This document shows, in pieces, positions 1 to 64,000 of a stretch of DNA of 64,000 nucleotides. The stretch lies in NCBI RefSeq assembly GCF_016100975.1, contig NZ_JACFRN010000004.1:1-64000 (forward strand). The letters are read 5' to 3'. The position numbers and the translations under genes were made by a program. The number at the start of each line of letters is the position of its first letter. Positions within the stretch are counted from its first letter, which is position 1. Below the pieces are notes generated by a model that made no database searches, was not told where the DNA came from, and saw only the letters and a program-made list of their open reading frames with translations. The stretch is from Lactobacillus sp. W8174. Lineage in GTDB: Bacteria; Bacillota; Bacilli; Lactobacillales; Lactobacillaceae.

Positions 1-707
1 ACAAGCTGAGCTATATCCTAGTCAACGGCGAGAAGGTGACCGGCACTGATACGGCCAGCCTGGATTATAACAGCAAGGATCAGACAGTTGTCTTCGTTTA
101 TAAAAAAGACAAAAAACCTGAACCAGATAACCTCAAAGATACTGTTACTCCAAACTATCGCCAAAAAGCTGCACCAGTTACTGTAAAATATCAAGACGAA
201 TTCGGTAATACTTTAGCTGAAAACATAGTTTTAAATGGTTACGTTGGCGATGGCTACACAACTGGTTCCGAGCCTATTGCGGGCTATACTTTAGAAACTA
301 GACCAGATAATGCCACAGGCTTCTTTAGTGCTTATCCACAAAGCGTAATTTACGTATATGCCAAAGACAATCAGGATAGTCCCCAAACTAATGATGGTGA
401 TACGGGTAAGGATAAAACTAATAAAACTGATAAAACCGGAAAGTCCAATAAGGTAACAGAAACCGGAAACCATAAGCGTAATAATAGTGGTAAAAATAAT
501 GATAGTTCCGGTAATTTAATTAATACTGACAGCCATAATAGTCAAACTCCTACCAAGGTAGCAAACAATAATAATGCAAAAAAGGATGAAAAGATACCAC
601 AAACTGGATCTGATGAACATTCACAATTGGCTGCTTTGTTACTTGGTTTTATGGCAACTATTAGCAGTACAGTAGGTGCTTGGTTTAATCGGAAAAAGAA
701 AGAATAA
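1..707 (+). CDS. LPxTG-anchored MucBP-domain surface protein (5' partial)
   Basis: C-terminal part of a cell-wall-anchored adhesin-like protein. The frame is open from base 3, so the gene starts before the window; the GTG at 36 lies mid-domain and is not a credible start. A domain ending in VVFVYKKD (repeat of the MucBP/Mub kind) is followed by a clear MucBP domain (YQDEFGNTLAE ... VIYVYAKD, bases about 175-365), then a hydrophilic Asn/Lys/Thr-rich spacer. The C-terminus has a sorting signal: IPQTG (an LPxTG variant), a hydrophobic stretch and an RKKKE tail. Sortase would attach it to peptidoglycan. It is the first of four surface-protein genes in tandem. MucBP domains are associated with mucin binding; the actual ligand cannot be read from sequence. 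Confidence 0.9.
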   Translation, partial: KLSYILVNGEKVTGTDTASLDYNSKDQTVVFVYKKDKKPEPDNLKDTVTPNYRQKAAPVTVKYQDEFGNTLAENIVLNGYVGDGYTTGSEPIAGYTLETRPDNATGFFSAYPQSVIYVYAKDNQDSPQTNDGDTGKDKTNKTDKTGKSNKVTETGNHKRNNSGKNNDSSGNLINTDSHNSQTPTKVANNNNAKKDEKIPQTGSDEHSQLAALLLGFMATISSTVGAWFNRKKKE

Positions 708-728
708 CTAAAATCAATACTAATTGCA

Positions 729-771
729 AAAATGCTTCGTGAAGTATATATCGCTTTTCGAAGTATTTTTT
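729..771 (+). terminator. Rho-independent terminator after the first surface protein
   Basis: Inverted repeat AAAATGCTTCG (729-739) / CGAAGTATTTT (759-769), with one G-U pair, running into a T tract. It lies 22 bases after the stop codon at 707. Confidence 0.75.
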
Positions 772-811
772 ATGTAAACATTGACTTATTTATATATTAA
801 AAAATGTTTAT

Positions 812-840
812 TTGACCTGTAATTTCTATCCTAATATACT
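812..840 (+). promoter_or_regulatory. Sigma-A promoter for the second surface protein gene
   Basis: TTGACC (812-817), a 17-base spacer and TATACT (835-840). It precedes the AGGA ribosome-binding site (872-875) of the gene starting at 882. Confidence 0.6.
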
Positions 841-881
841 ATTTATGAATACTTTTTTATATTAGTAGTATAGGAAAAATT

Positions 882-2669
882 ATGAATAAACAAAAAACAT
901 TATATAGCAGTATGGCAGTCGTAACATTGGGACTGTTTGGTATCAATTCGCAAGTCGTTCAAGCGGATAAATTACCGGAAAACCAGGTAACTAACAGCTC
1001 TTTGACTAAGAAAGTTGTTAATCCTAAATATAATTCCACTTTAGTTTCTGCCAAACTAAACAATGACTCAGTTTCTGCCGATTATCTGAGTAATAAATCT
1101 AATTCTGAAATTGACAATTCCGCGATTAAAAGTGAATGGAATAACTTGGAAGTTAGTTACAATAACCATGTTTTAACAATTCACAGTGGTACTGTTACAA
1201 ATCCCAAAAGAATAGCTGGTAACATTAAAGGTGTTGATACAAGCCACATTACGAAAATCAAACTAGATGGTAAATTAACAATTAATGGTTCGGCACTTGA
1301 GCTATTTAGTGAGCTTAATAATTTAGTATCAATTGAAAATCTCAACCAGCTTGACACGACTAATGTAACTGACATGTCATATATGTTCGCTGGTTGCCTT
1401 AAATTACAAAACATCAATGTAGCTAGATTCAACACTACAAATGTGACCACCATGCGAGCAATGTTTGCTACTTGTGATAATTTAACCAACTTGGATTTAT
1501 CAAATTTTGACAGTAGCAAGGTAGTAGATATGTCATATATGTTTGCTTCTAGCAGGAAACTAGCAAACATAACTTTCTCCAGCAGGTTCAATACGAGTGT
1601 TGTCACCAATATGTCCAACATGTTTTATGACTGCCAAAGCCTTGATGGTCTTGATTTAGCCAATTTCAAGACAACAAGAGTTGCCAATATGCAAGCAATG
1701 TTTGCGTATTGCTCAAAACTAACTAATTTGAATTTATCTAGTTTTGATACGAGCAGAGTTTATAATATGCAAAAAATGTTTACAGGTGACAAAAATCTTA
1801 AAATCCTTGATATTAGCAAATTTACTATATCTAATGGTGTTAATACAGGTGATATGTTAGCTGATTTAGCCAATCTTAATACTTTAAAACTCGGCTCTAA
1901 TACAGTTATTAAAAATACAGGATTAAATACACCAGTCACATGGTCATATAATGGCGAAAAGTTCTCATCAGCTGAGCTAATTGCACAATACGATGGTTCA
2001 AAACCTGGTACTTATACTGCTGTTTCAACCACAAATCCCGGTCCTAAACCTGTTGATCCGACACCTGTTATGCCCGATCCTAAACCAAAGCCAACTCCGG
2101 TTAAACCCAACTTGTCCTCTTCATCTTTGCCTTCTAAAGTTACTTCATCTATCGTTGTTCATTATCAAGACGAAAATGGCAACGAAATTGCTCCAAACAA
2201 AATTATCACTGGATATGTAGGTGACGGATATGTCACTTCTGCTGCAACTGCTGCTGGCTACCTTTTGAAGATTAGACCAAACAATGCTGTTGGTTTCTTC
2301 ACCAAAAATCCACAAGATGTTGTTTACATTTATGCCAAGGCATCAGAAAATGAAATTAATCAAGCAGATACCCCACCTAATACAACACCTACTGATAAAA
2401 ACAGGCAAAATTATACTCCTGAATCTAACCTGAATCCTGAAGTAACAGATGATAATTCCTCTGCTAAAATTACACCATCATTAAAATCAACCAACCTTCC
2501 TAATAATGAAAATGGCGTTAAAACTGTAGCTGCTACTCATAAGCAAAATATTAAAGCTTTACCGCAGACTGGTTTAGATGAAAAAAGTCGACTAGTTGCC
2601 TTATTTTTCGGTAACTTAGCCATATTCATCAGTTCAATTGGAACTTGGTTTAATCGCAAAAAAGATTAA
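882..2669 (+). CDS. BspA-like leucine-rich repeat, MucBP, LPxTG surface protein
   Basis: Secreted, sortase-anchored surface protein of 595 aa. A signal peptide (about residues 1-29, ending VVQA) is followed by a BspA-like/DUF285 leucine-rich region at about 85-330, with units of the form MSYMFAGC-x-L-x-x-L-x-LSNFDTSxV. After a Pro-rich linker (about 383-410) comes one MucBP domain (about 420-490), a hydrophilic spacer, and LPQTG near residue 560 with membrane segment and NRKKD tail. AGGA lies six bases before the ATG. It is paralogous to the genes on both sides. DUF285 repeats occur in surface proteins of host-associated bacteria and MucBP in mucus adhesins; adhesion is inferred, ligand unknown. 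Confidence 0.92.
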   Translation: MNKQKTLYSSMAVVTLGLFGINSQVVQADKLPENQVTNSSLTKKVVNPKYNSTLVSAKLNNDSVSADYLSNKSNSEIDNSAIKSEWNNLEVSYNNHVLTIHSGTVTNPKRIAGNIKGVDTSHITKIKLDGKLTINGSALELFSELNNLVSIENLNQLDTTNVTDMSYMFAGCLKLQNINVARFNTTNVTTMRAMFATCDNLTNLDLSNFDSSKVVDMSYMFASSRKLANITFSSRFNTSVVTNMSNMFYDCQSLDGLDLANFKTTRVANMQAMFAYCSKLTNLNLSSFDTSRVYNMQKMFTGDKNLKILDISKFTISNGVNTGDMLADLANLNTLKLGSNTVIKNTGLNTPVTWSYNGEKFSSAELIAQYDGSKPGTYTAVSTTNPGPKPVDPTPVMPDPKPKPTPVKPNLSSSSLPSKVTSSIVVHYQDENGNEIAPNKIITGYVGDGYVTSAATAAGYLLKIRPNNAVGFFTKNPQDVVYIYAKASENEINQADTPPNTTPTDKNRQNYTPESNLNPEVTDDNSSAKITPSLKSTNLPNNENGVKTVAATHKQNIKALPQTGLDEKSRLVALFFGNLAIFISSIGTWFNRKKD

Positions 2670-2790
2670 TTTAGACTTAATTACATCTAATATTTACTGT
2701 GAATAAGCTTATTTTATGAATGATGGGCAAATTTTATTTACTTGTAGTATGCAAAAATATTAAATCTATATGAAAATACCTATCACAGTA

Positions 2791-2819
2791 TTGAATTTAA
2801 CAAGATATATGGATATACT
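2791..2819 (+). promoter_or_regulatory. Sigma-A promoter for the SLAP-domain surface protein
   Basis: TTGAAT (2791-2796), a 17-base spacer and TATACT (2814-2819), upstream of the GGAGGA ribosome-binding site at 2855-2860. It supports translation starting at 2866 rather than at the in-frame ATG at 2770, which lies upstream of this promoter. Confidence 0.55.
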
Positions 2820-2865
2820 TAATAATGGTATAATGAGATTTAGATGGTATAAATGGAGGAGAAAC

Positions 2866-4656
2866 ATGAGTAAACATAACAATTTTTATCATAAAGGTAA
2901 AAAGGTACTATTCACTAGTATGGCAGTTGCTGCGTTAAGCGTAATTGCAGTTAGTCCTGTTGCAGCTAAGGCTGCCGAAGCACAGAAAGAGCAACCTGTT
3001 AAGCCAGCTGAAACTAAGTCAACAACAAATAATGATAAAGACCAAAAAACCGATATAGAGGATCATACTGCCGAAGACGATTCACACAGTCTATGGGCTT
3101 CAGCATGGGTCAAAGGATCTTACAGTTATGACGAAAAGACTAAGACTTTTACCATTAAGATTCCAGAACCTGGTATATTTAACAATGAATACACAGTTAT
3201 TAGCGGTCAAGAACAACCACCTATCAATCCTGCCCAAATAGCTTGGAATATTGATGATGTTAACACAGATGAAATTGAAACCATTAAAATTGACGGTCCC
3301 TTTAATTTCAAAGGTGATGCCAGTTCATTATTTGCTAATTTACCAAACTTGAAGAAAATTGAGGGATTAAAGAACCTCGATACAAAAGAAGTCACTAACA
3401 TGAAACAAATGTTTGCTAATGATCCTAAATTAACTTCATTAGACCTGTCAAACCTTGACACTTCTCGAGTAACCGACATGATGGGTATGTTTACCAATGA
3501 TTCTAGTTTAACCTCATTAGACGTATCAAGTTTTGACACTTCAAACGTGATTGATATGTCATACATGTTTGCTCAGGTTGATACATCTAATGATGACGAT
3601 AAACCAAGTAAAGACGCTGCTCCGAAATTGACTGAAATTAAAGGCTTGGAAAAGTTTGATACTGCCAAGGTAAAACGAATGGGCAATATGTTCACTAACC
3701 AGAGCGCTTTAACATCTTTGGACATCAGTAGTTTCAAAACTCCAGAGAAACCAGTACCAGTAAAAGATGAAAACGGAAAGACAGCTTATAGTGAACCCGC
3801 TGAAACTGATATGCTAAAGGGACTGGACAGCTTAACCTCTCTAAAACTTGGTAAAGACAATATTATTAAAAGTTCTGGTCTTAACACAAAGGGTACATGG
3901 AACCTGAACGGTAAGAACTTAACTTCCGAAGAACTTATGCGGAAATTTGACGGTTCTAAGGATGCAGGTACCTTAACTTTAACTCCTGCAAGCACTCCTT
4001 CAACCCCAAGTACTCCAAATACACCAAGCACACCTTCAACCCCAAGTACTCCAACTACACCAAGCACCCCTTCAACTCCAAGTACTCCAAATACACCAAG
4101 CACACCGACTACTCCAAGTACTCCAAATACACCAAGCACACCGACTACTCCAAGTAATACTACTAACACAGGTAACACCAACACAAATACTACGACTGAT
4201 AAGCAAGACGCTAATAAGACGGATACTAACAAGCCAGACACTACCAAGCCTGCTGCTGACAACAAGAAGCCAGCTAAGAAGGCCAAGAAAGGCGTTAAGA
4301 GAGTTGTTACCCACAACGCTTATATCTTTAACCAAAAAGGCAAGCGTGTAAAAGGTGAATACTTCGTTGGTAAAACTGTTACTACTTATGGTACTAAGAC
4401 CATTAACGGCAAGAAGTTCTACGCTTTAGGCAAGAACCGTTTCGTTAAAGCTAATAATGTTACTGGCATCAACCGTAAATTAAAGCACAATGCCTTTATT
4501 TACACTAAGAAAGCCAATAATAAAGTTAAACGTTATGGTCACAAAGTCCTTAAGAAGAATAAGACAGTTAGAACTTACGGTGGTGCTGTTAAGATGCACA
4601 ATAAGTTATACTACATCGTAGGCAAGAACCAATTTGTTAAGAAAGCAAACTTTTAA
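2866..4656 (+). CDS. BspA-like leucine-rich repeat protein with C-terminal SLAP domains
   Basis: Secreted surface protein of 596 aa. Start chosen at 2866 (MSKHNN) because GGAGGA is correctly spaced before it; an in-frame extension to 2770 has no ribosome-binding site. A signal peptide (cleavage near AAKAA-EA) precedes DUF285 repeats of the same kind as its neighbours (MKQMFAND, MMGMFTND, MSYMFAQV). A Ser/Thr-Pro repeat stalk follows, then a Lys-rich C-terminus with two SLAP repeats (HNAYIFNQKGKR ... ALGKNRFVKA and HNAFIYTKK ... YYIVGKNQFVKK). There is no LPxTG motif. SLAP domains bind cell-wall polymers non-covalently in Lactobacillus, so this paralogue uses a different attachment mode from its three neighbours. 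Confidence 0.92.
   Translation: MSKHNNFYHKGKKVLFTSMAVAALSVIAVSPVAAKAAEAQKEQPVKPAETKSTTNNDKDQKTDIEDHTAEDDSHSLWASAWVKGSYSYDEKTKTFTIKIPEPGIFNNEYTVISGQEQPPINPAQIAWNIDDVNTDEIETIKIDGPFNFKGDASSLFANLPNLKKIEGLKNLDTKEVTNMKQMFANDPKLTSLDLSNLDTSRVTDMMGMFTNDSSLTSLDVSSFDTSNVIDMSYMFAQVDTSNDDDKPSKDAAPKLTEIKGLEKFDTAKVKRMGNMFTNQSALTSLDISSFKTPEKPVPVKDENGKTAYSEPAETDMLKGLDSLTSLKLGKDNIIKSSGLNTKGTWNLNGKNLTSEELMRKFDGSKDAGTLTLTPASTPSTPSTPNTPSTPSTPSTPTTPSTPSTPSTPNTPSTPTTPSTPNTPSTPTTPSNTTNTGNTNTNTTTDKQDANKTDTNKPDTTKPAADNKKPAKKAKKGVKRVVTHNAYIFNQKGKRVKGEYFVGKTVTTYGTKTINGKKFYALGKNRFVKANNVTGINRKLKHNAFIYTKKANNKVKRYGHKVLKKNKTVRTYGGAVKMHNKLYYIVGKNQFVKKANF
3991..4155 (+). repeat. Ser/Thr-Pro coding tandem repeat
   Basis: About 18 degenerate 9-base units encoding S/N/T-T-P triplets (STPSTPNTPSTP and so on). 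They form an extended stalk between the leucine-rich and SLAP domains. Near-identical units make copy-number change by slippage likely. Confidence 0.85.
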
Positions 4657-4681
4657 AGATTAAGAGATTTACTTTATCAAT

Positions 4682-4727
4682 AAAAAGAACTCAACTAACA
4701 GTTAAAAATGCTAATTGAGTTCTTTTT
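4682..4727. terminator. Terminator after the SLAP-domain protein; rest of 4657-4982
   Basis: Perfect 13-base inverted repeat AAAAAGAACTCAA (4682-4694) / TTGAGTTCTTTTT (4715-4727), 25 bases after the stop. The rest of the 326-base gap is A+T-rich and holds a TATAAT at 4905-4910 that may be the -10 of the next gene; I see no gene in it. Confidence 0.85.
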
Positions 4728-4982
4728 CTATGCTCAAAATTTAATAAATTACTTCAACATTTTGTGCTTAAATTACTAATTAGTGTTATATCTCCAGCAA
4801 ATAATTAAATTTATAAATCAAAAACAGTTTTTAGGTGAGCTAATTATTTATTCTTGCCAAACAAGGTGAAATGTATAAATAGTGTTATTAAGTTTAATGA
4901 ATTGTATAATAAGGGAAATAAGGTATAAGAAAAATATTAATCATGTATATGTTTATTTTATAATCAAGGAATGAATAGCAAA

Positions 4983-6929
4983 ATGAGCCAGAAAAAGAAA
5001 CCTATGCGAACAAAAACAGCAACAATGTTTTTTAGTGTTGCTACAGCAATTTTAAGTTCACTAACTGTTAACTCTATAACAGTTAAAGCAGATCCATCTC
5101 TGCCGTCTCCTGCACAAATTAAGAATAAACAAATTAATAATACCAATTATGCTAATTCTAAGTTCATTAGCAAAGAGCAACCAAACCCTCAAAAGCAACC
5201 TCAGCCAAAAATTGCAGAGTCGACTACTCCAAGTGCTGCTACTTTTAAATGGGGCAACCTTGATGTCAGCTATAGTAACCATGTCATTACCGTCCCCAGT
5301 GGCAGTGTAGGCCAACCGGATTCTTTAGCTCACATTAACGGCATTAATAGTGACGATGTGCAAGAAGTTAAATTTACCGGCCAACTAAAGATTGGCTCAG
5401 CTTCTGAAATGTTTAAAGACTTAACTAATTTAACTAAAATCACTGGTTTGGAAAATCTGGATACATCTGCTACCAGTAATATGCGGTACATGTTTGCGAA
5501 TTGCCAAAATTTAACCAGCATAGATGGGATTGATAATTTGCAGACCCCCAAAGTTACTAACATGTCTTTTATGTTTGCGGGCTGCAGTAAATTAGCTAGT
5601 CTAGACTTATCAAGTTTTAATACTGCTAATACTATCCACGCAGAGAGCATGTTTCAAGATTGTGAAAACTTACAGAACATTAAATTTTCACCTGATTTCA
5701 CAATAGCTAAGGTGGACAACATAAATCGCATGTTCAGTGGGTGTTCAAGCTTAACTGCTTTAGATCTCAGTAAGTTTAATACACATCAAGTTAAATCGAT
5801 GATTTGGACTTTTAAGGATTGCTCCAGCTTAACCAAGTTGGATTTATCATCCTTTGACACTTCTAACGTAATTGATATGAATGGAATGTTTAATAATTGT
5901 AGTAACTTAAAAGAACTTGATCTCAGGAGTTTTGTCATAGATCCTAATATTGATAAGGGTTATATGTTAGATGGACTCGCTAAATTAAATACCCTTAAAT
6001 TAGGTAAAAGTACATATATTAATGATACACATCTTAACACTCCTGGAACTTGGGTCAATATCGGCGATAGAAGCGAAGACGAACCACAAGCAAACAATAA
6101 ATATCTGTCTGAAGACTTAATTGCCCATGCACACGACATTCTCGGCGACACTTATATTCGACCAGGTAGTCCTATTACTGTTTCTTACTTGGATGCTAGT
6201 AAAAGATTAATTGCACCCGATATTAGTTTGAAGGGCAAAATTGGCGCTGATTATAAAGTGACTGCGAAGACAATTCCGGGATATATCGTAAAGGAAGTTC
6301 CAAATAATGCCACTGGGGTTTTCACTGATCAACAGCAGAACGTCGAATTTATTTATTCTGTTGACCCAGAATCTATTTCTACCAACACTCCAATTAAAGC
6401 TGTAGATGTTACCGTCTATTATCAAGATGAAAACGGCAATCAAATTGCGCCTGAAACAATATTACAGGGCAATGTGGGTGACGGCTACACTACTGGTGCT
6501 AAGGCGATACCGGGTTATACCTTAAAAGTCAGGCCTGAGAATGCCACCGGTTTTTTCGGCACTGACCCGCAAAGCGTAACTTATATTTATGCTCAAAATA
6601 ATGTCATCCCTGAAAAAAATGATCAAACCGATCCAACAAATTCATCCAGTAATAGCCCTAGCCAAAATAGTGCTTCACAAACTAATAAATCCCAAAATAA
6701 GCACAGGCCCCACACTAATGGTGTTACTGAGAACTATACTATTTTCAAATCCTCTGACAGTGATTCTGACTCCACAAATCCAATACTTATCACCAACAAT
6801 GACCAAGAAGAAGAGTTGCCACAAACTGGCACTAATGAACGTTCACAAATAATCGTGCTGCTGTTAGGCTTTTTGTCGGTGATTTGCAGCCTGCTTGCCA
6901 GTTGCTTTAGTAAAAAGAAAAAAGGATGA
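4983..6929 (+). CDS. BspA-like leucine-rich repeat protein with two MucBP domains, LPxTG anchored
   Basis: Third DUF285-type surface protein, about 648 aa. I prefer the ATG at 4983 (MSQKKK): the only Shine-Dalgarno-like AGGA (4967-4970) directly abuts the alternative ATG at 4971 but is 12 bases from 4983. A signal peptide ends near VKA-DPS. Leucine-rich repeats occupy about 75-330 (MRYMFANC, MSFMFAGC, MNGMFNNC). Two MucBP-type domains follow, one divergent (ITVSYLDASKRLIAPD ...) and one canonical (VTVYYQDENGNQIAPE ...). A Ser/Asn-rich spacer leads to LPQTG, a hydrophobic segment and a KKKKG tail. Sortase substrate, probable adhesin; its role is inferred from domains only. Confidence 0.91.
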   Translation: MSQKKKPMRTKTATMFFSVATAILSSLTVNSITVKADPSLPSPAQIKNKQINNTNYANSKFISKEQPNPQKQPQPKIAESTTPSAATFKWGNLDVSYSNHVITVPSGSVGQPDSLAHINGINSDDVQEVKFTGQLKIGSASEMFKDLTNLTKITGLENLDTSATSNMRYMFANCQNLTSIDGIDNLQTPKVTNMSFMFAGCSKLASLDLSSFNTANTIHAESMFQDCENLQNIKFSPDFTIAKVDNINRMFSGCSSLTALDLSKFNTHQVKSMIWTFKDCSSLTKLDLSSFDTSNVIDMNGMFNNCSNLKELDLRSFVIDPNIDKGYMLDGLAKLNTLKLGKSTYINDTHLNTPGTWVNIGDRSEDEPQANNKYLSEDLIAHAHDILGDTYIRPGSPITVSYLDASKRLIAPDISLKGKIGADYKVTAKTIPGYIVKEVPNNATGVFTDQQQNVEFIYSVDPESISTNTPIKAVDVTVYYQDENGNQIAPETILQGNVGDGYTTGAKAIPGYTLKVRPENATGFFGTDPQSVTYIYAQNNVIPEKNDQTDPTNSSSNSPSQNSASQTNKSQNKHRPHTNGVTENYTIFKSSDSDSDSTNPILITNNDQEEELPQTGTNERSQIIVLLLGFLSVICSLLASCFSKKKKG

Positions 6930-6939
6930 TTGCAAATTC

Positions 6940-6970
6940 AAAAAATCCGTCATAATTGACGGAATTTTTT
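6940..6970 (+). terminator. Terminator after the surface-protein cluster
   Basis: Stem TCCGTCA (6946-6952) / TGACGGA (6957-6963) flanked by A and T tracts, 10 bases after the stop at 6929. Confidence 0.75.
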
Positions 6971-7039
6971 GTCTTGCATAAAAATAAACGAACCGTTTTA
7001 ATAAGAGAAGAAAATTTTTTAAACACAAAAGGAGTAAAA

Positions 7040-8113
7040 ATGGGACTTAATAAACCGCTTTTATTTGCGCTTAGCGATACTAAGCCTGGACCAAAAAACT
7101 TAATTACAGATGTTGCGGGCATTACAGTTGGCCACAAGACAGTTGTCACTGACAGACTCAGGACTGGTGTTACTGTGATCAACCCCTGCCCAGATAATAT
7201 CTTTCGGGAAAAAATGCCGGCAGCTGCACATGTGATTAACGGCTTTGGCAAAAGCACAGGACTCATTCAAGTTAACGAGCTGGGTACAATTGAAACACCA
7301 CTGGTTTTAACCAATACTCTCAGCGTGGGTACCGCATCAATGGCTTTAGTCAAAAGAATGCTGGCTGAAAATCCTGAAATTGGTCTGTCAACTGGCAGCG
7401 TCAATCCGATCATCATGGAGTGCAATGACAGTTCGATTAACCATATTCGCGATTTAGGTGTCACCGAAGACGATGTGAATGATGCTTTTGCAGCTGCTAG
7501 TGCAGATTTCGCTGAAGGCGGAGTTGGCGGTGGCACAGGAATGCGCTGCTATGAACTTAAGGGCGGTATTGGCTCGGCTTCAAGACAAGTCGAAATTGAC
7601 GGTAAGACCTTTACAATGGGCGCATTTGTTATGTCCAATTTTGGTCTTAGCGCTGATTTGAACATTTATGGCCATGCCATTGGTAAAAAGTTTGTGGATA
7701 ACAAGGATAGTAAGGAAAAAGGCAGCATTATCACAGTAATTGCTACTGACATTCCGTTTAACTCAAGACAACTAAAACGCATTGCCAAGCGTTCCGGTGT
7801 TGGTATCACACGCAGCGGTTCATTTAGCGGTAACGGTAGTGGCGAGATTACTCTGGCTTTTTCTACTGCTAACCGTGTAAGTCATTTCCCCGACCATGAG
7901 TTGAGCACAATTCAGGCAATTACTGATGACAAAATCGACCGTTACTTTAGGATTACGGTAGATATTGTGCACGAAGCCATTCTCAGTTCTTTGGCTCATG
8001 CCCAAACAACGCCTGACCGTGACGGTAAGCCCATGTTATGTCTAAAAGATGCCCTATTGCAGCTTGGTGATGATAGAGAGGCAGTGCAATTAATTGCAGA
8101 TTTAGGACTTTAA
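7040..8113 (+). CDS. P1 family (DmpA/S58) aminopeptidase
   Basis: DmpA-like N-terminal-nucleophile hydrolase, 357 aa, without signal peptide. Members self-cleave between Gly and Ser and act as L-aminopeptidase/D-amidase or beta-peptidyl aminopeptidase. The motif GGIGS-ASR gives Ser179 as likely cleavage site and nucleophile, preceded by the Gly-rich GGVGGGTGMRC. Start chosen at 7040 because GGAG (7031-7034) precedes it; upstream frame extension overlaps the previous terminator. It stands alone, followed by the dexB-like gene with its own promoter. Family assignment is firm; the substrate (peptide, amide or D-amino-acid derivative) is not. Confidence 0.88.
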   Translation: MGLNKPLLFALSDTKPGPKNLITDVAGITVGHKTVVTDRLRTGVTVINPCPDNIFREKMPAAAHVINGFGKSTGLIQVNELGTIETPLVLTNTLSVGTASMALVKRMLAENPEIGLSTGSVNPIIMECNDSSINHIRDLGVTEDDVNDAFAAASADFAEGGVGGGTGMRCYELKGGIGSASRQVEIDGKTFTMGAFVMSNFGLSADLNIYGHAIGKKFVDNKDSKEKGSIITVIATDIPFNSRQLKRIAKRSGVGITRSGSFSGNGSGEITLAFSTANRVSHFPDHELSTIQAITDDKIDRYFRITVDIVHEAILSSLAHAQTTPDRDGKPMLCLKDALLQLGDDREAVQLIADLGL

Positions 8114-8150
8114 TCAGATACCGGTAACAATAATTTTTCCTATCTTGCAG

Positions 8151-8159
8151 TGTTATAAT
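8151..8159 (+). promoter_or_regulatory. Extended -10 element of the dexB-like gene
   Basis: TGTTATAAT (TG-N-TATAAT) at 8151-8159 with no good -35. The start site would fall near 8166, just before the cre at 8170. Confidence 0.5.
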
Positions 8160-8169
8160 TAACTGAAAA

Positions 8170-8183
8170 TGTGAGCGATTGCA
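8170..8183 (+). promoter_or_regulatory. CcpA-binding cre site before dexB
   Basis: TGTGAGCGATTGCA matches TGWAARCGNWWNCA at 13 of 14 positions. It lies between the -10 and the AAAGGAG ribosome-binding site (8184-8189), a position expected to cause glucose repression by blocking transcription. Confidence 0.7.
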
Positions 8184-8196
8184 AAGGAGAATTAAT

Positions 8197-9813
8197 ATGA
8201 CACCATGGTGGAAAAATGCAGTAATTTATCAGATCTATCCCAAGTCTTTCCAAGATAGCAACGGTGACGGTATTGGTGACCTGCCCGGCATTATAAGTCG
8301 CTTAGACTATTTGCAAAAATTGGGAATAGATGCAATTTGGCTTTCACCAATTTATAAATCTCCTGGCGTCGATAATGGGTATGATATTGCCGATTATGAA
8401 GCTATTGATCCGCAATATGGCAGCATGCAAGATATGGACAGGCTGATTAGTGAAGCTAAAAAACGCGGTATTCGAATCATCATGGATTTAGTCGTTAATC
8501 ATACTTCTGATCAACATGAGTGGTTTATCGAGGCACGCAAAAGTAAAGATAATCCTTACAGAGACTTTTACATCTGGCGTGATCCTGTTGCTGGTCATGA
8601 ACCTAATGATTTAAAATCTGATTTTTCAGGTTCTGCCTGGCAATTTGATGATAAAACGGGTCAATATTACCTCCACTTTTTTGCCCCGCAACAACCAGAT
8701 TTGAACTGGCAAAATCCACAATTACGGCACAAAATATATGACATGATGAACTTCTGGCTTGATAAAGGCATTGGCGGCTTTCGCATGGACGTGATCGAAC
8801 TAATTGGCAAAGATCCGGATCGAAAAATTCGCGAAAATGGTCCCCAGCTTCATCATTATATTCAGGAAATGAACCAAGCTGTTTTAGCTAACCGCGATGT
8901 AGTAACTGTTGGTGAGACCTGGAGTGCTGATCTCGATAGTGCCCGTAAATATTCTGATCCTGACCGGCATGAGCTCTCTATGATTTTTCAGTTTGAAGAT
9001 CAAAACATTGATAAACAGCCGGGAAAGACAAAATGGGATCTTAAACCCTTTAAGGCCAGCGATCTTAAAGATATCTTGATTAAATGGCAAACACAAATTG
9101 ATTATAATCATGGCTGGAATAGTTTGTTCTGGGAAAATCATGATCTTACCCGTGTCATTTCTCGTTGGGGCAATGATAATAAATACAGAGTACAATCTGC
9201 CAAAATGTTTGCCATTGCCTTACATTTAATGCGGGGTACTCCTTATATTTATAACGGTGAAGAAATTGGCATGACAAACTGTCCGGTCAAGGATATCTCT
9301 GAAGTTGAAGACCTTGAAAGTGTCAATATGTATAATGAGCGAATCAAGCAAGGTTATAGCAAAGACGAACTTATCAGGTCAATCAATACCAAGGGGCGTG
9401 ACAATGCCCGTAGACCCATGCAGTGGTCAGCGTCTTTTGCCGCTGGCTTTACTACTGGTACTCCTTGGCTGGCACTTAATCCCAACTATCAAGATATTAA
9501 CGTTCAAACGGCTTTAGCTGACCCACAATCAATTTTTTATACCTACCAAAAATTGATTAAGTTACGTCACGAAAACGAAATTATCGTTAATGGCAACTTC
9601 ACTCCTGTTTCTGCCAGACCTAACGTCTTGGCTTATTACCGTGAACTTGCTGGGAAGCGCTGGTTAGTCGTTGCTAATTTGACAGGCAATGAAGAACGAT
9701 TTTCTGCACCTGATAAAATTGACCAAGTTTTAATCAGTAATTATAATGCACCGCAATCATTTAATAACATTAGCTTAAAGCCATATGAAGCCTTTGCTGT
9801 AATTGTAAAATAA
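8197..9813 (+). CDS. dexB: GH13_31 glucan/oligo-1,6-alpha-glucosidase (DexB type)
   Basis: Cytoplasmic glycoside hydrolase (538 aa) releasing glucose from alpha-1,6-linked isomalto-oligosaccharides or panose. GH13 motifs are complete: DLVVNH (97-102), GFRMDVI with nucleophile Asp198, VGE with acid/base Glu240, and ENHD with Asp316. Val199 directly after the nucleophile is the residue associated with alpha-1,6 rather than alpha-1,4 preference in oligo-1,6-glucosidases. The overall sequence resembles streptococcal DexB closely by eye. Start at 8197 follows AAAGGAG; a TTG at 8179 lies inside the cre and is not used. No transporter is adjacent. Trehalose-6-phosphate hydrolase is an alternative relative but less likely. 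Confidence 0.9.
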   Translation: MTPWWKNAVIYQIYPKSFQDSNGDGIGDLPGIISRLDYLQKLGIDAIWLSPIYKSPGVDNGYDIADYEAIDPQYGSMQDMDRLISEAKKRGIRIIMDLVVNHTSDQHEWFIEARKSKDNPYRDFYIWRDPVAGHEPNDLKSDFSGSAWQFDDKTGQYYLHFFAPQQPDLNWQNPQLRHKIYDMMNFWLDKGIGGFRMDVIELIGKDPDRKIRENGPQLHHYIQEMNQAVLANRDVVTVGETWSADLDSARKYSDPDRHELSMIFQFEDQNIDKQPGKTKWDLKPFKASDLKDILIKWQTQIDYNHGWNSLFWENHDLTRVISRWGNDNKYRVQSAKMFAIALHLMRGTPYIYNGEEIGMTNCPVKDISEVEDLESVNMYNERIKQGYSKDELIRSINTKGRDNARRPMQWSASFAAGFTTGTPWLALNPNYQDINVQTALADPQSIFYTYQKLIKLRHENEIIVNGNFTPVSARPNVLAYYRELAGKRWLVVANLTGNEERFSAPDKIDQVLISNYNAPQSFNNISLKPYEAFAVIVK

Positions 9814-9818
9814 ATAGT

Positions 9819-9857
9819 AAAAGCCGTATTTAAGTTTAACCTCAAATACGGCTTTTT
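9819..9857. terminator. Terminator after dexB
   Basis: AAAAGCCGTATTT (9819-9831) / AAATACGGCTTTT (9844-9856), a perfect 13-base stem with a T tract. Confidence 0.88.
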
Positions 9858-10009
9858 AATTTGCTCAAGTTGATTCTTTTCACCTGCTATAATATGCTTC
9901 ATTAATTGTTGCACTGATATCACTATTTTCATCAGTATATGCCCTTGATTAATTCATATTTATCCTTAAATGTTCGAATACGACATTTTTGCTAATTCTT
10001 ATTATACCC

Positions 10010-10041
10010 AAGTTATAACTTAAGTATAAAAGTTTTAAGTT
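10010..10041. promoter_or_regulatory. Overlapping inverted repeats before the MFS gene (possible operator)
   Basis: AAGTTATAACTT (10010-10021) is a perfect 12-base palindrome. The overlapping AACTTAA (10017-10023) pairs with TTAAGTT (10035-10041), which touches the TAGGAG ribosome-binding site of the gene at 10057. It could be a repressor site or an mRNA hairpin occluding the site; no regulator gene is adjacent. Confidence 0.35.
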
Positions 10042-10056
10042 AGGAGCTACAAAATC

Positions 10057-11313
10057 ATGGACGTTTTCGCAAAAAATAAAAATTATCGCAAATTTACAAT
10101 CGCCAGCTTTTTATCTGGTGCAGGCAACATTTTATTTTACCTGGCACTTATTACTTACGCTAGTAAATTAAGAAATTATGCTTTAGCAATTTCATTGATT
10201 TCAATTTCTGAATCAATACCTGAAATACTGCAAGTTTTTAGTGGTTATTTAGCTGACCGCACTAAAAATAAATTTAAATTGATGGTTTGGCTAGCCGTTA
10301 TCCGTTTTGGACTTTACTTAATCGTTGGTATACTTTTCGCCAGTGGCTTTGCTGGTTGGAATCTAGTTTTAACTGTTATTTGCATCAACCTTGTGTCAGA
10401 TATTGCCGGTTCATATTCTGGTGGTTTGCAAACTCCACTAATTGTTGCTATTGTTGGAAACGATGATCTCGCTGAAGCTGAAGGCTTTGCCAGCGGCATT
10501 AACAGTATTATAAATATGATTGCCCAATTTATTGGATCAGGTTTATTACTATTTATGTCCTACTCTAGCTTGGCAATCTTTAACGCGTTAACATTTTTAG
10601 CAGCAGGTGCTCTTTTTGCCAATGTTGGTTTCAATTATCACAAAAATCATTCTCAAAAAGAAACTGTTCAGGTTAACGAGCATGGCTTTTTTAAGACGAT
10701 TGCTTTGTCATTCAAAGAAGTTAGAAAAGCTAATGGACTATTAACTGTTGTTTTAGTAATTGCCTTGCTAAATGGTATTTTAGGCACTATTGAACCTTTA
10801 ATTTCAATCGTAGTTGCAGGCAATAAATCCTCTATGATTATCGGAACATATAGTTTTACCATTGCTCTAATTGGAGGTGTAATGACTGCCGGCATGGCTC
10901 TTGGCAGTATCGTAGGCACTAAATTATTTAAAAACATGTCATTATTTACTGTAGCAATAATTGCCACCGCCTTAAGCACAGCAGTTGTAGGCAGCATGCT
11001 TATTAAAAATATTTTTATTTGCTTACCTGTTATGGCAAGTCTTGCAGCATTTATTGGTACTGCCAGTCCTAAATTAACGCAATGGCTGGTTGGTGCCGTT
11101 GACCAAGATATTCTATCTTCAACGATTGGATTGTTGAACACAATTTTAATAATAACCAGTCCTGTTATGACTACCATTTTTACTACAATTACTGCTTCGT
11201 TTAATGTTACTACTGCATTAATACTACTGGGAATCACAAGTTTAATAGTACTCGTAATAACGGTCAAAGTTGCTTGCTCAATTAACAAAAAGCCAGCAAT
11301 TGAGGCAGCATAA
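10057..11313 (+). CDS. MFS transporter, drug-efflux-like
   Basis: Integral membrane protein of 418 aa with about 12 hydrophobic segments, organised like major facilitator superfamily members near the macrolide-efflux (MefA/MFS_3) group. The loop between the second and third membrane segments contains the family-type GYLADRTKNK motif. AGGAG is seven bases before the ATG. It is monocistronic, bounded by its own terminator. The inverted repeats upstream hint at ligand-responsive control. Efflux direction and substrate are inference only. Confidence 0.85.
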   Translation: MDVFAKNKNYRKFTIASFLSGAGNILFYLALITYASKLRNYALAISLISISESIPEILQVFSGYLADRTKNKFKLMVWLAVIRFGLYLIVGILFASGFAGWNLVLTVICINLVSDIAGSYSGGLQTPLIVAIVGNDDLAEAEGFASGINSIINMIAQFIGSGLLLFMSYSSLAIFNALTFLAAGALFANVGFNYHKNHSQKETVQVNEHGFFKTIALSFKEVRKANGLLTVVLVIALLNGILGTIEPLISIVVAGNKSSMIIGTYSFTIALIGGVMTAGMALGSIVGTKLFKNMSLFTVAIIATALSTAVVGSMLIKNIFICLPVMASLAAFIGTASPKLTQWLVGAVDQDILSSTIGLLNTILIITSPVMTTIFTTITASFNVTTALILLGITSLIVLVITVKVACSINKKPAIEAA

Positions 11314-11336
11314 TTTGGAAATGCTTATTGGCAATT

Positions 11337-11370
11337 AAAAGCCATCCTAGTTAACGGCTGGATGGTTTTT
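11337..11370. terminator. Bidirectional terminator between MFS and macro-domain genes
   Basis: AAAAGCCATCC (11337-11347) / GGATGGTTTTT (11360-11370) with one G-U pair; A and T tracts on both sides serve both convergent genes. Confidence 0.85.
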
Positions 11371-11375
11371 AACTT

Positions 11376-11888
11376 TTACTCCAAATTTTTTGCTTCTGCT
11401 TGGTATAACTGGGTTGTTTTGGAATCAAAGGCACACATAATAACTTCCATTTGATAATCAGAATGTTGAATGAGCCAATTTTGCACGGCAGTAAAAGCAA
11501 TATGTGCAGCAGCTGCAGCCGGAAAGCCGTAAGCCCCTGTAGAAATTGCTGGGAACGCGATACTATGTAAGCCATGGCTTTTGGCTAAATTTAGGGAGTT
11601 GATATAACAACTTTTCAATAACTTATTATCTTCCGCAGACCCTGAATAAATTGGTCCCACAGTATGAATTACAAACTTAGCAGGTAACTTGTAGCCCTTG
11701 GTAATTTTAGCCTGCCCCGTTTCACAGCCATGAAGCTGCCTGCACTCGGCCAGCAATTCCGGTCCAGCTGCCTGGTGGATTGCCCCATCAACACCCAGGC
11801 CACCTAACAATGTCTTATTAGCAGCATTAACAATTGCATCTACAGTTAATTTGGTTATGTCCCCTTGAACAATTTTGATATCTTCCAT
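11376..11888 (-). CDS. Macro-domain protein, probable O-acetyl-ADP-ribose deacetylase
   Basis: Single macro domain of 170 aa (YmdB/MacroD type). Family members hydrolyse O-acetyl-ADP-ribose or remove ADP-ribose from proteins. Diagnostic motifs are GDIT and DAIVNAANKTLLGG (near 10-30), GVDGAIH, the ETGQA loop, HTVGP, and the substrate loop STGAYGFP. GAGG precedes the ATG. No sirtuin or ADP-ribosyltransferase is adjacent, so the biological partner is unknown. It is convergent with the MFS gene. The 286-base gap upstream (11889-12174) is A+T-rich with no gene seen. Confidence 0.9.
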   Translation of the reverse strand: MEDIKIVQGDITKLTVDAIVNAANKTLLGGLGVDGAIHQAAGPELLAECRQLHGCETGQAKITKGYKLPAKFVIHTVGPIYSGSAEDNKLLKSCYINSLNLAKSHGLHSIAFPAISTGAYGFPAAAAAHIAFTAVQNWLIQHSDYQMEVIMCAFDSKTTQLYQAEAKNLE

Positions 11889-12174
11889 AAACTGAGCCTC
11901 TTTTTTATATCATTTTAAACCCAAATTATTTTTTCTTAAATTTCTTTAATACAGTTCACACCTGGCCTAGCTCATCAATCATTACAACCGCTTTAACTAA
12001 GATTCTATTTGATTTTATCAATATTCTTCTCAACTATTGTCAGACAGATCAAGGAAATTAGTGGTTTCCCTATTTTTTCCAAACTCTTTAAGCTTGTTAC
12101 TTCTTATCTAAATTAAAGATCGTTAATTAACGTTTTGAGATTAATTTTTTATATAAAAGTGGCTTGACCTGCCT

Positions 12175-12948
12175 CTAATCTAAGTACATTTGTTTTAATT
12201 GAGCCAGGTCATCATCATTAAAGCCCAATACTTTTTTGAAAAAGGTGGGAAAATCGCCCCAGCCGCCACGGACTGTTTCTGTAATGCCGCGAATAGCTAT
12301 ACCTTCACCTTTAGTTACATTCATTTTTGAAACCATTTGCGTAATTTCATCATTACTTGGTAATTGCCGTGAAACAGCAAAATCATATAACTCGTTAGTC
12401 AATAAATAATCGCGGGCGATGGTATCATCATCTACTCCAAGTGCCATTAATATTAAAGCCGAAACCATTCCCGTTCTATCTTTTCCGGCACTGCAGTGAT
12501 AAACTAGTGCTTCATCTTCGGGCAATTCCAGCAATTCTGCGAAAACACGGGCAAACATTTCCTGACTGTGCGAACTAAGCAGAGTTTGCTGGTAAATGCG
12601 ACCAATAAAATTATTGTGCATATCAGGAATATGATGTAAAAAACGGTAGACTGAGCGCTTATTTTGCGTATCATTAATACTGTCTGAATATACTGGTAAA
12701 TCGACATATTCCACTTCGGGCCAAGACATATCCGGTGAAGAGGACTTCTCGTATTCAGAGCGTAAATCGCAATCAACAGTGACACGCATTTTAGCTAATT
12801 TAACTTGATCCCTGGCCGTTAAAGAACTAAGTGAATCTGAACGATAAATTTTATTCCATTTAACTGTTTTACCAGTCACACTTTGATAACCGCCAACATC
12901 ACGAAAGTTCATCGGACTATCTAGTGCAACTATTCGATCATGTGCCAA
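12175..12948 (-). CDS. Tyrosine-protein phosphatase (Y_phosphatase3 family)
   Basis: Cytoplasmic phosphatase of 257 aa with the Cys-x5-Arg signature HCSAGKDRTG (Cys152 nucleophile, Arg158), and the N-terminal NFRDVGGY motif of this family. Family members dephosphorylate phosphotyrosine proteins and some phosphoinositides. Translation most likely begins at a TTG codon (MAHDR...), since GGGGGA lies seven bases before it and there is no nearby ATG. It follows glpK by 26 bases, so the two are probably co-transcribed. Any link to glycerol metabolism is speculative. Confidence 0.88.
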   Translation of the reverse strand: MAHDRIVALDSPMNFRDVGGYQSVTGKTVKWNKIYRSDSLSSLTARDQVKLAKMRVTVDCDLRSEYEKSSSPDMSWPEVEYVDLPVYSDSINDTQNKRSVYRFLHHIPDMHNNFIGRIYQQTLLSSHSQEMFARVFAELLELPEDEALVYHCSAGKDRTGMVSALILMALGVDDDTIARDYLLTNELYDFAVSRQLPSNDEITQMVSKMNVTKGEGIAIRGITETVRGGWGDFPTFFKKVLGFNDDDLAQLKQMYLD

Positions 12949-12974
12949 TTTCTTGTCCCCCTTTTTTAAATAAC

Positions 12975-14516
<1,542 letters not shown>

Positions 14517-14618
14517 CTAATTTTACTACCCGGACTTGCTTTTACAAGAAATTATTATAACATTATCCTTATTTTAAGTTATACTGGTTACATAGAGCTT
14601 ACGTTAAAAAGAGGATAC

Positions 14619-15437
14619 ATGAAAATGAAAAAAGAAATTATTGCTTTAACAATAGCGGGAAATGACAGCGATGGCAGTGCGGGGATGACTGCTGATTTAC
14701 ATTCATTTTATGCCCGTCAAGTATATGGCATGGGGCTTTTAACAGCTGCCGTTGCTGGTAATACAACTGGTATATATGCACAAGAAGTTATGCCTATTTC
14801 TTTTATTCAGGAACAATTTGACGTACTAAACGATGATTTTAAAATTGACGCACTTAAAACCGGTATGCTGGCTAACAAGGACGTAATTGCCTGTGTTGCT
14901 GCTAATTTGCACAAATATGATATGGGTAAGATCGTACTCGATCCGGTTATTATGACCAAACACGGTGATACCTTGCTTGATGACGATGCCTACCAGGCTT
15001 TTCTTGAGCAGTTAATGCCATTAGCCGACATTATTACGCCTAACTTTTACGAACAGAAAAAATTAACCGGTTTGAATTTAGCTACCAAAGATGAAATTCA
15101 TCAGGGAGCCAAAAAATTGCAGGATATGGGAGCCAAAAATGTTTTAATGAAAGGCCGTCATGATGATTCTGCGCAGTCGCAAGTAACAGATATTTTACTC
15201 ACTGCAGACGGAAAATTTCACGAATTTACCAAGCCGTTTATTAATACAGATAGAATTAATGGTACAGGTGACACACTATCAGCAGTAATTGCTGCTGAAT
15301 TAGCAAAAGGACAATCAATTATTGCCAGCGTACAAACTGCTAAAGATTTTACTTATGAAGCTATTGCTCACCCCATTGCAGTTGGCTCCAAATATGGCCC
15401 AATTAATCATTTTGCAGCGCAGCAAAATCTTAAATAA
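14619..15437 (+). CDS. ThiD/PdxK-family phosphomethylpyrimidine or pyridoxine kinase
   Basis: Ribokinase-fold kinase of 272 aa. It has the IAGNDSDGSAGMTADL N-terminal motif (ThiD consensus GxDxxGGAG, here with SDGSAG), KTGMLAN, LDPVIMTKHGD and the NGTGDTLSAVIAA anion-hole/catalytic Asp segment. It is clearly paralogous to the thiD at 18184 but outside the TPP-riboswitch operon, and the glycine-rich loop differs (DGSAG versus GGGAG). It could phosphorylate HMP/HMP-P or pyridoxal-type substrates (PdxK); I cannot decide. GAGGA at 14611 fits either the ATG at 14619 or that at 14625. Confidence 0.85.
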   Translation: MKMKKEIIALTIAGNDSDGSAGMTADLHSFYARQVYGMGLLTAAVAGNTTGIYAQEVMPISFIQEQFDVLNDDFKIDALKTGMLANKDVIACVAANLHKYDMGKIVLDPVIMTKHGDTLLDDDAYQAFLEQLMPLADIITPNFYEQKKLTGLNLATKDEIHQGAKKLQDMGAKNVLMKGRHDDSAQSQVTDILLTADGKFHEFTKPFINTDRINGTGDTLSAVIAAELAKGQSIIASVQTAKDFTYEAIAHPIAVGSKYGPINHFAAQQNLK

Positions 15438-15502
15438 CTATTCTTTGCCCACTTCTAACTATTAAGATATACTTTAAACAAGAAAATAGGGGTTGGTAAA
15501 CA

Positions 15503-16180
15503 ATGGCGAACAAAATAATCAAGATTGCATATTTATATGAAGACCTGATGAACACCTATGGTGATTCCGGAGATGTTAAAATCATAAGTTTTTTACTTAA
15601 AAAGCAAGGCTATACTACGCAAGTGGATAATATTTCTCTTGGTAGTGAGTTCAATGCTTTTGACTATGATTTCATCTTTTTTGGCGGTGGGCAGGACTTC
15701 GAGCAAACTGTTATTGCCAAAGATTTACCGCGTCATAAGGAAACTTTAACCAAGTACATTAACGCAGGTAAACCTATGGTAGGCGTTTGTGGCGGCTACC
15801 AACTCGTTGGCACTTATTACAAAACTAATGCCGGTGTGACTATCAAGGGGCTAGATATCCTACCCTTCCATACTGTTTTTAAAGCAGATAAGCGCATGAT
15901 TGGCGATACCCGCTATATGAGTGAATGGGGCGAAGTCAAGGCCTTTGAAAATCATTCCGGGCAAACTTATTTTGACGATAAGGATAAGTTGCATCCCCTA
16001 GGAGAAATGATCGAAGGTTACGGCAACAACCCACAAGACCACGTTGAAGGCCTGCGTTATCGCAATTTCATTGGTACCTATTCTCACGGACCGTTGTTAA
16101 AAAACTTGAATGTCGCTAACGCCATAGTAAAGATGATTCTTGAATGGCATGATGAGCGAATAGCAGCTAAAACAAATTAA
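15503..16180 (+). CDS. Class I glutamine amidotransferase, GatD/CobB-CobQ-like
   Basis: Amidotransferase of 225 aa resembling GatD, the glutaminase subunit of the MurT-GatD complex that amidates lipid II glutamate. The catalytic Cys96 is in GVCGGYQLVG and His195 in YSHGPLL; the N-terminus IAYLYEDLMNTYGDSGDV is GatD-like. Normally gatD follows murT directly. Here the upstream neighbour is a ThiD-like kinase 65 bases away and no murT is in view, so the partner is either elsewhere or this is a paralogue with another role. A long terminator follows. Confidence 0.83.
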   Translation: MANKIIKIAYLYEDLMNTYGDSGDVKIISFLLKKQGYTTQVDNISLGSEFNAFDYDFIFFGGGQDFEQTVIAKDLPRHKETLTKYINAGKPMVGVCGGYQLVGTYYKTNAGVTIKGLDILPFHTVFKADKRMIGDTRYMSEWGEVKAFENHSGQTYFDDKDKLHPLGEMIEGYGNNPQDHVEGLRYRNFIGTYSHGPLLKNLNVANAIVKMILEWHDERIAAKTN

Positions 16181-16184
16181 TTGC

Positions 16185-16235
16185 AAAAAAACTACTAGGC
16201 GTAGTAAATCCAATTACTATGTCTAGTAGTTTTTT
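16185..16235. terminator. Long bidirectional terminator between gatD-like gene and tenA
   Basis: AAAAACTACTAG (to 16198) pairs with CTAGTAGTTTTT (from 16223), extended inside by a near-perfect stem (G-U pairs only) to a six-base loop around 16210; stem of more than 20 pairs. Confidence 0.9.
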
Positions 16236-16337
16236 GATACTTTGTTATGTTGCTACATGGTAGTGATTGTAACCAGTTATTAACTAAAAACGATTTTGGC
16301 AAATCGTGGGCTCTTTTTATCAGCTTTTTTGCAGAAG

Positions 16338-16997
16338 TTACTTCCAATCTTGCTTTTCATAAGCCATCTGCCAAAACTGCAATTCATAATAGCTGCTGCG
16401 CACAAACGCAGTTTGCATTTGCTCAAGTTCTTCATTAGTGGCACTTTCAGCCAAAGAGTTGGTTAAATGCAGCATTTTTGCTACGTTGGCACCATACCAC
16501 TCGCCATCATAAGTATCAATCCATTCCTGATAATAAGAAACCGGTGAGCCCTTTTCTGCCATTTTTTGGCCAATTTCCTGATAGAGCCAGTAACATGGTA
16601 AAAGCGCTGCTACCGCAGGCCTAACACCAGATCGATTTAATGTCATATGCATGTGATTAACGTAATTATAAGCTGTTGGCGCCACCGGAGTTTCAGCAAT
16701 TTCAGTCGCAGTTATTTTTAATTCTTCAAAAAAATGGTCTCGCACTGATATTTCAACGTCTTTCAAGTCTTGTGCCCTTGCCAGTGAAAATTTTTGTGCT
16801 TCCTGATTATCCATTTTTGCCGCAATTAATCCATGTAACTTGCTAAATTCTCTTAAATAATAGCGATCCTGCAGCAGGTAAAATTTAAAAGTTGCAATTG
16901 GAAGTTCGCCACTTTGTAACTCCTTTATAAAGGGATGCACCATACTTTCATGCCACAATGCCTTCCCCGCTTCGTGCAGTCGATCCGTAAAATTCAT
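16338..16997 (-). CDS. tenA: TenA family thiaminase II / aminopyrimidine aminohydrolase
   Basis: TenA hydrolyses aminopyrimidine breakdown products of thiamine to HMP, the substrate of ThiD. The all-helical 219-aa protein has catalytic Cys135 (LLPCYWLY), Glu205 (SSYYELQFW) and an Asp44-containing LLQDRYYL helix, as in active TenC/TenA enzymes. AAGGAG precedes the ATG. It is divergent from the TPP-riboswitch operon and shares its 389-base intergenic region, but lies outside that riboswitch. Together with thiM, thiD and thiE it indicates thiamine salvage rather than de novo synthesis, since thiC and thiG are not seen here. Confidence 0.92.
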   Translation of the reverse strand: MNFTDRLHEAGKALWHESMVHPFIKELQSGELPIATFKFYLLQDRYYLREFSKLHGLIAAKMDNQEAQKFSLARAQDLKDVEISVRDHFFEELKITATEIAETPVAPTAYNYVNHMHMTLNRSGVRPAVAALLPCYWLYQEIGQKMAEKGSPVSYYQEWIDTYDGEWYGANVAKMLHLTNSLAESATNEELEQMQTAFVRSSYYELQFWQMAYEKQDWK

Positions 16998-17177
16998 GAA
17001 TATTCTCCTTCGAGTTAAATAATATTGTAAAATGACAGTTAATTATTACTAATTACATTTTACTAAAGATAAACTCTAACCACTATACTGTTTTTGATTT
17101 TTATACACAATCTTATAATAACAGTCAAAGTACCAGCATTTATAACGTAAACAGATAGCAATTTTATCAACCTACTA

Positions 17178-17206
17178 TTGTAATCAGTAATAAATTCCGT
17201 TATAAT
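17178..17206 (+). promoter_or_regulatory. Promoter of the thiamine salvage operon
   Basis: TTGTAA (17178-17183), a 17-base spacer and a perfect TATAAT (17201-17206). Transcription should start near 17213, just before the riboswitch. Confidence 0.8.
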
Positions 17207-17220
17207 TGTAAGCGATAACA
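17207..17220 (+). promoter_or_regulatory. Perfect cre match overlapping the start site and riboswitch P1
   Basis: TGTAAGCGATAACA matches TGWAARCGNWWNCA at all 14 positions. It starts right after the -10 box and its last three bases (ACA) are the start of the riboswitch P1 strand. CcpA bound here should block transcription of thiM-thiD-thiE. Confidence 0.7.
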
Positions 17221-17299
17221 CGAGGGGTGCCTTTTTGGCTGAGATGAAAATTTTTCAGACCCTTTGAACCTGTAAGTTAATACTTGCGTAGGAACGTGT
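17218..17299 (+). ncRNA. TPP riboswitch (THI element)
   Basis: Conserved aptamer blocks are present in order: GGGGTGC (17224-17230), GGCTGAGA, ACCCTTTGAACCTG, TTAATACTTGCGTAGGAACGTG. P1 is ACACG (17218-17222) with CGTGT (17295-17299). An intrinsic terminator follows directly, indicating transcriptional attenuation by thiamine pyrophosphate of thiM-thiD-thiE. Confidence 0.96.
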
Positions 17300-17310
17300 C
17301 AAAACTGCTT

Positions 17311-17344
17311 AAGCTTTGGCATTTCCATATGCCAAAGTTTTTTT
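17311..17344 (+). terminator. Riboswitch expression-platform terminator
   Basis: CTTTGGCAT (17314-17322) / ATGCCAAAG (17329-17337), extended by A-T and G-U pairs and followed by seven T. It lies between the TPP aptamer and thiM. Confidence 0.88.
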
Positions 17345-17386
17345 ATTAGTCAAAAATTTTAAGGATATTAAATTAGGAGTAATAAA

Positions 17387-18175
17387 ATGCAGTTAGAATT
17401 ATTAGACAAATTGCGAGCGCAAAATCCGGTTATTTTCAATATTGCTAATTTTGTAACAGTTCAAGATGTGGCCAATGCTGTTAATGCTATTGGTGCTTCA
17501 CCAATTATGAGCAATGAAGTTGCTGAAGCTGAAGAAATTGTGCGGATGGCTTCCGCCGTGGCAGTTAATATTGGCTGCTTAACCAAGCAGCAAATTAACC
17601 ACATTAAAAAAGTGGAGGATTTAGCGCGCCAATATAATAAACCCATAGTATTTGATCCCGTTGCCGTTGGCGCCGTGGAGTACCGTTATAAAATCACAGA
17701 TAAACTTTTATGGGATTTTCATACTAGTATTATTCGGGGCAATATTGGTGAGATAGCTGCCTTAGGTGGCTTTGATTGGAGCTCAAAGGGGATTGATGCA
17801 GGCTCCGGTTCTGGCGATATTGATGAAATTACTGCTAAAACTGCTCAAAAATATCGTTGCACAGTCATTGCGAGCGGACCTACAGACACAATTAGTGACG
17901 GTAAAAGAATAGCCCATGTCCATAACGGCTCACCCCTTTTTAAAACTCATGTCGGCTCAGGAGATATGTTAACCAGTATTGTCACAGCTTTTACAGCTGT
18001 TGCTGACGATCCTTTTGAAGCAGCTCAAATAGGTGCTTTAGTTTTCAGTTGCGCCGGTCAATTAGTAGTTAAAGATCATCCCAATGTCGGACCCGCTACT
18101 TTTGGCATGTATCTCATGGATTATTTGTATAAAGTAAAAGTTGCTGATATTGAACGAATTGCTGATTTTGATTAA
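17387..18175 (+). CDS. thiM: Hydroxyethylthiazole kinase
   Basis: Phosphorylates 4-methyl-5-(2-hydroxyethyl)thiazole for thiamine salvage. The 262-aa protein has the family N-terminus (NFVTVQDVANAVNAIGASPIMS), VFDPVAVGA, the IRGNIGEIAAL segment and the active-site GSGDMLTS, where Asp193 occupies the position that is Cys in the B. subtilis enzyme. TAGGAG precedes the ATG. It is first gene of thiM-thiD-thiE, controlled by the TPP riboswitch and probably by CcpA. The gap to thiD is eight bases. Confidence 0.95.
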   Translation: MQLELLDKLRAQNPVIFNIANFVTVQDVANAVNAIGASPIMSNEVAEAEEIVRMASAVAVNIGCLTKQQINHIKKVEDLARQYNKPIVFDPVAVGAVEYRYKITDKLLWDFHTSIIRGNIGEIAALGGFDWSSKGIDAGSGSGDIDEITAKTAQKYRCTVIASGPTDTISDGKRIAHVHNGSPLFKTHVGSGDMLTSIVTAFTAVADDPFEAAQIGALVFSCAGQLVVKDHPNVGPATFGMYLMDYLYKVKVADIERIADFD

Positions 18176-18183
18176 GGAACTTT

Positions 18184-18990
18184 ATGATGACTGAAAAAAT
18201 TAATTCTTTTCCCCAGGTTTTAACTATTGCCGGCACAGATTCAGGTGGAGGTGCCGGAATCATGGCTGATTTAAAAACTTTTCAAATGCAAAAAGTATTT
18301 GGTACAGCTGTTGTAGTAGCAGTGACAGCACAAAACACTTTGGGCGTCCAGAAATCTTTTTTACTGCCTTTAGAAATGATCGATGCCCAATTCGCCTCTT
18401 TGGCAGAAGATTTCCACATCCGTGCTTGTAAAACAGGAATGTTGGGCGATGCAGATCACGTTCACCAAGTTGCACTTAATTTGCAAAAGTATGACTTTGG
18501 TCCTATTACCATAGATCCAGTGATGATTGCTAAGGGGGGCGCACCATTATTAAGTCAAGATGCTGTCGCCACCGTTAAGAACGAGCTGCTGCCTTTAGCC
18601 GATCTAATAACACCCAACTTGCCAGAAGCGGAGACTTTAACTGATATCAAGGTACAAGATCAAGCCCAATATCCAGAATTAGCTCATAAATTACAAGATA
18701 TGGGAGTTAAAAATGTGCTAATTAAAGGCGGTCATGCAAGTAGCGAACAAGTAAAAGATTATGCTTTATTTGCTGATGGTTCCGATCTTTGGGTCAGCAG
18801 TTCCAGAATACATACCGAGCGCACTCACGGTACAGGTGACACCTTAGCTGCAGCAATTACAGCTCAACTGGCTTTAGGTCAAAGTTTACCGTCAGCAATT
18901 AAAATTGCTAAAAAGTACGTTACCAAAACTATTAAGGAAACTATTCAAGTTGGTCATGGTCACGGTCCTTTAAATCATTGGGCTCAGTAA
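18184..18990 (+). CDS. thiD: Hydroxymethylpyrimidine/phosphomethylpyrimidine kinase
   Basis: Converts HMP to HMP-PP in two steps. The 268-aa ribokinase-fold protein has IAGTDSGGGAGIMADLKTF, KTGMLGD, TIDPVMIAKGGAPLL and HGTGDTLAAAITA, all standard ThiD motifs. AAGGA at 18174-18178 serves the ATG at 18184 or the next codon, 18187. It lies between thiM and thiE in the riboswitch-controlled operon. A second, more divergent ThiD/PdxK-like protein is encoded at 14619-15437. Confidence 0.95.
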   Translation: MMTEKINSFPQVLTIAGTDSGGGAGIMADLKTFQMQKVFGTAVVVAVTAQNTLGVQKSFLLPLEMIDAQFASLAEDFHIRACKTGMLGDADHVHQVALNLQKYDFGPITIDPVMIAKGGAPLLSQDAVATVKNELLPLADLITPNLPEAETLTDIKVQDQAQYPELAHKLQDMGVKNVLIKGGHASSEQVKDYALFADGSDLWVSSSRIHTERTHGTGDTLAAAITAQLALGQSLPSAIKIAKKYVTKTIKETIQVGHGHGPLNHWAQ

Positions 18991-19003
18991 TTTAGGAGAA
19001 ATA

Positions 19004-19666
19004 ATGAAAGACTTTAACACTGATTTTTTACATGCTTACTTTATTTGTGGCAGTCAAGACGTTCCAGAAGGTAAAACTTTACCGGGCATAGTCGAAGAAG
19101 CACTTGCTGCAGGTATTACTGCTTTTCAATTTCGAGATAAGGGACCTAATTCAACTTTAAGTGAAGCTGAAAGACTCCCCATGGCACAAAAGCTACACCA
19201 ATTGTGTTATGCGTATCACGTGCCCTTCTTCATTGACGATGATGTTCAGCTTGCACAACAAGTTCATGCCGAAGGCGTTCATGTTGGTCAAAGCGATGAA
19301 GAAATCAGACAGGTCATTAAAGAAGTTGGCGCTCAAATGATTATCGGCTATTCCTGCTCGAATTTAGCTCAAGTTGAGCAAGCCAATAAAATTAGCGGAA
19401 TTGATTATTATGGCAGTGGCCCAATTTATGCCACCCAATCTAAAAGTGATGCCGACCCCGAAATTGGTATTGCCGGCTTAAGCAAACTGGTCAAAAGCAC
19501 AACCCGGCCAATTGTTGCTATTGGTGGGATTACCGCTAGCGACTTAGAAGCAATTGCTAAAACTAAAGCAGCTGGAGCTGCGGTAATTTCTTTGATTGCT
19601 CAAAGCAATGATATTAAGCAAACCGTTAGTCAAATGCTCACAGCGCCATGGGTGAAAAATGACTAG
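19004..19666 (+). CDS. thiE: Thiamine-phosphate synthase
   Basis: Joins HMP-PP and thiazole phosphate to thiamine phosphate. The 220-aa TIM-barrel protein has AGITAFQFRDKG, FIDDDVQLA, GVHVGQSD, DYYGSGPIYATQSK and RPIVAIGGIT, the pyrophosphate- and thiazole-binding segments of ThiE. AGGAG precedes the ATG. Last gene of the operon, with a terminator 14 bases after the stop. Together with ThiM, ThiD and TenA it completes salvage of both thiamine halves. Confidence 0.95.
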   Translation: MKDFNTDFLHAYFICGSQDVPEGKTLPGIVEEALAAGITAFQFRDKGPNSTLSEAERLPMAQKLHQLCYAYHVPFFIDDDVQLAQQVHAEGVHVGQSDEEIRQVIKEVGAQMIIGYSCSNLAQVEQANKISGIDYYGSGPIYATQSKSDADPEIGIAGLSKLVKSTTRPIVAIGGITASDLEAIAKTKAAGAAVISLIAQSNDIKQTVSQMLTAPWVKND

Positions 19667-19680
19667 TATATTTTAAAAAC

Positions 19681-19717
19681 AAAAAAATGATTCTGCACTT
19701 GGCAGAACCATTTTTTT
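19681..19717. terminator. Terminator between thiE and gap
   Basis: AAAAAAATG-A-TTCTGC (19681-19696) / GCAGAA-C-CATTTTTTT (to 19717), one internal mismatch; usable from both convergent genes. Confidence 0.85.
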
Positions 19718-19768
19718 ATTGATGATAAACAGTTATAAATTGATAAAAATATCAGTTAATTTTTGGAA

Positions 19769-20788
19769 TTAACTTAGCTGGGCAATCTTTTGCAGTGTTC
19801 TGATCATTTGGGCTACAAAGCCGGACTCATTATCATACCAGGCGTAACCCTTGACTAGTTGTACCCCATTATCTCCAGTTTCAACTTGGGTGAGAGTTGG
19901 ATCAAATACCGAACCAAATTCAGTGCCAATAATATCTGATGACACAATTTGGTCGTCATTATAGCCAAAAGAAGCATTGCCTTCAGTATGCTTTTTAATT
20001 CTAGCGTTAAATTCTTCAGCTGTAACTTTTTCTCTTAAAACGGCAGCTAGTTCAGTAATAGAACCAGAAATAACAGGGACTCGTTGAGCAATACCCGTAA
20101 GTTTGCCATCCAGTTCAGGTATAACTAGTCCAATAGCTTTAGCTGCTCCAGTTGAATGCGGAATAACGTTAGCAACTGCAGCACGGGCATTACGGACATT
20201 GCCACCACGATCAGGTCCATCTTGTAACATTTGTGAAGCAGTATAGGCATGCGTTGTAGACATAATTCCCACCTGAATGCCAAATTCATCGTTCATTGCC
20301 TGTGCTAATGGTGCTAAACAATTAGTGGTACATGAGCCTGCGGAAATAATTTGATCAGAGTCAGTTAATTGATCATCATTTACGCTATAAACAATAGTTT
20401 TCATATTGCCTGCAGGAGCAGAAATTAATACTCTTTTAACACCGGCATCAAGGTGAGCTTGGGATTTTGCAGTTGAAGTATAAAATCCAGTGCATTCAAG
20501 TACTATTTTAACTCCATCGTTTTTAACCCACGGAATTTGACTGGCATCTTTTTCCGCATAAACCGGAATATTTTTACCATCAATTACAATACTATTAGTT
20601 GTAGCAGTTACTTCATGATTAAATTGACCATGCGCAGTATCATATTTTAATAAGTGTGCTAACATAGCTGGTGAGGTTAAGTCGTTGATTGCGACAATTT
20701 CGATGTCATCACTGGCCACTTCATAAATTCGCCGTAAAGCAAGCCGACCAATGCGACCAAAACCATTAATACCAATTTTTGTAGTCAT
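19769..20788 (-). CDS. gap: Glyceraldehyde-3-phosphate dehydrogenase, type I
   Basis: NAD-dependent glycolytic enzyme of 339 aa. Visible are the Rossmann motif [15 protein letters not shown], Asp36 in the NDL motif consistent with NAD preference, catalytic Cys153 ([11 protein letters not shown]) and His180 (STTHAYT), and a C-terminal WYDNE segment. It is not in a gapR-gap-pgk-tpi arrangement but stands alone, divergent from a short LysR regulator 104 bases away. It could be the only GAPDH or an additional one under LysR control; the window cannot tell. Confidence 0.94.
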
Positions 20789-20892
20789 AATAAGTTCCCC
20801 CTTTAGATTACAAAATTAGTATATTAAAACAAATTCACTCTGCATAATCCGAGATTGTAATAGGGTTATCACTTTTAATGATATGGAGTATT

Positions 20893-21624
20893 ATGAATTT
20901 TAACGATTTATATATTTACCAAACAATTTATGAAACTAGATCACTGAATAAAGCGGCATTGAAATTGGGCTACACTCAATCCAATATTACGGCCAGGCTC
21001 AAAACAATGGAGCGAGAACTGAAAACGCCACTTTTCGTGCGTTCTAATTTAGGAGTCAGACCAACTAAAAATGGGCAAAAAATGTATCATTTTGCGACTA
21101 AAGCACTACAAAACTATCAAGATTTAAAAGACGATTTAACCAGTAACAAACCAAAAGTTTTAATCTCTGAGTTGCTTTTTGGCTATATTATTACCCAAAA
21201 GAAACAGTTTGCACTTGATCAATATGAAGTCATCATTAAAAGTACTAATGAAATTCAAGAATTATTGACTAAGCATCCCTATGACATGGTCTGGGCCTTT
21301 ACTCCGATCACTTTACCCCAATATTCGTTAATCAAGAAAAGCCATTTACAAGCCTGTTTTTTAAAAGGCAAAAAGCAGGAAAATAAAAGAGTACCGGTTG
21401 CCATAAACGCAGACATAAATTGTCCGTTTCGTAACTTGACTCTCAAATTAACGCAGAATAAAAACAGCGTCACTGAAATTGATTCACTGGAAATGATTTT
21501 AGAGCTAGTCAAAAAAGGCCAGGCAACTGCATTATTGCCTAAATACTTAATGAATGATGATTTAGTTGCGGCTGATTCGCAAAGTTGGAATATCCCCTAT
21601 TATTTTTACCGCTATCAATTATAA
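20893..21624 (+). CDS. LysR-type transcriptional regulator, short form
   Basis: DNA-binding regulator of 243 aa, starting at the ATG at 20893 (GGAG at 20885-20888). The N-terminal winged helix-turn-helix is typical (SLNKAALKLGYTQSNITARLKTMERELKTPLFVR). The effector domain is shorter than the usual roughly 290-300 aa LysR protein: the sequence ends soon after ALLPKYLM, so the last part of the second half-domain is reduced. It is divergently transcribed from gap and is the natural candidate regulator of it. Effector unknown. Confidence 0.88.
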   Translation: MNFNDLYIYQTIYETRSLNKAALKLGYTQSNITARLKTMERELKTPLFVRSNLGVRPTKNGQKMYHFATKALQNYQDLKDDLTSNKPKVLISELLFGYIITQKKQFALDQYEVIIKSTNEIQELLTKHPYDMVWAFTPITLPQYSLIKKSHLQACFLKGKKQENKRVPVAINADINCPFRNLTLKLTQNKNSVTEIDSLEMILELVKKGQATALLPKYLMNDDLVAADSQSWNIPYYFYRYQL

Positions 21625-21630
21625 ACAAGT

Positions 21631-21665
21631 AAAAAGACGCCATTAGTTGAATAACGGCGTCTTTT
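21631..21665. terminator. Bidirectional terminator
   Basis: AAAAGACGCC (21632-21641) / GGCGTCTTTT (21656-21665), extended inside by TTA/TAA pairs; placed between two convergent genes. Confidence 0.87.
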
Positions 21666-21671
21666 AAATTT

Positions 21672-22511
21672 CTAGTTCAGTTTCTTTAAATACGTTTCAT
21701 AAACTGGACACAGATTAAACGCATACTTTCTGTAAGTCCGCGTTGCTAATGAGTCCGTAGAGTCAAATTCACCACTTAAAGTTTGATATTTTGCTTGTGC
21801 CCAATTTAGCAATTGCTGTTGCAATTGGTCTAATAAATTAGGCTTAACAGCACCCATCCATCCTAAAGTCAATTTTTGAGGGGTATCCTCAAAAGAAAAG
21901 CAATAAGCCTTAATTTGTCCAGCAGCAATTAGCGCTAAGGGAGCGTGTTCAAGTTGATCAGTGAAAATGGTTTTGCTCCACTCACTAAGAGGTATCTTTG
22001 CAACAGGATTTGCTAAATGATTTTTTTGATAATCGGAGAAACTCACCTGTGCCAGCCTATTCATTATTACAGAATCTTTTTTTATTTTGTGTAGAGTGAC
22101 CATCTGCAAATCAGTATCAATTAGAATATTTTTCAGTGCCCTTTTCAAGGGCATCTGGGGTTCTACAGTAGTTCTGATTAATTTAAAACCATTTTTTTGA
22201 CCAATAGCATTAAAGAGTAACTGCGGTGCATAATCATAAGTAATTAATGCGTTTTGGTGATTTTTTTGGGCTTTTGCCGTTAAATCCGTCAGTATTTGCT
22301 CATAAACCTGCATTTGTTCACCGCTGGTTAATCTAGGTGCAAGATAGCCCGCAAAATTTAAGGAATAAGGGTGAAAAGCATTTTGCCAACAGGTCATTAA
22401 CCCGACTGGCTTATTTTCGAGATAATAGGCTTGTGTATGTTGAGGAAATTGTTCTACAGCTTCCTTAATTTTTCTATCTGGACTTACATTGGCTAATAAT
22501 GAGCCATACAT
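21672..22511 (-). CDS. Putative GNAT-like protein of unknown function
   Basis: Protein of 279 aa without signal peptide or membrane segments. Its pattern suggests two GNAT-like halves: the first has ENKPVGLMTCWQNAFHP (like an acetyltransferase beta4 strand) and a following helix, the second has SLATRTYRKYAFNLCPVYETY, which resembles the C-terminal end of a GNAT domain (R-x-Y-x-x-x-GF-type). No clear acetyl-CoA pyrophosphate loop is seen. AAGGAG precedes the ATG. I treat the family call as tentative and do not assign a substrate. Confidence 0.55.
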   Translation of the reverse strand: MYGSLLANVSPDRKIKEAVEQFPQHTQAYYLENKPVGLMTCWQNAFHPYSLNFAGYLAPRLTSGEQMQVYEQILTDLTAKAQKNHQNALITYDYAPQLLFNAIGQKNGFKLIRTTVEPQMPLKRALKNILIDTDLQMVTLHKIKKDSVIMNRLAQVSFSDYQKNHLANPVAKIPLSEWSKTIFTDQLEHAPLALIAAGQIKAYCFSFEDTPQKLTLGWMGAVKPNLLDQLQQQLLNWAQAKYQTLSGEFDSTDSLATRTYRKYAFNLCPVYETYLKKLN

Positions 22512-22533
22512 AATTAATAATCTCCTTTATGGG

Positions 22534-22877
22534 CTATTTTTTCGCCCGTAAAATTTTGGCCTTGGCATCATTGTAGCCGTCAATGTAGCGTTCTATTTCA
22601 ATTGCTTTATTCTGGGTAACACGATTAACTAAGTTAACACCTTTTTTAGGAAAATCCTTGAAAGAATGACTCTCTGCATAGTCCTTTTTGGCTTGTTCAT
22701 AACCCATTTGATAATCACTGAGAGAACTCTTTTTCACAGCAGTTTTTGCTGCATTAGCTGCATTATAGGTATAATCATAGGTATCACGCCATTTTTTATA
22801 GGCTTTTTCAGCTTCTTTATAGTTTCCGGCTTCATAATTTTCTTTGACATAATTATGTATTGTTTTAAATTAACCAT
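22534..22877 (-). pseudogene. Small Lys/Tyr-rich protein gene interrupted by a frame change
   Basis: Reading from ATG at 22877 gives MVNLK; the coherent coding frame continues only after a -1 shift at T TTA AAA (22869-22863), giving TIHNYVKENYEAG... through AAKTAVKKSSLSDY to RAKK, stop at 22534. The joined product is about 114 aa, strongly charged, with two similar motifs (YQMGYEQAKKDY and YIDGYNDAKAK). In the downstream frame there is a stop at 22873-22871 and no ATG, GTG or TTG start before the internal GTG at 22737. The joint is exactly a slippery heptamer, so either a one-base A deletion has broken the gene or a -1 frameshift is used. Function unknown; it follows the LiaF-like gene by 16 bases. 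Confidence 0.55.
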
Positions 22878-22893
22878 TTTATTTTTCCCAAAG

Positions 22894-23655
22894 TTAAACA
22901 TAATTAACTTCCACATCACCCATGCTAAAATGACCTGTTAACATTAATGTAGGACCGCCACCGGTAAATCCGTCATCAATATTTAATTCTCCCAGAGCTA
23001 AGTCTAAGCTATCACTATTGACTCTCCATGAAGTTGGAACGTAAATTTCAATCTCACCCATAGTGCCACTAATGTCAACGGTCACTACATCGCCTGCAGC
23101 TTTAGCTTGATCAAGGTAGACTTCAACTTCACCCAAAGAAGAATTAATTGTTATACTGCGTAAATTTTGTGAATGAACATAACGCGAAACTGATGACAAG
23201 CGCTGATTAATTACTATATCTTCGCCATCAACATTTCCAGTACCGCCACTGAATACGTTATTATCTATTCTTGAATGATTATTGCTAAAGTTCTTCCATT
23301 TGCCGTCTTTTTTTTGGTTAAAATAGACTATTTTGGGAAACCAGCTTCTCTTAAAAATCAGCGTTAAACCTAAATAAATTAATAACGCCGCCACTAAGAC
23401 CGTCCACGGTACAATTTTGGTAATATGCAACGGTTCAGCGTAAACAATTAATAAAAAGGCAATGGAAAAAGTTGTACCAAACAAACTTTTATCAGCCACG
23501 CTTTCGATCAGTGCCGCTCCGAATATGATAGTCCAAATAATCATGCTGACTTTTAAATGAAATGAAAGCAGATGCAGCTGATTAAGGACTAAGAATACGG
23601 CAGCTGCTACTAGAGCAATGCCCCAAAATACTTCTCTAAGTTTAAATTTTTTCAT
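22894..23655 (-). CDS. LiaF-like membrane protein
   Basis: Protein of 253 aa with four N-terminal membrane segments (about 10-105) and a beta-rich C-terminal domain (about 145-253) like the LiaF/DUF2154 domain (repeated SSLGEVEVYL, TMGEIEIYVP, ALGELNID, SMGDVEVNYV units). LiaF proteins inhibit envelope-stress signalling in Firmicutes. The start ATG overlaps the stop of the LytTR regulator by one base, so the pair is translationally coupled. It probably acts as the membrane partner or inhibitor of that regulator; this is inferred from organisation. Confidence 0.82.
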   Translation of the reverse strand: MKKFKLREVFWGIALVAAAVFLVLNQLHLLSFHLKVSMIIWTIIFGAALIESVADKSLFGTTFSIAFLLIVYAEPLHITKIVPWTVLVAALLIYLGLTLIFKRSWFPKIVYFNQKKDGKWKNFSNNHSRIDNNVFSGGTGNVDGEDIVINQRLSSVSRYVHSQNLRSITINSSLGEVEVYLDQAKAAGDVVTVDISGTMGEIEIYVPTSWRVNSDSLDLALGELNIDDGFTGGGPTLMLTGHFSMGDVEVNYV

Positions 23656-24125
23656 TATGATGACCTTCTCTCGTTTAACCTATCATTCAAATTGTGATAG
23701 TAGTGACGTGAAACATAGACAGTTTTATAAGAATCGCGAAAATTAATCTTACAGTTAGAAATCGAACGTGTTAACGCATAAATTTGATTTAAATTTAAAA
23801 TTGTTGACTTAGATACCCGCATGAACTGATTATTTAACAAATTTTCTAGTTCATAGAGTTTGTAGTCTACGGTAAAGGCATCCCTGGCAGTATGTGCAAT
23901 CACTTGTTTATCTTCTGTTTCAAAAAATAAAATCTCATTCATGCTCAAGTAATAGGACACATTATCTTTTTTGCCTTCTATTTGGTCAGGATGTTCATTG
24001 ATACCTTGCAACTGTCGGTATATCTGTTCAACTTCTGGTGTCACAGATTTAGCATGAATTGTTACACTGGTATCATCATCTTCCATATCCGGATTCAGTT
24101 CTATTTTTATTTTCACGCTTCTCAC
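23655..24125 (-). CDS. LytTR-domain transcriptional regulator
   Basis: Stand-alone LytTR regulator of 156 aa without a receiver domain. A short N-terminal region (1-55) precedes the LytTR DNA-binding domain (about 55-150), with YYLSMNEILFFETEDKQV, LYELENLL, FMRVSKSTILNL and the C-terminal VSRHYYHNLNDRL. Such regulators paired with a membrane inhibitor (LytTR regulatory systems such as HdrRM or BrsRM in streptococci) respond to envelope or density signals. The next gene, coupled by one base, encodes a LiaF-like membrane protein. A direct repeat suited to LytTR binding lies upstream at 24188-24220, suggesting autoregulation. Confidence 0.9.
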   Translation of the reverse strand: MRSVKIKIELNPDMEDDDTSVTIHAKSVTPEVEQIYRQLQGINEHPDQIEGKKDNVSYYLSMNEILFFETEDKQVIAHTARDAFTVDYKLYELENLLNNQFMRVSKSTILNLNQIYALTRSISNCKINFRDSYKTVYVSRHYYHNLNDRLNERRSS

Positions 24126-24187
24126 CTGCCCTTCATCACTTGATGATTTAATTAAACGCTTATTTTAATGTAAAATCTAGCACTTTT

Positions 24188-24220
24188 AACTAAGTGGCAA
24201 TTATAAGAAACCAAGTGGCA
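24188..24220 (-). promoter_or_regulatory. Direct-repeat operator for the LytTR regulator
   Basis: On the minus strand TGCCACTTGGTT (24220-24209) and TGCCACTTAGTT (24199-24188) repeat with a 21-base start-to-start distance, two helical turns, which is the usual LytTR arrangement. The second copy overlaps a poor -35 (GTTAAA, 24190-24185) that is 17 bases from a TAAAAT -10 (24167-24162), as expected for an activated promoter. Confidence 0.55.
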
Positions 24221-24261
24221 TATTTTTTTGATTCAGAAGAAACAAAAAATTCAAGAGCACT

Positions 24262-24298
24262 TAAAAAGCCGTAATTCGCTTTAATACGAAATACGGCT
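24262..24298 (-). terminator. Terminator of the Ula-type PTS operon
   Basis: On the minus strand AGCCGTA (24298-24292) pairs with TACGGCT (24273-24267), followed by a T tract to 24263. It lies 53 bases after the stop of the P-loop kinase gene. Confidence 0.7.
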
Positions 24299-24350
24299 AA
24301 AATTTCTTAAATGAATATTGAACAAAATATTTAAGAAGTAAAAATTGTAC

Positions 24351-24968
24351 TTAGTTGACCCAGCTTTTTATCTTAGCAATTGTACCGTCATAATCAACTT
24401 TACTAAAATCTGAAACATTAAGAAAAATTGTTTTACCTAATTTAAAAGTTGAATATCCTCTTTTATTATTAAAACTTTCAAATTCCTGTTTTGTTTTTTG
24501 GATATCCATTTTTGTCCTGTCGGTTAAAGTATCACCTTTATGATAATGGTTCATTATGAATCCTAAAGGACGATCAGGATCCAAATCACGTTTTCTTTGT
24601 CTTTCATATAAAATATCTGAGTCACAAGTCAGCGTAATTGTAATTATTTGAAAATGATACTTGTTAGCTAATTTTTCTAAGATATCGTGCTGGCGATAAG
24701 AAAATGGGTAATCAGAAATAATTGATTGATCTTTTTGCATAAAGTTTGCGACATTTTGGTAAAACATATCATACGCTTGATTGTCTAACTCGGTTTTTTC
24801 AGATGGATTATCAAAGCCTCTACTTTCATAAAGCTGCTCTTTAAACAGATCTATAGAAACTTCATTAAAATAATCAGGAATGGCCTTGCATATCAGATTC
24901 GCTAAATAAGATTTACCGGTCCCAGGACAACCAGCCAAAAGCAACATCGTTTTTTTCAACGAGATCAC
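24351..24968 (-). CDS. P-loop (AAA_33-type) kinase-like protein
   Basis: Small P-loop protein of 205 aa with Walker A GCPGTGKS (13-20), DLFKEQL, ISDYPFSYR and a LID-like R-rich segment YERQRKRDLDPDRPLG, an arrangement of small-molecule kinases. Its GTG start overlaps the aldolase TGA stop (GTGA), so it is translationally coupled and is the last gene of the PTS operon. A role in phosphorylating the incoming sugar phosphate to a bisphosphate for the aldolase is an attractive inference; it is not related by eye to PfkB or PfkA kinases. Substrate unknown. Confidence 0.75.
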   Translation of the reverse strand: MISLKKTMLLLAGCPGTGKSYLANLICKAIPDYFNEVSIDLFKEQLYESRGFDNPSEKTELDNQAYDMFYQNVANFMQKDQSIISDYPFSYRQHDILEKLANKYHFQIITITLTCDSDILYERQRKRDLDPDRPLGFIMNHYHKGDTLTDRTKMDIQKTKQEFESFNNKRGYSTFKLGKTIFLNVSDFSKVDYDGTIAKIKSWVN

Positions 24969-25807
24969 CCTTTATTCATGAATAATTCAATTTTATGTTT
25001 AATAATGTTATGAACGCTTTCGTTACATGGAATAATGTTATTTCTCAGAGATTCATTAACTTCGGTTTTGTCAAACATCTCTTTTGCTTTCTTAGTCCAT
25101 GAAACTAATAGTTCAGTACCGACGTTAAACTTGCGAATACCATTTTCGGTCAGTCTATGGTAATCTTCCTCGTTAACTCCCGTTCCACCATGGATAACCA
25201 TTGGCTTATCCAGTTTACTATGTAATTCTTCAATAAGTGGAAAGTTCAATTTGGTTTTAGATTGAAATTGACCGTGATGTGTACCAACGCCGACAGCTAA
25301 AGCATCAACGTCACATTCTTGCAAAAATTTAACAGCATCTTCAGGACGGGTATAGTTTCCTTCTTTAACGGTAAAACCTTCTTCAGTTCCACCGATAGTT
25401 CCAATTTCACCCTCAACTGAGACACCGCGTTTATGGGCATATTCTACAACTCTCTTGGTCTTGGCAATGTTTTCCTTAAATGAAAGTAATGACCCATCAA
25501 ACATGACCGAACTGTATCCGGCTGCAATTGCTCTTTCAATGTCTTTAATATCACGGGCATGATCTAAGTGGAGCACAACATCCACCGCTTCGTGTTCTGC
25601 CATGCTTTTGCAAACAGCTACAAAGTTTCTCATCCCCTCTGTATCAGCCGTACCAACAGAAGTTTGAATAATAATAGGAGCGCCTTCTTCGTGTGCAGCT
25701 TCAATCATAGCCGGAACCATTTCCAAGTTATGAGCATTAAACGCGCCAACCGTGAAATCCATTTCTTCTGCTTCTTTTAGTACTTCTTTTAACGTTTTAT
25801 AAGCCAT
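24965..25807 (-). CDS. Class II ketose-bisphosphate aldolase
   Basis: Zinc-dependent aldolase of 280 aa in the fructose/tagatose-bisphosphate aldolase family (Fba, GatY/KbaY, IolJ). It shows GAFNAHN, LHLDHARD (Asp82 base, His83 zinc ligand), the GEIGTIGGTEEG loop, GVGTHHGQF (His178 region) and VIHGGTGV (His206). The glycolytic fba is usually elsewhere, so this operon copy probably cleaves the bisphosphate of the PTS-imported sugar. It lies between a TPR protein and a P-loop kinase. The precise epimer specificity cannot be read from sequence. Confidence 0.9.
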   Translation of the reverse strand: MAYKTLKEVLKEAEEMDFTVGAFNAHNLEMVPAMIEAAHEEGAPIIIQTSVGTADTEGMRNFVAVCKSMAEHEAVDVVLHLDHARDIKDIERAIAAGYSSVMFDGSLLSFKENIAKTKRVVEYAHKRGVSVEGEIGTIGGTEEGFTVKEGNYTRPEDAVKFLQECDVDALAVGVGTHHGQFQSKTKLNFPLIEELHSKLDKPMVIHGGTGVNEEDYHRLTENGIRKFNVGTELLVSWTKKAKEMFDKTEVNESLRNNIIPCNESVHNIIKHKIELFMNKG

Positions 25808-25851
25808 TTTTTCTCCTTTAATTGCGAATTTTAAATATATAATCTGGAAAT

Positions 25852-26289
25852 TTATTTAGAACGCATTATTTTCTTTGATAATGCTGTCAATTCGTCACCC
25901 TTGTTGAGCCATTTTTGTATTTCATCATTATTCTTAGCATAAGCAGCTTTTTGCCGTTTAATATCATAAAGCTTAAGCAAACCGTCAAAAGCCGGACCAA
26001 AATCCTCGTTGAGTTTCAAGCTTTTTTCATAAGCATCAATAGCATCATCAACATTACCCAGCTTTTGATAATTTTCCCCCAGCTGGGTTAAAACAGTAGC
26101 TTTTTGTTTATTGCTTGCTACTGACTCTGAGTCGTTGTCATTAAGTTGTTCAGTTAAGTCTTTGATTTGACTCTTGATCTGTTGCTTTTCATCATCTGTT
26201 AACTGGCTGCTTGTTTCATTAGTTTCTTTATCTGCAGCTGAATTACTTTCCGTTGCATTTGATTTAAAAATTTTCGACCAAAACGACAT
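25852..26289 (-). CDS. TPR-repeat protein of the PTS operon
   Basis: Hydrophilic protein of 145 aa. N-terminal MSFWSKIFKS is followed by a low-complexity acidic region (15-60) and one to two TPR-like helices (TVLTQLGENYQKLGNVDDAIDAYEKSL is the best unit, about 66-92). No signal peptide. It sits 21 bases downstream of the EIIC gene and 44 bases upstream of the aldolase, in the same operon. Probably a protein-protein adaptor; role unknown. Confidence 0.7.
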   Translation of the reverse strand: MSFWSKIFKSNATESNSAADKETNETSSQLTDDEKQQIKSQIKDLTEQLNDNDSESVASNKQKATVLTQLGENYQKLGNVDDAIDAYEKSLKLNEDFGPAFDGLLKLYDIKRQKAAYAKNNDEIQKWLNKGDELTALSKKIMRSK

Positions 26290-26310
26290 TATTAAACACC
26301 TCCAAAGTAA

Positions 26311-27642
26311 TTAGCCAAAGGCATGAAAGGCCGGTGCAATAACCCACAGATATAATAAAGCAGCGGTAATGGTATCAACATCTGTAGCTGTGGCGTTTAC
26401 AAAGCCAACTGATGATAATGCGCCAACCAAAAGTGCTGGAAGCAAGGTAATAAACAAACCATGTGCAATACCACCAACGATGGCACCACGTTTGCCGCCA
26501 ATTGCATTACCAAAGATTCCTGCAGTACCGCCCGCAAAGAAATTGGTAGTCATACCTGGCAAGATAACTGCTAGTCCTACTAATGGGGACAAGAACATGC
26601 CAATCACTGTCCCAATAGTTGTCGTTATGAAGCCAATAATGACTGCATTTGGTGAATATGGGAATAAAACTGGACAGTCAAGAGCAGGTACTGAGTTAGG
26701 AACTACCTTCATAGCAATACCACGAAAGGCAGGAACAATTTCACCTAACATCAAACGAACCCCTGAAAGCATTACATAAACACCAACTGTAAATTCAATA
26801 GCTTGTAAAAAGGCATAAATAATGTAGTTTACGCTTCCTGCAGCTCCTCCAGCAGCTTTAATGGACCAGTAGGGACCAGCAAAAGCAGCAGTAATAATGT
26901 ATAAAGGTACCATTACTACCATAATAGAAAGGGAATTATCCTGTAAAAATGACATACTCTTAGGCAGCTTTACGTGTTCCCAAGAATCTTTTCTTTCCTT
27001 AATGTTAGTTACGTGTTGATCAACTTTGCGGTCTCTAACTAGCCAGGCCACGCCTGCCTCAACTAAATATCCAATTGTACAAAAGTGACCCAGGGCAATT
27101 GCATTGCTGCCAGTAATTTTACGTACAATTGGTTGCGCTAATGCCGGCATTGCAATGGCAAAAATACCACCTATAATACTACCCATTAAGATTAACGGAA
27201 AACCTTTTAAGCCGGCAAAGTGACCACCAATAACAGTCATAGTTGCCATCCACAATAAAGCTTGTCCGGTTAAAAAGACATACTTCCATTTAGTAAATCT
27301 GGCTATGATAATGTTCACAATGAAAATACCTAAAAGAGTTAAGGCAATACTATTACCTAAACCCAACTTGTTCATTGCCTGACCATTAATGGCTTCAATA
27401 CTAGGTACAATACCTTTGGTATGAAAACCATGCTGAAAAATTACTGCAAAATAAGCTAAACTTTGTTGAATAATTGTCGAACCAGCGGACAAAACTTCAA
27501 ATCCAAGCAAAGTTTTAAGCGTACCACTTATGACCGCTCCTATTTTTTTACCTTGTAATATTAATCCCAGCATCGCAATTAATGAAATTAAAATTGCTGC
27601 CTGAGTAAGGATATTGTTAATTATCCATTGAATAACGACCAT
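26311..27642 (-). CDS. PTS EIIC, ascorbate/galactitol (UlaA/SgaT) type
   Basis: Membrane permease of 443 aa with about 10-11 hydrophobic segments. It resembles UlaA (VISGTLKTLLGFEVL near the N-terminus; FFAGGTAGIFGNAIGGKRGA near the C-terminus). I start at the ATG at 27642 because AGGAG is eight bases before it; the in-frame GTG at 27651 overlaps that site. It works with the EIIB gene upstream. Since UlaA-type systems carry ascorbate but many relatives carry pentitols or unknown sugars, and no UlaD/E/F enzymes are nearby, the substrate is unlikely to be ascorbate. Confidence 0.9.
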   Translation of the reverse strand: MVVIQWIINNILTQAAILISLIAMLGLILQGKKIGAVISGTLKTLLGFEVLSAGSTIIQQSLAYFAVIFQHGFHTKGIVPSIEAINGQAMNKLGLGNSIALTLLGIFIVNIIIARFTKWKYVFLTGQALLWMATMTVIGGHFAGLKGFPLILMGSIIGGIFAIAMPALAQPIVRKITGSNAIALGHFCTIGYLVEAGVAWLVRDRKVDQHVTNIKERKDSWEHVKLPKSMSFLQDNSLSIMVVMVPLYIITAAFAGPYWSIKAAGGAAGSVNYIIYAFLQAIEFTVGVYVMLSGVRLMLGEIVPAFRGIAMKVVPNSVPALDCPVLFPYSPNAVIIGFITTTIGTVIGMFLSPLVGLAVILPGMTTNFFAGGTAGIFGNAIGGKRGAIVGGIAHGLFITLLPALLVGALSSVGFVNATATDVDTITAALLYLWVIAPAFHAFG

Positions 27643-27665
27643 TTCTCTCACTCCTTTTTATAAAC

Positions 27666-27971
27666 TTAACTATCTGCAATTTGTTTCACAACTGGTAAAA
27701 CTTTTTCTTTAATTTCGTCTTTATCCACGATATTGTCTAAATAGACAAATTTGGTTTTGGGATCAATTTGCATATTAGCAAATTGAGACTCAAAATTGCT
27801 TGCTGAAACAATAACATCGGCATTGAGTGAAGGTGCATCTGAAATCGAATCATGATCTGAATTAACTTCGATACCGGCTTCACTAAAAACATCATCTGCT
27901 TCCATCTGACAAGCTAAGCTTGAGCCCAAGCCATTGCCGCAAATAAAGAACACTGTAGGTACTTTTGCCAT
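27666..27971 (-). CDS. PTS EIIB, ascorbate/lactose-fold type
   Basis: Stand-alone EIIB of 101 aa with the phospho-cysteine loop ICGNGLGSSL (Cys11). It receives phosphate from an EIIA and passes it to the sugar at EIIC. It is 23 bases upstream of EIIC and 21 bases downstream of the regulator gene. No stand-alone EIIA is found in the operon, so the EIIA domain of the upstream regulator is the likely donor. Confidence 0.92.
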   Translation of the reverse strand: MAKVPTVFFICGNGLGSSLACQMEADDVFSEAGIEVNSDHDSISDAPSLNADVIVSASNFESQFANMQIDPKTKFVYLDNIVDKDEIKEKVLPVVKQIADS

Positions 27972-27992
27972 ATTTTTACACTCCTAACTCTA

Positions 27993-30071
27993 TTATCTTT
28001 CTACGCCAAACAAGGTCTTTTTAAAACTTGCTTTATCTTCCTTATTAAATAGTTCTTCAATCTTATTTGGCTTATTTATTAAATCCACAATTGCTTTTAG
28101 AACATTTAAATGTGAGTAGCTGTCAATTGCTGATAAAACAAAAATGATTTTTACTGGATCGTTTGCTTTATTACCAAATTTTATTGGCTCAGCCAGTGAT
28201 GCTACACTAACATCCAATTTTGCAACCCCGTCCTCTGGTCTTGCATGGGCCAAAGCAATTCCAGGACCTATGACAATATACGGCCCAAATTTTTTAACTG
28301 ATTCTTCCATTGCAGCAACATAATCTTCATTAATTGATTTATTTTTTATTAGCGGTTGGCTAGTCTTTTCAATCGCTTCACGCCAATTATCAGCTGTTAT
28401 GTGTATTTGGATCTTGTCATCAGTTAACAAATCTTCAAGCATTGGCCTCACCTCCCTCTCTTTTATTTCAATATGATGTTCAGAAAAAATTTCAATTAAC
28501 TTGTCTACCAAGCGGGCCGAAACATTTTTTCTGGTTTCTGTCTCAATTAGCGAAATGGTGTCTTTAAGTAAATTCTTCTTAACTGAAGGACTTTGTTTTA
28601 AAGACAGCATATGTTTTTTTATGTCTGCTTTGGCAATAAATTTCTTTAACTCCTGATAGTCTTGCTTTCTCGGCACAGGAGGCATTTTAAAGCTGGGGAC
28701 CATTCCCGTTGATTCATTGATTGTCTTAACGACAAAATCTATGTTTAGCTTTCTTAAAGAATTTATATCTTGTAATCCCAAAACTGCCACAACTTCAACA
28801 TTCATGTTTCGGGAAATATTGGCAGCCAAAAGTTGACCGGTAGCCTCACCATAATTGCAAAGAACAGCAATTCTATAAAAGTTGTTTTCCTTAACGCTTT
28901 CTTCATAATACGTACTAAAGTAAACGGTTATAAAAGCTCTCTCTCCTGCTGAAACATTTTTACTGTATTTGCTTTCAAAAAAAGCTGAAATATCTTGATA
29001 AATAGTTGCATAATTGGTCTTAAGCACGTCAGTTAACGGATTAAATACCTCAATATGATTTTCCTGCCTTTGCAAGAATGCTGAAATATGTGAATTAAGC
29101 TGTTCATAAAGTTGTTCAGAATCACGGTAATTAATTTTTTCTACGTCACTCATATAATCTATTAGCCGTAAAGTCAGAAGTTCCGATTCCGCCCACTTGT
29201 CAATTCTTACCTCTTTCTCACCCAAAAATGTTTTAAGAATAAAAGTCATATAGCTTTTTTCATTTTCCGGAACTGTCAGCTCCAACTTACCCAGCAAATT
29301 GTTCACAGAGTTCATAATTCTAGTATTAGCAATTTCTAAATTGGAAACCTGACTGTCATCAAGATATTGCTTTTCCTGCAAGCGTCTAATCCAAATGGCC
29401 ATTAAAACAGAAATTTGTGCTTCTCTAGCAGAAACTCCTTCGTAACGACCACCAAGTATTAGTTCCTTAGCAACTTTATTAGTTTGCTCAAGTATGTTGG
29501 GATTTAAATAATCAATTACTATTTGGTAACTATCACTTCCTTCAAAGCTGCCTTTTTCCGTTAATTGTGAAATATCAATATTTTCAACAATTAATTGTTG
29601 AATCATTGTTCTGATATTTCTTTCAGCACCTTCAATTTTTGCTCCTTGTTGCGTATCTAAGGTCAGAGAATATTTAGCAAGAAATTCTCTAACCTGACGC
29701 ATATCCTTGTCCATTGTGCTTTTACTTATATTCAGCCGCTTTTGTTCTTCATAAATTTTTACCTGGCGAGGAGCTTTTAAAAAACTGATAATGATATGAA
29801 GTTGCCTTTCTTTAGGATCAAGAAATGTATCCGAACTAATTTTTAAAGAGTGAGATAAGGAATGCCTGGCATCCAAATCAAGACAAAAATAAAGTTGCCC
29901 CCGCTTATTAGAAATTCCAGTAATTGAAAGGTCACTTAAAGTTCTGTTAATATCATCTACATCATTTCTGATAGTTCTGGAAGAAACATTCAAGGCTTGA
30001 CTCAATTCATCGATTGATAAATTTTCTTTATCAAGCAACTCATTTATTATCAGTAATTGCCGGTCTTTCAT
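27993..30071 (-). CDS. PRD-domain transcriptional regulator with fused EIIB-like and EIIA domains
   Basis: MtlR/UlaR-BglG family regulator of 692 aa. Two N-terminal helix-turn-helix segments (about 1-140), two PRD domains (about 180-390), an EIIB-gat-like domain with a P-loop cysteine (VLCNYGEATGQLL, about 400) and a C-terminal fructose-mannitol EIIA domain with phospho-His near 609 (PGIALAHARPEDG). Phosphorylation state of these domains should couple sugar transport to operon transcription. Start at ATG 30071 follows GAGG. As the only EIIA in the operon, it may also serve the transporter directly. A cre lies upstream at 30097. Confidence 0.92.
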   Translation of the reverse strand: MKDRQLLIINELLDKENLSIDELSQALNVSSRTIRNDVDDINRTLSDLSITGISNKRGQLYFCLDLDARHSLSHSLKISSDTFLDPKERQLHIIISFLKAPRQVKIYEEQKRLNISKSTMDKDMRQVREFLAKYSLTLDTQQGAKIEGAERNIRTMIQQLIVENIDISQLTEKGSFEGSDSYQIVIDYLNPNILEQTNKVAKELILGGRYEGVSAREAQISVLMAIWIRRLQEKQYLDDSQVSNLEIANTRIMNSVNNLLGKLELTVPENEKSYMTFILKTFLGEKEVRIDKWAESELLTLRLIDYMSDVEKINYRDSEQLYEQLNSHISAFLQRQENHIEVFNPLTDVLKTNYATIYQDISAFFESKYSKNVSAGERAFITVYFSTYYEESVKENNFYRIAVLCNYGEATGQLLAANISRNMNVEVVAVLGLQDINSLRKLNIDFVVKTINESTGMVPSFKMPPVPRKQDYQELKKFIAKADIKKHMLSLKQSPSVKKNLLKDTISLIETETRKNVSARLVDKLIEIFSEHHIEIKEREVRPMLEDLLTDDKIQIHITADNWREAIEKTSQPLIKNKSINEDYVAAMEESVKKFGPYIVIGPGIALAHARPEDGVAKLDVSVASLAEPIKFGNKANDPVKIIFVLSAIDSYSHLNVLKAIVDLINKPNKIEELFNKEDKASFKKTLFGVER

Positions 30072-30096
30072 ATTCCTCACCTCAATTCAAATAATA

Positions 30097-30110
30097 CGTT
30101 ACCGCTTACA
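30097..30110 (-). promoter_or_regulatory. cre site upstream of the PRD regulator/PTS operon
   Basis: On the minus strand TGTAAGCGGTAACG matches TGWAARCGNWWNCA at 13 of 14 positions, 26 bases before the start codon at 30071. Indicates CcpA repression of the whole PTS operon. Confidence 0.7.
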
Positions 30111-30201
30111 TATAAAAAAGAGTTTATTGTTTCCAATTTCTTTTGAAAAATAAGACACATAGTCTACCTACTTTCAACAAAATTATGCAAAAAACTACAC
30201 T

Positions 30202-30246
30202 AAAAAAGAAGACACCTTGCGTTAACAACTATTGTGTCTTCTTTAA
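30202..30246. terminator. Terminator after deoC
   Basis: AAAGAAGACAC (30205-30215) / GTGTCTTCTTT (30234-30244); on the minus strand the second arm runs into a T tract. It separates deoC from the PTS operon. Confidence 0.87.
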
Positions 30247-30267
30247 ATACTCTATTTTGCGCTAAAT

Positions 30268-30921
30268 CTATGATTCTTTTATTATTTTTAGACTTGCACT
30301 TGCCCCTAATCTAGTAGCTCCACTAGCAATCATTTGGCAGGCTTCAGCTTTAGTATGAATGCCGCCTGCTGCTTTGATGCCCATTTTAGTTCCGACGGTT
30401 GCGGCCATAATCTTAACATCTTCTGCTCTAGCTCCATATTTTGCAAAGCCAGTTGACGTTTTCACGAAATCAGCACCAGATTTTTCTGCTATCAAGCATG
30501 CTTTTTTTATTTGCTGCGAATTAAGAAAACAATTTTCAAGAATTACTTTTACCTTTTTTCCCTTTGAATGTACCGCTTCGACAACCGCTTTTTCATCTTT
30601 AAGCACTACATCATAGTCTTCAGAAAGAAACGCTCCGATATTTTGAACCATATCACATTCATCGGCACCATTTGCGACTGCTTGTGTTGCTTCAAAAACT
30701 TTAGTTTCAGTAGTAGTTGCTCCTAGGGGAAAACCAATCACCGTTACAGTATTAATTTTTGTTCCTTGTAATTTTTCACTCACATATTTTACCCAAAAAG
30801 GATTTACACAGACAGACGCAAATTGATATTTTTTAGCCTCTGAAATCACCTTATCAATTTGCTCTTGAGTCGCATTTGGTTCCAATAAAGTATGATCAAT
30901 ATATCTATTAAGTTTTTCCAT
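30268..30921 (-). CDS. deoC: Deoxyribose-phosphate aldolase
   Basis: Cleaves 2-deoxyribose 5-phosphate into acetaldehyde and glyceraldehyde 3-phosphate. The 217-aa class I aldolase has YIDHTLL, CVNP, VIGFPLGA, ADECDMVQNIGA and the Schiff-base Lys154 in FVKTSTGF, then KAAGGIHT. I start at ATG 30921, preceded by AGGAG; longer in-frame starts (to 31032) lack a ribosome-binding site. No deoB, deoD or pdp is adjacent. It lies directly upstream of a PTS operon in the same orientation but is separated by a terminator. Confidence 0.93.
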   Translation of the reverse strand: MEKLNRYIDHTLLEPNATQEQIDKVISEAKKYQFASVCVNPFWVKYVSEKLQGTKINTVTVIGFPLGATTTETKVFEATQAVANGADECDMVQNIGAFLSEDYDVVLKDEKAVVEAVHSKGKKVKVILENCFLNSQQIKKACLIAEKSGADFVKTSTGFAKYGARAEDVKIMAATVGTKMGIKAAGGIHTKAEACQMIASGATRLGASASLKIIKES

Positions 30922-31082
30922 TACCTTTTCTCCTATTCTGCAAATAAAGTAGTTATAAATATAGATTAATTGGTTAAGAAATTTTTTAAAAGCACTTTCT
31001 TTTTCAAAATTCTCAGGTAAATTCATAAACAATGTTTCAGTTTAATGATTACCAGGTTAACTTGCCCTAACTTCATAATACA

Positions 31083-31124
31083 AAAAGCAGGTCATAAGTT
31101 TTAACCAAATTTATGACCTGTTTT
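31083..31124 (-). terminator. Terminator after the FMN-binding remnant
   Basis: On the minus strand AAAACAGGTCATAA (31124-31111) / TTATGACCTGCTTTT (31098-31084), near-perfect stem with T tract. Confidence 0.82.
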
Positions 31125-31152
31125 AAATGCTTATTAAATTCTTGATAAATAT

Positions 31153-31356
31153 CTATTTAATTTTGCTTAATACATCCCCGATAGCATCTTTCAATCCTCT
31201 AGTAGTATTAGAGGCGCCCGAAACTGCATCTACGTCAACCTTATTTTCAGCGACCATTTTTTGAGGTAATTCGTTAATAGCTTTTTGGCCATAATCATCA
31301 GATTCAACTTGTTTCAGCACCTCAACTTTTTTATTTATCAGCAATTTAAATTCCAT
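31153..31356 (-). pseudogene. Truncated FMN-binding domain remnant
   Basis: A 67-codon frame with the C-terminal core of the FMN_bind domain: KVEVLKQVESDDYGQKAINELPQ-type region followed by VDAVSGASNTT, the flavin-attachment-type D-x-x-SGAT-x-T/S motif. The N-terminal strands of the domain and any signal peptide are missing. Its ATG begins three bases after the purB terminator T tract and has no Shine-Dalgarno, so it is unlikely to be expressed. It still has its own downstream terminator at 31083-31124. Probably the end of a decayed extracellular flavoprotein (PplA-like) gene. Confidence 0.6.
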
Positions 31357-31358
31357 GA

Positions 31359-31391
31359 CAAAAAGCAGCTCACTATTAAGTGAACTGCTTT
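31359..31391 (-). terminator. Terminator after purB
   Basis: On the minus strand AAGCAGTTCACT (31390-31379) / AGTGAGCTGCTT (31374-31363), one G-U pair, followed by TTT; begins six bases after the purB stop. Confidence 0.82.
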
Positions 31392-31396
31392 ACTAA

Positions 31397-32692
31397 TTAT
31401 TCTAAACCAACTTTTTTAAAGATTTCATCAACATGACGCAAATGGTAATGATAATCAAATGCATCAGCTACATCATCTTCTGAAAGATAGTCCATGATTA
31501 GACTATCTTCAACTAATTTTCTAAAGGAAATCCCTTCGTTCCACGATCTCGTGGTTAATTTTTGAACCATATCATAGGCATCTTCACGAGAAAGACCAGC
31601 CTCATCAATCAGTTTTAATAATAAGCGCTGGGAATAAATCAACCCATAAGTTTTATCCATGTTCTTAAGCATGGTTTCTGGGAAAACATCAAGGTTAGTC
31701 AAAATGCGGTTAAAACGATTGAGCATATAATCAATACCAATTGTCGTATCAGGTAAAATTACACGTTCAGCACTGGAATGGGAAATATCGCGTTCATGCC
31801 AAAGTGATACATCCTCATAAGCAGTTATAATATGACCCCGTAAAACCCGTGCCATTCCACAAAGATTTTCTGAGCCAATAGGATTACGTTTGTGAGGCAT
31901 TGCTGAAGAACCTTTTTGCCCTGCACGGAAGTGTTCTTCTACTTCATGGATTTCAGAGCGTTGCAAACTTCTAATTTCGGTTGCCCAATTTTCAATACTT
32001 GTGGCTATTAGCGCCAAAGTAGCAATATATTCAGCATGCAAATCGCGTGGCAATACTTGACTGGTAATTGGCTGCTGAGTTAAGTCTAGCTGCTTTAAGA
32101 CACTGGTTTCAACAGCTGGTGGTACGTTAGCAAAAGTCCCAACGGCACCGGAAATTTTTCCTGATTCTACTCCCTTTGCTGCATGATCAAAGCGTTCGAT
32201 ATCACGCTTAATTTCCGCATACCAACGAGCTAGTTTCAAGCCAAAAGTAGTGGGTTCAGCTTGCACACCATGCGTGCGCCCCATTTCCACCGTATTTTTA
32301 TATTTACGTGCTTTTTCAGCAATCGTCTTTTTTAGTTCATGCAGATCTTGGCGAATAATCTCATCTGCCTGTTTTAAAATATAACCCTGCGCCGTATCTA
32401 CAACATCCGTCGAAGTCAGACCAAAGTGCACCCACTTTTTCTCAGGACCCAGGCTTTCAGAAACCGTTCGTGTAAAAGCAACCACGTCATGATGAGTTAC
32501 CTGCTCCAATTCTGCCACCCGCTCTGGCGTGAAGCTGGCATTTTGGGCAATTTTAGCAGCATCTTCTTGAGGCACTTCCCCTAATTCACTCCAGGCATTG
32601 GTAGCAGCAATTTCTACTTTTAGCCATGCTTCGTATTTATTTTCATCAGACCATATTTTACCCATTTCAGGGCGAGTATAACGTTCCAGCAT
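31397..32692 (-). CDS. purB: Adenylosuccinate lyase
   Basis: Fumarase/aspartase-fold enzyme (431 aa) that makes AMP from adenylosuccinate and also acts on SAICAR in IMP synthesis. Signature SSAMPHKRNPIGSEN is complete; the TSTDVVDT and RTHGVQAEPT segments carry active-site residues. It is three bases downstream of purA, and the two form a purA-purB operon for IMP to AMP conversion. Confidence 0.96.
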   Translation of the reverse strand: MLERYTRPEMGKIWSDENKYEAWLKVEIAATNAWSELGEVPQEDAAKIAQNASFTPERVAELEQVTHHDVVAFTRTVSESLGPEKKWVHFGLTSTDVVDTAQGYILKQADEIIRQDLHELKKTIAEKARKYKNTVEMGRTHGVQAEPTTFGLKLARWYAEIKRDIERFDHAAKGVESGKISGAVGTFANVPPAVETSVLKQLDLTQQPITSQVLPRDLHAEYIATLALIATSIENWATEIRSLQRSEIHEVEEHFRAGQKGSSAMPHKRNPIGSENLCGMARVLRGHIITAYEDVSLWHERDISHSSAERVILPDTTIGIDYMLNRFNRILTNLDVFPETMLKNMDKTYGLIYSQRLLLKLIDEAGLSREDAYDMVQKLTTRSWNEGISFRKLVEDSLIMDYLSEDDVADAFDYHYHLRHVDEIFKKVGLE

Positions 32693-32695
32693 AAA

Positions 32696-33991
<1,296 letters not shown>

Positions 33992-34026
33992 TCACCTCAT
34001 TAAATTTCTACAAATATCACGTAAAT

Positions 34027-34055
34027 AGTCTAGCAATTTACCATTCTTTAGTCAA
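34027..34055 (-). promoter_or_regulatory. purA-purB promoter
   Basis: On the minus strand TTGACT (34055-34050), 17 bases, TAGACT (34032-34027). PurBox 1 lies five bases upstream of the -35. Confidence 0.65.
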
Positions 34056-34059
34056 ATTT

Positions 34060-34072
34060 AAATGCGAATTAT
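34060..34072 (+). promoter_or_regulatory. PurBox 1 (PurR operator half)
   Basis: AAATGCGAATTAT matches the Firmicute PurBox AWWWCCGAACWWT at 11 of 13 positions. Inverted relative to PurBox 2, as in B. subtilis paired operators. Confidence 0.5.
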
Positions 34073-34091
34073 TATAGCAAGTTTATTTTTA

Positions 34092-34104
34092 ATAGTTCGA
34101 TTTT
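34092..34104 (-). promoter_or_regulatory. PurBox 2 (PurR operator half)
   Basis: On the minus strand AAAATCGAACTAT matches AWWWCCGAACWWT at 12 of 13 positions. It lies five bases upstream of the guaC -35 box. Confidence 0.55.
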
Positions 34105-34108
34105 TATA

Positions 34109-34137
34109 TTGACAAAAAAAGCATTTTTGATTATAGT
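34109..34137 (+). promoter_or_regulatory. guaC promoter
   Basis: TTGACA (34109-34114), a 17-base spacer and TATAGT (34132-34137). Confidence 0.8.
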
Positions 34138-34179
34138 TACTTCGTTTGTAAAGATATTTATTTAGGAGCCGATTTACTT

Positions 34180-35172
34180 ATGAGCAATTATTTCAGTATG
34201 GAAGCCTTTGATTATGATGATATCCAGCTTGTGCCCAATAAGGGCATCATTAAAAGCCGTCATGACGCGGATACCAGTGTTAAGTTCGGAAACCGAACAT
34301 TTAAAATACCTGTCGTACCTGCCAACATGGAAAGCGTCATTAACGATGATTTGGCGGTTTGGCTGGCCCAAAACGGCTACTACTATGTCATGCACCGCTT
34401 TCAACCGGAAAAACGACTCGCTTTTATCAAAATGATGCATGAAAAAGGCCTATTTGCTTCTATATCTGTTGGTATTAAAAAAGGCGAATATGATTTTATC
34501 GATCAACTAGTTGCTGAAAACATTAAGCCTGAATATATCACGATTGATGTCGCCCACGGTCATTCTATCTATGTAATTGATATGATCAAATACATTAAAG
34601 AAAAATTACCTGATACTTTCTTAACAGCAGGTAATATTGCAACTCCTGAAGCCGTACGTGAATTAGAAGGCGCAGGGGCAGACGCTACAAAAGTTGGTGT
34701 TGGCCCTGGCCGCGCATGCATTACCAAACTTAAAACTGGTTTTGGTACTGGTGGCTGGCAACTAGCTGCTTTAAGAATGTGCAGTAAAGTGGCCAGCAAG
34801 CCATTGATTGCAGATGGCGGTATCCGTTATAACGGCGATATAGCAAAATCAATTCGTTTTGGCGCTACCATGGTTATGATTGGTTCAATGCTTGCAGGGC
34901 ATGAAGAGTCACCTGGTAATGTAATCAAAATTAACGGTAAAACCTATAAGCAATATTGGGGCTCTGCTTCGGAAGTGCAAAAAGGAGCTTATCGCAATGT
35001 TGAGGGTAAACAGATGCTTGTTCCCTACCGCGGTCATATTGCTGACACGCTAAGAGAAATGCAAGAAGACTTGCAATCCTCAATTTCATATGCCGGGGGC
35101 AGAGATCTTAGTTCAATTAAATTAGTTGATTATGTGATTGTTAAAAATACAATCATGAATGGTGACAAATAA
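34180..35172 (+). CDS. guaC: GMP reductase
   Basis: NADPH-dependent conversion of GMP to IMP, 330 aa, IMPDH/GMPR fold without a CBS insertion. Catalytic Cys180 lies in [11 protein letters not shown]; other markers are [22 protein letters not shown] and the AYRNVEGK C-terminal flap. TTAGGAG precedes the ATG. Divergent from purA and paired with it through PurBoxes. IMP dehydrogenase is excluded by length and by the GMPR-type CITK rather than CTTR-like context. Confidence 0.94.
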
Positions 35173-35241
35173 GTAAGTTATTTTCTTATCTCTAAATTGT
35201 TAAATATGGTAGCAATTTGTATTTCCTGTTAAAATAATGTT

Positions 35242-35278
35242 ATCCCAGTTCTGTAAATAGTCAGTGCTGGGATTTTTT
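35242..35278 (+). terminator. guaC terminator; rest of 35173-35478
   Basis: ATCCCAG (35242-35248) / CTGGGAT (35267-35273), inner CTG/CAG pairs, then TTTTTT. The remaining gap of about 200 bases to the next gene is A+T-rich with no gene or clear motif. Confidence 0.82.
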
Positions 35279-35478
35279 GTATTCAAATTTGAAGAAATTG
35301 TTCCCTAGTTAAAGTCTATTCTACTGGCAGCAATCAGAAAGAAACTCACACATTTTCAATTAGTTGCCTGGTATTTCTTTATTTATGCTTTTTTATCCGT
35401 TTTAAAGTGTTACACGAAGCATAGAAAGCGTATAATTTGTTTGTAGTGAAGTTAAATTTTGTATAGAGGTAATAAAAA

Positions 35479-36024
35479 ATGAAATTTAAAAAAGTGATTA
35501 TGTTGGCAGCCGCCTTAATAAGTGTTGGCACGATTGGGAGTTTTATTAATACGCCAAGTAATGTGCAAGCTAAGCAAACTAAGGCAGTTTTTCCTAAAAG
35601 CTGGCGTGGAACATGGTACTCATATAATTCCAAGACAAAGAAAATCGATAAGATGACATTCACTAAAACAAAACAAATATATTACGAAAATGGCCACCAG
35701 TATCCTAAATTGTTAAAAGCTAAACCTAAGGTCATGCCTAAACCTAGTAAAAAAACAAGATCTTGGGTTTATTTATCAAATAAAATGACTCAGAAAGGCT
35801 ATACTTGGACAGGAGTTGGCATTTGGGGTTACCCTGACGAAGGTACGCTTGATTGGTATAATGTTGCTAAATTAGATGGAAATAAAGTTTTAGGTTATGC
35901 AGAATATCAGAATGTTTATTGGTATGTAGATAGTCACTGGTACCAGACAGCTAAACTTGCCAAAAAGTTAAAAGATCGCAAATATCCAAATTACGACTTT
36001 ATTATTGGCGGTGATGACTTATAA
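35479..36024 (+). CDS. Secreted protein of unknown function
   Basis: 181 aa with signal peptide (basic MKFKK, hydrophobic core, cleavage near VQA-KQ, about 31-32). The mature part is basic and rich in Trp/Tyr: FPKSWRGTWYSYNSKTKKIDKMTF at its start resembles the 'W-x-G-TW' opening of small lipocalin-like secreted proteins found in lactobacilli, but I cannot assign a family. No anchor motif. GAGG is ten bases before the ATG. First of three adjacent secreted-protein genes. Confidence 0.75.
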   Translation: MKFKKVIMLAAALISVGTIGSFINTPSNVQAKQTKAVFPKSWRGTWYSYNSKTKKIDKMTFTKTKQIYYENGHQYPKLLKAKPKVMPKPSKKTRSWVYLSNKMTQKGYTWTGVGIWGYPDEGTLDWYNVAKLDGNKVLGYAEYQNVYWYVDSHWYQTAKLAKKLKDRKYPNYDFIIGGDDL

Positions 36025-36067
36025 ATTTATCCATATATTCTTATTTTGTTTTTAAAGGGAATAAATA

Positions 36068-36670
36068 ATGAAGAAAAAATCAGTTGTTAAAATTATTGCT
36101 ACTTTTTTTGTGCTATTGACTGGCCTTATTCTATTTTCACCTAAAAGCATTAGTGCATCTGCTATAACAATTAAAGCAGATTTTGATAAAAAATATTATA
36201 ACGTTAATTCTACTAAAAAGGCTTATAGTGATTGGGTAGGAAATGTTACTTTTTTCACTCGACATCTAAAAGTTAACACGGGAAAGCCAATGTTCTTTAC
36301 TCCAAGCATATATGTTGTTAATAAAAAGGCGACGGGACTTTCTGCTAAAGAAGATGGTATTTACATAAATAACATCGACCACAAAAGATTTGTACATGGT
36401 CGTGTTTATTTAATGCGATTTCGCTTTGATCTCTCTCACCTTAAGCCAGGGAAAAAATATCGTTTTAAAAATGACATGCTCCTCAATAGCCCACATTATG
36501 CTAAATATCGGTGGTTTACTCAGAAGGCTTCACGCAAAGGCAATCTTTCCAATAGTACCCACCTTCCTCAAGTAGACCTGTATGTCAACTGTGGCGCCAA
36601 GAAATCATTTTTAAAAAAAGTAATGCATAATAATAAAAAGATCGTTAATTCGAAAATTAAATTATATTAA
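36068..36670 (+). CDS. Secreted protein of unknown function
   Basis: 200 aa with signal peptide (KKKSVVKIIATFFVLL..., cleavage near ISASA). The mature region is basic (pI clearly high) with many Lys, Tyr and Phe and a C-terminal run of KKVMHNNKK. No recognised domain or wall anchor. AAAGGGA precedes the ATG. It is 43 bases after the previous secreted protein gene and 51 before the next, so the three may be co-transcribed. I do not recognise the family. Confidence 0.7.
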   Translation: MKKKSVVKIIATFFVLLTGLILFSPKSISASAITIKADFDKKYYNVNSTKKAYSDWVGNVTFFTRHLKVNTGKPMFFTPSIYVVNKKATGLSAKEDGIYINNIDHKRFVHGRVYLMRFRFDLSHLKPGKKYRFKNDMLLNSPHYAKYRWFTQKASRKGNLSNSTHLPQVDLYVNCGAKKSFLKKVMHNNKKIVNSKIKLY

Positions 36671-36721
36671 TTTAATAATTTTTTGGCTAATAAGCTTTAT
36701 TATTTTATGAAGGGAGAAGCA

Positions 36722-37735
36722 ATGAAGAAAAAGAATTTTATTGTAATAATTGCCAGTATTTTAATATTACTAGGTACTGGTTCATTTAGTAGTCCGCAAC
36801 CAGTATCTGCTGCTAAACATCAAATATTTGTGTCCAGCAAAACATATGTCTACGATCACAAGGGCAAGAAAACCAAAAAAGTATATAAAAAGAGTAGGAG
36901 CCTTTACTATACTTCTATTAAAAAGATTAAAGGCTATAAATATTATCGTATCGGTAAAAATAAATACATTCACTATTACGATGGCTTACCGCTTAATATA
37001 GTCAAAACTCCAAAAAATAGGCCTGCTAAAAACGGGGCAAGTTTGATGGATTTTATGGCAAATGATAGTTCGCTAACTACTGCTCAAAGAGAAGAAGCAC
37101 AAAAAGCAGCCACTTTACTAAGAACAGGCAAAATTGATAGTCAAGCGCAAAAAGGTGCACCATCATGGTTCAATACTTATGTCAAGCTAGGTGGCAAAGA
37201 TGATGCCACCAGCAACGTTAATATTAAAGCTTCTCTTCAGAGTCTTGCCAATGCAAATAAGGAAAGAACTAAAGCTGGAGTTGGTGCGTTAAAGATTTCT
37301 CCAACTTCTACAGCCATTTCCATGATTGATGCGGATTATCAAAAACGGGGTTCCTTAAATCATCCGGGCTTTTATGGTTATCATTTCAACCTGGAAAATC
37401 TTTCTGCCGGTGCTGAGCCAATTAGCAACTGGATGACTGAAAAAGTAGCCTGGGAATGGAACGTAAAGAAAAGTCCTAGCCTAGCGCCCTATGAGTTCAC
37501 TCCTAATTGGGCAGACCCTGTATATAATCAGGCTGTCTTAGGAACAAACGGTTATAGAATGGCAGGACATTATACCAATTTATTAAATAAGGGACATCGC
37601 GTAATGGGCATGGCTCACATGACTCAAACCCCTTATGGTGCTGCTGATGCTTTTAACGCAACTAGTGAAGGTGAAGATGGCGCAATTACTTTAAGCCAAT
37701 ATAAGGCTATAGTAAAAGAATGGTTAAAGAAATAA
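36722..37735 (+). CDS. Secreted SLAP + CAP (SCP/PR1, SEC10/PgrA-like) protein
   Basis: 337 aa. Start at ATG 36722 (MKKKN) after GGGAG; the frame is open upstream to 36683 without a ribosome-binding site. Signal peptide to about residue 33 (SAAKH), then one SLAP-like unit (SKTYVYDHKGKKTKK ... YYRIGKNKYIHYYDG), a linker, and a C-terminal CAP-type domain (about 170-320): SLANANKERTKAGV, HPGFYGYHFNLENLS, and GHYTNLLNKGHRVMGMAH. This resembles Lactobacillus 'SEC10/PgrA surface exclusion' proteins. SLAP gives non-covalent wall binding. Enzymatic role of the CAP domain is uncertain. Confidence 0.85.
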   Translation: MKKKNFIVIIASILILLGTGSFSSPQPVSAAKHQIFVSSKTYVYDHKGKKTKKVYKKSRSLYYTSIKKIKGYKYYRIGKNKYIHYYDGLPLNIVKTPKNRPAKNGASLMDFMANDSSLTTAQREEAQKAATLLRTGKIDSQAQKGAPSWFNTYVKLGGKDDATSNVNIKASLQSLANANKERTKAGVGALKISPTSTAISMIDADYQKRGSLNHPGFYGYHFNLENLSAGAEPISNWMTEKVAWEWNVKKSPSLAPYEFTPNWADPVYNQAVLGTNGYRMAGHYTNLLNKGHRVMGMAHMTQTPYGAADAFNATSEGEDGAITLSQYKAIVKEWLKK

Positions 37736-37757
37736 ACACCTTCACGTCTTAAGTATG

Positions 37758-37815
37758 AAAAAATCTGTTAGTTTATATTGTGAAATCTCACAATATCTGA
37801 CTAGCAGATTTTTTG
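37758..37815. terminator. Terminator between the CAP protein and adenine deaminase genes
   Basis: Outer arms AAAAAATCTG (37758-37767) and CAGATTTTTT (from 37805), with an inner stem ATATTGTGA/TCACAATAT. Convergent position; usable both ways. Confidence 0.85.
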
Positions 37816-37843
37816 GTCATTATTTAATTATTTTTTTCACTCT

Positions 37844-39544
37844 CTACTTAATTTCTTCAAAAAGAGGAATCTTTTTCTGACTTTTGACCTCAAATAGACC
37901 CTTATCTGAAATTTTAATGGTTGGTGAGACCAGTAAAGACAAAGTAGAAAATGACATAATCTCGTTAGGATTTTTATACCCTAGTTCCTGCAGTGTTTTG
38001 CGCACCTTGCCTATTTCTGTGCCTAAAACAGACATTGGTTGGTCACTGGCAACACCGCCAATAGCTAATTTTGCATTGGCAACTATTTTATCACCCTTTG
38101 CTGCAATATAGCCGCCCTGCTGTTCAACCAGTTGATTCTGAATCTTGAGCATTGCGGCAGTATTCGTACCCATGATCATTATGTTGTGGTGATCATGAGC
38201 CCAAGTCGCTCCTACCGCACCGTCTTTTATAATACCGCGGTCAACAAAACCAAGACTATAATGTCCGCTGCCGCTATAACGGTCTTGCACCATAATCAGT
38301 GCAAAACCGGCTTTTTGCCATTGAACTATGTGATCTTTTACCTCAAGTTTTTCTTGAATATGGTTAGTAAAAGTACCTACAGGATTAAGTTGAATAATAT
38401 TTGCCAATACTTCTCCGTTTGCGACTAAATCTGTTTTAACCACAAAGTCATCAGGTAATAATTTAGGCGCGTTAACGGAATGACGCAACTCTGGCAAAAA
38501 TTGGTAACCTGTCTGCTCTTTGATATCTGCTGCATTAATTCCATTTTTATAAACAGCTGTGATTGACAAATCCTGCAGATCATCTAGGATAACAAAATCA
38601 GCTACTCGGCCAGGAGCAATTGCACCTCTATCCCATAATCCCATATGGCGAGCCGGTGTATAGGTAGCTATATAAATTGCTTCTTCTGGTGTCATCCCCA
38701 TTTTGATTGCTTTTTTCACCAAATAGTTCAAGTGACCGTGAAGCAGAGTGTCAGGCATAGAATCATCAGTCACCAGAGCAACATGTTCAAAGTAGTTATT
38801 CTTAATGATCGTGTCAATTACTTCCTGCAGCATTGATTTTAGTTGCACCTCAACAAACATGCCATTTGGAACTTTTTCATTAACTAAGGCAGCTGTCTGT
38901 TCCGTATGGTCAGTGGTAACTCCAGCATAGATAACTTTAGCCAGATCTTCACCAGCATATGCCGGCACATGTCCTTCAAGAGGCATTGTAGGTTTTTCCT
39001 CACGACAAACTTTGATAATGTCTTTAATCAAGGTTTTATGCGGAGAAGTCATATCCTTAAAGTTCATCACTTCGCCTAAACAAATAAAGCGCGGATCTTT
39101 AAGCAGTTCTTGTAATTCTTTCACGCCAATTTTGCCACCTGTCGTTTCCATATCCGGATTCGTTGATGGAACTGAAGATGGAATGCCAAAGAAAATATCA
39201 ATTGGCGACGGCTCTGCAATGAAATTTTTTAGTCCCTTGATTCCAGCAACATTTGTTACTTCATGGTCGTCAGCAATAATTGTTGTTGTACCGTATTTTA
39301 AAATTGTTTGTCCCATAATCGCAGGAGTGGTCATGGATGAGTCAATATGCATGTGAGCATCAACAAATCCTGGGATTAGATACTTACCCTTGAGATTAAT
39401 TGTCTTTTTAGCCCTAATTCCTGGTAAATCCTGGTTAACCCAATAGAATTTGCCATTTTTGACTGTAACTTGAGTATCAACAAATTTACGTAAAAAAACA
39501 TTAAAAACATGGCCATTTTTTATCAAAAGATCAACTTGTGTCAT
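37844..39544 (-). CDS. ade: Adenine deaminase
   Basis: Amidohydrolase of 566 aa converting adenine to hypoxanthine. Metal-site motif VDAHMHIDSSM, then EVMNFKDM, the VTDDSMPDTLL segment and the C-terminal ade domain with WAHDHHN. Length matches the usual 560-600 aa. The GGGGGAG ribosome-binding site precedes the ATG. It is the last gene of a cluster with a PotABC-type ABC importer and two binding lipoproteins, 62 bases after the second lipoprotein gene, suggesting that the importer supplies a purine or related base; this link is inference. Confidence 0.94.
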   Translation of the reverse strand: MTQVDLLIKNGHVFNVFLRKFVDTQVTVKNGKFYWVNQDLPGIRAKKTINLKGKYLIPGFVDAHMHIDSSMTTPAIMGQTILKYGTTTIIADDHEVTNVAGIKGLKNFIAEPSPIDIFFGIPSSVPSTNPDMETTGGKIGVKELQELLKDPRFICLGEVMNFKDMTSPHKTLIKDIIKVCREEKPTMPLEGHVPAYAGEDLAKVIYAGVTTDHTEQTAALVNEKVPNGMFVEVQLKSMLQEVIDTIIKNNYFEHVALVTDDSMPDTLLHGHLNYLVKKAIKMGMTPEEAIYIATYTPARHMGLWDRGAIAPGRVADFVILDDLQDLSITAVYKNGINAADIKEQTGYQFLPELRHSVNAPKLLPDDFVVKTDLVANGEVLANIIQLNPVGTFTNHIQEKLEVKDHIVQWQKAGFALIMVQDRYSGSGHYSLGFVDRGIIKDGAVGATWAHDHHNIMIMGTNTAAMLKIQNQLVEQQGGYIAAKGDKIVANAKLAIGGVASDQPMSVLGTEIGKVRKTLQELGYKNPNEIMSFSTLSLLVSPTIKISDKGLFEVKSQKKIPLFEEIK

Positions 39545-39606
39545 TTTTCTCCCCCATAAACAACGAAAGAGTTGAAATATTCCAACCCTTCATTTTTAAT
39601 TACTAT

Positions 39607-40662
39607 TTACCGATTCATAATTTTATTCCATTGATTAACCCATGAAGACAAATGGCTATTAACATAGAAGAAATTCATGCTCTTTGCGCGTTTTGCCACA
39701 TCCCCATAAGTCTTATTAGCAGCTTCAGCCGGTGTTAACTTAACTTGCGTGTTAACTGGGGCGTTATTAAGTGATTTTGCACTGGCACATCTCTTTTGAA
39801 TAGCTTCACTTAGTCTAAAATTAATATACTTATAAGCAGCATCTGTATTCTTGCTATTCTTTAAAATGGCAACAACGTTGCTGTTAGAATATGTACCTGA
39901 TGCTGGAACAATGTATTTAAGTCCTGGATTAGTAGCCTGCAACATGCTGATAGCATAGTCGCCAACAACGGCCACACTGATTTCACCTGTTTTGAACATA
40001 TTAGTTAAATCTGAACTTTGGTCGTATGTCTTAACCACATTAGGCTTCAATTCTTTCATGGCCTTGAAAGCCGCCTTACCACCGTCGCTTGGGACATCGA
40101 CTTTAGCATGGCGACCCGCAATATACAGCATTGCAGGACCAAAAGTTGTTACGATATCAGGAATTGCAATCTTGCCCTTTAACTTTTTAGACCACAGTTG
40201 ATCCCATTCTGTAATATGAACTTTTTTAGGATTATAAATTATACCTACGCTGTTAACAGTATAAGGAACGGTACCTGTGTCTTTAGCCAGCTTTTGTTCA
40301 CTACTGGATAAATATTTAAAATCTTTGATTTTAGAAAAATCTACTTTTTTATACAACTTCTTTTTCGTACCCGCATAAGCATTCTTTTGTGCCACTTCAA
40401 TCACGTCAACTGAAGAATTAGGATTATGCTCAATTTGGGTTAAGCTCGTAGTTGTATCTGCAGCAAATTGTGCTGAAACTTTAACGTTATTTTTCTTAGC
40501 AAAAGGATTGAGTACATCTGATCTCATTTGCTTAGTCAAGATGCCGAACGTAGAAACAACTAACTTGCCACCGTTTGCTTTAGAAGAACAAGCTGAAGTA
40601 GCAATAGCTGCTCCCGCAACAATTAAACTTGCTACCATTAAACATACTTTTTTAATTTTCAT
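39607..40662 (-). CDS. ABC substrate-binding lipoprotein, PotD-like (copy 2)
   Basis: Extracellular solute-binding protein of 351 aa. Signal peptide with lipobox ATSAC (Cys25). The mature part has the type II binding-protein layout (VPYTVNSVGIIYNPKKV, KGKIAIPDIVTTFGPAMLY, VVGDYAISML). It is a close tandem paralogue of the next gene upstream (about three quarters identical by eye), with differences clustered near the binding cleft, such as RHAKVDVPSDGG versus DHAKVSVTKDDG. Both probably feed the same permease. Confidence 0.88.
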   Translation of the reverse strand: MKIKKVCLMVASLIVAGAAIATSACSSKANGGKLVVSTFGILTKQMRSDVLNPFAKKNNVKVSAQFAADTTTSLTQIEHNPNSSVDVIEVAQKNAYAGTKKKLYKKVDFSKIKDFKYLSSSEQKLAKDTGTVPYTVNSVGIIYNPKKVHITEWDQLWSKKLKGKIAIPDIVTTFGPAMLYIAGRHAKVDVPSDGGKAAFKAMKELKPNVVKTYDQSSDLTNMFKTGEISVAVVGDYAISMLQATNPGLKYIVPASGTYSNSNVVAILKNSKNTDAAYKYINFRLSEAIQKRCASAKSLNNAPVNTQVKLTPAEAANKTYGDVAKRAKSMNFFYVNSHLSSWVNQWNKIMNR

Positions 40663-40722
40663 AATAGACCTTTCCGAAAATCATACTTGCCTTATTAATG
40701 AAGGCAAGTTCTTTTTTGATAA

Positions 40723-41775
40723 TTATTGGTTCATAATTTTATTCCATTGACTGATCCATGAAGGCATCTGCTTGTTCACGTAATAAAAGTCAATAGTTTT
40801 TGCTCTTTGTGCGATCGCACCATATGTTTTATTGGCAGCTTCTGCAGCAGTCAATTTTACTTGTGAATTAACCGGTGCATTATTAAGAGATTTTGCACTG
40901 GCGACTTTCTTTTGGTTAGCTTCACTTATACGAAAGTCAATATACTTATATGCCGCTTGAGTATTCTTACTGTTTTTCAAAATTGCAATATTATCGTAGT
41001 TAGCATATGTTCCTGAAGCTGGTACCAGATACTTCAAACTAGGATTAGTGGCCTGCAGCATGCTGATTGAAAAATCACCTACAACCGCTGCGGTAATTTC
41101 TCCCGTTTTAAACATATTGCTTAAATCTGAACTTTGAGAATATGTTTTAACAACGTTCGGCTTTAACTGCTTTAACGCTTTGAAGGCAGCCTTGCCATCA
41201 TCCTTGGTTACGCTGACTTTAGCATGGTCCCCTGCCACATAAAGCATTGCAGGACCAAAAGTTGTTACAATATCAGGAATTGCAATCTTGCCTTTTAAGT
41301 TCTTAGACCATAAGTCATCCCAACTTTTAATGTGAACCTTTTTCGGATTATAAATAATGCCAAAACTGTTAACAGTATACGGAACAGTATTAGTATCTTT
41401 TGCCAACTTTTGCTGGTCAGCTGATAAATACTTGAAATTTTTGAGTTTGGAGAAATCCAATTTTTTAAAGAGTTTCTTTTTGGCTCCTGTAATTGCATTG
41501 TTTTGTGCCAATTCAATGACATCTACAGGTGAATTAGAATTGTGCTCAATCTGAGTTAGGCGAGTTGAGCTGTCCCCAAACTGTGTAGACACCTTAACAT
41601 TGTTTTTCTTAGCATATGGATCAAGCACGTCGGAGCGCATCTGCTTAGTTGCTAAGCCAAAAGTAGAAACCGTCAGTTTACCGCTGCCAGCATTAGAAGA
41701 GCAAGCGGAAGTTGCCAAAGTTGTACCGGCAATGATAAAACTAGCTGCTAACAAACAAGCTTTTTTAAATTTCAT
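40723..41775 (-). CDS. ABC substrate-binding lipoprotein, PotD-like (copy 1)
   Basis: 350 aa, lipobox ATSAC (Cys25). Same architecture as the copy at 39607. It directly follows the ATPase gene (23 bases). The 60-base gap to copy 2 holds a stem (ACTTGCCTT/AAGGCAAGT) without a T tract on this strand, probably a processing or attenuation element rather than a full terminator. Polyamine-type family; actual ligand not determinable. Confidence 0.88.
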   Translation of the reverse strand: MKFKKACLLAASFIIAGTTLATSACSSNAGSGKLTVSTFGLATKQMRSDVLDPYAKKNNVKVSTQFGDSSTRLTQIEHNSNSPVDVIELAQNNAITGAKKKLFKKLDFSKLKNFKYLSADQQKLAKDTNTVPYTVNSFGIIYNPKKVHIKSWDDLWSKNLKGKIAIPDIVTTFGPAMLYVAGDHAKVSVTKDDGKAAFKALKQLKPNVVKTYSQSSDLSNMFKTGEITAAVVGDFSISMLQATNPSLKYLVPASGTYANYDNIAILKNSKNTQAAYKYIDFRISEANQKKVASAKSLNNAPVNSQVKLTAAEAANKTYGAIAQRAKTIDFYYVNKQMPSWISQWNKIMNQ

Positions 41776-41798
41776 AACAAAACCTTTCTAAAGAATGA

Positions 41799-42842
41799 TT
41801 ATTCTGATAACGGATGAAGATGTTTAGCAGGAAGAGCTAGCGTTACTTCTTCTCCTGAGCTGCGCATCTTTTGCCGTGCTTCCTCAACTTGAAAGTCCCC
41901 TATAGCTGAATGAATGGCATACTTAAAACTTTGTCCTAAATATTCACGACTCATGATAGTACCAGTAAATGAATTTTCAGAAGCATCAGCTAAATTCAAG
42001 TGGATGTTTTCTGGACGAATAGTCAGCACTTTTGCATCTTGATTTGGTTCAACCGTATTTAAAACTGTTTCGCCTACTTTGATATGATGCTCATCCTGAC
42101 GATTAGCAGCAGTGACAGTAATAAAATTGTCATAGCCAATAAAACGGGCAACATATTCCGTACGGGGATGATGAAAAATATTCTGTGGCGTATCAAACTG
42201 ATCAATACGTCCTTGCTTCATAATTAAAACCTTGTCGGAAATTGCAAAACATTCTTGCTGATCATGTGTTACAAACAGTACCGTCATTTTTAGTTTTTGC
42301 TGCAAGTCACGAATTTCTTCACGCATCTTCAGTCGCAATTTTGCATCAAGATTGCTTAAAGGCTCATCCATTAATAGCAATTCAGGATTGGTAACCAGAG
42401 CCCTTGCTAACGAAACTCTTTGTTGCTGCCCTCCGGAAAGCTGCGCTGGAAATTGTTTAGCCAGTTGACTTAAGCCGGTAGTTGCCAGCATATCAGTCAC
42501 TCTTTTCTTGATGGCACTTTTGTCAAGCTTGCGCATTTTCAGTCCAAAAGCAACGTTATCAAAAACATTCATATGGGGAAAAAGTGCGTAACTTTGAAAA
42601 ACCATCCCGAAATTTCTCTTATAAACAGGTACTTTAGTAATATCTTTACCGTTAACTAAAACTTGTCCTGCAGTTTCTGGAATTAAACCGGCAATAATTC
42701 TAAGTGTTGTTGTTTTGCCACAGCCAGAAGGACCGAGAATTGAAACCAGCTCTCCGTTATTGACAGCAAAAGATATATCTTTTAAAACTTTAGTTTTGCC
42801 ATCGTATGATTTTGCTAAATTTTGAACTTCTAAATTTGCCAC
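41799..42842 (-). CDS. ABC transporter ATPase, PotA-like
   Basis: 347 aa. Walker A GPSGCGKTT (37-45), signature LSGGQQQRV, Walker B LLMDEPLSNLD, H-loop FVTHDQ, and a C-terminal TOBE-type domain (about 270-340) with TIRPENIHL. This is the CUT/polyamine-iron type of importer ATPase. It lies between permease and binding-protein genes, 12 bases after the PotC-like gene. Confidence 0.9.
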   Translation of the reverse strand: MANLEVQNLAKSYDGKTKVLKDISFAVNNGELVSILGPSGCGKTTTLRIIAGLIPETAGQVLVNGKDITKVPVYKRNFGMVFQSYALFPHMNVFDNVAFGLKMRKLDKSAIKKRVTDMLATTGLSQLAKQFPAQLSGGQQQRVSLARALVTNPELLLMDEPLSNLDAKLRLKMREEIRDLQQKLKMTVLFVTHDQQECFAISDKVLIMKQGRIDQFDTPQNIFHHPRTEYVARFIGYDNFITVTAANRQDEHHIKVGETVLNTVEPNQDAKVLTIRPENIHLNLADASENSFTGTIMSREYLGQSFKYAIHSAIGDFQVEEARQKMRSSGEEVTLALPAKHLHPLSE

Positions 42843-42854
42843 TGCACTACTCCT

Positions 42855-43643
42855 CTACTCTGTAATATTTTTAATACCGATCGCTTTTTCAACCAAGAAC
42901 ATCATGAGTGCCGTAAAGATCATTAACAGCACAGAAATCGCTGATACAGTAGGATCATAATTATTTTGCAAATAATTCAAAATTGCCGGCGGCAACATGG
43001 TAAGAGAAGGTCCGTTCATGAATAAAGAAACTGGAATGTTGTTGAAGGAATTGATAAAGCACATCATAAACGCAGCAATGATACTGGCCTTGATATTAGG
43101 TAAAACAATCAGAAAAAATCCTTTTTTTCGCGAACAGCCGCAAATCCAACCCGCTTCTTCGATATGACTGTCCATTAGCAGCATGCTGGCTGTAATTAAA
43201 CGAATGACATACGGTAAACACAGCAGAAAATGTCCGACAATCAAGCCGATAAATACCGGAATTCTCATAGTAATGACTGCAGCTTGATAGAGTGCAAATC
43301 CAATAACAATTTCAGGAATTAAAGTAGGACTCAGGAAAAACGATTGAAACCAAGCAGCATGATGAATGTTGTAGCGCGTCAAAGCGTAGACAGCAGGAAT
43401 ACCAATTACTAAAGCCGAAATGCTGGCAATCAAAGCAACAATTAAACTTGATTCAAAACCGGAAATAAAATCGGGCTGTTGGAAAATATTGCTGTACCAA
43501 GAAAGGGTAAAGCCGGTAATTGGTAATGAAATTGAACTTTGCGTATTAAAGGATGTAATTACGACTAAAATTAGTGGCAACATGATTAAAGCCAAAATAA
43601 TAATCGAAATCACTGTCAGAGTTTTATTTTTACGATCAAGCAT
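42855..43643 (-). CDS. ABC transporter permease, PotC-like
   Basis: 262 aa with six membrane segments and the EAA-type cytoplasmic loop EEAGWICGCSRKKGFFLIVLP near residue 165. Its start overlaps the end of the PotB-like gene by eight bases (43636-43643), indicating translational coupling. Confidence 0.88.
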   Translation of the reverse strand: MLDRKNKTLTVISIIILALIMLPLILVVITSFNTQSSISLPITGFTLSWYSNIFQQPDFISGFESSLIVALIASISALVIGIPAVYALTRYNIHHAAWFQSFFLSPTLIPEIVIGFALYQAAVITMRIPVFIGLIVGHFLLCLPYVIRLITASMLLMDSHIEEAGWICGCSRKKGFFLIVLPNIKASIIAAFMMCFINSFNNIPVSLFMNGPSLTMLPPAILNYLQNNYDPTVSAISVLLMIFTALMMFLVEKAIGIKNITE

Positions 43644-44466
43644 TAATTGGCCTCCGATCTAAATGATGGCTAAGTCTTCTCATGAGCCACATTGAAAGAG
43701 CAGAAATAACAATTAAAATTAGTGAGATAACGCTGGCATTTTGCCAATTGCCTAATGTCATTGCTTGCTGATAAATCAAAGTCGCCATTACCAGATGGCG
43801 GTTACCACCAAGAATTTCTGGGGTAGTATAGGCTGTCATTGTTCCGGCAAACACTAAAATGCAGCCAGTTAAAATGCCAGTAGTTAATTGAGGAATGATC
43901 ACCTTAAATAATGTTCGCCAAGGACTGGAACCAAGAACGGCTGCAGCTTCTTCAATCTCCACATTTAATTCAGCCACGCTGCCAATTAATGAATTAATCA
44001 TAATTGGTAAAAACAAGTAAACTGAACCAATAATAATAGAGGTATTAGTGTAAAGTATATTTAGTGGTGACTTAATTAGATGCAGCGCCAGCAAAGTTTT
44101 ATTGACGATTCCATCATGGCCCAAAATAATAATCCAGGCAAAGTTTCTTACAACTGCATTGGTTAACATGGGAAAAAGGATTAGCAAATTCAGTATTTGT
44201 CTAACTACTGTTTTTTGTCTTCCTATCCAGATAGAAATAGGTACTCCAAGGATCAATACAACAATCACCGTCACAATCGCTATGAGAAAACTACGGCCAA
44301 TGACTGCCCAATTGAAAGAACTTTTTAAAAATTGCGCGTAAAGTGAAAAGAAGCCACTTTTACTTTGGAATGTTGGTATTGCAATTTGAATTAGAGGGAA
44401 AAAAGTGAATACCAGTACTCCCAAAAATGCAGGAATTAACAACCATACTGCTGTTTTGCGATTCAT
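43636..44466 (-). CDS. ABC transporter permease, PotB-like
   Basis: 276 aa with about six membrane segments and the EAA-type loop IEEAAAVLGSSPWRTLFKVIIPQ near 180. First gene of the cluster; GGAGG precedes the ATG. Promoter on the minus strand upstream at 44490-44518. Confidence 0.88.
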   Translation of the reverse strand: MNRKTAVWLLIPAFLGVLVFTFFPLIQIAIPTFQSKSGFFSLYAQFLKSSFNWAVIGRSFLIAIVTVIVVLILGVPISIWIGRQKTVVRQILNLLILFPMLTNAVVRNFAWIIILGHDGIVNKTLLALHLIKSPLNILYTNTSIIIGSVYLFLPIMINSLIGSVAELNVEIEEAAAVLGSSPWRTLFKVIIPQLTTGILTGCILVFAGTMTAYTTPEILGGNRHLVMATLIYQQAMTLGNWQNASVISLILIVISALSMWLMRRLSHHLDRRPINA

Positions 44467-44489
44467 ATATTACCTCCGCTTTGTATATT

Positions 44490-44518
44490 AGAGTATCGAA
44501 TTTTTAATCTACTGTCAA
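44490..44518 (-). promoter_or_regulatory. Promoter of the ABC importer/ade cluster
   Basis: On the minus strand TTGACA (44518-44513), 17 bases, TACTCT (44495-44490). A plus-strand CGAA (44497-44500) within the spacer and another 31 bases away (44528-44531) resemble PurBox cores, which would fit a purine gene, but the match is weak. Confidence 0.45.
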
Positions 44519-44630
44519 CATCAAATACGAATAAAATTTATACTAGTTCAGTAAATAGTTTGTATTTTTTAGATTATGAAAGTGCTTAAGATTACCATAC
44601 GCATATAATTAAGAGCATTACGAACATTAA

Positions 44631-44675
44631 GCAAAAAACTCTTTTAAACTGAATAATTCAGTTTAAAAGAGTTAA
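44631..44675 (-). terminator. Terminator of the lysine operon
   Basis: On the minus strand AACTCTTTTAAACTGAAT (44673-44656) pairs with ATTCAGTTTAAAAGAGTT (44654-44637), 17-18 base pairs with almost no loop, then TTTT. Confidence 0.87.
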
Positions 44676-44730
44676 TTTTTATATTAAATATTGTACAGTC
44701 CAAAGTTTGGCTTATTTATTAAGAAAAACA

Positions 44731-45795
44731 TTACTTATCAGGGACACGCACCAGATTATCCCTGACTAAACACTCAGCAATTTCCACGGTATTGCTGGCA
44801 GCACCCCTTAATAAATTATCAGCAACTACCCACATGTTAAACGCACCAGGATTTTCTTGGTCTGGACGAATACGGCCAACAAAAGTCTCTTTTTTGCCTG
44901 CTGCTAAAAGCGGTTGCGGATAAATTTGGTTTTGCGGATCGTCTTGTAAAACTAACCCGGGAGTCTGCTCAATCTCCTGCTTTATTTCGGCGACAGTCGC
45001 TGACTGATCTTTCAACGTAAAATAGACTGTCTCACCATGACCAATTTCAACTGGCACACGAACACAAGTAGCAGTAACCTTTATCTGCTTTGAATCCTGA
45101 TCATTAAACAAAATCTTTTTGGTTTCATGAATCATTTTCCATTCTTCGTGCGTATAGCCATCATCTTCAAAAACATCAATCTGCGGTAACAGGTTAAATG
45201 CCATAGGATAATGCTTTTTAGCAGACGCAGTTGGCAAAATTTTGGCTTCAGTTTTTTGATTATTCAGCCTATCTTGTGCTTGTTGCAGCAGTTCATCCCA
45301 AGCCGCTTTGCCAGCGCCAGAAACAGCCTGGTAAGTTGAAACGATGATTTGCTTAATACCCCACTTGATGTGAAGTGGATAAAGTGCAGCTACCATCTGA
45401 ATAGTCGAGCAATTAGGATTAGCAATGATGCCATGATGATTAACTAATTGGTCATCGTTAACTCCAGGAACAATTAATGGAACATCATCATTCATACGGA
45501 AAGCACTAGTATTATCTACACACACTGCCCCCCTTTTTACAGCTTCAGGTAATAACTTTTTTGAAACAGCGCCACCAGCAGATGATAAAACCAAGTCAAC
45601 GCCAGTGAATGACTCAGGTTGTGCCTCTTCAACTGTAATTTCTTGCCCTTTGAATTGTAACTTCTTGCCTGCTGAACGCTTGGAAGCCAGCAATTTAACT
45701 TGCTTGACTGGAATTGCTGCTTTTTCCAGCTCACTAATTAAACGCTGACCTACTGCACCTGTAGCGCCCAAAATTGCAACTACGTACTCTCTCAT
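44731..45795 (-). CDS. asd: Aspartate-semialdehyde dehydrogenase
   Basis: Reduces aspartyl phosphate to aspartate semialdehyde, the branch point to lysine, threonine and methionine. 354 aa; NADP motif GATGAVGQ (10-17), catalytic Cys129 in NPNCSTIQM, and a His-containing C-terminal domain (RVPVEIGHGE). The start at ATG 45795 overlaps the patA stop by one base (TGATG). Last gene of the riboswitch-controlled lysine operon. Confidence 0.95.
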   Translation of the reverse strand: MREYVVAILGATGAVGQRLISELEKAAIPVKQVKLLASKRSAGKKLQFKGQEITVEEAQPESFTGVDLVLSSAGGAVSKKLLPEAVKRGAVCVDNTSAFRMNDDVPLIVPGVNDDQLVNHHGIIANPNCSTIQMVAALYPLHIKWGIKQIIVSTYQAVSGAGKAAWDELLQQAQDRLNNQKTEAKILPTASAKKHYPMAFNLLPQIDVFEDDGYTHEEWKMIHETKKILFNDQDSKQIKVTATCVRVPVEIGHGETVYFTLKDQSATVAEIKQEIEQTPGLVLQDDPQNQIYPQPLLAAGKKETFVGRIRPDQENPGAFNMWVVADNLLRGAASNTVEIAECLVRDNLVRVPDK

Positions 45796-46982
45796 CAATT
45801 TTCACCCTTTTGCGTTAAAAACTTTTGAATTCGACTCATAGCCATATGTAGATTTTCGTCACTGGCAGCATAAGAAAAGCGAATATAGCCTTCTCCGCCA
45901 GGACCAAAAGCATTACCCGGAGTGCCACCAACTTTGGCTTTATGGGCCAAATCCAGTGCGAAGGCTTCATCATCCTTACCATAACTTGCCGGTATTTTGA
46001 CAAAAACGTAAAATGCACCCTCACTGGCATGAGTTTCTAAGCCCATATTATTTAATGCACTAACAATATAATCACGCCGTTTTTGATAAATTGGTCGTGC
46101 TGCAGCTGGATCCTGATCACCATTTTCCAAGGCCTCAGCAGCTGCTGCTTGTGCCGGATTTGATGGAGCTGTAACCAAGAATGCATGCATTTTTGCAATT
46201 AAGCTAATTAGATCGGCTGGTCCAGTTACATAACCCAAACGGTAACCAGTCATCGCATGAGACTTGGACAAACCATTAATTAGTAGTGTGCGATCGGGTA
46301 AATAATGTGCAATCGATACGTGATTAAAGTTATAAGTCAGCTCACTGTATATTTCATCAGAAATCACATAAAGGTGATGCTCTTTAATGATTGGTGCTAT
46401 TTGCTCTAAAACAGAACTGGGACATTCCCTGCCAGTTGGATTAGTAGGATAATTCAGTAAAATTGCTTTAGCATGAGGGTGCTCATCCAGTGTCTTTTCC
46501 AAATCTTCGGGAGTTAACACAAAATTTGTGTCTGCTGTATTAATAGCAACTAACTCAGCTTTAGTGTATTGAATTAACGGAAAATAAAGGGCATAAGAAG
46601 GAGTAGGTACAATAATTTCATCCCCCGGTTGAAACAAAGCCAGCATTGTTGCGGCTATAGCTTCAGTTGCACCCACTGTGACTACAATTTCGCTGTCAGG
46701 ATCATAAGTTAAGCCCTGCTTGCGCTGTAAAAAATTGCTAATAGCCTGACGCAATCTAGGTGTTCCTTTTTGAGCAGAATAATGTGAATCATTATCTAAA
46801 ATGCTCTGAGCAGCTGCTTTTTTAACATGTTCAGGTGTATTTAAATCAGGTTCTCCTAAGGTTAATTTTATTAAATCTGGAATGTCCTCAACTTTTTGGG
46901 CAAAAGCACGTATACCAGAAGGAGGGATTTTTTCCAATGGTGTATGAATAATAGAAGTTAAATCAGTAGCTAATTGTGGCAT
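45795..46982 (-). CDS. patA: N-acetyl-LL-diaminopimelate aminotransferase
   Basis: Fold type I PLP aminotransferase of 395 aa with Lys240 (NGLSKSHAMTGYRLG) and the DNYPTNPTGR-like NYPTNPTG motif. In lactobacilli this family member (PatA/DapX) makes N-acetyl-LL-DAP from the keto precursor. Context (dapB upstream, asd downstream) supports that role rather than aspartate aminotransferase. Confidence 0.9.
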   Translation of the reverse strand: MPQLATDLTSIIHTPLEKIPPSGIRAFAQKVEDIPDLIKLTLGEPDLNTPEHVKKAAAQSILDNDSHYSAQKGTPRLRQAISNFLQRKQGLTYDPDSEIVVTVGATEAIAATMLALFQPGDEIIVPTPSYALYFPLIQYTKAELVAINTADTNFVLTPEDLEKTLDEHPHAKAILLNYPTNPTGRECPSSVLEQIAPIIKEHHLYVISDEIYSELTYNFNHVSIAHYLPDRTLLINGLSKSHAMTGYRLGYVTGPADLISLIAKMHAFLVTAPSNPAQAAAAEALENGDQDPAAARPIYQKRRDYIVSALNNMGLETHASEGAFYVFVKIPASYGKDDEAFALDLAHKAKVGGTPGNAFGPGGEGYIRFSYAASDENLHMAMSRIQKFLTQKGEN

Positions 46983-47000
46983 TTTTGTTCTCCTTATAAA

Positions 47001-47759
47001 TTATAAAATCTGGTCTAAACCGACCACTAAATCTGGTAAGTCCATTACCTTTTTCAAGGCCACTTTCACGCCCTGCATAAATGAAGAACGGGAAAATGAA
47101 TCTTGTCTGATAGTTAAAGCTTCTCCGGGACCGCCAAAAAGCACTTGTTCGTGAGCTACATAGCCTGGTAAACGAACGGAATGTACAGGAACACCATCAT
47201 AATCAGCACCGCGAGCTGCAGAATCATTCGCAGATTGAGAACAATTTTCTGGGTTACGACTAGCTGCTATTAATTTTGCAGTCGCTATTGCTGTTGCACT
47301 AGGTGCATCCCTTTTATCAGCATGATGCATCTCAATTACTTCTGCATCAGGAAAATAACGGGCAGCTTCTTGTGCAAACTTCATTAATAAGACAGCCGAC
47401 AAACCAAAATTTGGAGCAATAATGCCACCAATTTTTTCTTTTTGTGCAATTGCTTGCAGCTTTTTTGTTTGATCTGGGGTTAAACCACTTGTTCCAATAA
47501 TGGGGTGCATATGGTGTTCCAAAGCAAATCTAGTATTTTCATAAACGGCTTGTGGAGTAGTAAAATCAACCCAAATATCGGCATCCACATCAACAGCAGC
47601 TAAATTATCAAAGCATTTAACTGAAGCTTCAAAGTCTGAACTTTTAGATGCCGTTGGTGCTAAAACTGCTACCAGTTGACAATCCGGTAATTTTTCTACT
47701 AACTGTACTGTTTGTTTTCCCATAGATCCTGTGGACCCAGCTACCAAAATTTTTTTCAT
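47001..47759 (-). CDS. dapB: 4-hydroxy-tetrahydrodipicolinate reductase
   Basis: 252 aa. N-terminal GSTGSMGKQ NAD(P) loop, then DFTTP, GTSGL and the HHADKRDAPSATA catalytic segment. One base separates it from dapA. Reduces the DapA product to tetrahydrodipicolinate. Confidence 0.95.
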   Translation of the reverse strand: MKKILVAGSTGSMGKQTVQLVEKLPDCQLVAVLAPTASKSSDFEASVKCFDNLAAVDVDADIWVDFTTPQAVYENTRFALEHHMHPIIGTSGLTPDQTKKLQAIAQKEKIGGIIAPNFGLSAVLLMKFAQEAARYFPDAEVIEMHHADKRDAPSATAIATAKLIAASRNPENCSQSANDSAARGADYDGVPVHSVRLPGYVAHEQVLFGGPGEALTIRQDSFSRSSFMQGVKVALKKVMDLPDLVVGLDQIL

Positions 47760-47760
47760 A

Positions 47761-48681
47761 TTATACTCCTAGTTCTAACGGCAGTTTATGCAATAAAGCT
47801 GATTCAGCTAAACCTAAATGAACAGCTAATTGCCTTTTTTCTGCTTCATTTAAATCTACAATCGGTAACCGGCAGCCACCAGCAGGTAAACCCTGAGCGT
47901 TTAAAACTGCCTTAATCGGTGAAGGTGAGGGGTACATAAATAATGCTTGCATTTTCGGCATTAGTTGCCTTTGCAATTTTCCTGCTGCAGCTACTTTGCC
48001 CTGATCTAAATCATCATACATTTCCCGCATGGTCGAACCATAAACATGAGAAGCTACCGAAATCACTCCTTTTGCACCTAAAACTTTAGCAGTTAAAGAT
48101 TGCAGGTCTTCGCCTGTATACACTAAAAAGTCACTTGCTGCGTGTTCAACAATATATTCTAAGTCTTCTAACTCCGCACATTGCTTAACACCGGCAATTT
48201 TAGGATTATGCGACAGACTAACCAAAGTTTCTTTGCTAATCTTAATTCCAGTCCGACCTGGAATGTTATAAATAATAATTGGAACGGGAGAATTTTCTGC
48301 TACTTTTTCAAAGTGGGCTATAATGCCTCTTTGATTAGGCTTGTTATAATATGGCGCTACTACCAAAGCCATATCAATGCCGGGAATTTGCCCCACTTCT
48401 TGAGTAAATGCAACTGTCTGTGCAGTATTATTACTGCCCGTGCCCGCAATTACAGGGACTCGTCCCGCAATTATTTGAGCAAACTTAGTATATAGTTCTA
48501 TTTTTTCGTCATGGGTCATTGTTGCTGTTTCACCAGTGGTACCCCCAATCACAAAGCCGTTGCTACCCGTATTAATTAAATGTTCTGTCAATTCTTTCAG
48601 TCCGGGATAATCAACTTTTCCTTCTTTATTAAAGGGCGTAATTATCGCGGTCATTAAATCTGCTTTGTCAAAATTAGTCAT
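47761..48681 (-). CDS. dapA: 4-hydroxy-tetrahydrodipicolinate synthase
   Basis: 306 aa TIM-barrel aldolase condensing pyruvate and aspartate semialdehyde. Schiff-base Lys166 (AGVKQCA), Tyr138 ([11 protein letters not shown]) and the GGTTGE motif are all present. In the operon between dapL and dapB. Feedback inhibition by lysine is typical of DapA but not visible in the sequence. Confidence 0.95.
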
Positions 48682-48698
48682 GTCTTTCTCCTTTTGAG

Positions 48699-49838
48699 CT
48701 ACATATGACTCAGTAAAAAACCTACCATTGCTTTAATTCCTATTACTATTGCTTCTTCGTGTGGATTAAAGGTTGCAGAATGGAGTTGAGAATTATCGTT
48801 CACTCCCAGCCAGAACATAGTACCGGGAATTTGTGCCAGTAAGTAGCCAAAGTCTTCCCCTGTCATAGCCGGTTGCATCTCTTGGTAGTTAATTTGAGGA
48901 TTTTTCTTCATATAATTAATGAATTCTGCTGTAATTTGGGGGTCATTTTCAACTGGCCAATAGCCACCCTGATTAAGCTGCAAATCAACCTTAGCATTAA
49001 AACTCTGCGCTATTCCTTGAGTCACATCCTGCAGGCGCTGATCGATTCTTTCAATCATTTTTTGGGTTAGTCCGCGAATAGTTCCTTCTAGATGAGCATG
49101 ACCTGCAATAGCATTTCTAACTGTTCCAGCCCTGACCTTTCCTATTGTGATAACTCCGCCTGCAATGGGATCAATACTACGTGAGACAATTGTCTGAATT
49201 TGTTCTATTAAAGAAGCAGCAGCTACTACCATATCATTGGCTTGTTGTGGATATGCGGCATGTCCATCTTTACCATATAAATCAATATTGATTTCAGTTG
49301 TCCCTGCAAATAATGTTCCTAAACGGCAGCCAATTGTGCCAGTAGGCAAATCAGGAGTAACATGCAAGGCAAAGAACTCATCAGGGCGCCATTTACCAGT
49401 AAAAATTCCAGCCTCATAGGCTTTTTTACCGCCACTTTCACTTTCTTCAGCTGGTTGAAAAAAGAAAAGCAAATTATCCTGTGGCTGATGTTCACAAAAA
49501 TAAGCCAAAATTCCTAGTGCCACTGTCATGTGGATATCGTGACCACAGGCGTGCATTTGACCTTGAGTTTTGGAGGCAAACGGCAAAGACGTTTTTTCTT
49601 CAATCGGTAAGCCATCAATATCTGCTCGATAACCGATTGTTTTTTGCGGTTTACTTCCCTGAACCCTGACCAATATTGCTGTGGGCAGATCAGGGCATGT
49701 GCGAACTTCAATATATTTTTGAGTAAAATTGCTAATAATATGTAATAAATATTTTTGTGTTTGGTGTTCATGCAAGGCTAATTCAGGGATTTGGTGTAAA
49801 TCTCGGCGAATTTTAACGAGTTGCTCAGAAGTTAACAT
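48699..49838 (-). CDS. dapL: N-acetyldiaminopimelate deacetylase
   Basis: M20D metallo-amidohydrolase of 379 aa. Metal ligands in [14 protein letters not shown] and [10 protein letters not shown]. In this operon it removes the acetyl group from N-acetyl-LL-DAP. The same family includes hippurate hydrolase and other amidohydrolases, but position between dapH and dapA settles the call. Confidence 0.93.
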
Positions 49839-49846
49839 TAATTAAT

Positions 49847-50557
49847 TCACAGCTTTCTTAATCCCTGTTCAATTCCTGTCTTAGAGGCAGTTTTTTGATC
49901 ACGCATTTTAACAACTTTTGCCGGCACTCCGGCAACGACACTATTTGCTGGGACATCTTTAGTTACTACAGCACCTGCTGCTACCACTGCATGGTCGCCA
50001 ACTTGGACTCCTTCTAAAACTACGGCATTAGCACCAATCAAAACGTTTTTGCCAATTTTCACAGGTTGTGCTGAAGCCGGTTCGACAACTCCGGCAATTA
50101 CGGCACCCGCTCCTACATGGCTGTTAGCACCAATGATTGCTCTACCGCCCAAAACAGCATTCATATCAATCATGGCATTTTCACCAATTTCCGCACCAAT
50201 ATTTATGACTGCACCCATCATGATTACAGCATTTTTCCCTATCTCAACGTTTTCACGGATAAGCGCACCAGGTTCAATTCTGGCTGAGACGTTTTTTAGA
50301 TCCAATAACGGAATAGCAGAATTACGACTGACGTTTTCCACTTGATAATATGTTATCTTTTCTGCGTTTTTTTCTAAAAAGGGTCGCAATACTTGCCAAT
50401 CTCCAAAAACGACACCAGTGTGAGTTTCATTAAAAAATTTGCAATCTTCAGGCCAGTCTAGCTTAGCTATCTCACCTTTGACATATACTTTAACTGGTGT
50501 TTTTTTGGTTGAATTAGCGATGAAATCAATGATTTCAGCAGCCGACATTTTTTTCAT
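49847..50557 (-). CDS. dapH: Tetrahydrodipicolinate N-acetyltransferase
   Basis: Left-handed beta-helix acyltransferase of 236 aa. Hexapeptide repeats from about 90 to 215 ([20 protein letters not shown] and following). The N-terminal 80 residues match the DapH-type N-domain. It acetylates (rather than succinylates) the intermediate, defining the acetylase branch. It is nine bases downstream of lysA. Confidence 0.95.
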
Positions 50558-50566
50558 ATTTATTAA

Positions 50567-51880
50567 TTATCCTTTCGTTTGATAAAAGCGATCATGGCTG
50601 ATTAGATCCGCATAAGTTTCACGTGTAACTACTACTTGTGCTTGACCATTTTCTGCAAATACAACGGCTGGACGTGGAACACGGTTGTAATTTGAAGCCA
50701 TACTATAGCCATAGGCCCCAGTAGCCAGAACTGCAATTACATCACCTGGTTTACTTTGAGGCAATGGCAGTTCGTTAATAAGAATATCGCCTGATTCACA
50801 ATAGCGCCCTGCCAGTCTGACAGTTTCTTCAGGCTCTGCATGAGGATTTTCTGCTAATAATGCCTCATATTGTGCTTGATAAAGTGCCGGTCTGATATTA
50901 TCTCCCATACCACCATCTACTGAAGTGTAAGGCAATAGTCCCGGTACTTCTTTGCGTGCACCAACTGTATATAAGCTATAACCAGCCTCCCCTACAATTG
51001 AACGACCCGGTTCTATCCAGATAGCCGGCATTTTTAAGTGACTTTCTTGTATGCATTTTTTAACTGTCTGCACTATTTGGCTGATAAAAGTTTGCGCAGT
51101 CAAAACTTTGTCCTGCTTGGTATATCTAATGCCAAACCCGCCACCTAAATTTAAGATTTGAGGCTGGTAGTCATATTTTTGTTTCCAGTTATTGACCAAC
51201 TGCATAAGTTTTTCAACTTCCAGCTTAAAACCAACTGTTTCCAAAATTTGTGAACCGATATGGGCATGCAAGCCAATCAAGTCCATCTGTTTATTAGCTT
51301 TTACCTCTAAAAATGCCTGCTCGGCTTGGCCTGATCTAATATCAAAACCAAATTTACTGTCCTCTTGACCAGTTTGATCATACTCGTGAGTATGAGCTGA
51401 GACCCCTGGAGTTAGCCTCAGCATTACTTGCACTTGAGCATTTGTTTTTTGCAAAATTTGCGTCAGCAACTTAATTTCATAAAAATTATCCAAAACAATG
51501 ACACCGACATGGTTTTGGACGGCCATTAATAGCTCATCTGCGGTCTTATTATTACCATGAAAACTGATTTTTTCTGCCGGAAATCCTGCTTCTAGAGCTG
51601 TGTACAATTCTCCGCCCGAAACAACATCAACATGTCCGCCAAGTTCATTAATTACCTGATAAATCGCAATTGTAGCAAAAGCCTTACTGGCATAACTAAT
51701 TGCATAATTTACACTTTCTTCTGCGAATGCCTTTTGGAAAGCCTGAAATTGCTGTTTGATTTTTTGTACGTCATAAACAACTAATGGAGTACCAAATTCT
51801 TTTGCCAGTTTCAATGCATCTACTCCACCAATTGCCAAGTGACCTTGAGCGTTAGTCTGGTAATAATCATTAGCAGCCAT
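50567..51880 (-). CDS. lysA: Diaminopimelate decarboxylase
   Basis: PLP enzyme of 437 aa (alanine-racemase fold) making L-lysine from meso-DAP. PLP Lys66 in YASKAF, GGGFG phosphate loop, and the C-terminal CESGD motif. First gene of the operon behind the lysine riboswitch; GGGAG precedes the ATG. Meso-DAP comes from the divergent dapF. Confidence 0.96.
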   Translation of the reverse strand: MAANDYYQTNAQGHLAIGGVDALKLAKEFGTPLVVYDVQKIKQQFQAFQKAFAEESVNYAISYASKAFATIAIYQVINELGGHVDVVSGGELYTALEAGFPAEKISFHGNNKTADELLMAVQNHVGVIVLDNFYEIKLLTQILQKTNAQVQVMLRLTPGVSAHTHEYDQTGQEDSKFGFDIRSGQAEQAFLEVKANKQMDLIGLHAHIGSQILETVGFKLEVEKLMQLVNNWKQKYDYQPQILNLGGGFGIRYTKQDKVLTAQTFISQIVQTVKKCIQESHLKMPAIWIEPGRSIVGEAGYSLYTVGARKEVPGLLPYTSVDGGMGDNIRPALYQAQYEALLAENPHAEPEETVRLAGRYCESGDILINELPLPQSKPGDVIAVLATGAYGYSMASNYNRVPRPAVVFAENGQAQVVVTRETYADLISHDRFYQTKG

Positions 51881-51904
51881 TTAAGTCTCTCCCTTTTGTT
51901 AAAT

Positions 51905-51941
51905 AAAAAAGGCTCTTTTGTTGTGCCTAACAAAAGAGTCC
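51905..51941 (-). terminator. Riboswitch-controlled terminator before lysA
   Basis: On the minus strand GACTCTTTTGTT (from 51940) / AACAAAAGAGCC, then TTTTTT to 51905. Lies between the L-box aptamer and lysA; the expression platform of the lysine riboswitch. Confidence 0.9.
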
Positions 51942-51960
51942 TTCAAGTTATTATCTGGTA

Positions 51961-52142
51961 TCAATTTTGTCGATAGCGCTCCGCGAATATAAAATTGCGA
52001 CAGTCCGTAACCTGTTAGATTACGTCCCAGCTAATTAATTACCGCAATAACTAACGCTTCGGCAACCGCCCCTTTAACTGGCTTCTTAGTTTTTGCAGAA
52101 ACTCCACCAGCTACTTTTGTTGGTTGCAACCTCTTCGATTTA
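51961..52142 (-). ncRNA. Lysine riboswitch (L-box); also rest of 51881-52423
   Basis: On the minus strand conserved L-box blocks are in order: AGAGGTTGC (near 52135), AGTAGCTGG, GGGGC...GCCGAAG, GCTGGGACG, GGACTGTCGC and GGAGCGCTATC (near 51975). P1 pairs ATCGA (near 52140) with TTGAT (51965-51961). Lysine binding should favour the terminator at 51905-51941. The remaining part of the gap toward lysC (52143-52423) is A+T-rich; I see no second L-box there. Confidence 0.92.
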
Positions 52143-52423
52143 TTAAAATATTATTATTAATTAATATGATTGTCAACCATTTTTGCTGGTAAATATTTTT
52201 TGATTTTCAAATCCGCAAAATTATTTTTTACAATTGATTTTTTAAAGTTATAACAAATGCTATTAAGACCGGCATTTATCGAGAGTCTTTTTACCAAAGC
52301 TTTCTTAAGAGAAATAATAGCGTTATTAATTAGCAACTTTCTTTTTCAGTTGAAGATTAAAATTTTAATGTTAAAATCCAATACTAATTACTTAAATTAA
52401 ATTTAATTGTGAAAGGTATTAAC

Positions 52424-53776
52424 ATGAAAGTTGTAAAATTTGGTGGTAGTTCTCTAGCTGACGGAGAACAGTTTCAAAAAGTTTTAAAAATTATTAATGC
52501 TGATCCGGCTCGTAAAATTGTAGTTACTTCAGCGCCAGGAAAAAGATATAAAAATGACACTAAAGTAACAGATTTATTAATAAAATATGCCCAGGAAACA
52601 ATTAATAAACAAAATTATAGTGAAACTGTTACAACAATTTGGTCCAGGTATCATGACATTGCCGCTTATTTTAAAATACCCGAACAATTATTAAAGCCTT
52701 TATTGCAAGAATTACATAATCTACCTCAAGTTTCTTATCCAAGTAAAGATTTTTTAATGGCAGGCTTTAAAGCGCATGGAGAAAAACTAAATGCTCAGCT
52801 TTTGACTTTAATTTTACAAAGTCGTCATATACCAGCTCGTTTCTTAGACCCTAAAGAATCTGGTTTTATTGTGACTGACAACCCTAATGACACCCAGGTT
52901 TTGCCGGAAACTTACAGCAATTTGCAGAAGTGGACTCAAACTTCAGACTTATTAATTGTTCCTGGCTTTTATGGTGTTACTCAAGACGGTTTAATTGCTA
53001 CTTTTTCTCGTGGTGGTTCTGATATTACCGGAGCAATTTGGGCACGGGGACTTGACGCTGACCTTTATGAAAATTTCACTGATGTCGATGCTATTTACGC
53101 TGCTGATCCTAGAATAATTGCTCATCCCCATGCCGTTAAGATTATGACCTACCGCGAGTTACGGGAACTGTCATATGCAGGCTTTTCAGTTTTTCACGAT
53201 GAAGCGATTATTCCTGCAATTGAAGGGCAAATACCAATTAATGTCAAAAATACCAATCATCCAGATTTGCCGGGGACAATGATCGTACCTGAAAATAATT
53301 TTCAGCCTCAAAGTACAATTACAGGAGTAGCTAGTTCTGGTCATTTTGCCGCATTATATTTACATAAATACTTGCTAAATAAACAGGTCGGTTTTACTCT
53401 TAAATTACTACAAATTTTTTATAAATTTAATATATCTTATGAACACATGCCTTCAGGAATTGACGATTTAACTGTGATTTTTGACAAACGCCAATTTAAT
53501 GAACAAATCCGCCAGCAAATGTGTCTTGAAATTCAACAGGCACTTAATCCTGATCAATTAGAGTGGATTGATGACTATGCCATTATCATGGTTGTAGGAG
53601 AAGGAATGAAAAACAAAATTGGGGTAATGAAGAATATCACGCTGCCTTTGGCACAAAAGCATATTGCAATTCATATGATTAACCAAGGTGCTTCAAGGAT
53701 CTCAATTATGCTGGGTACTAAAAAAGCAGACGCAGCAGCTGCCGTTAAAGAAATCTATCATAAGTTTTTTAATTAA
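52424..53776 (+). CDS. lysC: Aspartate kinase
   Basis: First enzyme of the aspartate pathway, 450 aa. KFGGSSLA (5-12) opens an amino-acid kinase domain (to about 285); a C-terminal ACT-domain region follows (about 310-450), where lysine or threonine feedback would act. Start at ATG 52424 after AAAGG; a GTG at 52409 overlaps that site. Divergent from the lysine operon and probably co-transcribed with dapF (17-base gap). No L-box precedes it, unlike lysA. Confidence 0.92.
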   Translation: MKVVKFGGSSLADGEQFQKVLKIINADPARKIVVTSAPGKRYKNDTKVTDLLIKYAQETINKQNYSETVTTIWSRYHDIAAYFKIPEQLLKPLLQELHNLPQVSYPSKDFLMAGFKAHGEKLNAQLLTLILQSRHIPARFLDPKESGFIVTDNPNDTQVLPETYSNLQKWTQTSDLLIVPGFYGVTQDGLIATFSRGGSDITGAIWARGLDADLYENFTDVDAIYAADPRIIAHPHAVKIMTYRELRELSYAGFSVFHDEAIIPAIEGQIPINVKNTNHPDLPGTMIVPENNFQPQSTITGVASSGHFAALYLHKYLLNKQVGFTLKLLQIFYKFNISYEHMPSGIDDLTVIFDKRQFNEQIRQQMCLEIQQALNPDQLEWIDDYAIIMVVGEGMKNKIGVMKNITLPLAQKHIAIHMINQGASRISIMLGTKKADAAAAVKEIYHKFFN

Positions 53777-53793
53777 TTTAAGGAGCAATTTTT

Positions 53794-54780
53794 ATGGTAC
53801 AACTACAAAAAGTTCACGGTTCACAGAATACGTTTTTTCTACTAGATCAAACCCAATTGCAAAACCCTTTAACTAAAAATGAATTAGTTAATTTGGCCAA
53901 ACAAATAACTAACTCCGCCACAGGATTATTAAACGGAGCTGATGGCTTGTTAGTAGTCAGCAATTCGCATCATCCACAAGCCATAGGCAAAATGCAGGTC
54001 ATTAATGCTGATGGTTCTTTTGCTTCCATGTGTGGCAATGGCTTACGGACTGTGGGCCGTTATCTAGCGCAAAAATACCACAAGCAATCTTTCAAAGTCG
54101 AAACAATGCAAAGTGATTTGCGTGTTAGTTGTCAGCCAGACTGGGCGCAAAACGTTAAAGCAGTCAGTGTAGAAATTAGTCCGGTTAGTTTTGCAGCTGC
54201 AGATCTTCCTTTTACCAACTTAGGCTGCTCTGAACTACTAAACCAAGCAGTACCTGAATTTGCACCCAAGTTAACCTTTTCAGCAGTCGCTGTCCCCAAC
54301 CCTCATTTGATTAGTTTAGTTTCAGATGATGTTTTAAAAAGTGACTTGTTAGCAAATTTAGGAACTAAATTAAATCATAAAAATCCTTATTTTCCAGATG
54401 GAGTAAATGTCAGTTTTGCTCAAGTTTTGTCTTCTGGCCACCTTTTCGTTCGCACTTTTGAGCGCGGTGTTGGTTTTACCAACGCTTGTGGTACTGGCAT
54501 GTCTGCAGCAAGCTTAATTTACGCTTTGACCAACAAGTCACAGGATCTGTTTGATAAATTGCTGACTGTTTCAAATCCCGGAGGATTTGTCCAAACAAAG
54601 GTACATCGCACCGCCAATAGCTATTGGATCGAATTAATTGGAAATGCGACAGTTACACATTACATTGACGTTGCAGAAAGTACCTTGCACCAGAAGCAGC
54701 CTGATTTTAATAATTTTAAGATTACAACTACTTCAGAAAATGAAGCATATCAGAATTTTATTGCTGTGAATAATAACTAA
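53794..54780 (+). CDS. dapF: Diaminopimelate epimerase
   Basis: Converts LL-DAP to meso-DAP for lysine and peptidoglycan. 328 aa (longer than the usual roughly 275 owing to C-terminal extension and insertions). The two catalytic cysteines are present: Cys80 (MCGNGLRTVGRY) and Cys232 (ACGTGMSAAS). AGGAG precedes the ATG. Completes the acetylase lysine pathway encoded in this window. Confidence 0.94.
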   Translation: MVQLQKVHGSQNTFFLLDQTQLQNPLTKNELVNLAKQITNSATGLLNGADGLLVVSNSHHPQAIGKMQVINADGSFASMCGNGLRTVGRYLAQKYHKQSFKVETMQSDLRVSCQPDWAQNVKAVSVEISPVSFAAADLPFTNLGCSELLNQAVPEFAPKLTFSAVAVPNPHLISLVSDDVLKSDLLANLGTKLNHKNPYFPDGVNVSFAQVLSSGHLFVRTFERGVGFTNACGTGMSAASLIYALTNKSQDLFDKLLTVSNPGGFVQTKVHRTANSYWIELIGNATVTHYIDVAESTLHQKQPDFNNFKITTTSENEAYQNFIAVNNN

Positions 54781-54795
54781 AGCAGCTGATATTTT

Positions 54796-54826
54796 AAAAA
54801 CCAAACTTAAACAAGTTTGGTTTTTT
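54796..54826. terminator. lysC-dapF terminator
   Basis: AAAAACCAAACTT (54796-54808) / AAGTTTGG (54813-54820) followed by TTTTTT, with a four-base loop. Confidence 0.9.
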
Positions 54827-54956
54827 ATGGCTTATATTTACAGTATTTGTTTCATTAATTTAAATTAATATATAAATCATATATAATAATTAATAAATTT
54901 AAAATAGAATTAAAAAAGATAACCAAATCTAGAAATCAATTCACTATCCTTTTTAT

Positions 54957-56078
54957 CTATCTTGGCAAACGTTCATTTCTCAATAAAAAGCGTTGAAATG
55001 GTTGATGAGGCTCAGTTTGATACCAATAAGCTACTGTTGCAATATCATCTGAACGTTCAAACAGACCAATATCATCATTACCTATATCTTGAAAAGTAAC
55101 TTTTAATTTTTTAGTAAAAGCTATTGGATCAGGCAAATGCCATCGGTACAACCCATGTTCTGGTAAGCCATCATTACCACAAGCATGAACAGAATTAGGA
55201 TCTGGTTTTCCTGCACTAAACATATCCCGCGAATGGTCTTGAGTTTCGTGAAACGGATAACCTTGATAGGCAGTTGAAAATGTATGAGTTTCTGGCAAAT
55301 GACCATATTCCTGTTTTTGAAAAGCCCAAGCACCACCAAAATAATCTTCTGCCCCAGTTGAAGTTACAGTAGGATATTGATTATCTTCATCAATATAAAA
55401 TTTAAATTCACCTTCACCCCACCAATATCTTTGTAAAGCACAAAGAGCCATATATGTGCCCACGTAATAGCCTTTGCCCTTTACTCCATCAAGTAAAGTA
55501 TAATCTTGTCCTATTTTTACTGGATTTTCGCGGTTCCAAAGCGCATGAAAATACAACAAATCTTCAGTTTTGGCTTTTTTAACATAATTTATAGTATAGA
55601 AAAAGTGTTTAAGAAATCCAGGGTGTTCATTTGTAATAGTAATTTTTGCATGTTTGTTAAAGGGCATTTTAAAGTAAGAATTCATGCCACCAAAGGGATT
55701 TACAACAATTGGTATAGAATTAACTATACATCTAGTTCCAAAACCATTACAGAAGAAGTCACCCAATGGGACTTCTACAGAAGGATTTTGCTCATTGTCC
55801 CAGTAAATTCTCAACACTAAATCCCTCAAAACAAAACTTCCCTTAGTTGTCTTGTCTGTAACTGTAAACCACATATGGCGAATTTCTCCTGGCCCAATAA
55901 TGTCAGCTAATGTTACTGTTTCTCCCTGTTCAAGTGAAATATCAGCACTTCCTTTTCTTTGTGGTCCTAGCTTGCCGGTTGCCATTGCTGCCTTTCCAGG
56001 AGCCCCTGTCTTATTTTCGGCAGAAATAGTCCTGCTTTGTTCATTTTTAAAATGTAATACATCATCTAAAGAGCTCAT
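54957..56078 (-). CDS. GH172 (DUF2961) glycoside hydrolase-like protein
   Basis: Protein of 373 aa matching the DUF2961/GH172 family, whose characterised members include difructose dianhydride I synthase/hydrolase and alpha-D-fructofuranosidases or alpha-D-arabinofuranosidases. N-terminal GPGEIRHMWFT, VPLGDFFCNGFG, then WWGEGEFKFYIDED (Glu222) and TSTGAEDYFGGAWAF (Glu244) are family-type; these two glutamates are the likely catalytic pair. There is no signal peptide, so it acts in the cytoplasm. It is the last gene of a LevR-controlled mannose-family PTS operon (10 bases after EIIA), implying that its substrate is the PTS-imported, probably phosphorylated, sugar. Confidence 0.88.
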   Translation of the reverse strand: MSSLDDVLHFKNEQSRTISAENKTGAPGKAAMATGKLGPQRKGSADISLEQGETVTLADIIGPGEIRHMWFTVTDKTTKGSFVLRDLVLRIYWDNEQNPSVEVPLGDFFCNGFGTRCIVNSIPIVVNPFGGMNSYFKMPFNKHAKITITNEHPGFLKHFFYTINYVKKAKTEDLLYFHALWNRENPVKIGQDYTLLDGVKGKGYYVGTYMALCALQRYWWGEGEFKFYIDEDNQYPTVTSTGAEDYFGGAWAFQKQEYGHLPETHTFSTAYQGYPFHETQDHSRDMFSAGKPDPNSVHACGNDGLPEHGLYRWHLPDPIAFTKKLKVTFQDIGNDDIGLFERSDDIATVAYWYQTEPHQPFQRFLLRNERLPR

Positions 56079-56088
56079 TCTTTACCAC

Positions 56089-56493
56089 CTACTCATCATC
56101 ATTTGAATCAGTTATATCATTTACTGATACTTGTAATAACTGCTGTCTTGCTTGATTAATTAAATTAGTGATATTAATTGGCTGATCATTTTTAACTGCA
56201 AGAGCTAGTGCTAATGCAAAGGGTAGATTAACCCCAGTGATTATATGAATCTTAGCAGATGCAAATTGACTCATAACTTGATTTACACTGCCAAAACTTA
56301 AGTCAGTAAGTATATAAAATTCGTCCGAATTATTTAATATCTTGCCAACTTTTTCCTTTAATTCATTTGTTCCTTCATTATTCATATAGGCACAAATGGC
56401 TGTGACAATTTTTTTATCTCCTGTCAGTCCAGCAAGGGTTTCTTGATAGCCCTGTGCAAGTGTATAGTGAGTTACAATAATAATCTTTTTCAT
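56089..56493 (-). CDS. PTS mannose-family EIIA
   Basis: 134 aa EIIA-man fold. Phospho-His is His9 in VTHYTLAQG (family consensus THG-x-FAxG, here with Y). Acidic C-terminal tail SNDDE. Supplies phosphate to the EIIB encoded first in the operon. Confidence 0.9.
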   Translation of the reverse strand: MKKIIIVTHYTLAQGYQETLAGLTGDKKIVTAICAYMNNEGTNELKEKVGKILNNSDEFYILTDLSFGSVNQVMSQFASAKIHIITGVNLPFALALALAVKNDQPINITNLINQARQQLLQVSVNDITDSNDDE

Positions 56494-56510
56494 TATTTTT
56501 CCTTACCTAA

Positions 56511-57329
56511 TTATTTTAAAAAGCCAAATGCTGCCCCAAACATTGCTATTACAATAAATAGTAAAATCACCCAAGTCATGTTCCACTTTTTAGATTTTAA
56601 AAGCTTATAAGCTAGCCAAACTAATAATGCTGGAATTAATTGTGGTAATATTTTATCCAACATAGGTTGAATTTGCATTGTAACTTTTCCAAATTGGAAT
56701 TTTAGTGGCGATGTAACAGATATAACGGATCCAATCAAAGAGCCTACAACTGTGATGCCTAAAACAGAAGCAGCTTCAGTTAAGTAATTTATCTTATCAC
56801 CATATTCTGTAATAACTTTAGAGCCTTGTCTATATCCAAACTCAAAACAATGCATACGTAGGAAAAAGATAATTGCTATTAAGATACCCCACAGAATAAT
56901 ACCGAATGGATTATTTTCCAAAGCCATATAAGCTGCTATTGAACCCATGATAGTTGGAATCATTGTCATTAGAAGAGAATCTCCTATTCCAGCTAGTGGT
57001 CCCATAGTACCAACTTTAAAATCATTAATAGCACTTTTAGCAGCTAACCCTTGTTTTTCTTCCATAGCAACACATGCTCCTAGAACAATAGCGGCTAACC
57101 ATGGTTGAGTATTATAATATTGAAAGTGATTGTCTAAAGCTTCTACATAATCATCATCTTTTTGATATATTTTACGTAAAATTGGGGATAGAGCATATGC
57201 AACAGAAGCCCCTTGTTGAGTCTCGTAGTTAAATGTCTCAACACTCATTAGCCAACGATAATTAGCTTTACGCAAATCTTTTTTTGTTACTATTGGGCCA
57301 TAAATATTTTCGTCTTCTTCTTTAGCCAT
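56511..57329 (-). CDS. PTS mannose-family EIID
   Basis: 272 aa. N-terminal cytoplasmic part (LTKKDLRKANYRW, ETQQGASVAYAL, MGPLAGIGDSL) typical of EIID-man, then membrane segments in the last third. One base separates it from EIIC. Length agrees with the family. Confidence 0.93.
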   Translation of the reverse strand: MAKEEDENIYGPIVTKKDLRKANYRWLMSVETFNYETQQGASVAYALSPILRKIYQKDDDYVEALDNHFQYYNTQPWLAAIVLGACVAMEEKQGLAAKSAINDFKVGTMGPLAGIGDSLLMTMIPTIMGSIAAYMALENNPFGIILWGILIAIIFFLRMHCFEFGYRQGSKVITEYGDKINYLTEAASVLGITVVGSLIGSVISVTSPLKFQFGKVTMQIQPMLDKILPQLIPALLVWLAYKLLKSKKWNMTWVILLFIVIAMFGAAFGFLK

Positions 57330-57330
57330 T

Positions 57331-58116
57331 TTATTCGTCCTCTCCTATACCTGAATTTGTATTTGCAGCCATGGCTTTAGCTTGTCCTTCTTTTTCAGCT
57401 TGCTTATAGGTTGTAAATGCAGCTGCAAAACCAATAATTGCAGCACCGATAATTGGCACTTTTAGAAAAGCAGCTAGAAAGAAACCAATTAATAAGTAAT
57501 TAACTAATTTACCTGTCGGCATATAATTTAACAGCATTGCAATACCTACGGCAGGTAACATTTCACCTGCTATAGTCAGTCCTGTCATGAACCATTTTGG
57601 CATAACTTGTAAAATAAAGTTCACGGCTGATTGACCTAAAGTGACGGCAATGAAAACTGGAATTGCTGCTGAAAGGCCAAAGAATAATGGTCCTAACCAA
57701 GTAACTGCACTCATTTTTTTAAATTGACGAGAATCTGCATAACTTTTTGCTTTTTTAGCCACGAATCCGTTTAGAATTTTAACAATAACATCTAATTGAA
57801 CTCCCAGCATTCCAACAGGTAAGCCTATTGCTAAACCAGCACTTTTACCCATTGAAACTCCAAAAGCAGTAGCAATGATCGCTGTTGTACCATAGTCTGG
57901 TACTGACGAACCACCAAAGCCAGCGACTCCTAATGACATTAGCTGAACTGTACCACCTACTAATAATCCGGTTTGTATATCTCCCATTATTATTCCGGTA
58001 AAAAGCCCCCAAAAAACAGGATAATTAACGAATAGCATAGGAATACCATAGTAATCAACGTGCTTTATAAAAGCTAAAAGCGTTAACAGAATAATTTGTA
58101 ATATTGAAAAATGCAT
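57331..58116 (-). CDS. PTS mannose-family EIIC
   Basis: 261 aa hydrophobic EIIC-man. Family features: GLFTGIIMGDIQTGLLVGGTVQLMSLG, then VPDYGTTAIIATAFGV. One-base spacing on both sides (EIIB stop, EIID start) shows tight coupling. Mannose-family EIIC members carry hexoses, hexosamines, fructose or modified sugars. Confidence 0.93.
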   Translation of the reverse strand: MHFSILQIILLTLLAFIKHVDYYGIPMLFVNYPVFWGLFTGIIMGDIQTGLLVGGTVQLMSLGVAGFGGSSVPDYGTTAIIATAFGVSMGKSAGLAIGLPVGMLGVQLDVIVKILNGFVAKKAKSYADSRQFKKMSAVTWLGPLFFGLSAAIPVFIAVTLGQSAVNFILQVMPKWFMTGLTIAGEMLPAVGIAMLLNYMPTGKLVNYLLIGFFLAAFLKVPIIGAAIIGFAAAFTTYKQAEKEGQAKAMAANTNSGIGEDE

Positions 58117-58117
58117 T

Positions 58118-58612
58118 TTAACTATTAACCTTACTTTCTAAAAACTCCTTAGTAACTTCTATTTCTTTATCAGCTGGAACATATTGAGAAAATAACTTGA
58201 CGCCTTTATCAATTAATGACTCATATACTGTTATTTCATGACTATCAGCAAAAGCTCGCTTAGAAATTTCTATGCCATTATCACGAGCTGTAGTACCGCC
58301 AATATTCAATTTTTCAATTGGAACACCGATTTTCACCAAATCCAAAAAAGTTTGTGGTTCTTTAGCCAGAACAAGTAGCTTTTCAGCATCATACTTACCA
58401 TTTTTAAAATTAGTCAAAGCCTTTTCTTCTGTAATAATGGAAATTGCATTTCCAGCTGGTCGTGCCATTTTCATAGTTGCCTTACTTATTGAATTATTTG
58501 CTGTTTCATCATCAATTACCATTACCCTGTTAGATCCAGATTGTGGAGCCCATTGAGTAACAATTATGCCATGAAGCAGTCTATTATCTATTCTTGCTAA
58601 AACAATACTCAT
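58118..58612 (-). CDS. PTS mannose-family EIIB
   Basis: 164 aa EIIB with phospho-His14 in ARIDNRLLHGIIVTQW. First gene of the operon; AAAGGA precedes the ATG. Sigma-54 promoter 63-78 bases upstream and a cre 39-52 bases upstream. Operon order EIIB-EIIC-EIID-EIIA-GH172. Confidence 0.93.
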   Translation of the reverse strand: MSIVLARIDNRLLHGIIVTQWAPQSGSNRVMVIDDETANNSISKATMKMARPAGNAISIITEEKALTNFKNGKYDAEKLLVLAKEPQTFLDLVKIGVPIEKLNIGGTTARDNGIEISKRAFADSHEITVYESLIDKGVKLFSQYVPADKEIEVTKEFLESKVNS

Positions 58613-58650
58613 TTTATTTTCCTTTCAAATGATACTAATGACTTCTATAT

Positions 58651-58664
58651 TACAATCGCTTTCA
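58651..58664 (-). promoter_or_regulatory. cre at the start site of the GH172/PTS operon
   Basis: On the minus strand TGAAAGCGATTGTA matches TGWAARCGNWWNCA at 13 of 14 positions. It lies 11 bases downstream of the -12 element, overlapping the expected start site. Confidence 0.7.
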
Positions 58665-58674
58665 CTAATTAATT

Positions 58675-58690
58675 AGCAAAAAGTGTGCCA
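58675..58690 (-). promoter_or_regulatory. Sigma-54 (-24/-12) promoter
   Basis: On the minus strand TGGCAC (58690-58685), five bases, TTGCT (58679-58675): GG and GC dinucleotides ten bases apart, the canonical RpoN pattern. Drives EIIB-EIIC-EIID-EIIA-GH172 with the LevR-type activator encoded next door. Confidence 0.88.
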
Positions 58691-58744
58691 ATTCAGTGTC
58701 AAAAAGCAGTTTGGCTTGATGTGAACCCTAAAATTAGAACAAAC

Positions 58745-58771
58745 TTGCGGGATCATATCACTTTTCCGCAA
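58745..58771. promoter_or_regulatory. Inverted repeat upstream of the sigma-54 promoter (candidate activator site)
   Basis: TTGCGG (58745-58750), 15 bases, CCGCAA (58766-58771), centred about 70 bases upstream of -24. Flanked by AAAAAGCAG (58701-58709) / CTGCTTTTT (58773-58781), which on the minus strand could alternatively form a long-range terminator for the regulator gene. Confidence 0.45.
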
Positions 58772-58814
58772 TCTGCTTTTTATATTATTTATTCCAGTTT
58801 AATACTATGATTTG

Positions 58815-58845
58815 GACACTATATCTAGGAATTATAAATAGTGTC
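58815..58845. promoter_or_regulatory. Second inverted repeat, next to the regulator gene end
   Basis: GACACTAT (58815-58822), 15 bases, ATAGTGTC (58838-58845), perfect 8-base arms. No T tract follows on the minus strand, so it is more likely an activator site or mRNA 3' structure than a terminator. Confidence 0.45.
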
Positions 58846-58851
58846 TGATTA

Positions 58852-61569
58852 TTATCTATCATAATTAAAAACTAACTCATATATATATTTTAGCTCTGTC
58901 TTAGGAATTCTAATATTATAGATTTCTTCAAGTGGGTGTAAAGCTAATTTTATTGTCTCAATCCCTTTTTCTTTTTCCTTACTGTCTGTAAAATTTCTTG
59001 GACTGTTCTCTAAGGACTGGTTGCGAATAATTCTTTCAATCATGCAACTAATATGCACATAAAGTGCCATTGTTGTTTGGTTTGATAATCTTTTATTGAG
59101 ATAATTATTCATTTTTTCAAGACAAAAACTAATGTTTTTTATAACTGCTTTAGTATCCAAAATTGTTAAGGAATTAATTACTCTTTCTATACTAAAGTTT
59201 TTAAGAATAGAATCATTAAATTTATATAAATCTTGTTTGCTTAGGATACCCTGTAAAGAATCTTTTAATGTAGTTAATTTAGATCCATTTACAAGTTGAT
59301 CAATTGAAATATATGGGATTTTTTCATATCCAGGGTTCACAGTACCTATAATTGTCAGAATATTATATTTTCTTTTAAGAGTATTTTCCTGGTCTTCTAT
59401 CTTTAATGAGTCGTAAGAATATGCCTTCACCATTATTTTGGCTTTATTTGGTAAGCTATCTTTAATCATTGTTTTTATTTTTTCAGCCGTTCCTATTCCA
59501 GTTGTACAGCAAACAATGATAACATTCTGCTTGATCATCTTAGGATATATAATACGATAATCATTATGAATAACTTGATTTAAATTTTTAGCCATAGCTG
59601 ACAAAGGTTTTTTCTTTTTAATATACTCAGCAGCAAACAATGCTAATTGGGTTGATACGTTATTAAAAATAACTATAGGAAAGTTTATTTCCGTTTTTAT
59701 TAATTCAGGTATCTTTTCTAAGGAACCCATATCTGCCATTAATATTATTCCCTTAGTGACATGTCTTACACGAATATAGTTTGCTACTTTTTGAGCTATA
59801 TCTTCAGGTTTAATATCAATTGGCATATCAAAAGAATCCAGCAATGGTTCACCTATTATTTTGTTAACCGTGTCAGCAATACTGCTTGCAGTGGAATAGC
59901 CATGTGCTAACAATATGCAATGAATTAAATTAGAATTAATATTTCTTTTTATACTTTCAAGATAAATAGTCAGAAACATTCTGTCTACTTCATCAGTATA
60001 CAAGTTCAGAGTTTTGCTTATAGTATCCAAGATTACCTGCACAATTTGCTTAACGTAGGTTACTTCATTTAATTTCGCAGTGATTTCTCTAATCAATTGG
60101 TTTTCTTTAGAAGAAATTGGCCAGTGATTCTCCTGTCGAAAATAAAAGTAATAAGAAATAGCTACAATAATGTTGCCATTAAAGTCATTATTAAAATCAT
60201 TCCGCAAATAGCCTACTTCTTGGTTAAGTGTGTTTTTTATCAAATTTAAGGGTAATTCTCCTATGTTCAAGTCATCTTTCTTAAAAATTAAATAATCACA
60301 CAGAGAGTTAACAACATCAAAAGCTTTTGATCTAAACTGTAAAAAGTCCTCTTTTTGATATAACAAGTATATCTTTTGGATCGCTTTATTAATATAATTA
60401 GTGCTATTTTCGCTTTCAATAAAGTCAGTAATTTTACTAGTAGGTTTAATATTCAAGTCCGCACTACTTTTGACTGAATTATTATTTTCAGCTAAACTTG
60501 AAGGCAAAATATCTTGTGGCAAATCCGCAAGTTTAATACTTATAATTTTAGAATTAATATCTTTTTCCAAAGCACTGGCAACAGACAATAAAATATCATT
60601 TTTTAATTGTCCAATATTATTTTGATAGTTAATATTGCTCAGCGTTAAGAAAACTTGATTATTAATTTTAAAGCTTTTGTTGATCTTTTGAGCATGTTGA
60701 ATATAAAAATAAATAATTAAAGCACGAATCTCATTTTGTGTACGCTCTTTCAAAGGAGGCATTGAAATTTGAACTGGGATTCTTCTAATAAATGTCTCTA
60801 GGAAGCTACTCTGAATATCTTCTGTAGTCGCACAAATTAACCTTACATTTACTTTTTTCTTATTTCCTGCATCTCCTAAAGCTGAAATACTGCCACTATC
60901 TAAATATGAAAAAAGTTTTTCTTGTCCTTTGGCATCTAGTCTGTGAACTTCATCTAGAAAGAGCATGCCTCCATCGGCTTCATCAAAAAGCCCAAGATGA
61001 TTACTATCTGCGCCAGTGAAAGCTCCCTTTACATAACCAAATAGAGTTCCCGTCAGCAGTTCTGGATTATCCGCATATTCCGCACAATTAAAACTGACAA
61101 ATTTACCATCTTTAGAAATGTAATCTTCTGCTACACAATATTCGAAATACTTTCGTGCGATATAGCTTTTACCTGTTCCTGTTTGTCCATTAATAAGAAT
61201 TGGTAAGCTTCCTGGGTATGATGCAGCTGCTTTGAGTTTTTTTATTTGGCTATAAAGTGATTTATCATGTCCAATTACGTTATTAAAGACATCTTCATCA
61301 CGATACTTTTTCTGTAACTCTTTTATACTGCTATACTCATTGTCTAATACACATCCTGATTTTTTCTCAGCAATTTTTTTTAAAATAAATACTGCTGGGC
61401 GTGTATTAATTTTTATTAATTCATTTTCTTTAACTAACTGATTTAGATAGTGACTAACTGTATTACGTTTAAGGCTAAGTTTTTCTGCCAAATCAGTAGT
61501 TGATAAATACTGATTGTTTTCCTGTTGGCTTTTTTTAATTAAAGTTAACACTTTTTGCTTTACATTCAT
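58852..61569 (-). CDS. LevR-type sigma-54 activator with PRD and EIIA/EIIB-like domains
   Basis: Transcriptional activator of 905 aa. N-terminal winged helix-turn-helix (about 5-60); AAA+ sigma-54 activator domain (about 90-330) with Walker A GQTGTGKS (128-135), GAFTGA (182-187) and Walker B FLDEVH (204-209); then PRD1 (about 420-530), an EIIA-man-like domain (LLAHGYSTASS), an EIIB-gat-like domain (VCCTTGIGTAEK) and PRD2 at the end. As in B. subtilis LevR, PTS-dependent phosphorylation should report sugar availability and switch on the adjacent sigma-54 promoter. It needs RpoN, not encoded here. Confidence 0.93.
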   Translation of the reverse strand: MNVKQKVLTLIKKSQQENNQYLSTTDLAEKLSLKRNTVSHYLNQLVKENELIKINTRPAVFILKKIAEKKSGCVLDNEYSSIKELQKKYRDEDVFNNVIGHDKSLYSQIKKLKAAASYPGSLPILINGQTGTGKSYIARKYFEYCVAEDYISKDGKFVSFNCAEYADNPELLTGTLFGYVKGAFTGADSNHLGLFDEADGGMLFLDEVHRLDAKGQEKLFSYLDSGSISALGDAGNKKKVNVRLICATTEDIQSSFLETFIRRIPVQISMPPLKERTQNEIRALIIYFYIQHAQKINKSFKINNQVFLTLSNINYQNNIGQLKNDILLSVASALEKDINSKIISIKLADLPQDILPSSLAENNNSVKSSADLNIKPTSKITDFIESENSTNYINKAIQKIYLLYQKEDFLQFRSKAFDVVNSLCDYLIFKKDDLNIGELPLNLIKNTLNQEVGYLRNDFNNDFNGNIIVAISYYFYFRQENHWPISSKENQLIREITAKLNEVTYVKQIVQVILDTISKTLNLYTDEVDRMFLTIYLESIKRNINSNLIHCILLAHGYSTASSIADTVNKIIGEPLLDSFDMPIDIKPEDIAQKVANYIRVRHVTKGIILMADMGSLEKIPELIKTEINFPIVIFNNVSTQLALFAAEYIKKKKPLSAMAKNLNQVIHNDYRIIYPKMIKQNVIIVCCTTGIGTAEKIKTMIKDSLPNKAKIMVKAYSYDSLKIEDQENTLKRKYNILTIIGTVNPGYEKIPYISIDQLVNGSKLTTLKDSLQGILSKQDLYKFNDSILKNFSIERVINSLTILDTKAVIKNISFCLEKMNNYLNKRLSNQTTMALYVHISCMIERIIRNQSLENSPRNFTDSKEKEKGIETIKLALHPLEEIYNIRIPKTELKYIYELVFNYDR

Positions 61570-61756
61570 TTAAATACCCCATATTTACTTACCAATTATG
61601 TTAGTTGTTTTATTAAAGCTGTTCAAGTTATGGTAATTGATGTTTAAAAATTAGTACTTATTTTTATAAGAATTAACTATTAAAAAGTACCTTTATTATC
61701 ACTTTAAAATGATTTTATAACCTTCTTTTTTACTTATATTGAAGTAAAATATAATA

Positions 61757-61770
61757 TTAAAGCGATTACA
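61757..61770 (+). promoter_or_regulatory. cre site before the esterase gene
   Basis: TTAAAGCGATTACA matches TGWAARCGNWWNCA at 13 of 14 positions, just downstream of a TATAAT -10 (61750-61755) and before the AAGGAGAG ribosome-binding site. Confidence 0.65.
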
Positions 61771-61788
61771 AAAAAGGAGAGCTGTAAC

Positions 61789-62685
61789 ATGTCAGAACCT
61801 GATTATCGAAAATTAGTTGAAGAAACACGAATTGCAATTAAAAAAGGTGATGATCAGCGCGATGCTGGATTGCCAACACAAATTCCGGAAGTAGAACGGT
61901 TTGATAATATTTCCTATGGTAAGGATCCCAAGTATCAGATACTTGATGTTTATTTACCAAAGAATAGAACCAGTGCTAAATTACCGGTAATCGTGAATAT
62001 TCACGGTGGTGGCTGGATATATGGCACCAAAGAAACCTATCAGTTTTATTGCTTGGCTCTGGCTAAAGAAGGATTTGCCGTAGTTAATGCCAATTACCGT
62101 TTAGCACCAGATGTGGTCTATCCCGGAGAACTAGATGATATCAACCGTGTATTTCACTGGGTAGCCCAAGAGGAAAATGCGACAAAATATCAATTCGATC
62201 TAAATAATGTCTTTATTGTTGGAGACAGTGCCGGCGGCCAAATGGGAGAACAAATTTTAGCAGCTTACACTAACAATGAATACCGCAAGTATTTTGGCTA
62301 TTCAGTACCCCATTTAACAATTAAAGCTGCCGCTTTAAACTGTGGCGCCTATTTCCTAACCGAAATTCCCTCATATACTGGGGCACCAGAAGCCTACTTC
62401 CGACCTGAAATTCTCTTAAATAAGCATGATGAATTAAATGCCGAACAATTTTTGACTCAAGCACTGCCACCGCTTTTCTTAATGACATGCACAAATGATT
62501 TCTTGCGTGATAATGCCTATATGCTTTCAGGCTACCTGAAGGCCAAAAATATTTACCATGAACTTCATTTCTATGGTGATAAGAAACATCCACGAGGTCA
62601 TGTTTTTCATGTTAATCAAAAAGATGAATTGGCTAAGAAATGTAATGAAGATGAGCTAAACTTCTTCCGTAAATACATTAATTAA
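61789..62685 (+). CDS. Alpha/beta-hydrolase, HSL-like esterase
   Basis: Cytoplasmic esterase of 298 aa. HGGGW oxyanion motif (72-76), nucleophile Ser147 in GDSAGG, and a C-terminal His in a RGHVFHV segment. Family members hydrolyse short acyl esters. It is divergent from the LevR-type gene and carries a cre, so it may belong to the same sugar-response set, for instance de-esterifying an acylated substrate; this is inference. Ribosome-binding site AAGGAGAG. Confidence 0.87.
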   Translation: MSEPDYRKLVEETRIAIKKGDDQRDAGLPTQIPEVERFDNISYGKDPKYQILDVYLPKNRTSAKLPVIVNIHGGGWIYGTKETYQFYCLALAKEGFAVVNANYRLAPDVVYPGELDDINRVFHWVAQEENATKYQFDLNNVFIVGDSAGGQMGEQILAAYTNNEYRKYFGYSVPHLTIKAAALNCGAYFLTEIPSYTGAPEAYFRPEILLNKHDELNAEQFLTQALPPLFLMTCTNDFLRDNAYMLSGYLKAKNIYHELHFYGDKKHPRGHVFHVNQKDELAKKCNEDELNFFRKYIN

Positions 62686-62691
62686 CAGCGC

Positions 62692-62728
62692 AAAAAACCG
62701 AACTAGCATTGTCTAGTCCGGTTTTTTT
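62692..62728. terminator. Terminator between the esterase and permease genes
   Basis: AAAAAACCGAACTAG (from 62692) / CTAGTCCGGTTTTTTT (to 62728), one mismatch; bidirectional. Confidence 0.88.
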
Positions 62729-62745
62729 ACTGTAAGTTTTTAAAT

Positions 62746-64000
62746 TTATTGCTGACTGTTTCTTTCTTTTCTCGAAAACCAAAACATAAACAGCGGCAAA
62801 ATTATAAAGCCAAAAATCATCATGAAAATCGCATACCAGTTAACGCCAACGACTTTGCCATTTTCAATAATACCAAACTGAGCTTGCCAATTATATTTAA
62901 CTAGCAAAAAGATTACTAAAACAATTGACAATATTGGTACAAAAATATCAGTCAATATGTTTTTAGGAGCTGGTAAAATTGGCTGCTTATTTTTACCATA
63001 GTAAAAGCAGATTACTGCCAGGGGAACAATGATGAAGCCTAGAAATCGGACCATGGCACTCAACGTAATTAAGTTAGTCATGTTATATTGAAAAGCTAAG
63101 GGTACTAAAATTGCTAGTGCTTCAGAAATAAAGAAAGTTTTAATGGGAAAGTTGTTTTTAGTCCTTTGGGTTAAAGTAGCTGGCAGTTGATGTTCACGGG
63201 CCATTGCCTCCAAAATACGTGGTGCATTAAAACTAGAGGCAACATTTATTCCCAGCATCGAAATAAGCGCTCCAACTAAAATTACATCCCGCAATATATC
63301 ATTTTTAAAAATCGCACTGATTGCCACCACTTGTTTAGTCGTCATCAATGCCTTTGGATCTAAAACCATCGCTACGGCTACTACTCCTATATAAATAGCA
63401 GCGATAACCAAAATTGCTAGTGGAATAGCCTTAGGTAAGTTCTTTTCTGGTTCTTGCATATCTTCCGAACCAGAAGCAACTGATTCAAAACCTGTAAAAG
63501 CATAAAATGCAGAAACAACAGCCATAACAAGACCGGTAGTAGTTAAAGCCGGTACTATTTTATGCCCATTTTGCGTTATTTGGTCAACGGATGACAAGCT
63601 ATGGCTGGCCCCAGTGGTAATAAGTAAAACAACTCCAGCTACAATAATCAAAATTAATGCAGCTAATTTACCAGCTGTAGCCATGTTCATTACAAGTTTC
63701 ACAAATTTTTGCCCAAATAAGTTAATTACAGTTACTGCAACCATTAATATAATAAAGCCAATGGTGACATTTAAAAATTTGTCAGGATTTCCACCAAAAA
63801 TAGAAATAGTTGATTTGATTACACCGACAGCCATTACTCCCCAAGCAACGCTAGCAGAAAAATAACGCAAGATACCGACGTAAAAGCCAACATTGTCACC
63901 AAAGGCCGCCTTAGAATAAGCATAAGAAGCGCCAGACTTAGTTACGTATTTGGCTGCTGCTGAAAATGAAATAGCTAAAATTGAAGCAAAAATTGCAGCG
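62746..64000 (-). CDS. APC-family amino acid permease (5' partial)
   Basis: Membrane transporter cut by the window end. The frame is open to base 64000; the visible N-terminal part reads KYVTKSGASYAYSKAAFGDNVGFYVG, the conserved APC segment following the first membrane helices, so the TTG at 63870 is internal. About ten hydrophobic segments are present, plus FTGFESVASGSEDMQEPEKNLPKAI, the typical helix 6-loop of amino acid permeases. Substrate cannot be assigned. Confidence 0.9.
   Translation of the reverse strand, partial: AAIFASILAISFSAAAKYVTKSGASYAYSKAAFGDNVGFYVGILRYFSASVAWGVMAVGVIKSTISIFGGNPDKFLNVTIGFIILMVAVTVINLFGQKFVKLVMNMATAGKLAALILIIVAGVVLLITTGASHSLSSVDQITQNGHKIVPALTTTGLVMAVVSAFYAFTGFESVASGSEDMQEPEKNLPKAIPLAILVIAAIYIGVVAVAMVLDPKALMTTKQVVAISAIFKNDILRDVILVGALISMLGINVASSFNAPRILEAMAREHQLPATLTQRTKNNFPIKTFFISEALAILVPLAFQYNMTNLITLSAMVRFLGFIIVPLAVICFYYGKNKQPILPAPKNILTDIFVPILSIVLVIFLLVKYNWQAQFGIIENGKVVGVNWYAIFMMIFGFIILPLFMFWFSRKERNSQQ

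Follow-up and report, generated by a model that had tools for sequence, protein, structure and literature searches.

The 64 kb window of the Lactobacillus genome (the whole stretch of DNA analyzed) contains an operon that couples a mannose-family PTS to a glycoside hydrolase of family GH172, and the odds are somewhat better than even (about 0.55) that the operon is inducible and serves to take up and hydrolyze a small alpha-D-fructofuranoside, such as a difructose compound or a similar disaccharide. To judge by the promoter and domains, the presence of the sugar would lead LevR and sigma-54 to switch on an EIIBCDA-GH172 transcript; EIIABCD, according to its PTS family, would import and phosphorylate the sugar; and the cytoplasmic GH172 protein, which has the necessary residues, is predicted to cut the alpha-furanosidic bond by a retaining mechanism with two Glu. 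The fructosyl unit, unphosphorylated and bound in an unchanged -1 pocket, would be released as free fructose and its partner as a phosphorylated sugar; the fructose would then be the substrate of a ScrK fructokinase, the gene for which lies close to the operon in half of the relatives and at another place in the window's genome. The whole would resemble the scrA-scrB-scrK scheme, with GH172 replacing GH32.

The operon consists of the regulator, PTS and GH172 genes and no other, with no fructokinase (Table 1), and the intergenic gaps in the order LevR-like, EIIB, EIIC, EIID, EIIA, GH172 are 239, 1, 1, 17 and 10 bp. The ORF order and Pfam matches confirm the initial annotation, which had described a mannose-family EIIB-EIIC-EIID-EIIA set followed by GH172; its phrase "without a gap" stands for 10 bp.

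Table 1. Features of the PTS-GH172 operon in the window
Feature	Position	Strand	Remarks
LevR-type transcriptional activator	58852..61569	-	HTH, sigma-54 AAA+, EIIA-like domain, PRD
Sigma-54 (-24/-12) promoter TTGGCACACTTTTTGCT	58675..58691	-	exact consensus; 79 nt upstream of the EIIB start codon
EIIB, mannose/sorbose family	58118..58612	-	Pfam PTSIIB_sorb; phosphorylatable His in RIDNRLLHG
EIIC, mannose/sorbose family	57331..58116	-	Pfam EII-Sor
EIID, mannose/sorbose family	56511..57329	-	Pfam EIID-AGA
EIIA, mannose family, divergent	56089..56493	-	Pfam EIIA-man; His9
GH172 (DUF2961), predicted cytoplasmic alpha-furanosidase	54957..56078	-	E222, E244, A252, K291
A/T-rich inverted repeat and T run, possible terminator common with convergent dapF	54796..54825	-	by eye

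The regulator matches Sigma54_activat (1.1e-41) and PRD (6.9e-10) in Pfam, and its AAA+ domain has the Walker A motif GQTGTGKS and a GAFTGA motif; these, with the EIIA-like domains and the -24/-12 promoter, identify it as LevR-like and the operon as lev-type. A D-glucosaminate (DagR) operon was considered and dropped because the regulator scores 505 bits, far under the DagR model cut-off of 1400. The promoter (TTGGCAC-ACTTT-TTGCT) fits the sigma-54 consensus exactly, as nothing else does on either strand of the window; when up to one mismatch is allowed the window has three sites, and a site of this looser kind is present at all 17 distinct Bacillota LevR-linked loci. There is one copy of rpoN in the genome. 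A sigma-70 promoter scan gave about as many matches as expected from shuffled sequence, and a terminator scan, with one site found versus 3.2 expected, did not call the inverted repeat downstream of GH172. The source Lactobacillus is close to a honeybee species.

The PTS proteins have Pfam E-values of 4.7e-44 (EIIB), 2.6e-69 (EIIC), 2.3e-85 (EIID) and 1.1e-12 (EIIA), and the presence of four family proteins with phosphorylatable His residues marks a mannose-family EIIABCD complex. The EIIB His is kept in alignment with 1nrz and 1ble, and His9 of EIIA falls on the N-terminal His of EIIA proteins with known structures. In NCBIfam, none of the four proteins reaches the cut-off of any listed subfamily or named specificity.

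The hydrolase matches the DUF2961 profile (PF11175) at 2.2e-84 (283 bits, cut-off 27), and its structure model (pLDDT 88.8, pTM 0.90) is a double jelly-roll for which the top seven PDB chains, from four entries, are all GH172/DUF2961 (TM to query 0.72-0.83); the next matches are double-jelly-roll capsid proteins with TM of 0.39 or less. In alignment, Glu222 and Glu244 correspond to Glu270 (acid/base) and Glu291 (nucleophile) of alphaFFase1 (BBDE_2040), the Bifidobacterium dentium DFA I synthase/hydrolase, which occurs with an ABC transporter and a GH32 enzyme (PMC8605356, cited here and below from excerpts, as are PMC10509167, PMC6109692 and PMC6837340). No signal peptide is visible, the maximal 12-residue mean hydropathy within the first 50 residues being 0.17; the GH172 assignment and the absence of a visible signal peptide agree with the initial annotation. 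The -1 subsite residues W219, E222, E244, D245 and W251 are invariant over 91 aligned rows. F160 occupies the position of alphaFFase1 Y187 in the profile alignment, and the Y187F mutant of alphaFFase1 retained 90% and 31% activity (PMC8605356). The two enzymes share the fold, catalytic pair, -1 residues, lack of a secretion signal and a fructose-sugar context, whereas alphaFFase1, 28% identical in structural alignment, differs in its ABC uptake, its long C-terminal helix, its E85 and K147, and the lack of a PTS in the excerpts. At the +1 side, K147 meets N127 or an insertion and E85 falls in an unaligned stretch, so the substrate of alphaFFase1 is not simply transferable to the window protein. 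A DFA I synthase subtype was rejected for the absence of these two residues.

Comparison of plain alignment columns with the MFS-linked clade yields no basic residue specific to PTS-linked GH172, the phosphate pocket that the initial annotation had proposed to look for; a candidate, Lys291, is visible only in the gap-corrected alignment, where all 25 PTS-coupled rows have it (a count that includes near-copies), as against 0 of 18 relatives that share the loop, which have Asp or Glu and, once, Gln. The loop is modeled with low confidence (pLDDT about 60), and the GH172 tree can account for the difference with just one or two changes. The pattern, with one or two evolutionary events behind it, is suggestive of Lys291 being a phosphate contact: the loop follows the catalytic segment and would admit the phosphate placed by the PTS on the +1 sugar. 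It is slightly short of an even bet that GH172 here is a phospho-alpha-D-furanosidase born in the hydrolase slot of a disaccharide-type mannose-family PTS, in which a charge switch at Lys291 accepts the phosphate of the +1 sugar, forming the alpha-fructofuranoside counterpart of scrABK.

The PTS may instead import the disaccharide unphosphorylated, with GH172 cutting a plain sugar as its relatives do; this is unlikely. The -1 pocket residues are the same in PTS-linked GH172 as in ABC- and MFS-linked relatives, as such a role would have it, but Lys291 replaces the acidic residue (or Gln) in PTS-coupled rows only, all three tested GH13 proteins encoded beside related PTS genes are best matched by alpha,alpha-phosphotrehalase models of NCBIfam, and fructofuranose has a C6 hydroxyl. 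The precedent is L. casei alfEFG, a mannose-class PTS reported to import fucosyl-alpha-1,3-GlcNAc without phosphorylation, an effect that its authors link to fucose having no C6 hydroxyl (PMC6109692).

The substrate could also be an alpha-D-arabinofuranoside, imported as a short D-arabinan fragment and cut by GH172 as an exo-alpha-D-arabinofuranosidase. The closest solved relative in sequence and fold is indeed ExoMA1 of Microbacterium (8ic8; 38% identity, E 4.6e-67, TM 0.83), an enzyme of this activity, and alphaFFase1 cleaves both fructo- and arabinofuranosides (PMC8605356). In ExoMA1, which accompanies a putative ABC transporter and D-arabinan enzymes and, in the excerpts, no PTS, the side chain of Asn253 blocks fructose (PMC10509167). 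That block is absent from the window protein: at this fructose/arabinose selector it has the small A252 (G299 in alphaFFase1), as do all PTS-linked rows, and Ala stands there in 13/13, 7/7, 13/13 and 4/4 rows of the four groups of the clade. Genes for ROK kinases lie near 11 of 22 distinct loci, and the fructokinase ScrK model (NF045550) is the best model for all eight ROK kinases scored, two of them above its curated cut-off and six below (lowest in Collinsella, 226 versus 400 bits). Near the other 11 loci, one of which (L059) is cut by a contig end, a fructokinase was not recognized. ScrK-like genes at half of the loci point to fructose as the product; with the selector residue, and a window operon limited to regulator, PTS and GH172, they make the arabinofuranoside reading improbable, slightly more so than import without phosphorylation.

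The co-occurrence that the initial annotation had put forward for checking is real: a mannose-family PTS adjoins GH172 at 24 of 100 loci examined (22 distinct), across several bacterial families. At 21 of the distinct loci GH172 is the next recognized gene after the PTS genes or after one GH125-like gene. The latter, a partner of about 700 residues in type II operons, was scanned with Pfam in five of its seven copies; it matches GH125 below cut-off in four (L026, L039, L061 and L063), the L034 copy has no match at E 1, and the L069 copy has only an unrelated chance-level match. For this partner a PDB sequence search gave no meaningful match and the structure model has a pLDDT of 43.7; the 956- and 858-residue partners in L029 and L041 have no family assignment and only chance-level PDB matches. 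The EIIC tree keeps types I and II apart and places the L029 EIIC, with its long branch, in neither, which makes at least two, and probably three, separate EIIC lineages paired with GH172. An AU test of a common ancestor of type I and II GH172 gives p = 0.34, in a tree without the full set of at least 588 relatives.

In the reverse direction, EIICs of the window (type I) and of type II were used as queries against 395 Lactobacillales genomes. For EIICs sharing at least 74% identity with the type I query, GH172 lies directly downstream in 5/5 cases, and for those sharing at least 75% with the type II query it is present in 2/2; in the regions fetched for more distant EIICs it was found in 0/12 and 0/9, respectively, and GH13 and/or GH31 genes adjoin the PTS in 8/12 and 9/9 of these (17/21; Pfam confirmed the call in 7 of the 17). 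Mannose-family PTS are often hexose carriers, and GH172 might serve another purpose, such as intracellular synthesis of difructose anhydride or by-product handling, while the PTS brings in an ordinary hexose; that all seven close EIICs found have GH172 and that other glycosidase genes adjoin the PTS in 17 of the 21 more distant regions make this a poor prospect, as does the loss of E85 and K147, which alphaFFase1 needs for inulobiose (PMC8605356). Ordinary mannose uptake was rejected, as the pairing recurs across loci and genomes. With 16 EIIC matches in the 2.05 Mb genome some neighbors are to be expected, but a chance neighborhood of an ordinary mannose PTS and an unrelated gene is very unlikely because the pairing recurs across families with separate EIIC lineages, and on the GH172 tree the PTS label requires 3 changes, where shuffled labels average 19.3; chance does not account for the pairing.

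The B. subtilis lev operon (levDEFG-sacC), to which the layout had been likened, has the same kind of LevR-type activator, -24/-12 promoter, mannose-family PTS and sugar hydrolase, and to that extent the likeness stands; lev is less close because its fructan hydrolase, of GH32, is secreted, whereas the window GH172 has no visible signal peptide. The scrA-scrB-scrK sucrose system likewise combines a PTS, an intracellular fructosidase and the ScrK fructokinase, but its PTS is of a different family and its GH32 enzyme acts on a beta-fructofuranoside. The closest layouts are operons of a PTS and an intracellular glycosidase, namely gnb, the hyaluronan PTS-UGL and the GH13/GH31-linked PTS. In L. 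casei gnb, a disaccharide enters through a mannose-class PTS, which phosphorylates it, and is then cut by an intracellular glycosidase, GnbG of GH35 instead of GH172 (PMC6109692); the streptococcal mannose-family PTS for hyaluronan disaccharide also has a cytoplasmic hydrolase for the imported sugar, but UGL is an unsaturated glucuronyl hydrolase with another substrate (PMC6837340).

The family GH172 was named in 2021. Its characterized members, in the partly available literature, act on unphosphorylated sugars, and any transporter reported along with them is of ABC or SusCD type. In the accessible parts of the open PMC literature, GH172 coupled with a PTS was not found, a co-mention having the genes in different organisms, nor was a phospho-alpha-D-furanosidase specificity for GH172 found described in its GH172 papers; the accessible part of PMC11325843, on Gilliamella, does not mention GH172, DUF2961, difructose or fructofuranosidase. 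The pairing suggests an unrecognized route for eating unusual fructose sugars. If this is true, the PTS-coupled branch of GH172 would represent a new phospho-glycosidase specificity, Lys291 would be a ready test case for the adaptation of glycosidases to phosphorylated substrates, and the operon would explain the possible use of difructose sugars, as in caramelized sugar, by some lactic acid bacteria, and perhaps by bee-gut symbionts.

The operon lies between dapF and an alpha/beta hydrolase gene, and both its gene order (see table) and its promoter bear out the layout proposed in the initial annotation, namely a mannose-family phosphotransferase system (PTS) followed by GH172, with a LevR-type activator and a sigma-54 promoter. 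GH172 adjoins the PTS genes as described, but not without a gap: the spacing among these genes is 1 to 17 bp. The promoter (TTGGCAC-N5-TTGCT, starting at 58691, 79 nt upstream of EIIB) is the sole exact match to the sigma-54 consensus on either strand of the window. The genome has one copy of rpoN, the activator carries both a Walker A and a GAFTGA motif, and in alignments with solved relatives EIIA and EIIB retain their phosphate-carrying histidines. Altogether 16 mannose-family EIIC genes are present in this 2.05 Mb genome.

Features of the GH172 operon and of a second LevR-PTS operon in the same genome
Feature	Position	Strand	Remarks
LevR-type activator	58852-61569	-	first in transcription order
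EIIB, EIIC, EIID, EIIA (mannose/sorbose PTS family)		-	in this order, after the activator
GH172 (DUF2961) protein	54957-56078	-	last gene, after the PTS
Second LevR-PTS operon (L150, contig C8)	L150:1304-9527		GH32-like protein, glyoxalase-like gene (by eye), ScrK

GH172 is patchily distributed: a protein search of 75 genomes in the genus detected it in 9, and a profile search of 397 in the family in 11. The 100 loci examined (L024-L123) comprise the window, 19 from these surveys, and 80 taken as the best of at least 588 confirmed relatives in a scan of named genomes; with that selection, the neighbours are mannose-family PTS genes in 24, ABC permeases in 45, an MFS permease in 16, and none recognised in 15. 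Two PTS loci are duplicates (L044 of L024, L070 of L030), and the co-occurrence of GH172 and mannose-family PTS is found at 22 distinct loci of the 100, 80 of which are the best of at least 588. Thirteen (type I) have the order LevR-EIIB-EIIC-EIID-EIIA-GH172, and six of these also have a ROK kinase. Type I occurs in Lactobacillus (L. kimbladii among others), another Lactobacillaceae genus, Sporolactobacillus, Trichococcus, Enterococcus raffinosus and Collinsella; in genome G006 a type I operon is intact except that its GH172 is broken into two overlapping frames (L028:8061-9324). Seven (type II), in Lactobacillaceae and Enterococcus, have EIIA-EIIB-EIIC-EIID-GH125-like-GH172 with LevR, a ROK kinase in five and rpoN in four. 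L029 is a third arrangement. L030 was not counted as PTS-coupled because two genes separate its EIIA and GH172, and because related PTSs in the window's own genome (L192) and in L189 lack GH172. This other PTS operon, at L192:4798-9159, L189 and L195, includes an antiterminator-like gene, with a NIF3/DUF34-like protein in L192 and L195.

Between EIID and GH172, all seven type II operons (L026:4300-6450, L032, L034, L039, L061, L063, L069) encode a protein of ~700 residues with only sub-threshold GH125/six-hairpin similarity, possibly an unclassified glycosidase family. Another protein, of 860-960 residues, adjoins GH172 in L029:4796-7666 and L041:9997-12573 (57% identity between them); it matches nothing in Pfam, and its PDB matches are at chance level. 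In L026 and L032 rpoN comes directly after the type II operon, and genes resembling aldo/keto reductase, lactate dehydrogenase and Cas9 (judged by eye) follow it; the same place in the window's genome (L152) has rpoN and no type II operon.

On a GH172 tree of 97 rows (quick method; split L028 and duplicates L044 and L070 dropped), the PTS label requires 3 changes versus a shuffled mean of 19.3, and type I and type II each form a supported group. Beside them lies an MFS-linked group of Gilliamella, Frischella and Anaerobiospirillum. The sister GH172 of bee-gut Gilliamella and Frischella (L052-L056, L058, L060, L062, L064, L066, L067) and of uncultured L051 lies beside genes for a LacY-like permease and for a LacI regulator; a shared substrate of the niche is possible. 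A 50-row EIIC tree places type I (12 rows, support 99) apart from type II (7 rows, support 100), with other PTSs in between, and L029 outside both, although the deep joins of the tree are weak and the program's long-branch warning covers L029 and type II among others. Judged by sequence, types I and II have different kinds of EIIC, as is also visible from identity to the window's EIIC: 32-38% for type II Lactobacillaceae loci and L029, versus at least 74% for type I matches in a search of 395 genomes.

Allowing one mismatch, a -24/-12 site is present near the first PTS gene start (called starts being the longest possible) in all 17 distinct Bacillota loci with LevR, and in none of the four Collinsella loci; none was found in L030, whose contig starts 328 bp before EIIB, leaving the regulator out of view. 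Consistently, the 15 aligned Bacillota LevR proteins (L026, cut by the stretch end, left aside) have GAFTGA (11), GAYTGA (3) or GSYTGA (1), whereas the one aligned Collinsella LevR-like protein (L048) has lost the sigma-54 contact motif. The Collinsella operon (L048, L049, L050, L059) seems to run without sigma-54.

The EIIC genes were also followed in reverse. With the window's EIIC as query against 395 Lactobacillales genomes (E <= 1e-60), five matches (the window, G082, G549, G504, G747) have at least 74% identity, each with GH172 directly downstream; all others are at most 53% identical, and GH172 is in none of the 12 regions fetched from among them, of which eight have GH13 and/or GH31 beside the PTS and four have neither but carry NIF3-like and/or antiterminator-like genes. 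When the query was a type II EIIC (E <= 1e-70), GH172 accompanies both matches of at least 75% and none of the nine at 49-56%, all nine of which have a GH13-type gene. Pfam confirmed GH13 or GH31 for all seven proteins tested, the remaining labels being based on likeness of N-terminal sequence; the three GH13s tested with NCBIfam score above the cut-off of PRK10933 (broad phosphotrehalase) and below that of TIGR02403. By these comparisons GH172 fills an operon slot mostly held by other glycosidases in related PTS operons, and this favours a di- or oligosaccharide as the cargo of the PTS. Mannose-class PTSs with an intracellular glycosidase are described for the gnb (PMC6109692) and hyaluronan (PMC6837340) systems, which the present operon resembles in layout; the alfEFG PTS reportedly imports without phosphorylation (PMC6109692). 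GH172 joined to a PTS was not found in the open PMC literature.

The window's protein belongs to GH172 as proposed (PF11175, 2.2e-84) and shares 97% identity with the GH172 of L. kimbladii, a honeybee species. Its structure model (pLDDT 88.8) matches its solved relatives ExoMA1 (8ic8, an exo-alpha-D-arabinofuranosidase; TM to query 0.83), Bifidobacterium dentium alphaFFase1 (7v1v; 0.72), BACUNI_00161 (4kq7) and 8ah3. Both expected glutamates are in place, E222 and E244 aligning with alphaFFase1 E270 and E291, and together with the rest of the -1 subsite (W219, D245, W251, F160) are invariant across 91 GH172 rows (the 97 minus six distant: L033, L035-L038, L042). GH172 members act on plain alpha-D-fructo- or arabinofuranosides in the available text of PMC8605356, PMC10115798 and PMC10509167, the last giving G299 of alphaFFase1 and N253 of ExoMA1 as the fructose/arabinose selector. 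Ala occupies this position in the window's protein and throughout its clade (37 rows), which should allow fructose to fit; the alphaFFase1 +1 residues, sought by alignment, are not retained, and the other half of the substrate is therefore probably different.

Of the 22 distinct PTS loci (80 of the 100 loci examined being the best of at least 588), 11 have a ROK kinase close to GH172. The ScrK (fructokinase) model NF045550 (cut-off 400 bits) is the best model for all eight scored (L034 420, L047 402, L069 397, L063 391, L046 387, L061 357 with a short called ORF, L039 291, Collinsella L048 226), a set that leaves out L027 (in two pieces), L049 and L050; the L185 kinase, probably from the same strain as L046, scores 382. 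The ScrK of the window's genome (415 bits) is in the second LevR-PTS operon, likely a beta-fructoside counterpart; GH32-like proteins also adjoin some ABC-linked GH172, as in Paenibacillus.

As to a basic pocket for phosphate, suggested earlier, a simple count by alignment column showed no basic residue peculiar to PTS-linked GH172, but an invariant R284-x-x-F287-x-x-G290 is followed by Lys291 in all 25 PTS-coupled rows (17 type I including L029, 8 type II; near-copies included). The position is Asp (11), Glu (1) or Gln (1) in MFS-linked rows, Asp (2) or Glu (2) in the L030/L031/L041/L057 group, and Asp in ABC-linked L065; the loop is absent from the other 59 rows, except for a chance match in L123 (Glu). 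The switch to Lys291 takes two changes on a 43-row tree built without that stretch, and the AU test does not reject a single origin (p 0.34), which indicates one or two evolutionary events. Because the -1 pocket is unchanged, a phosphate, if present, would be on the +1 sugar, and cleavage would then release free fructose, a product that fits ScrK.
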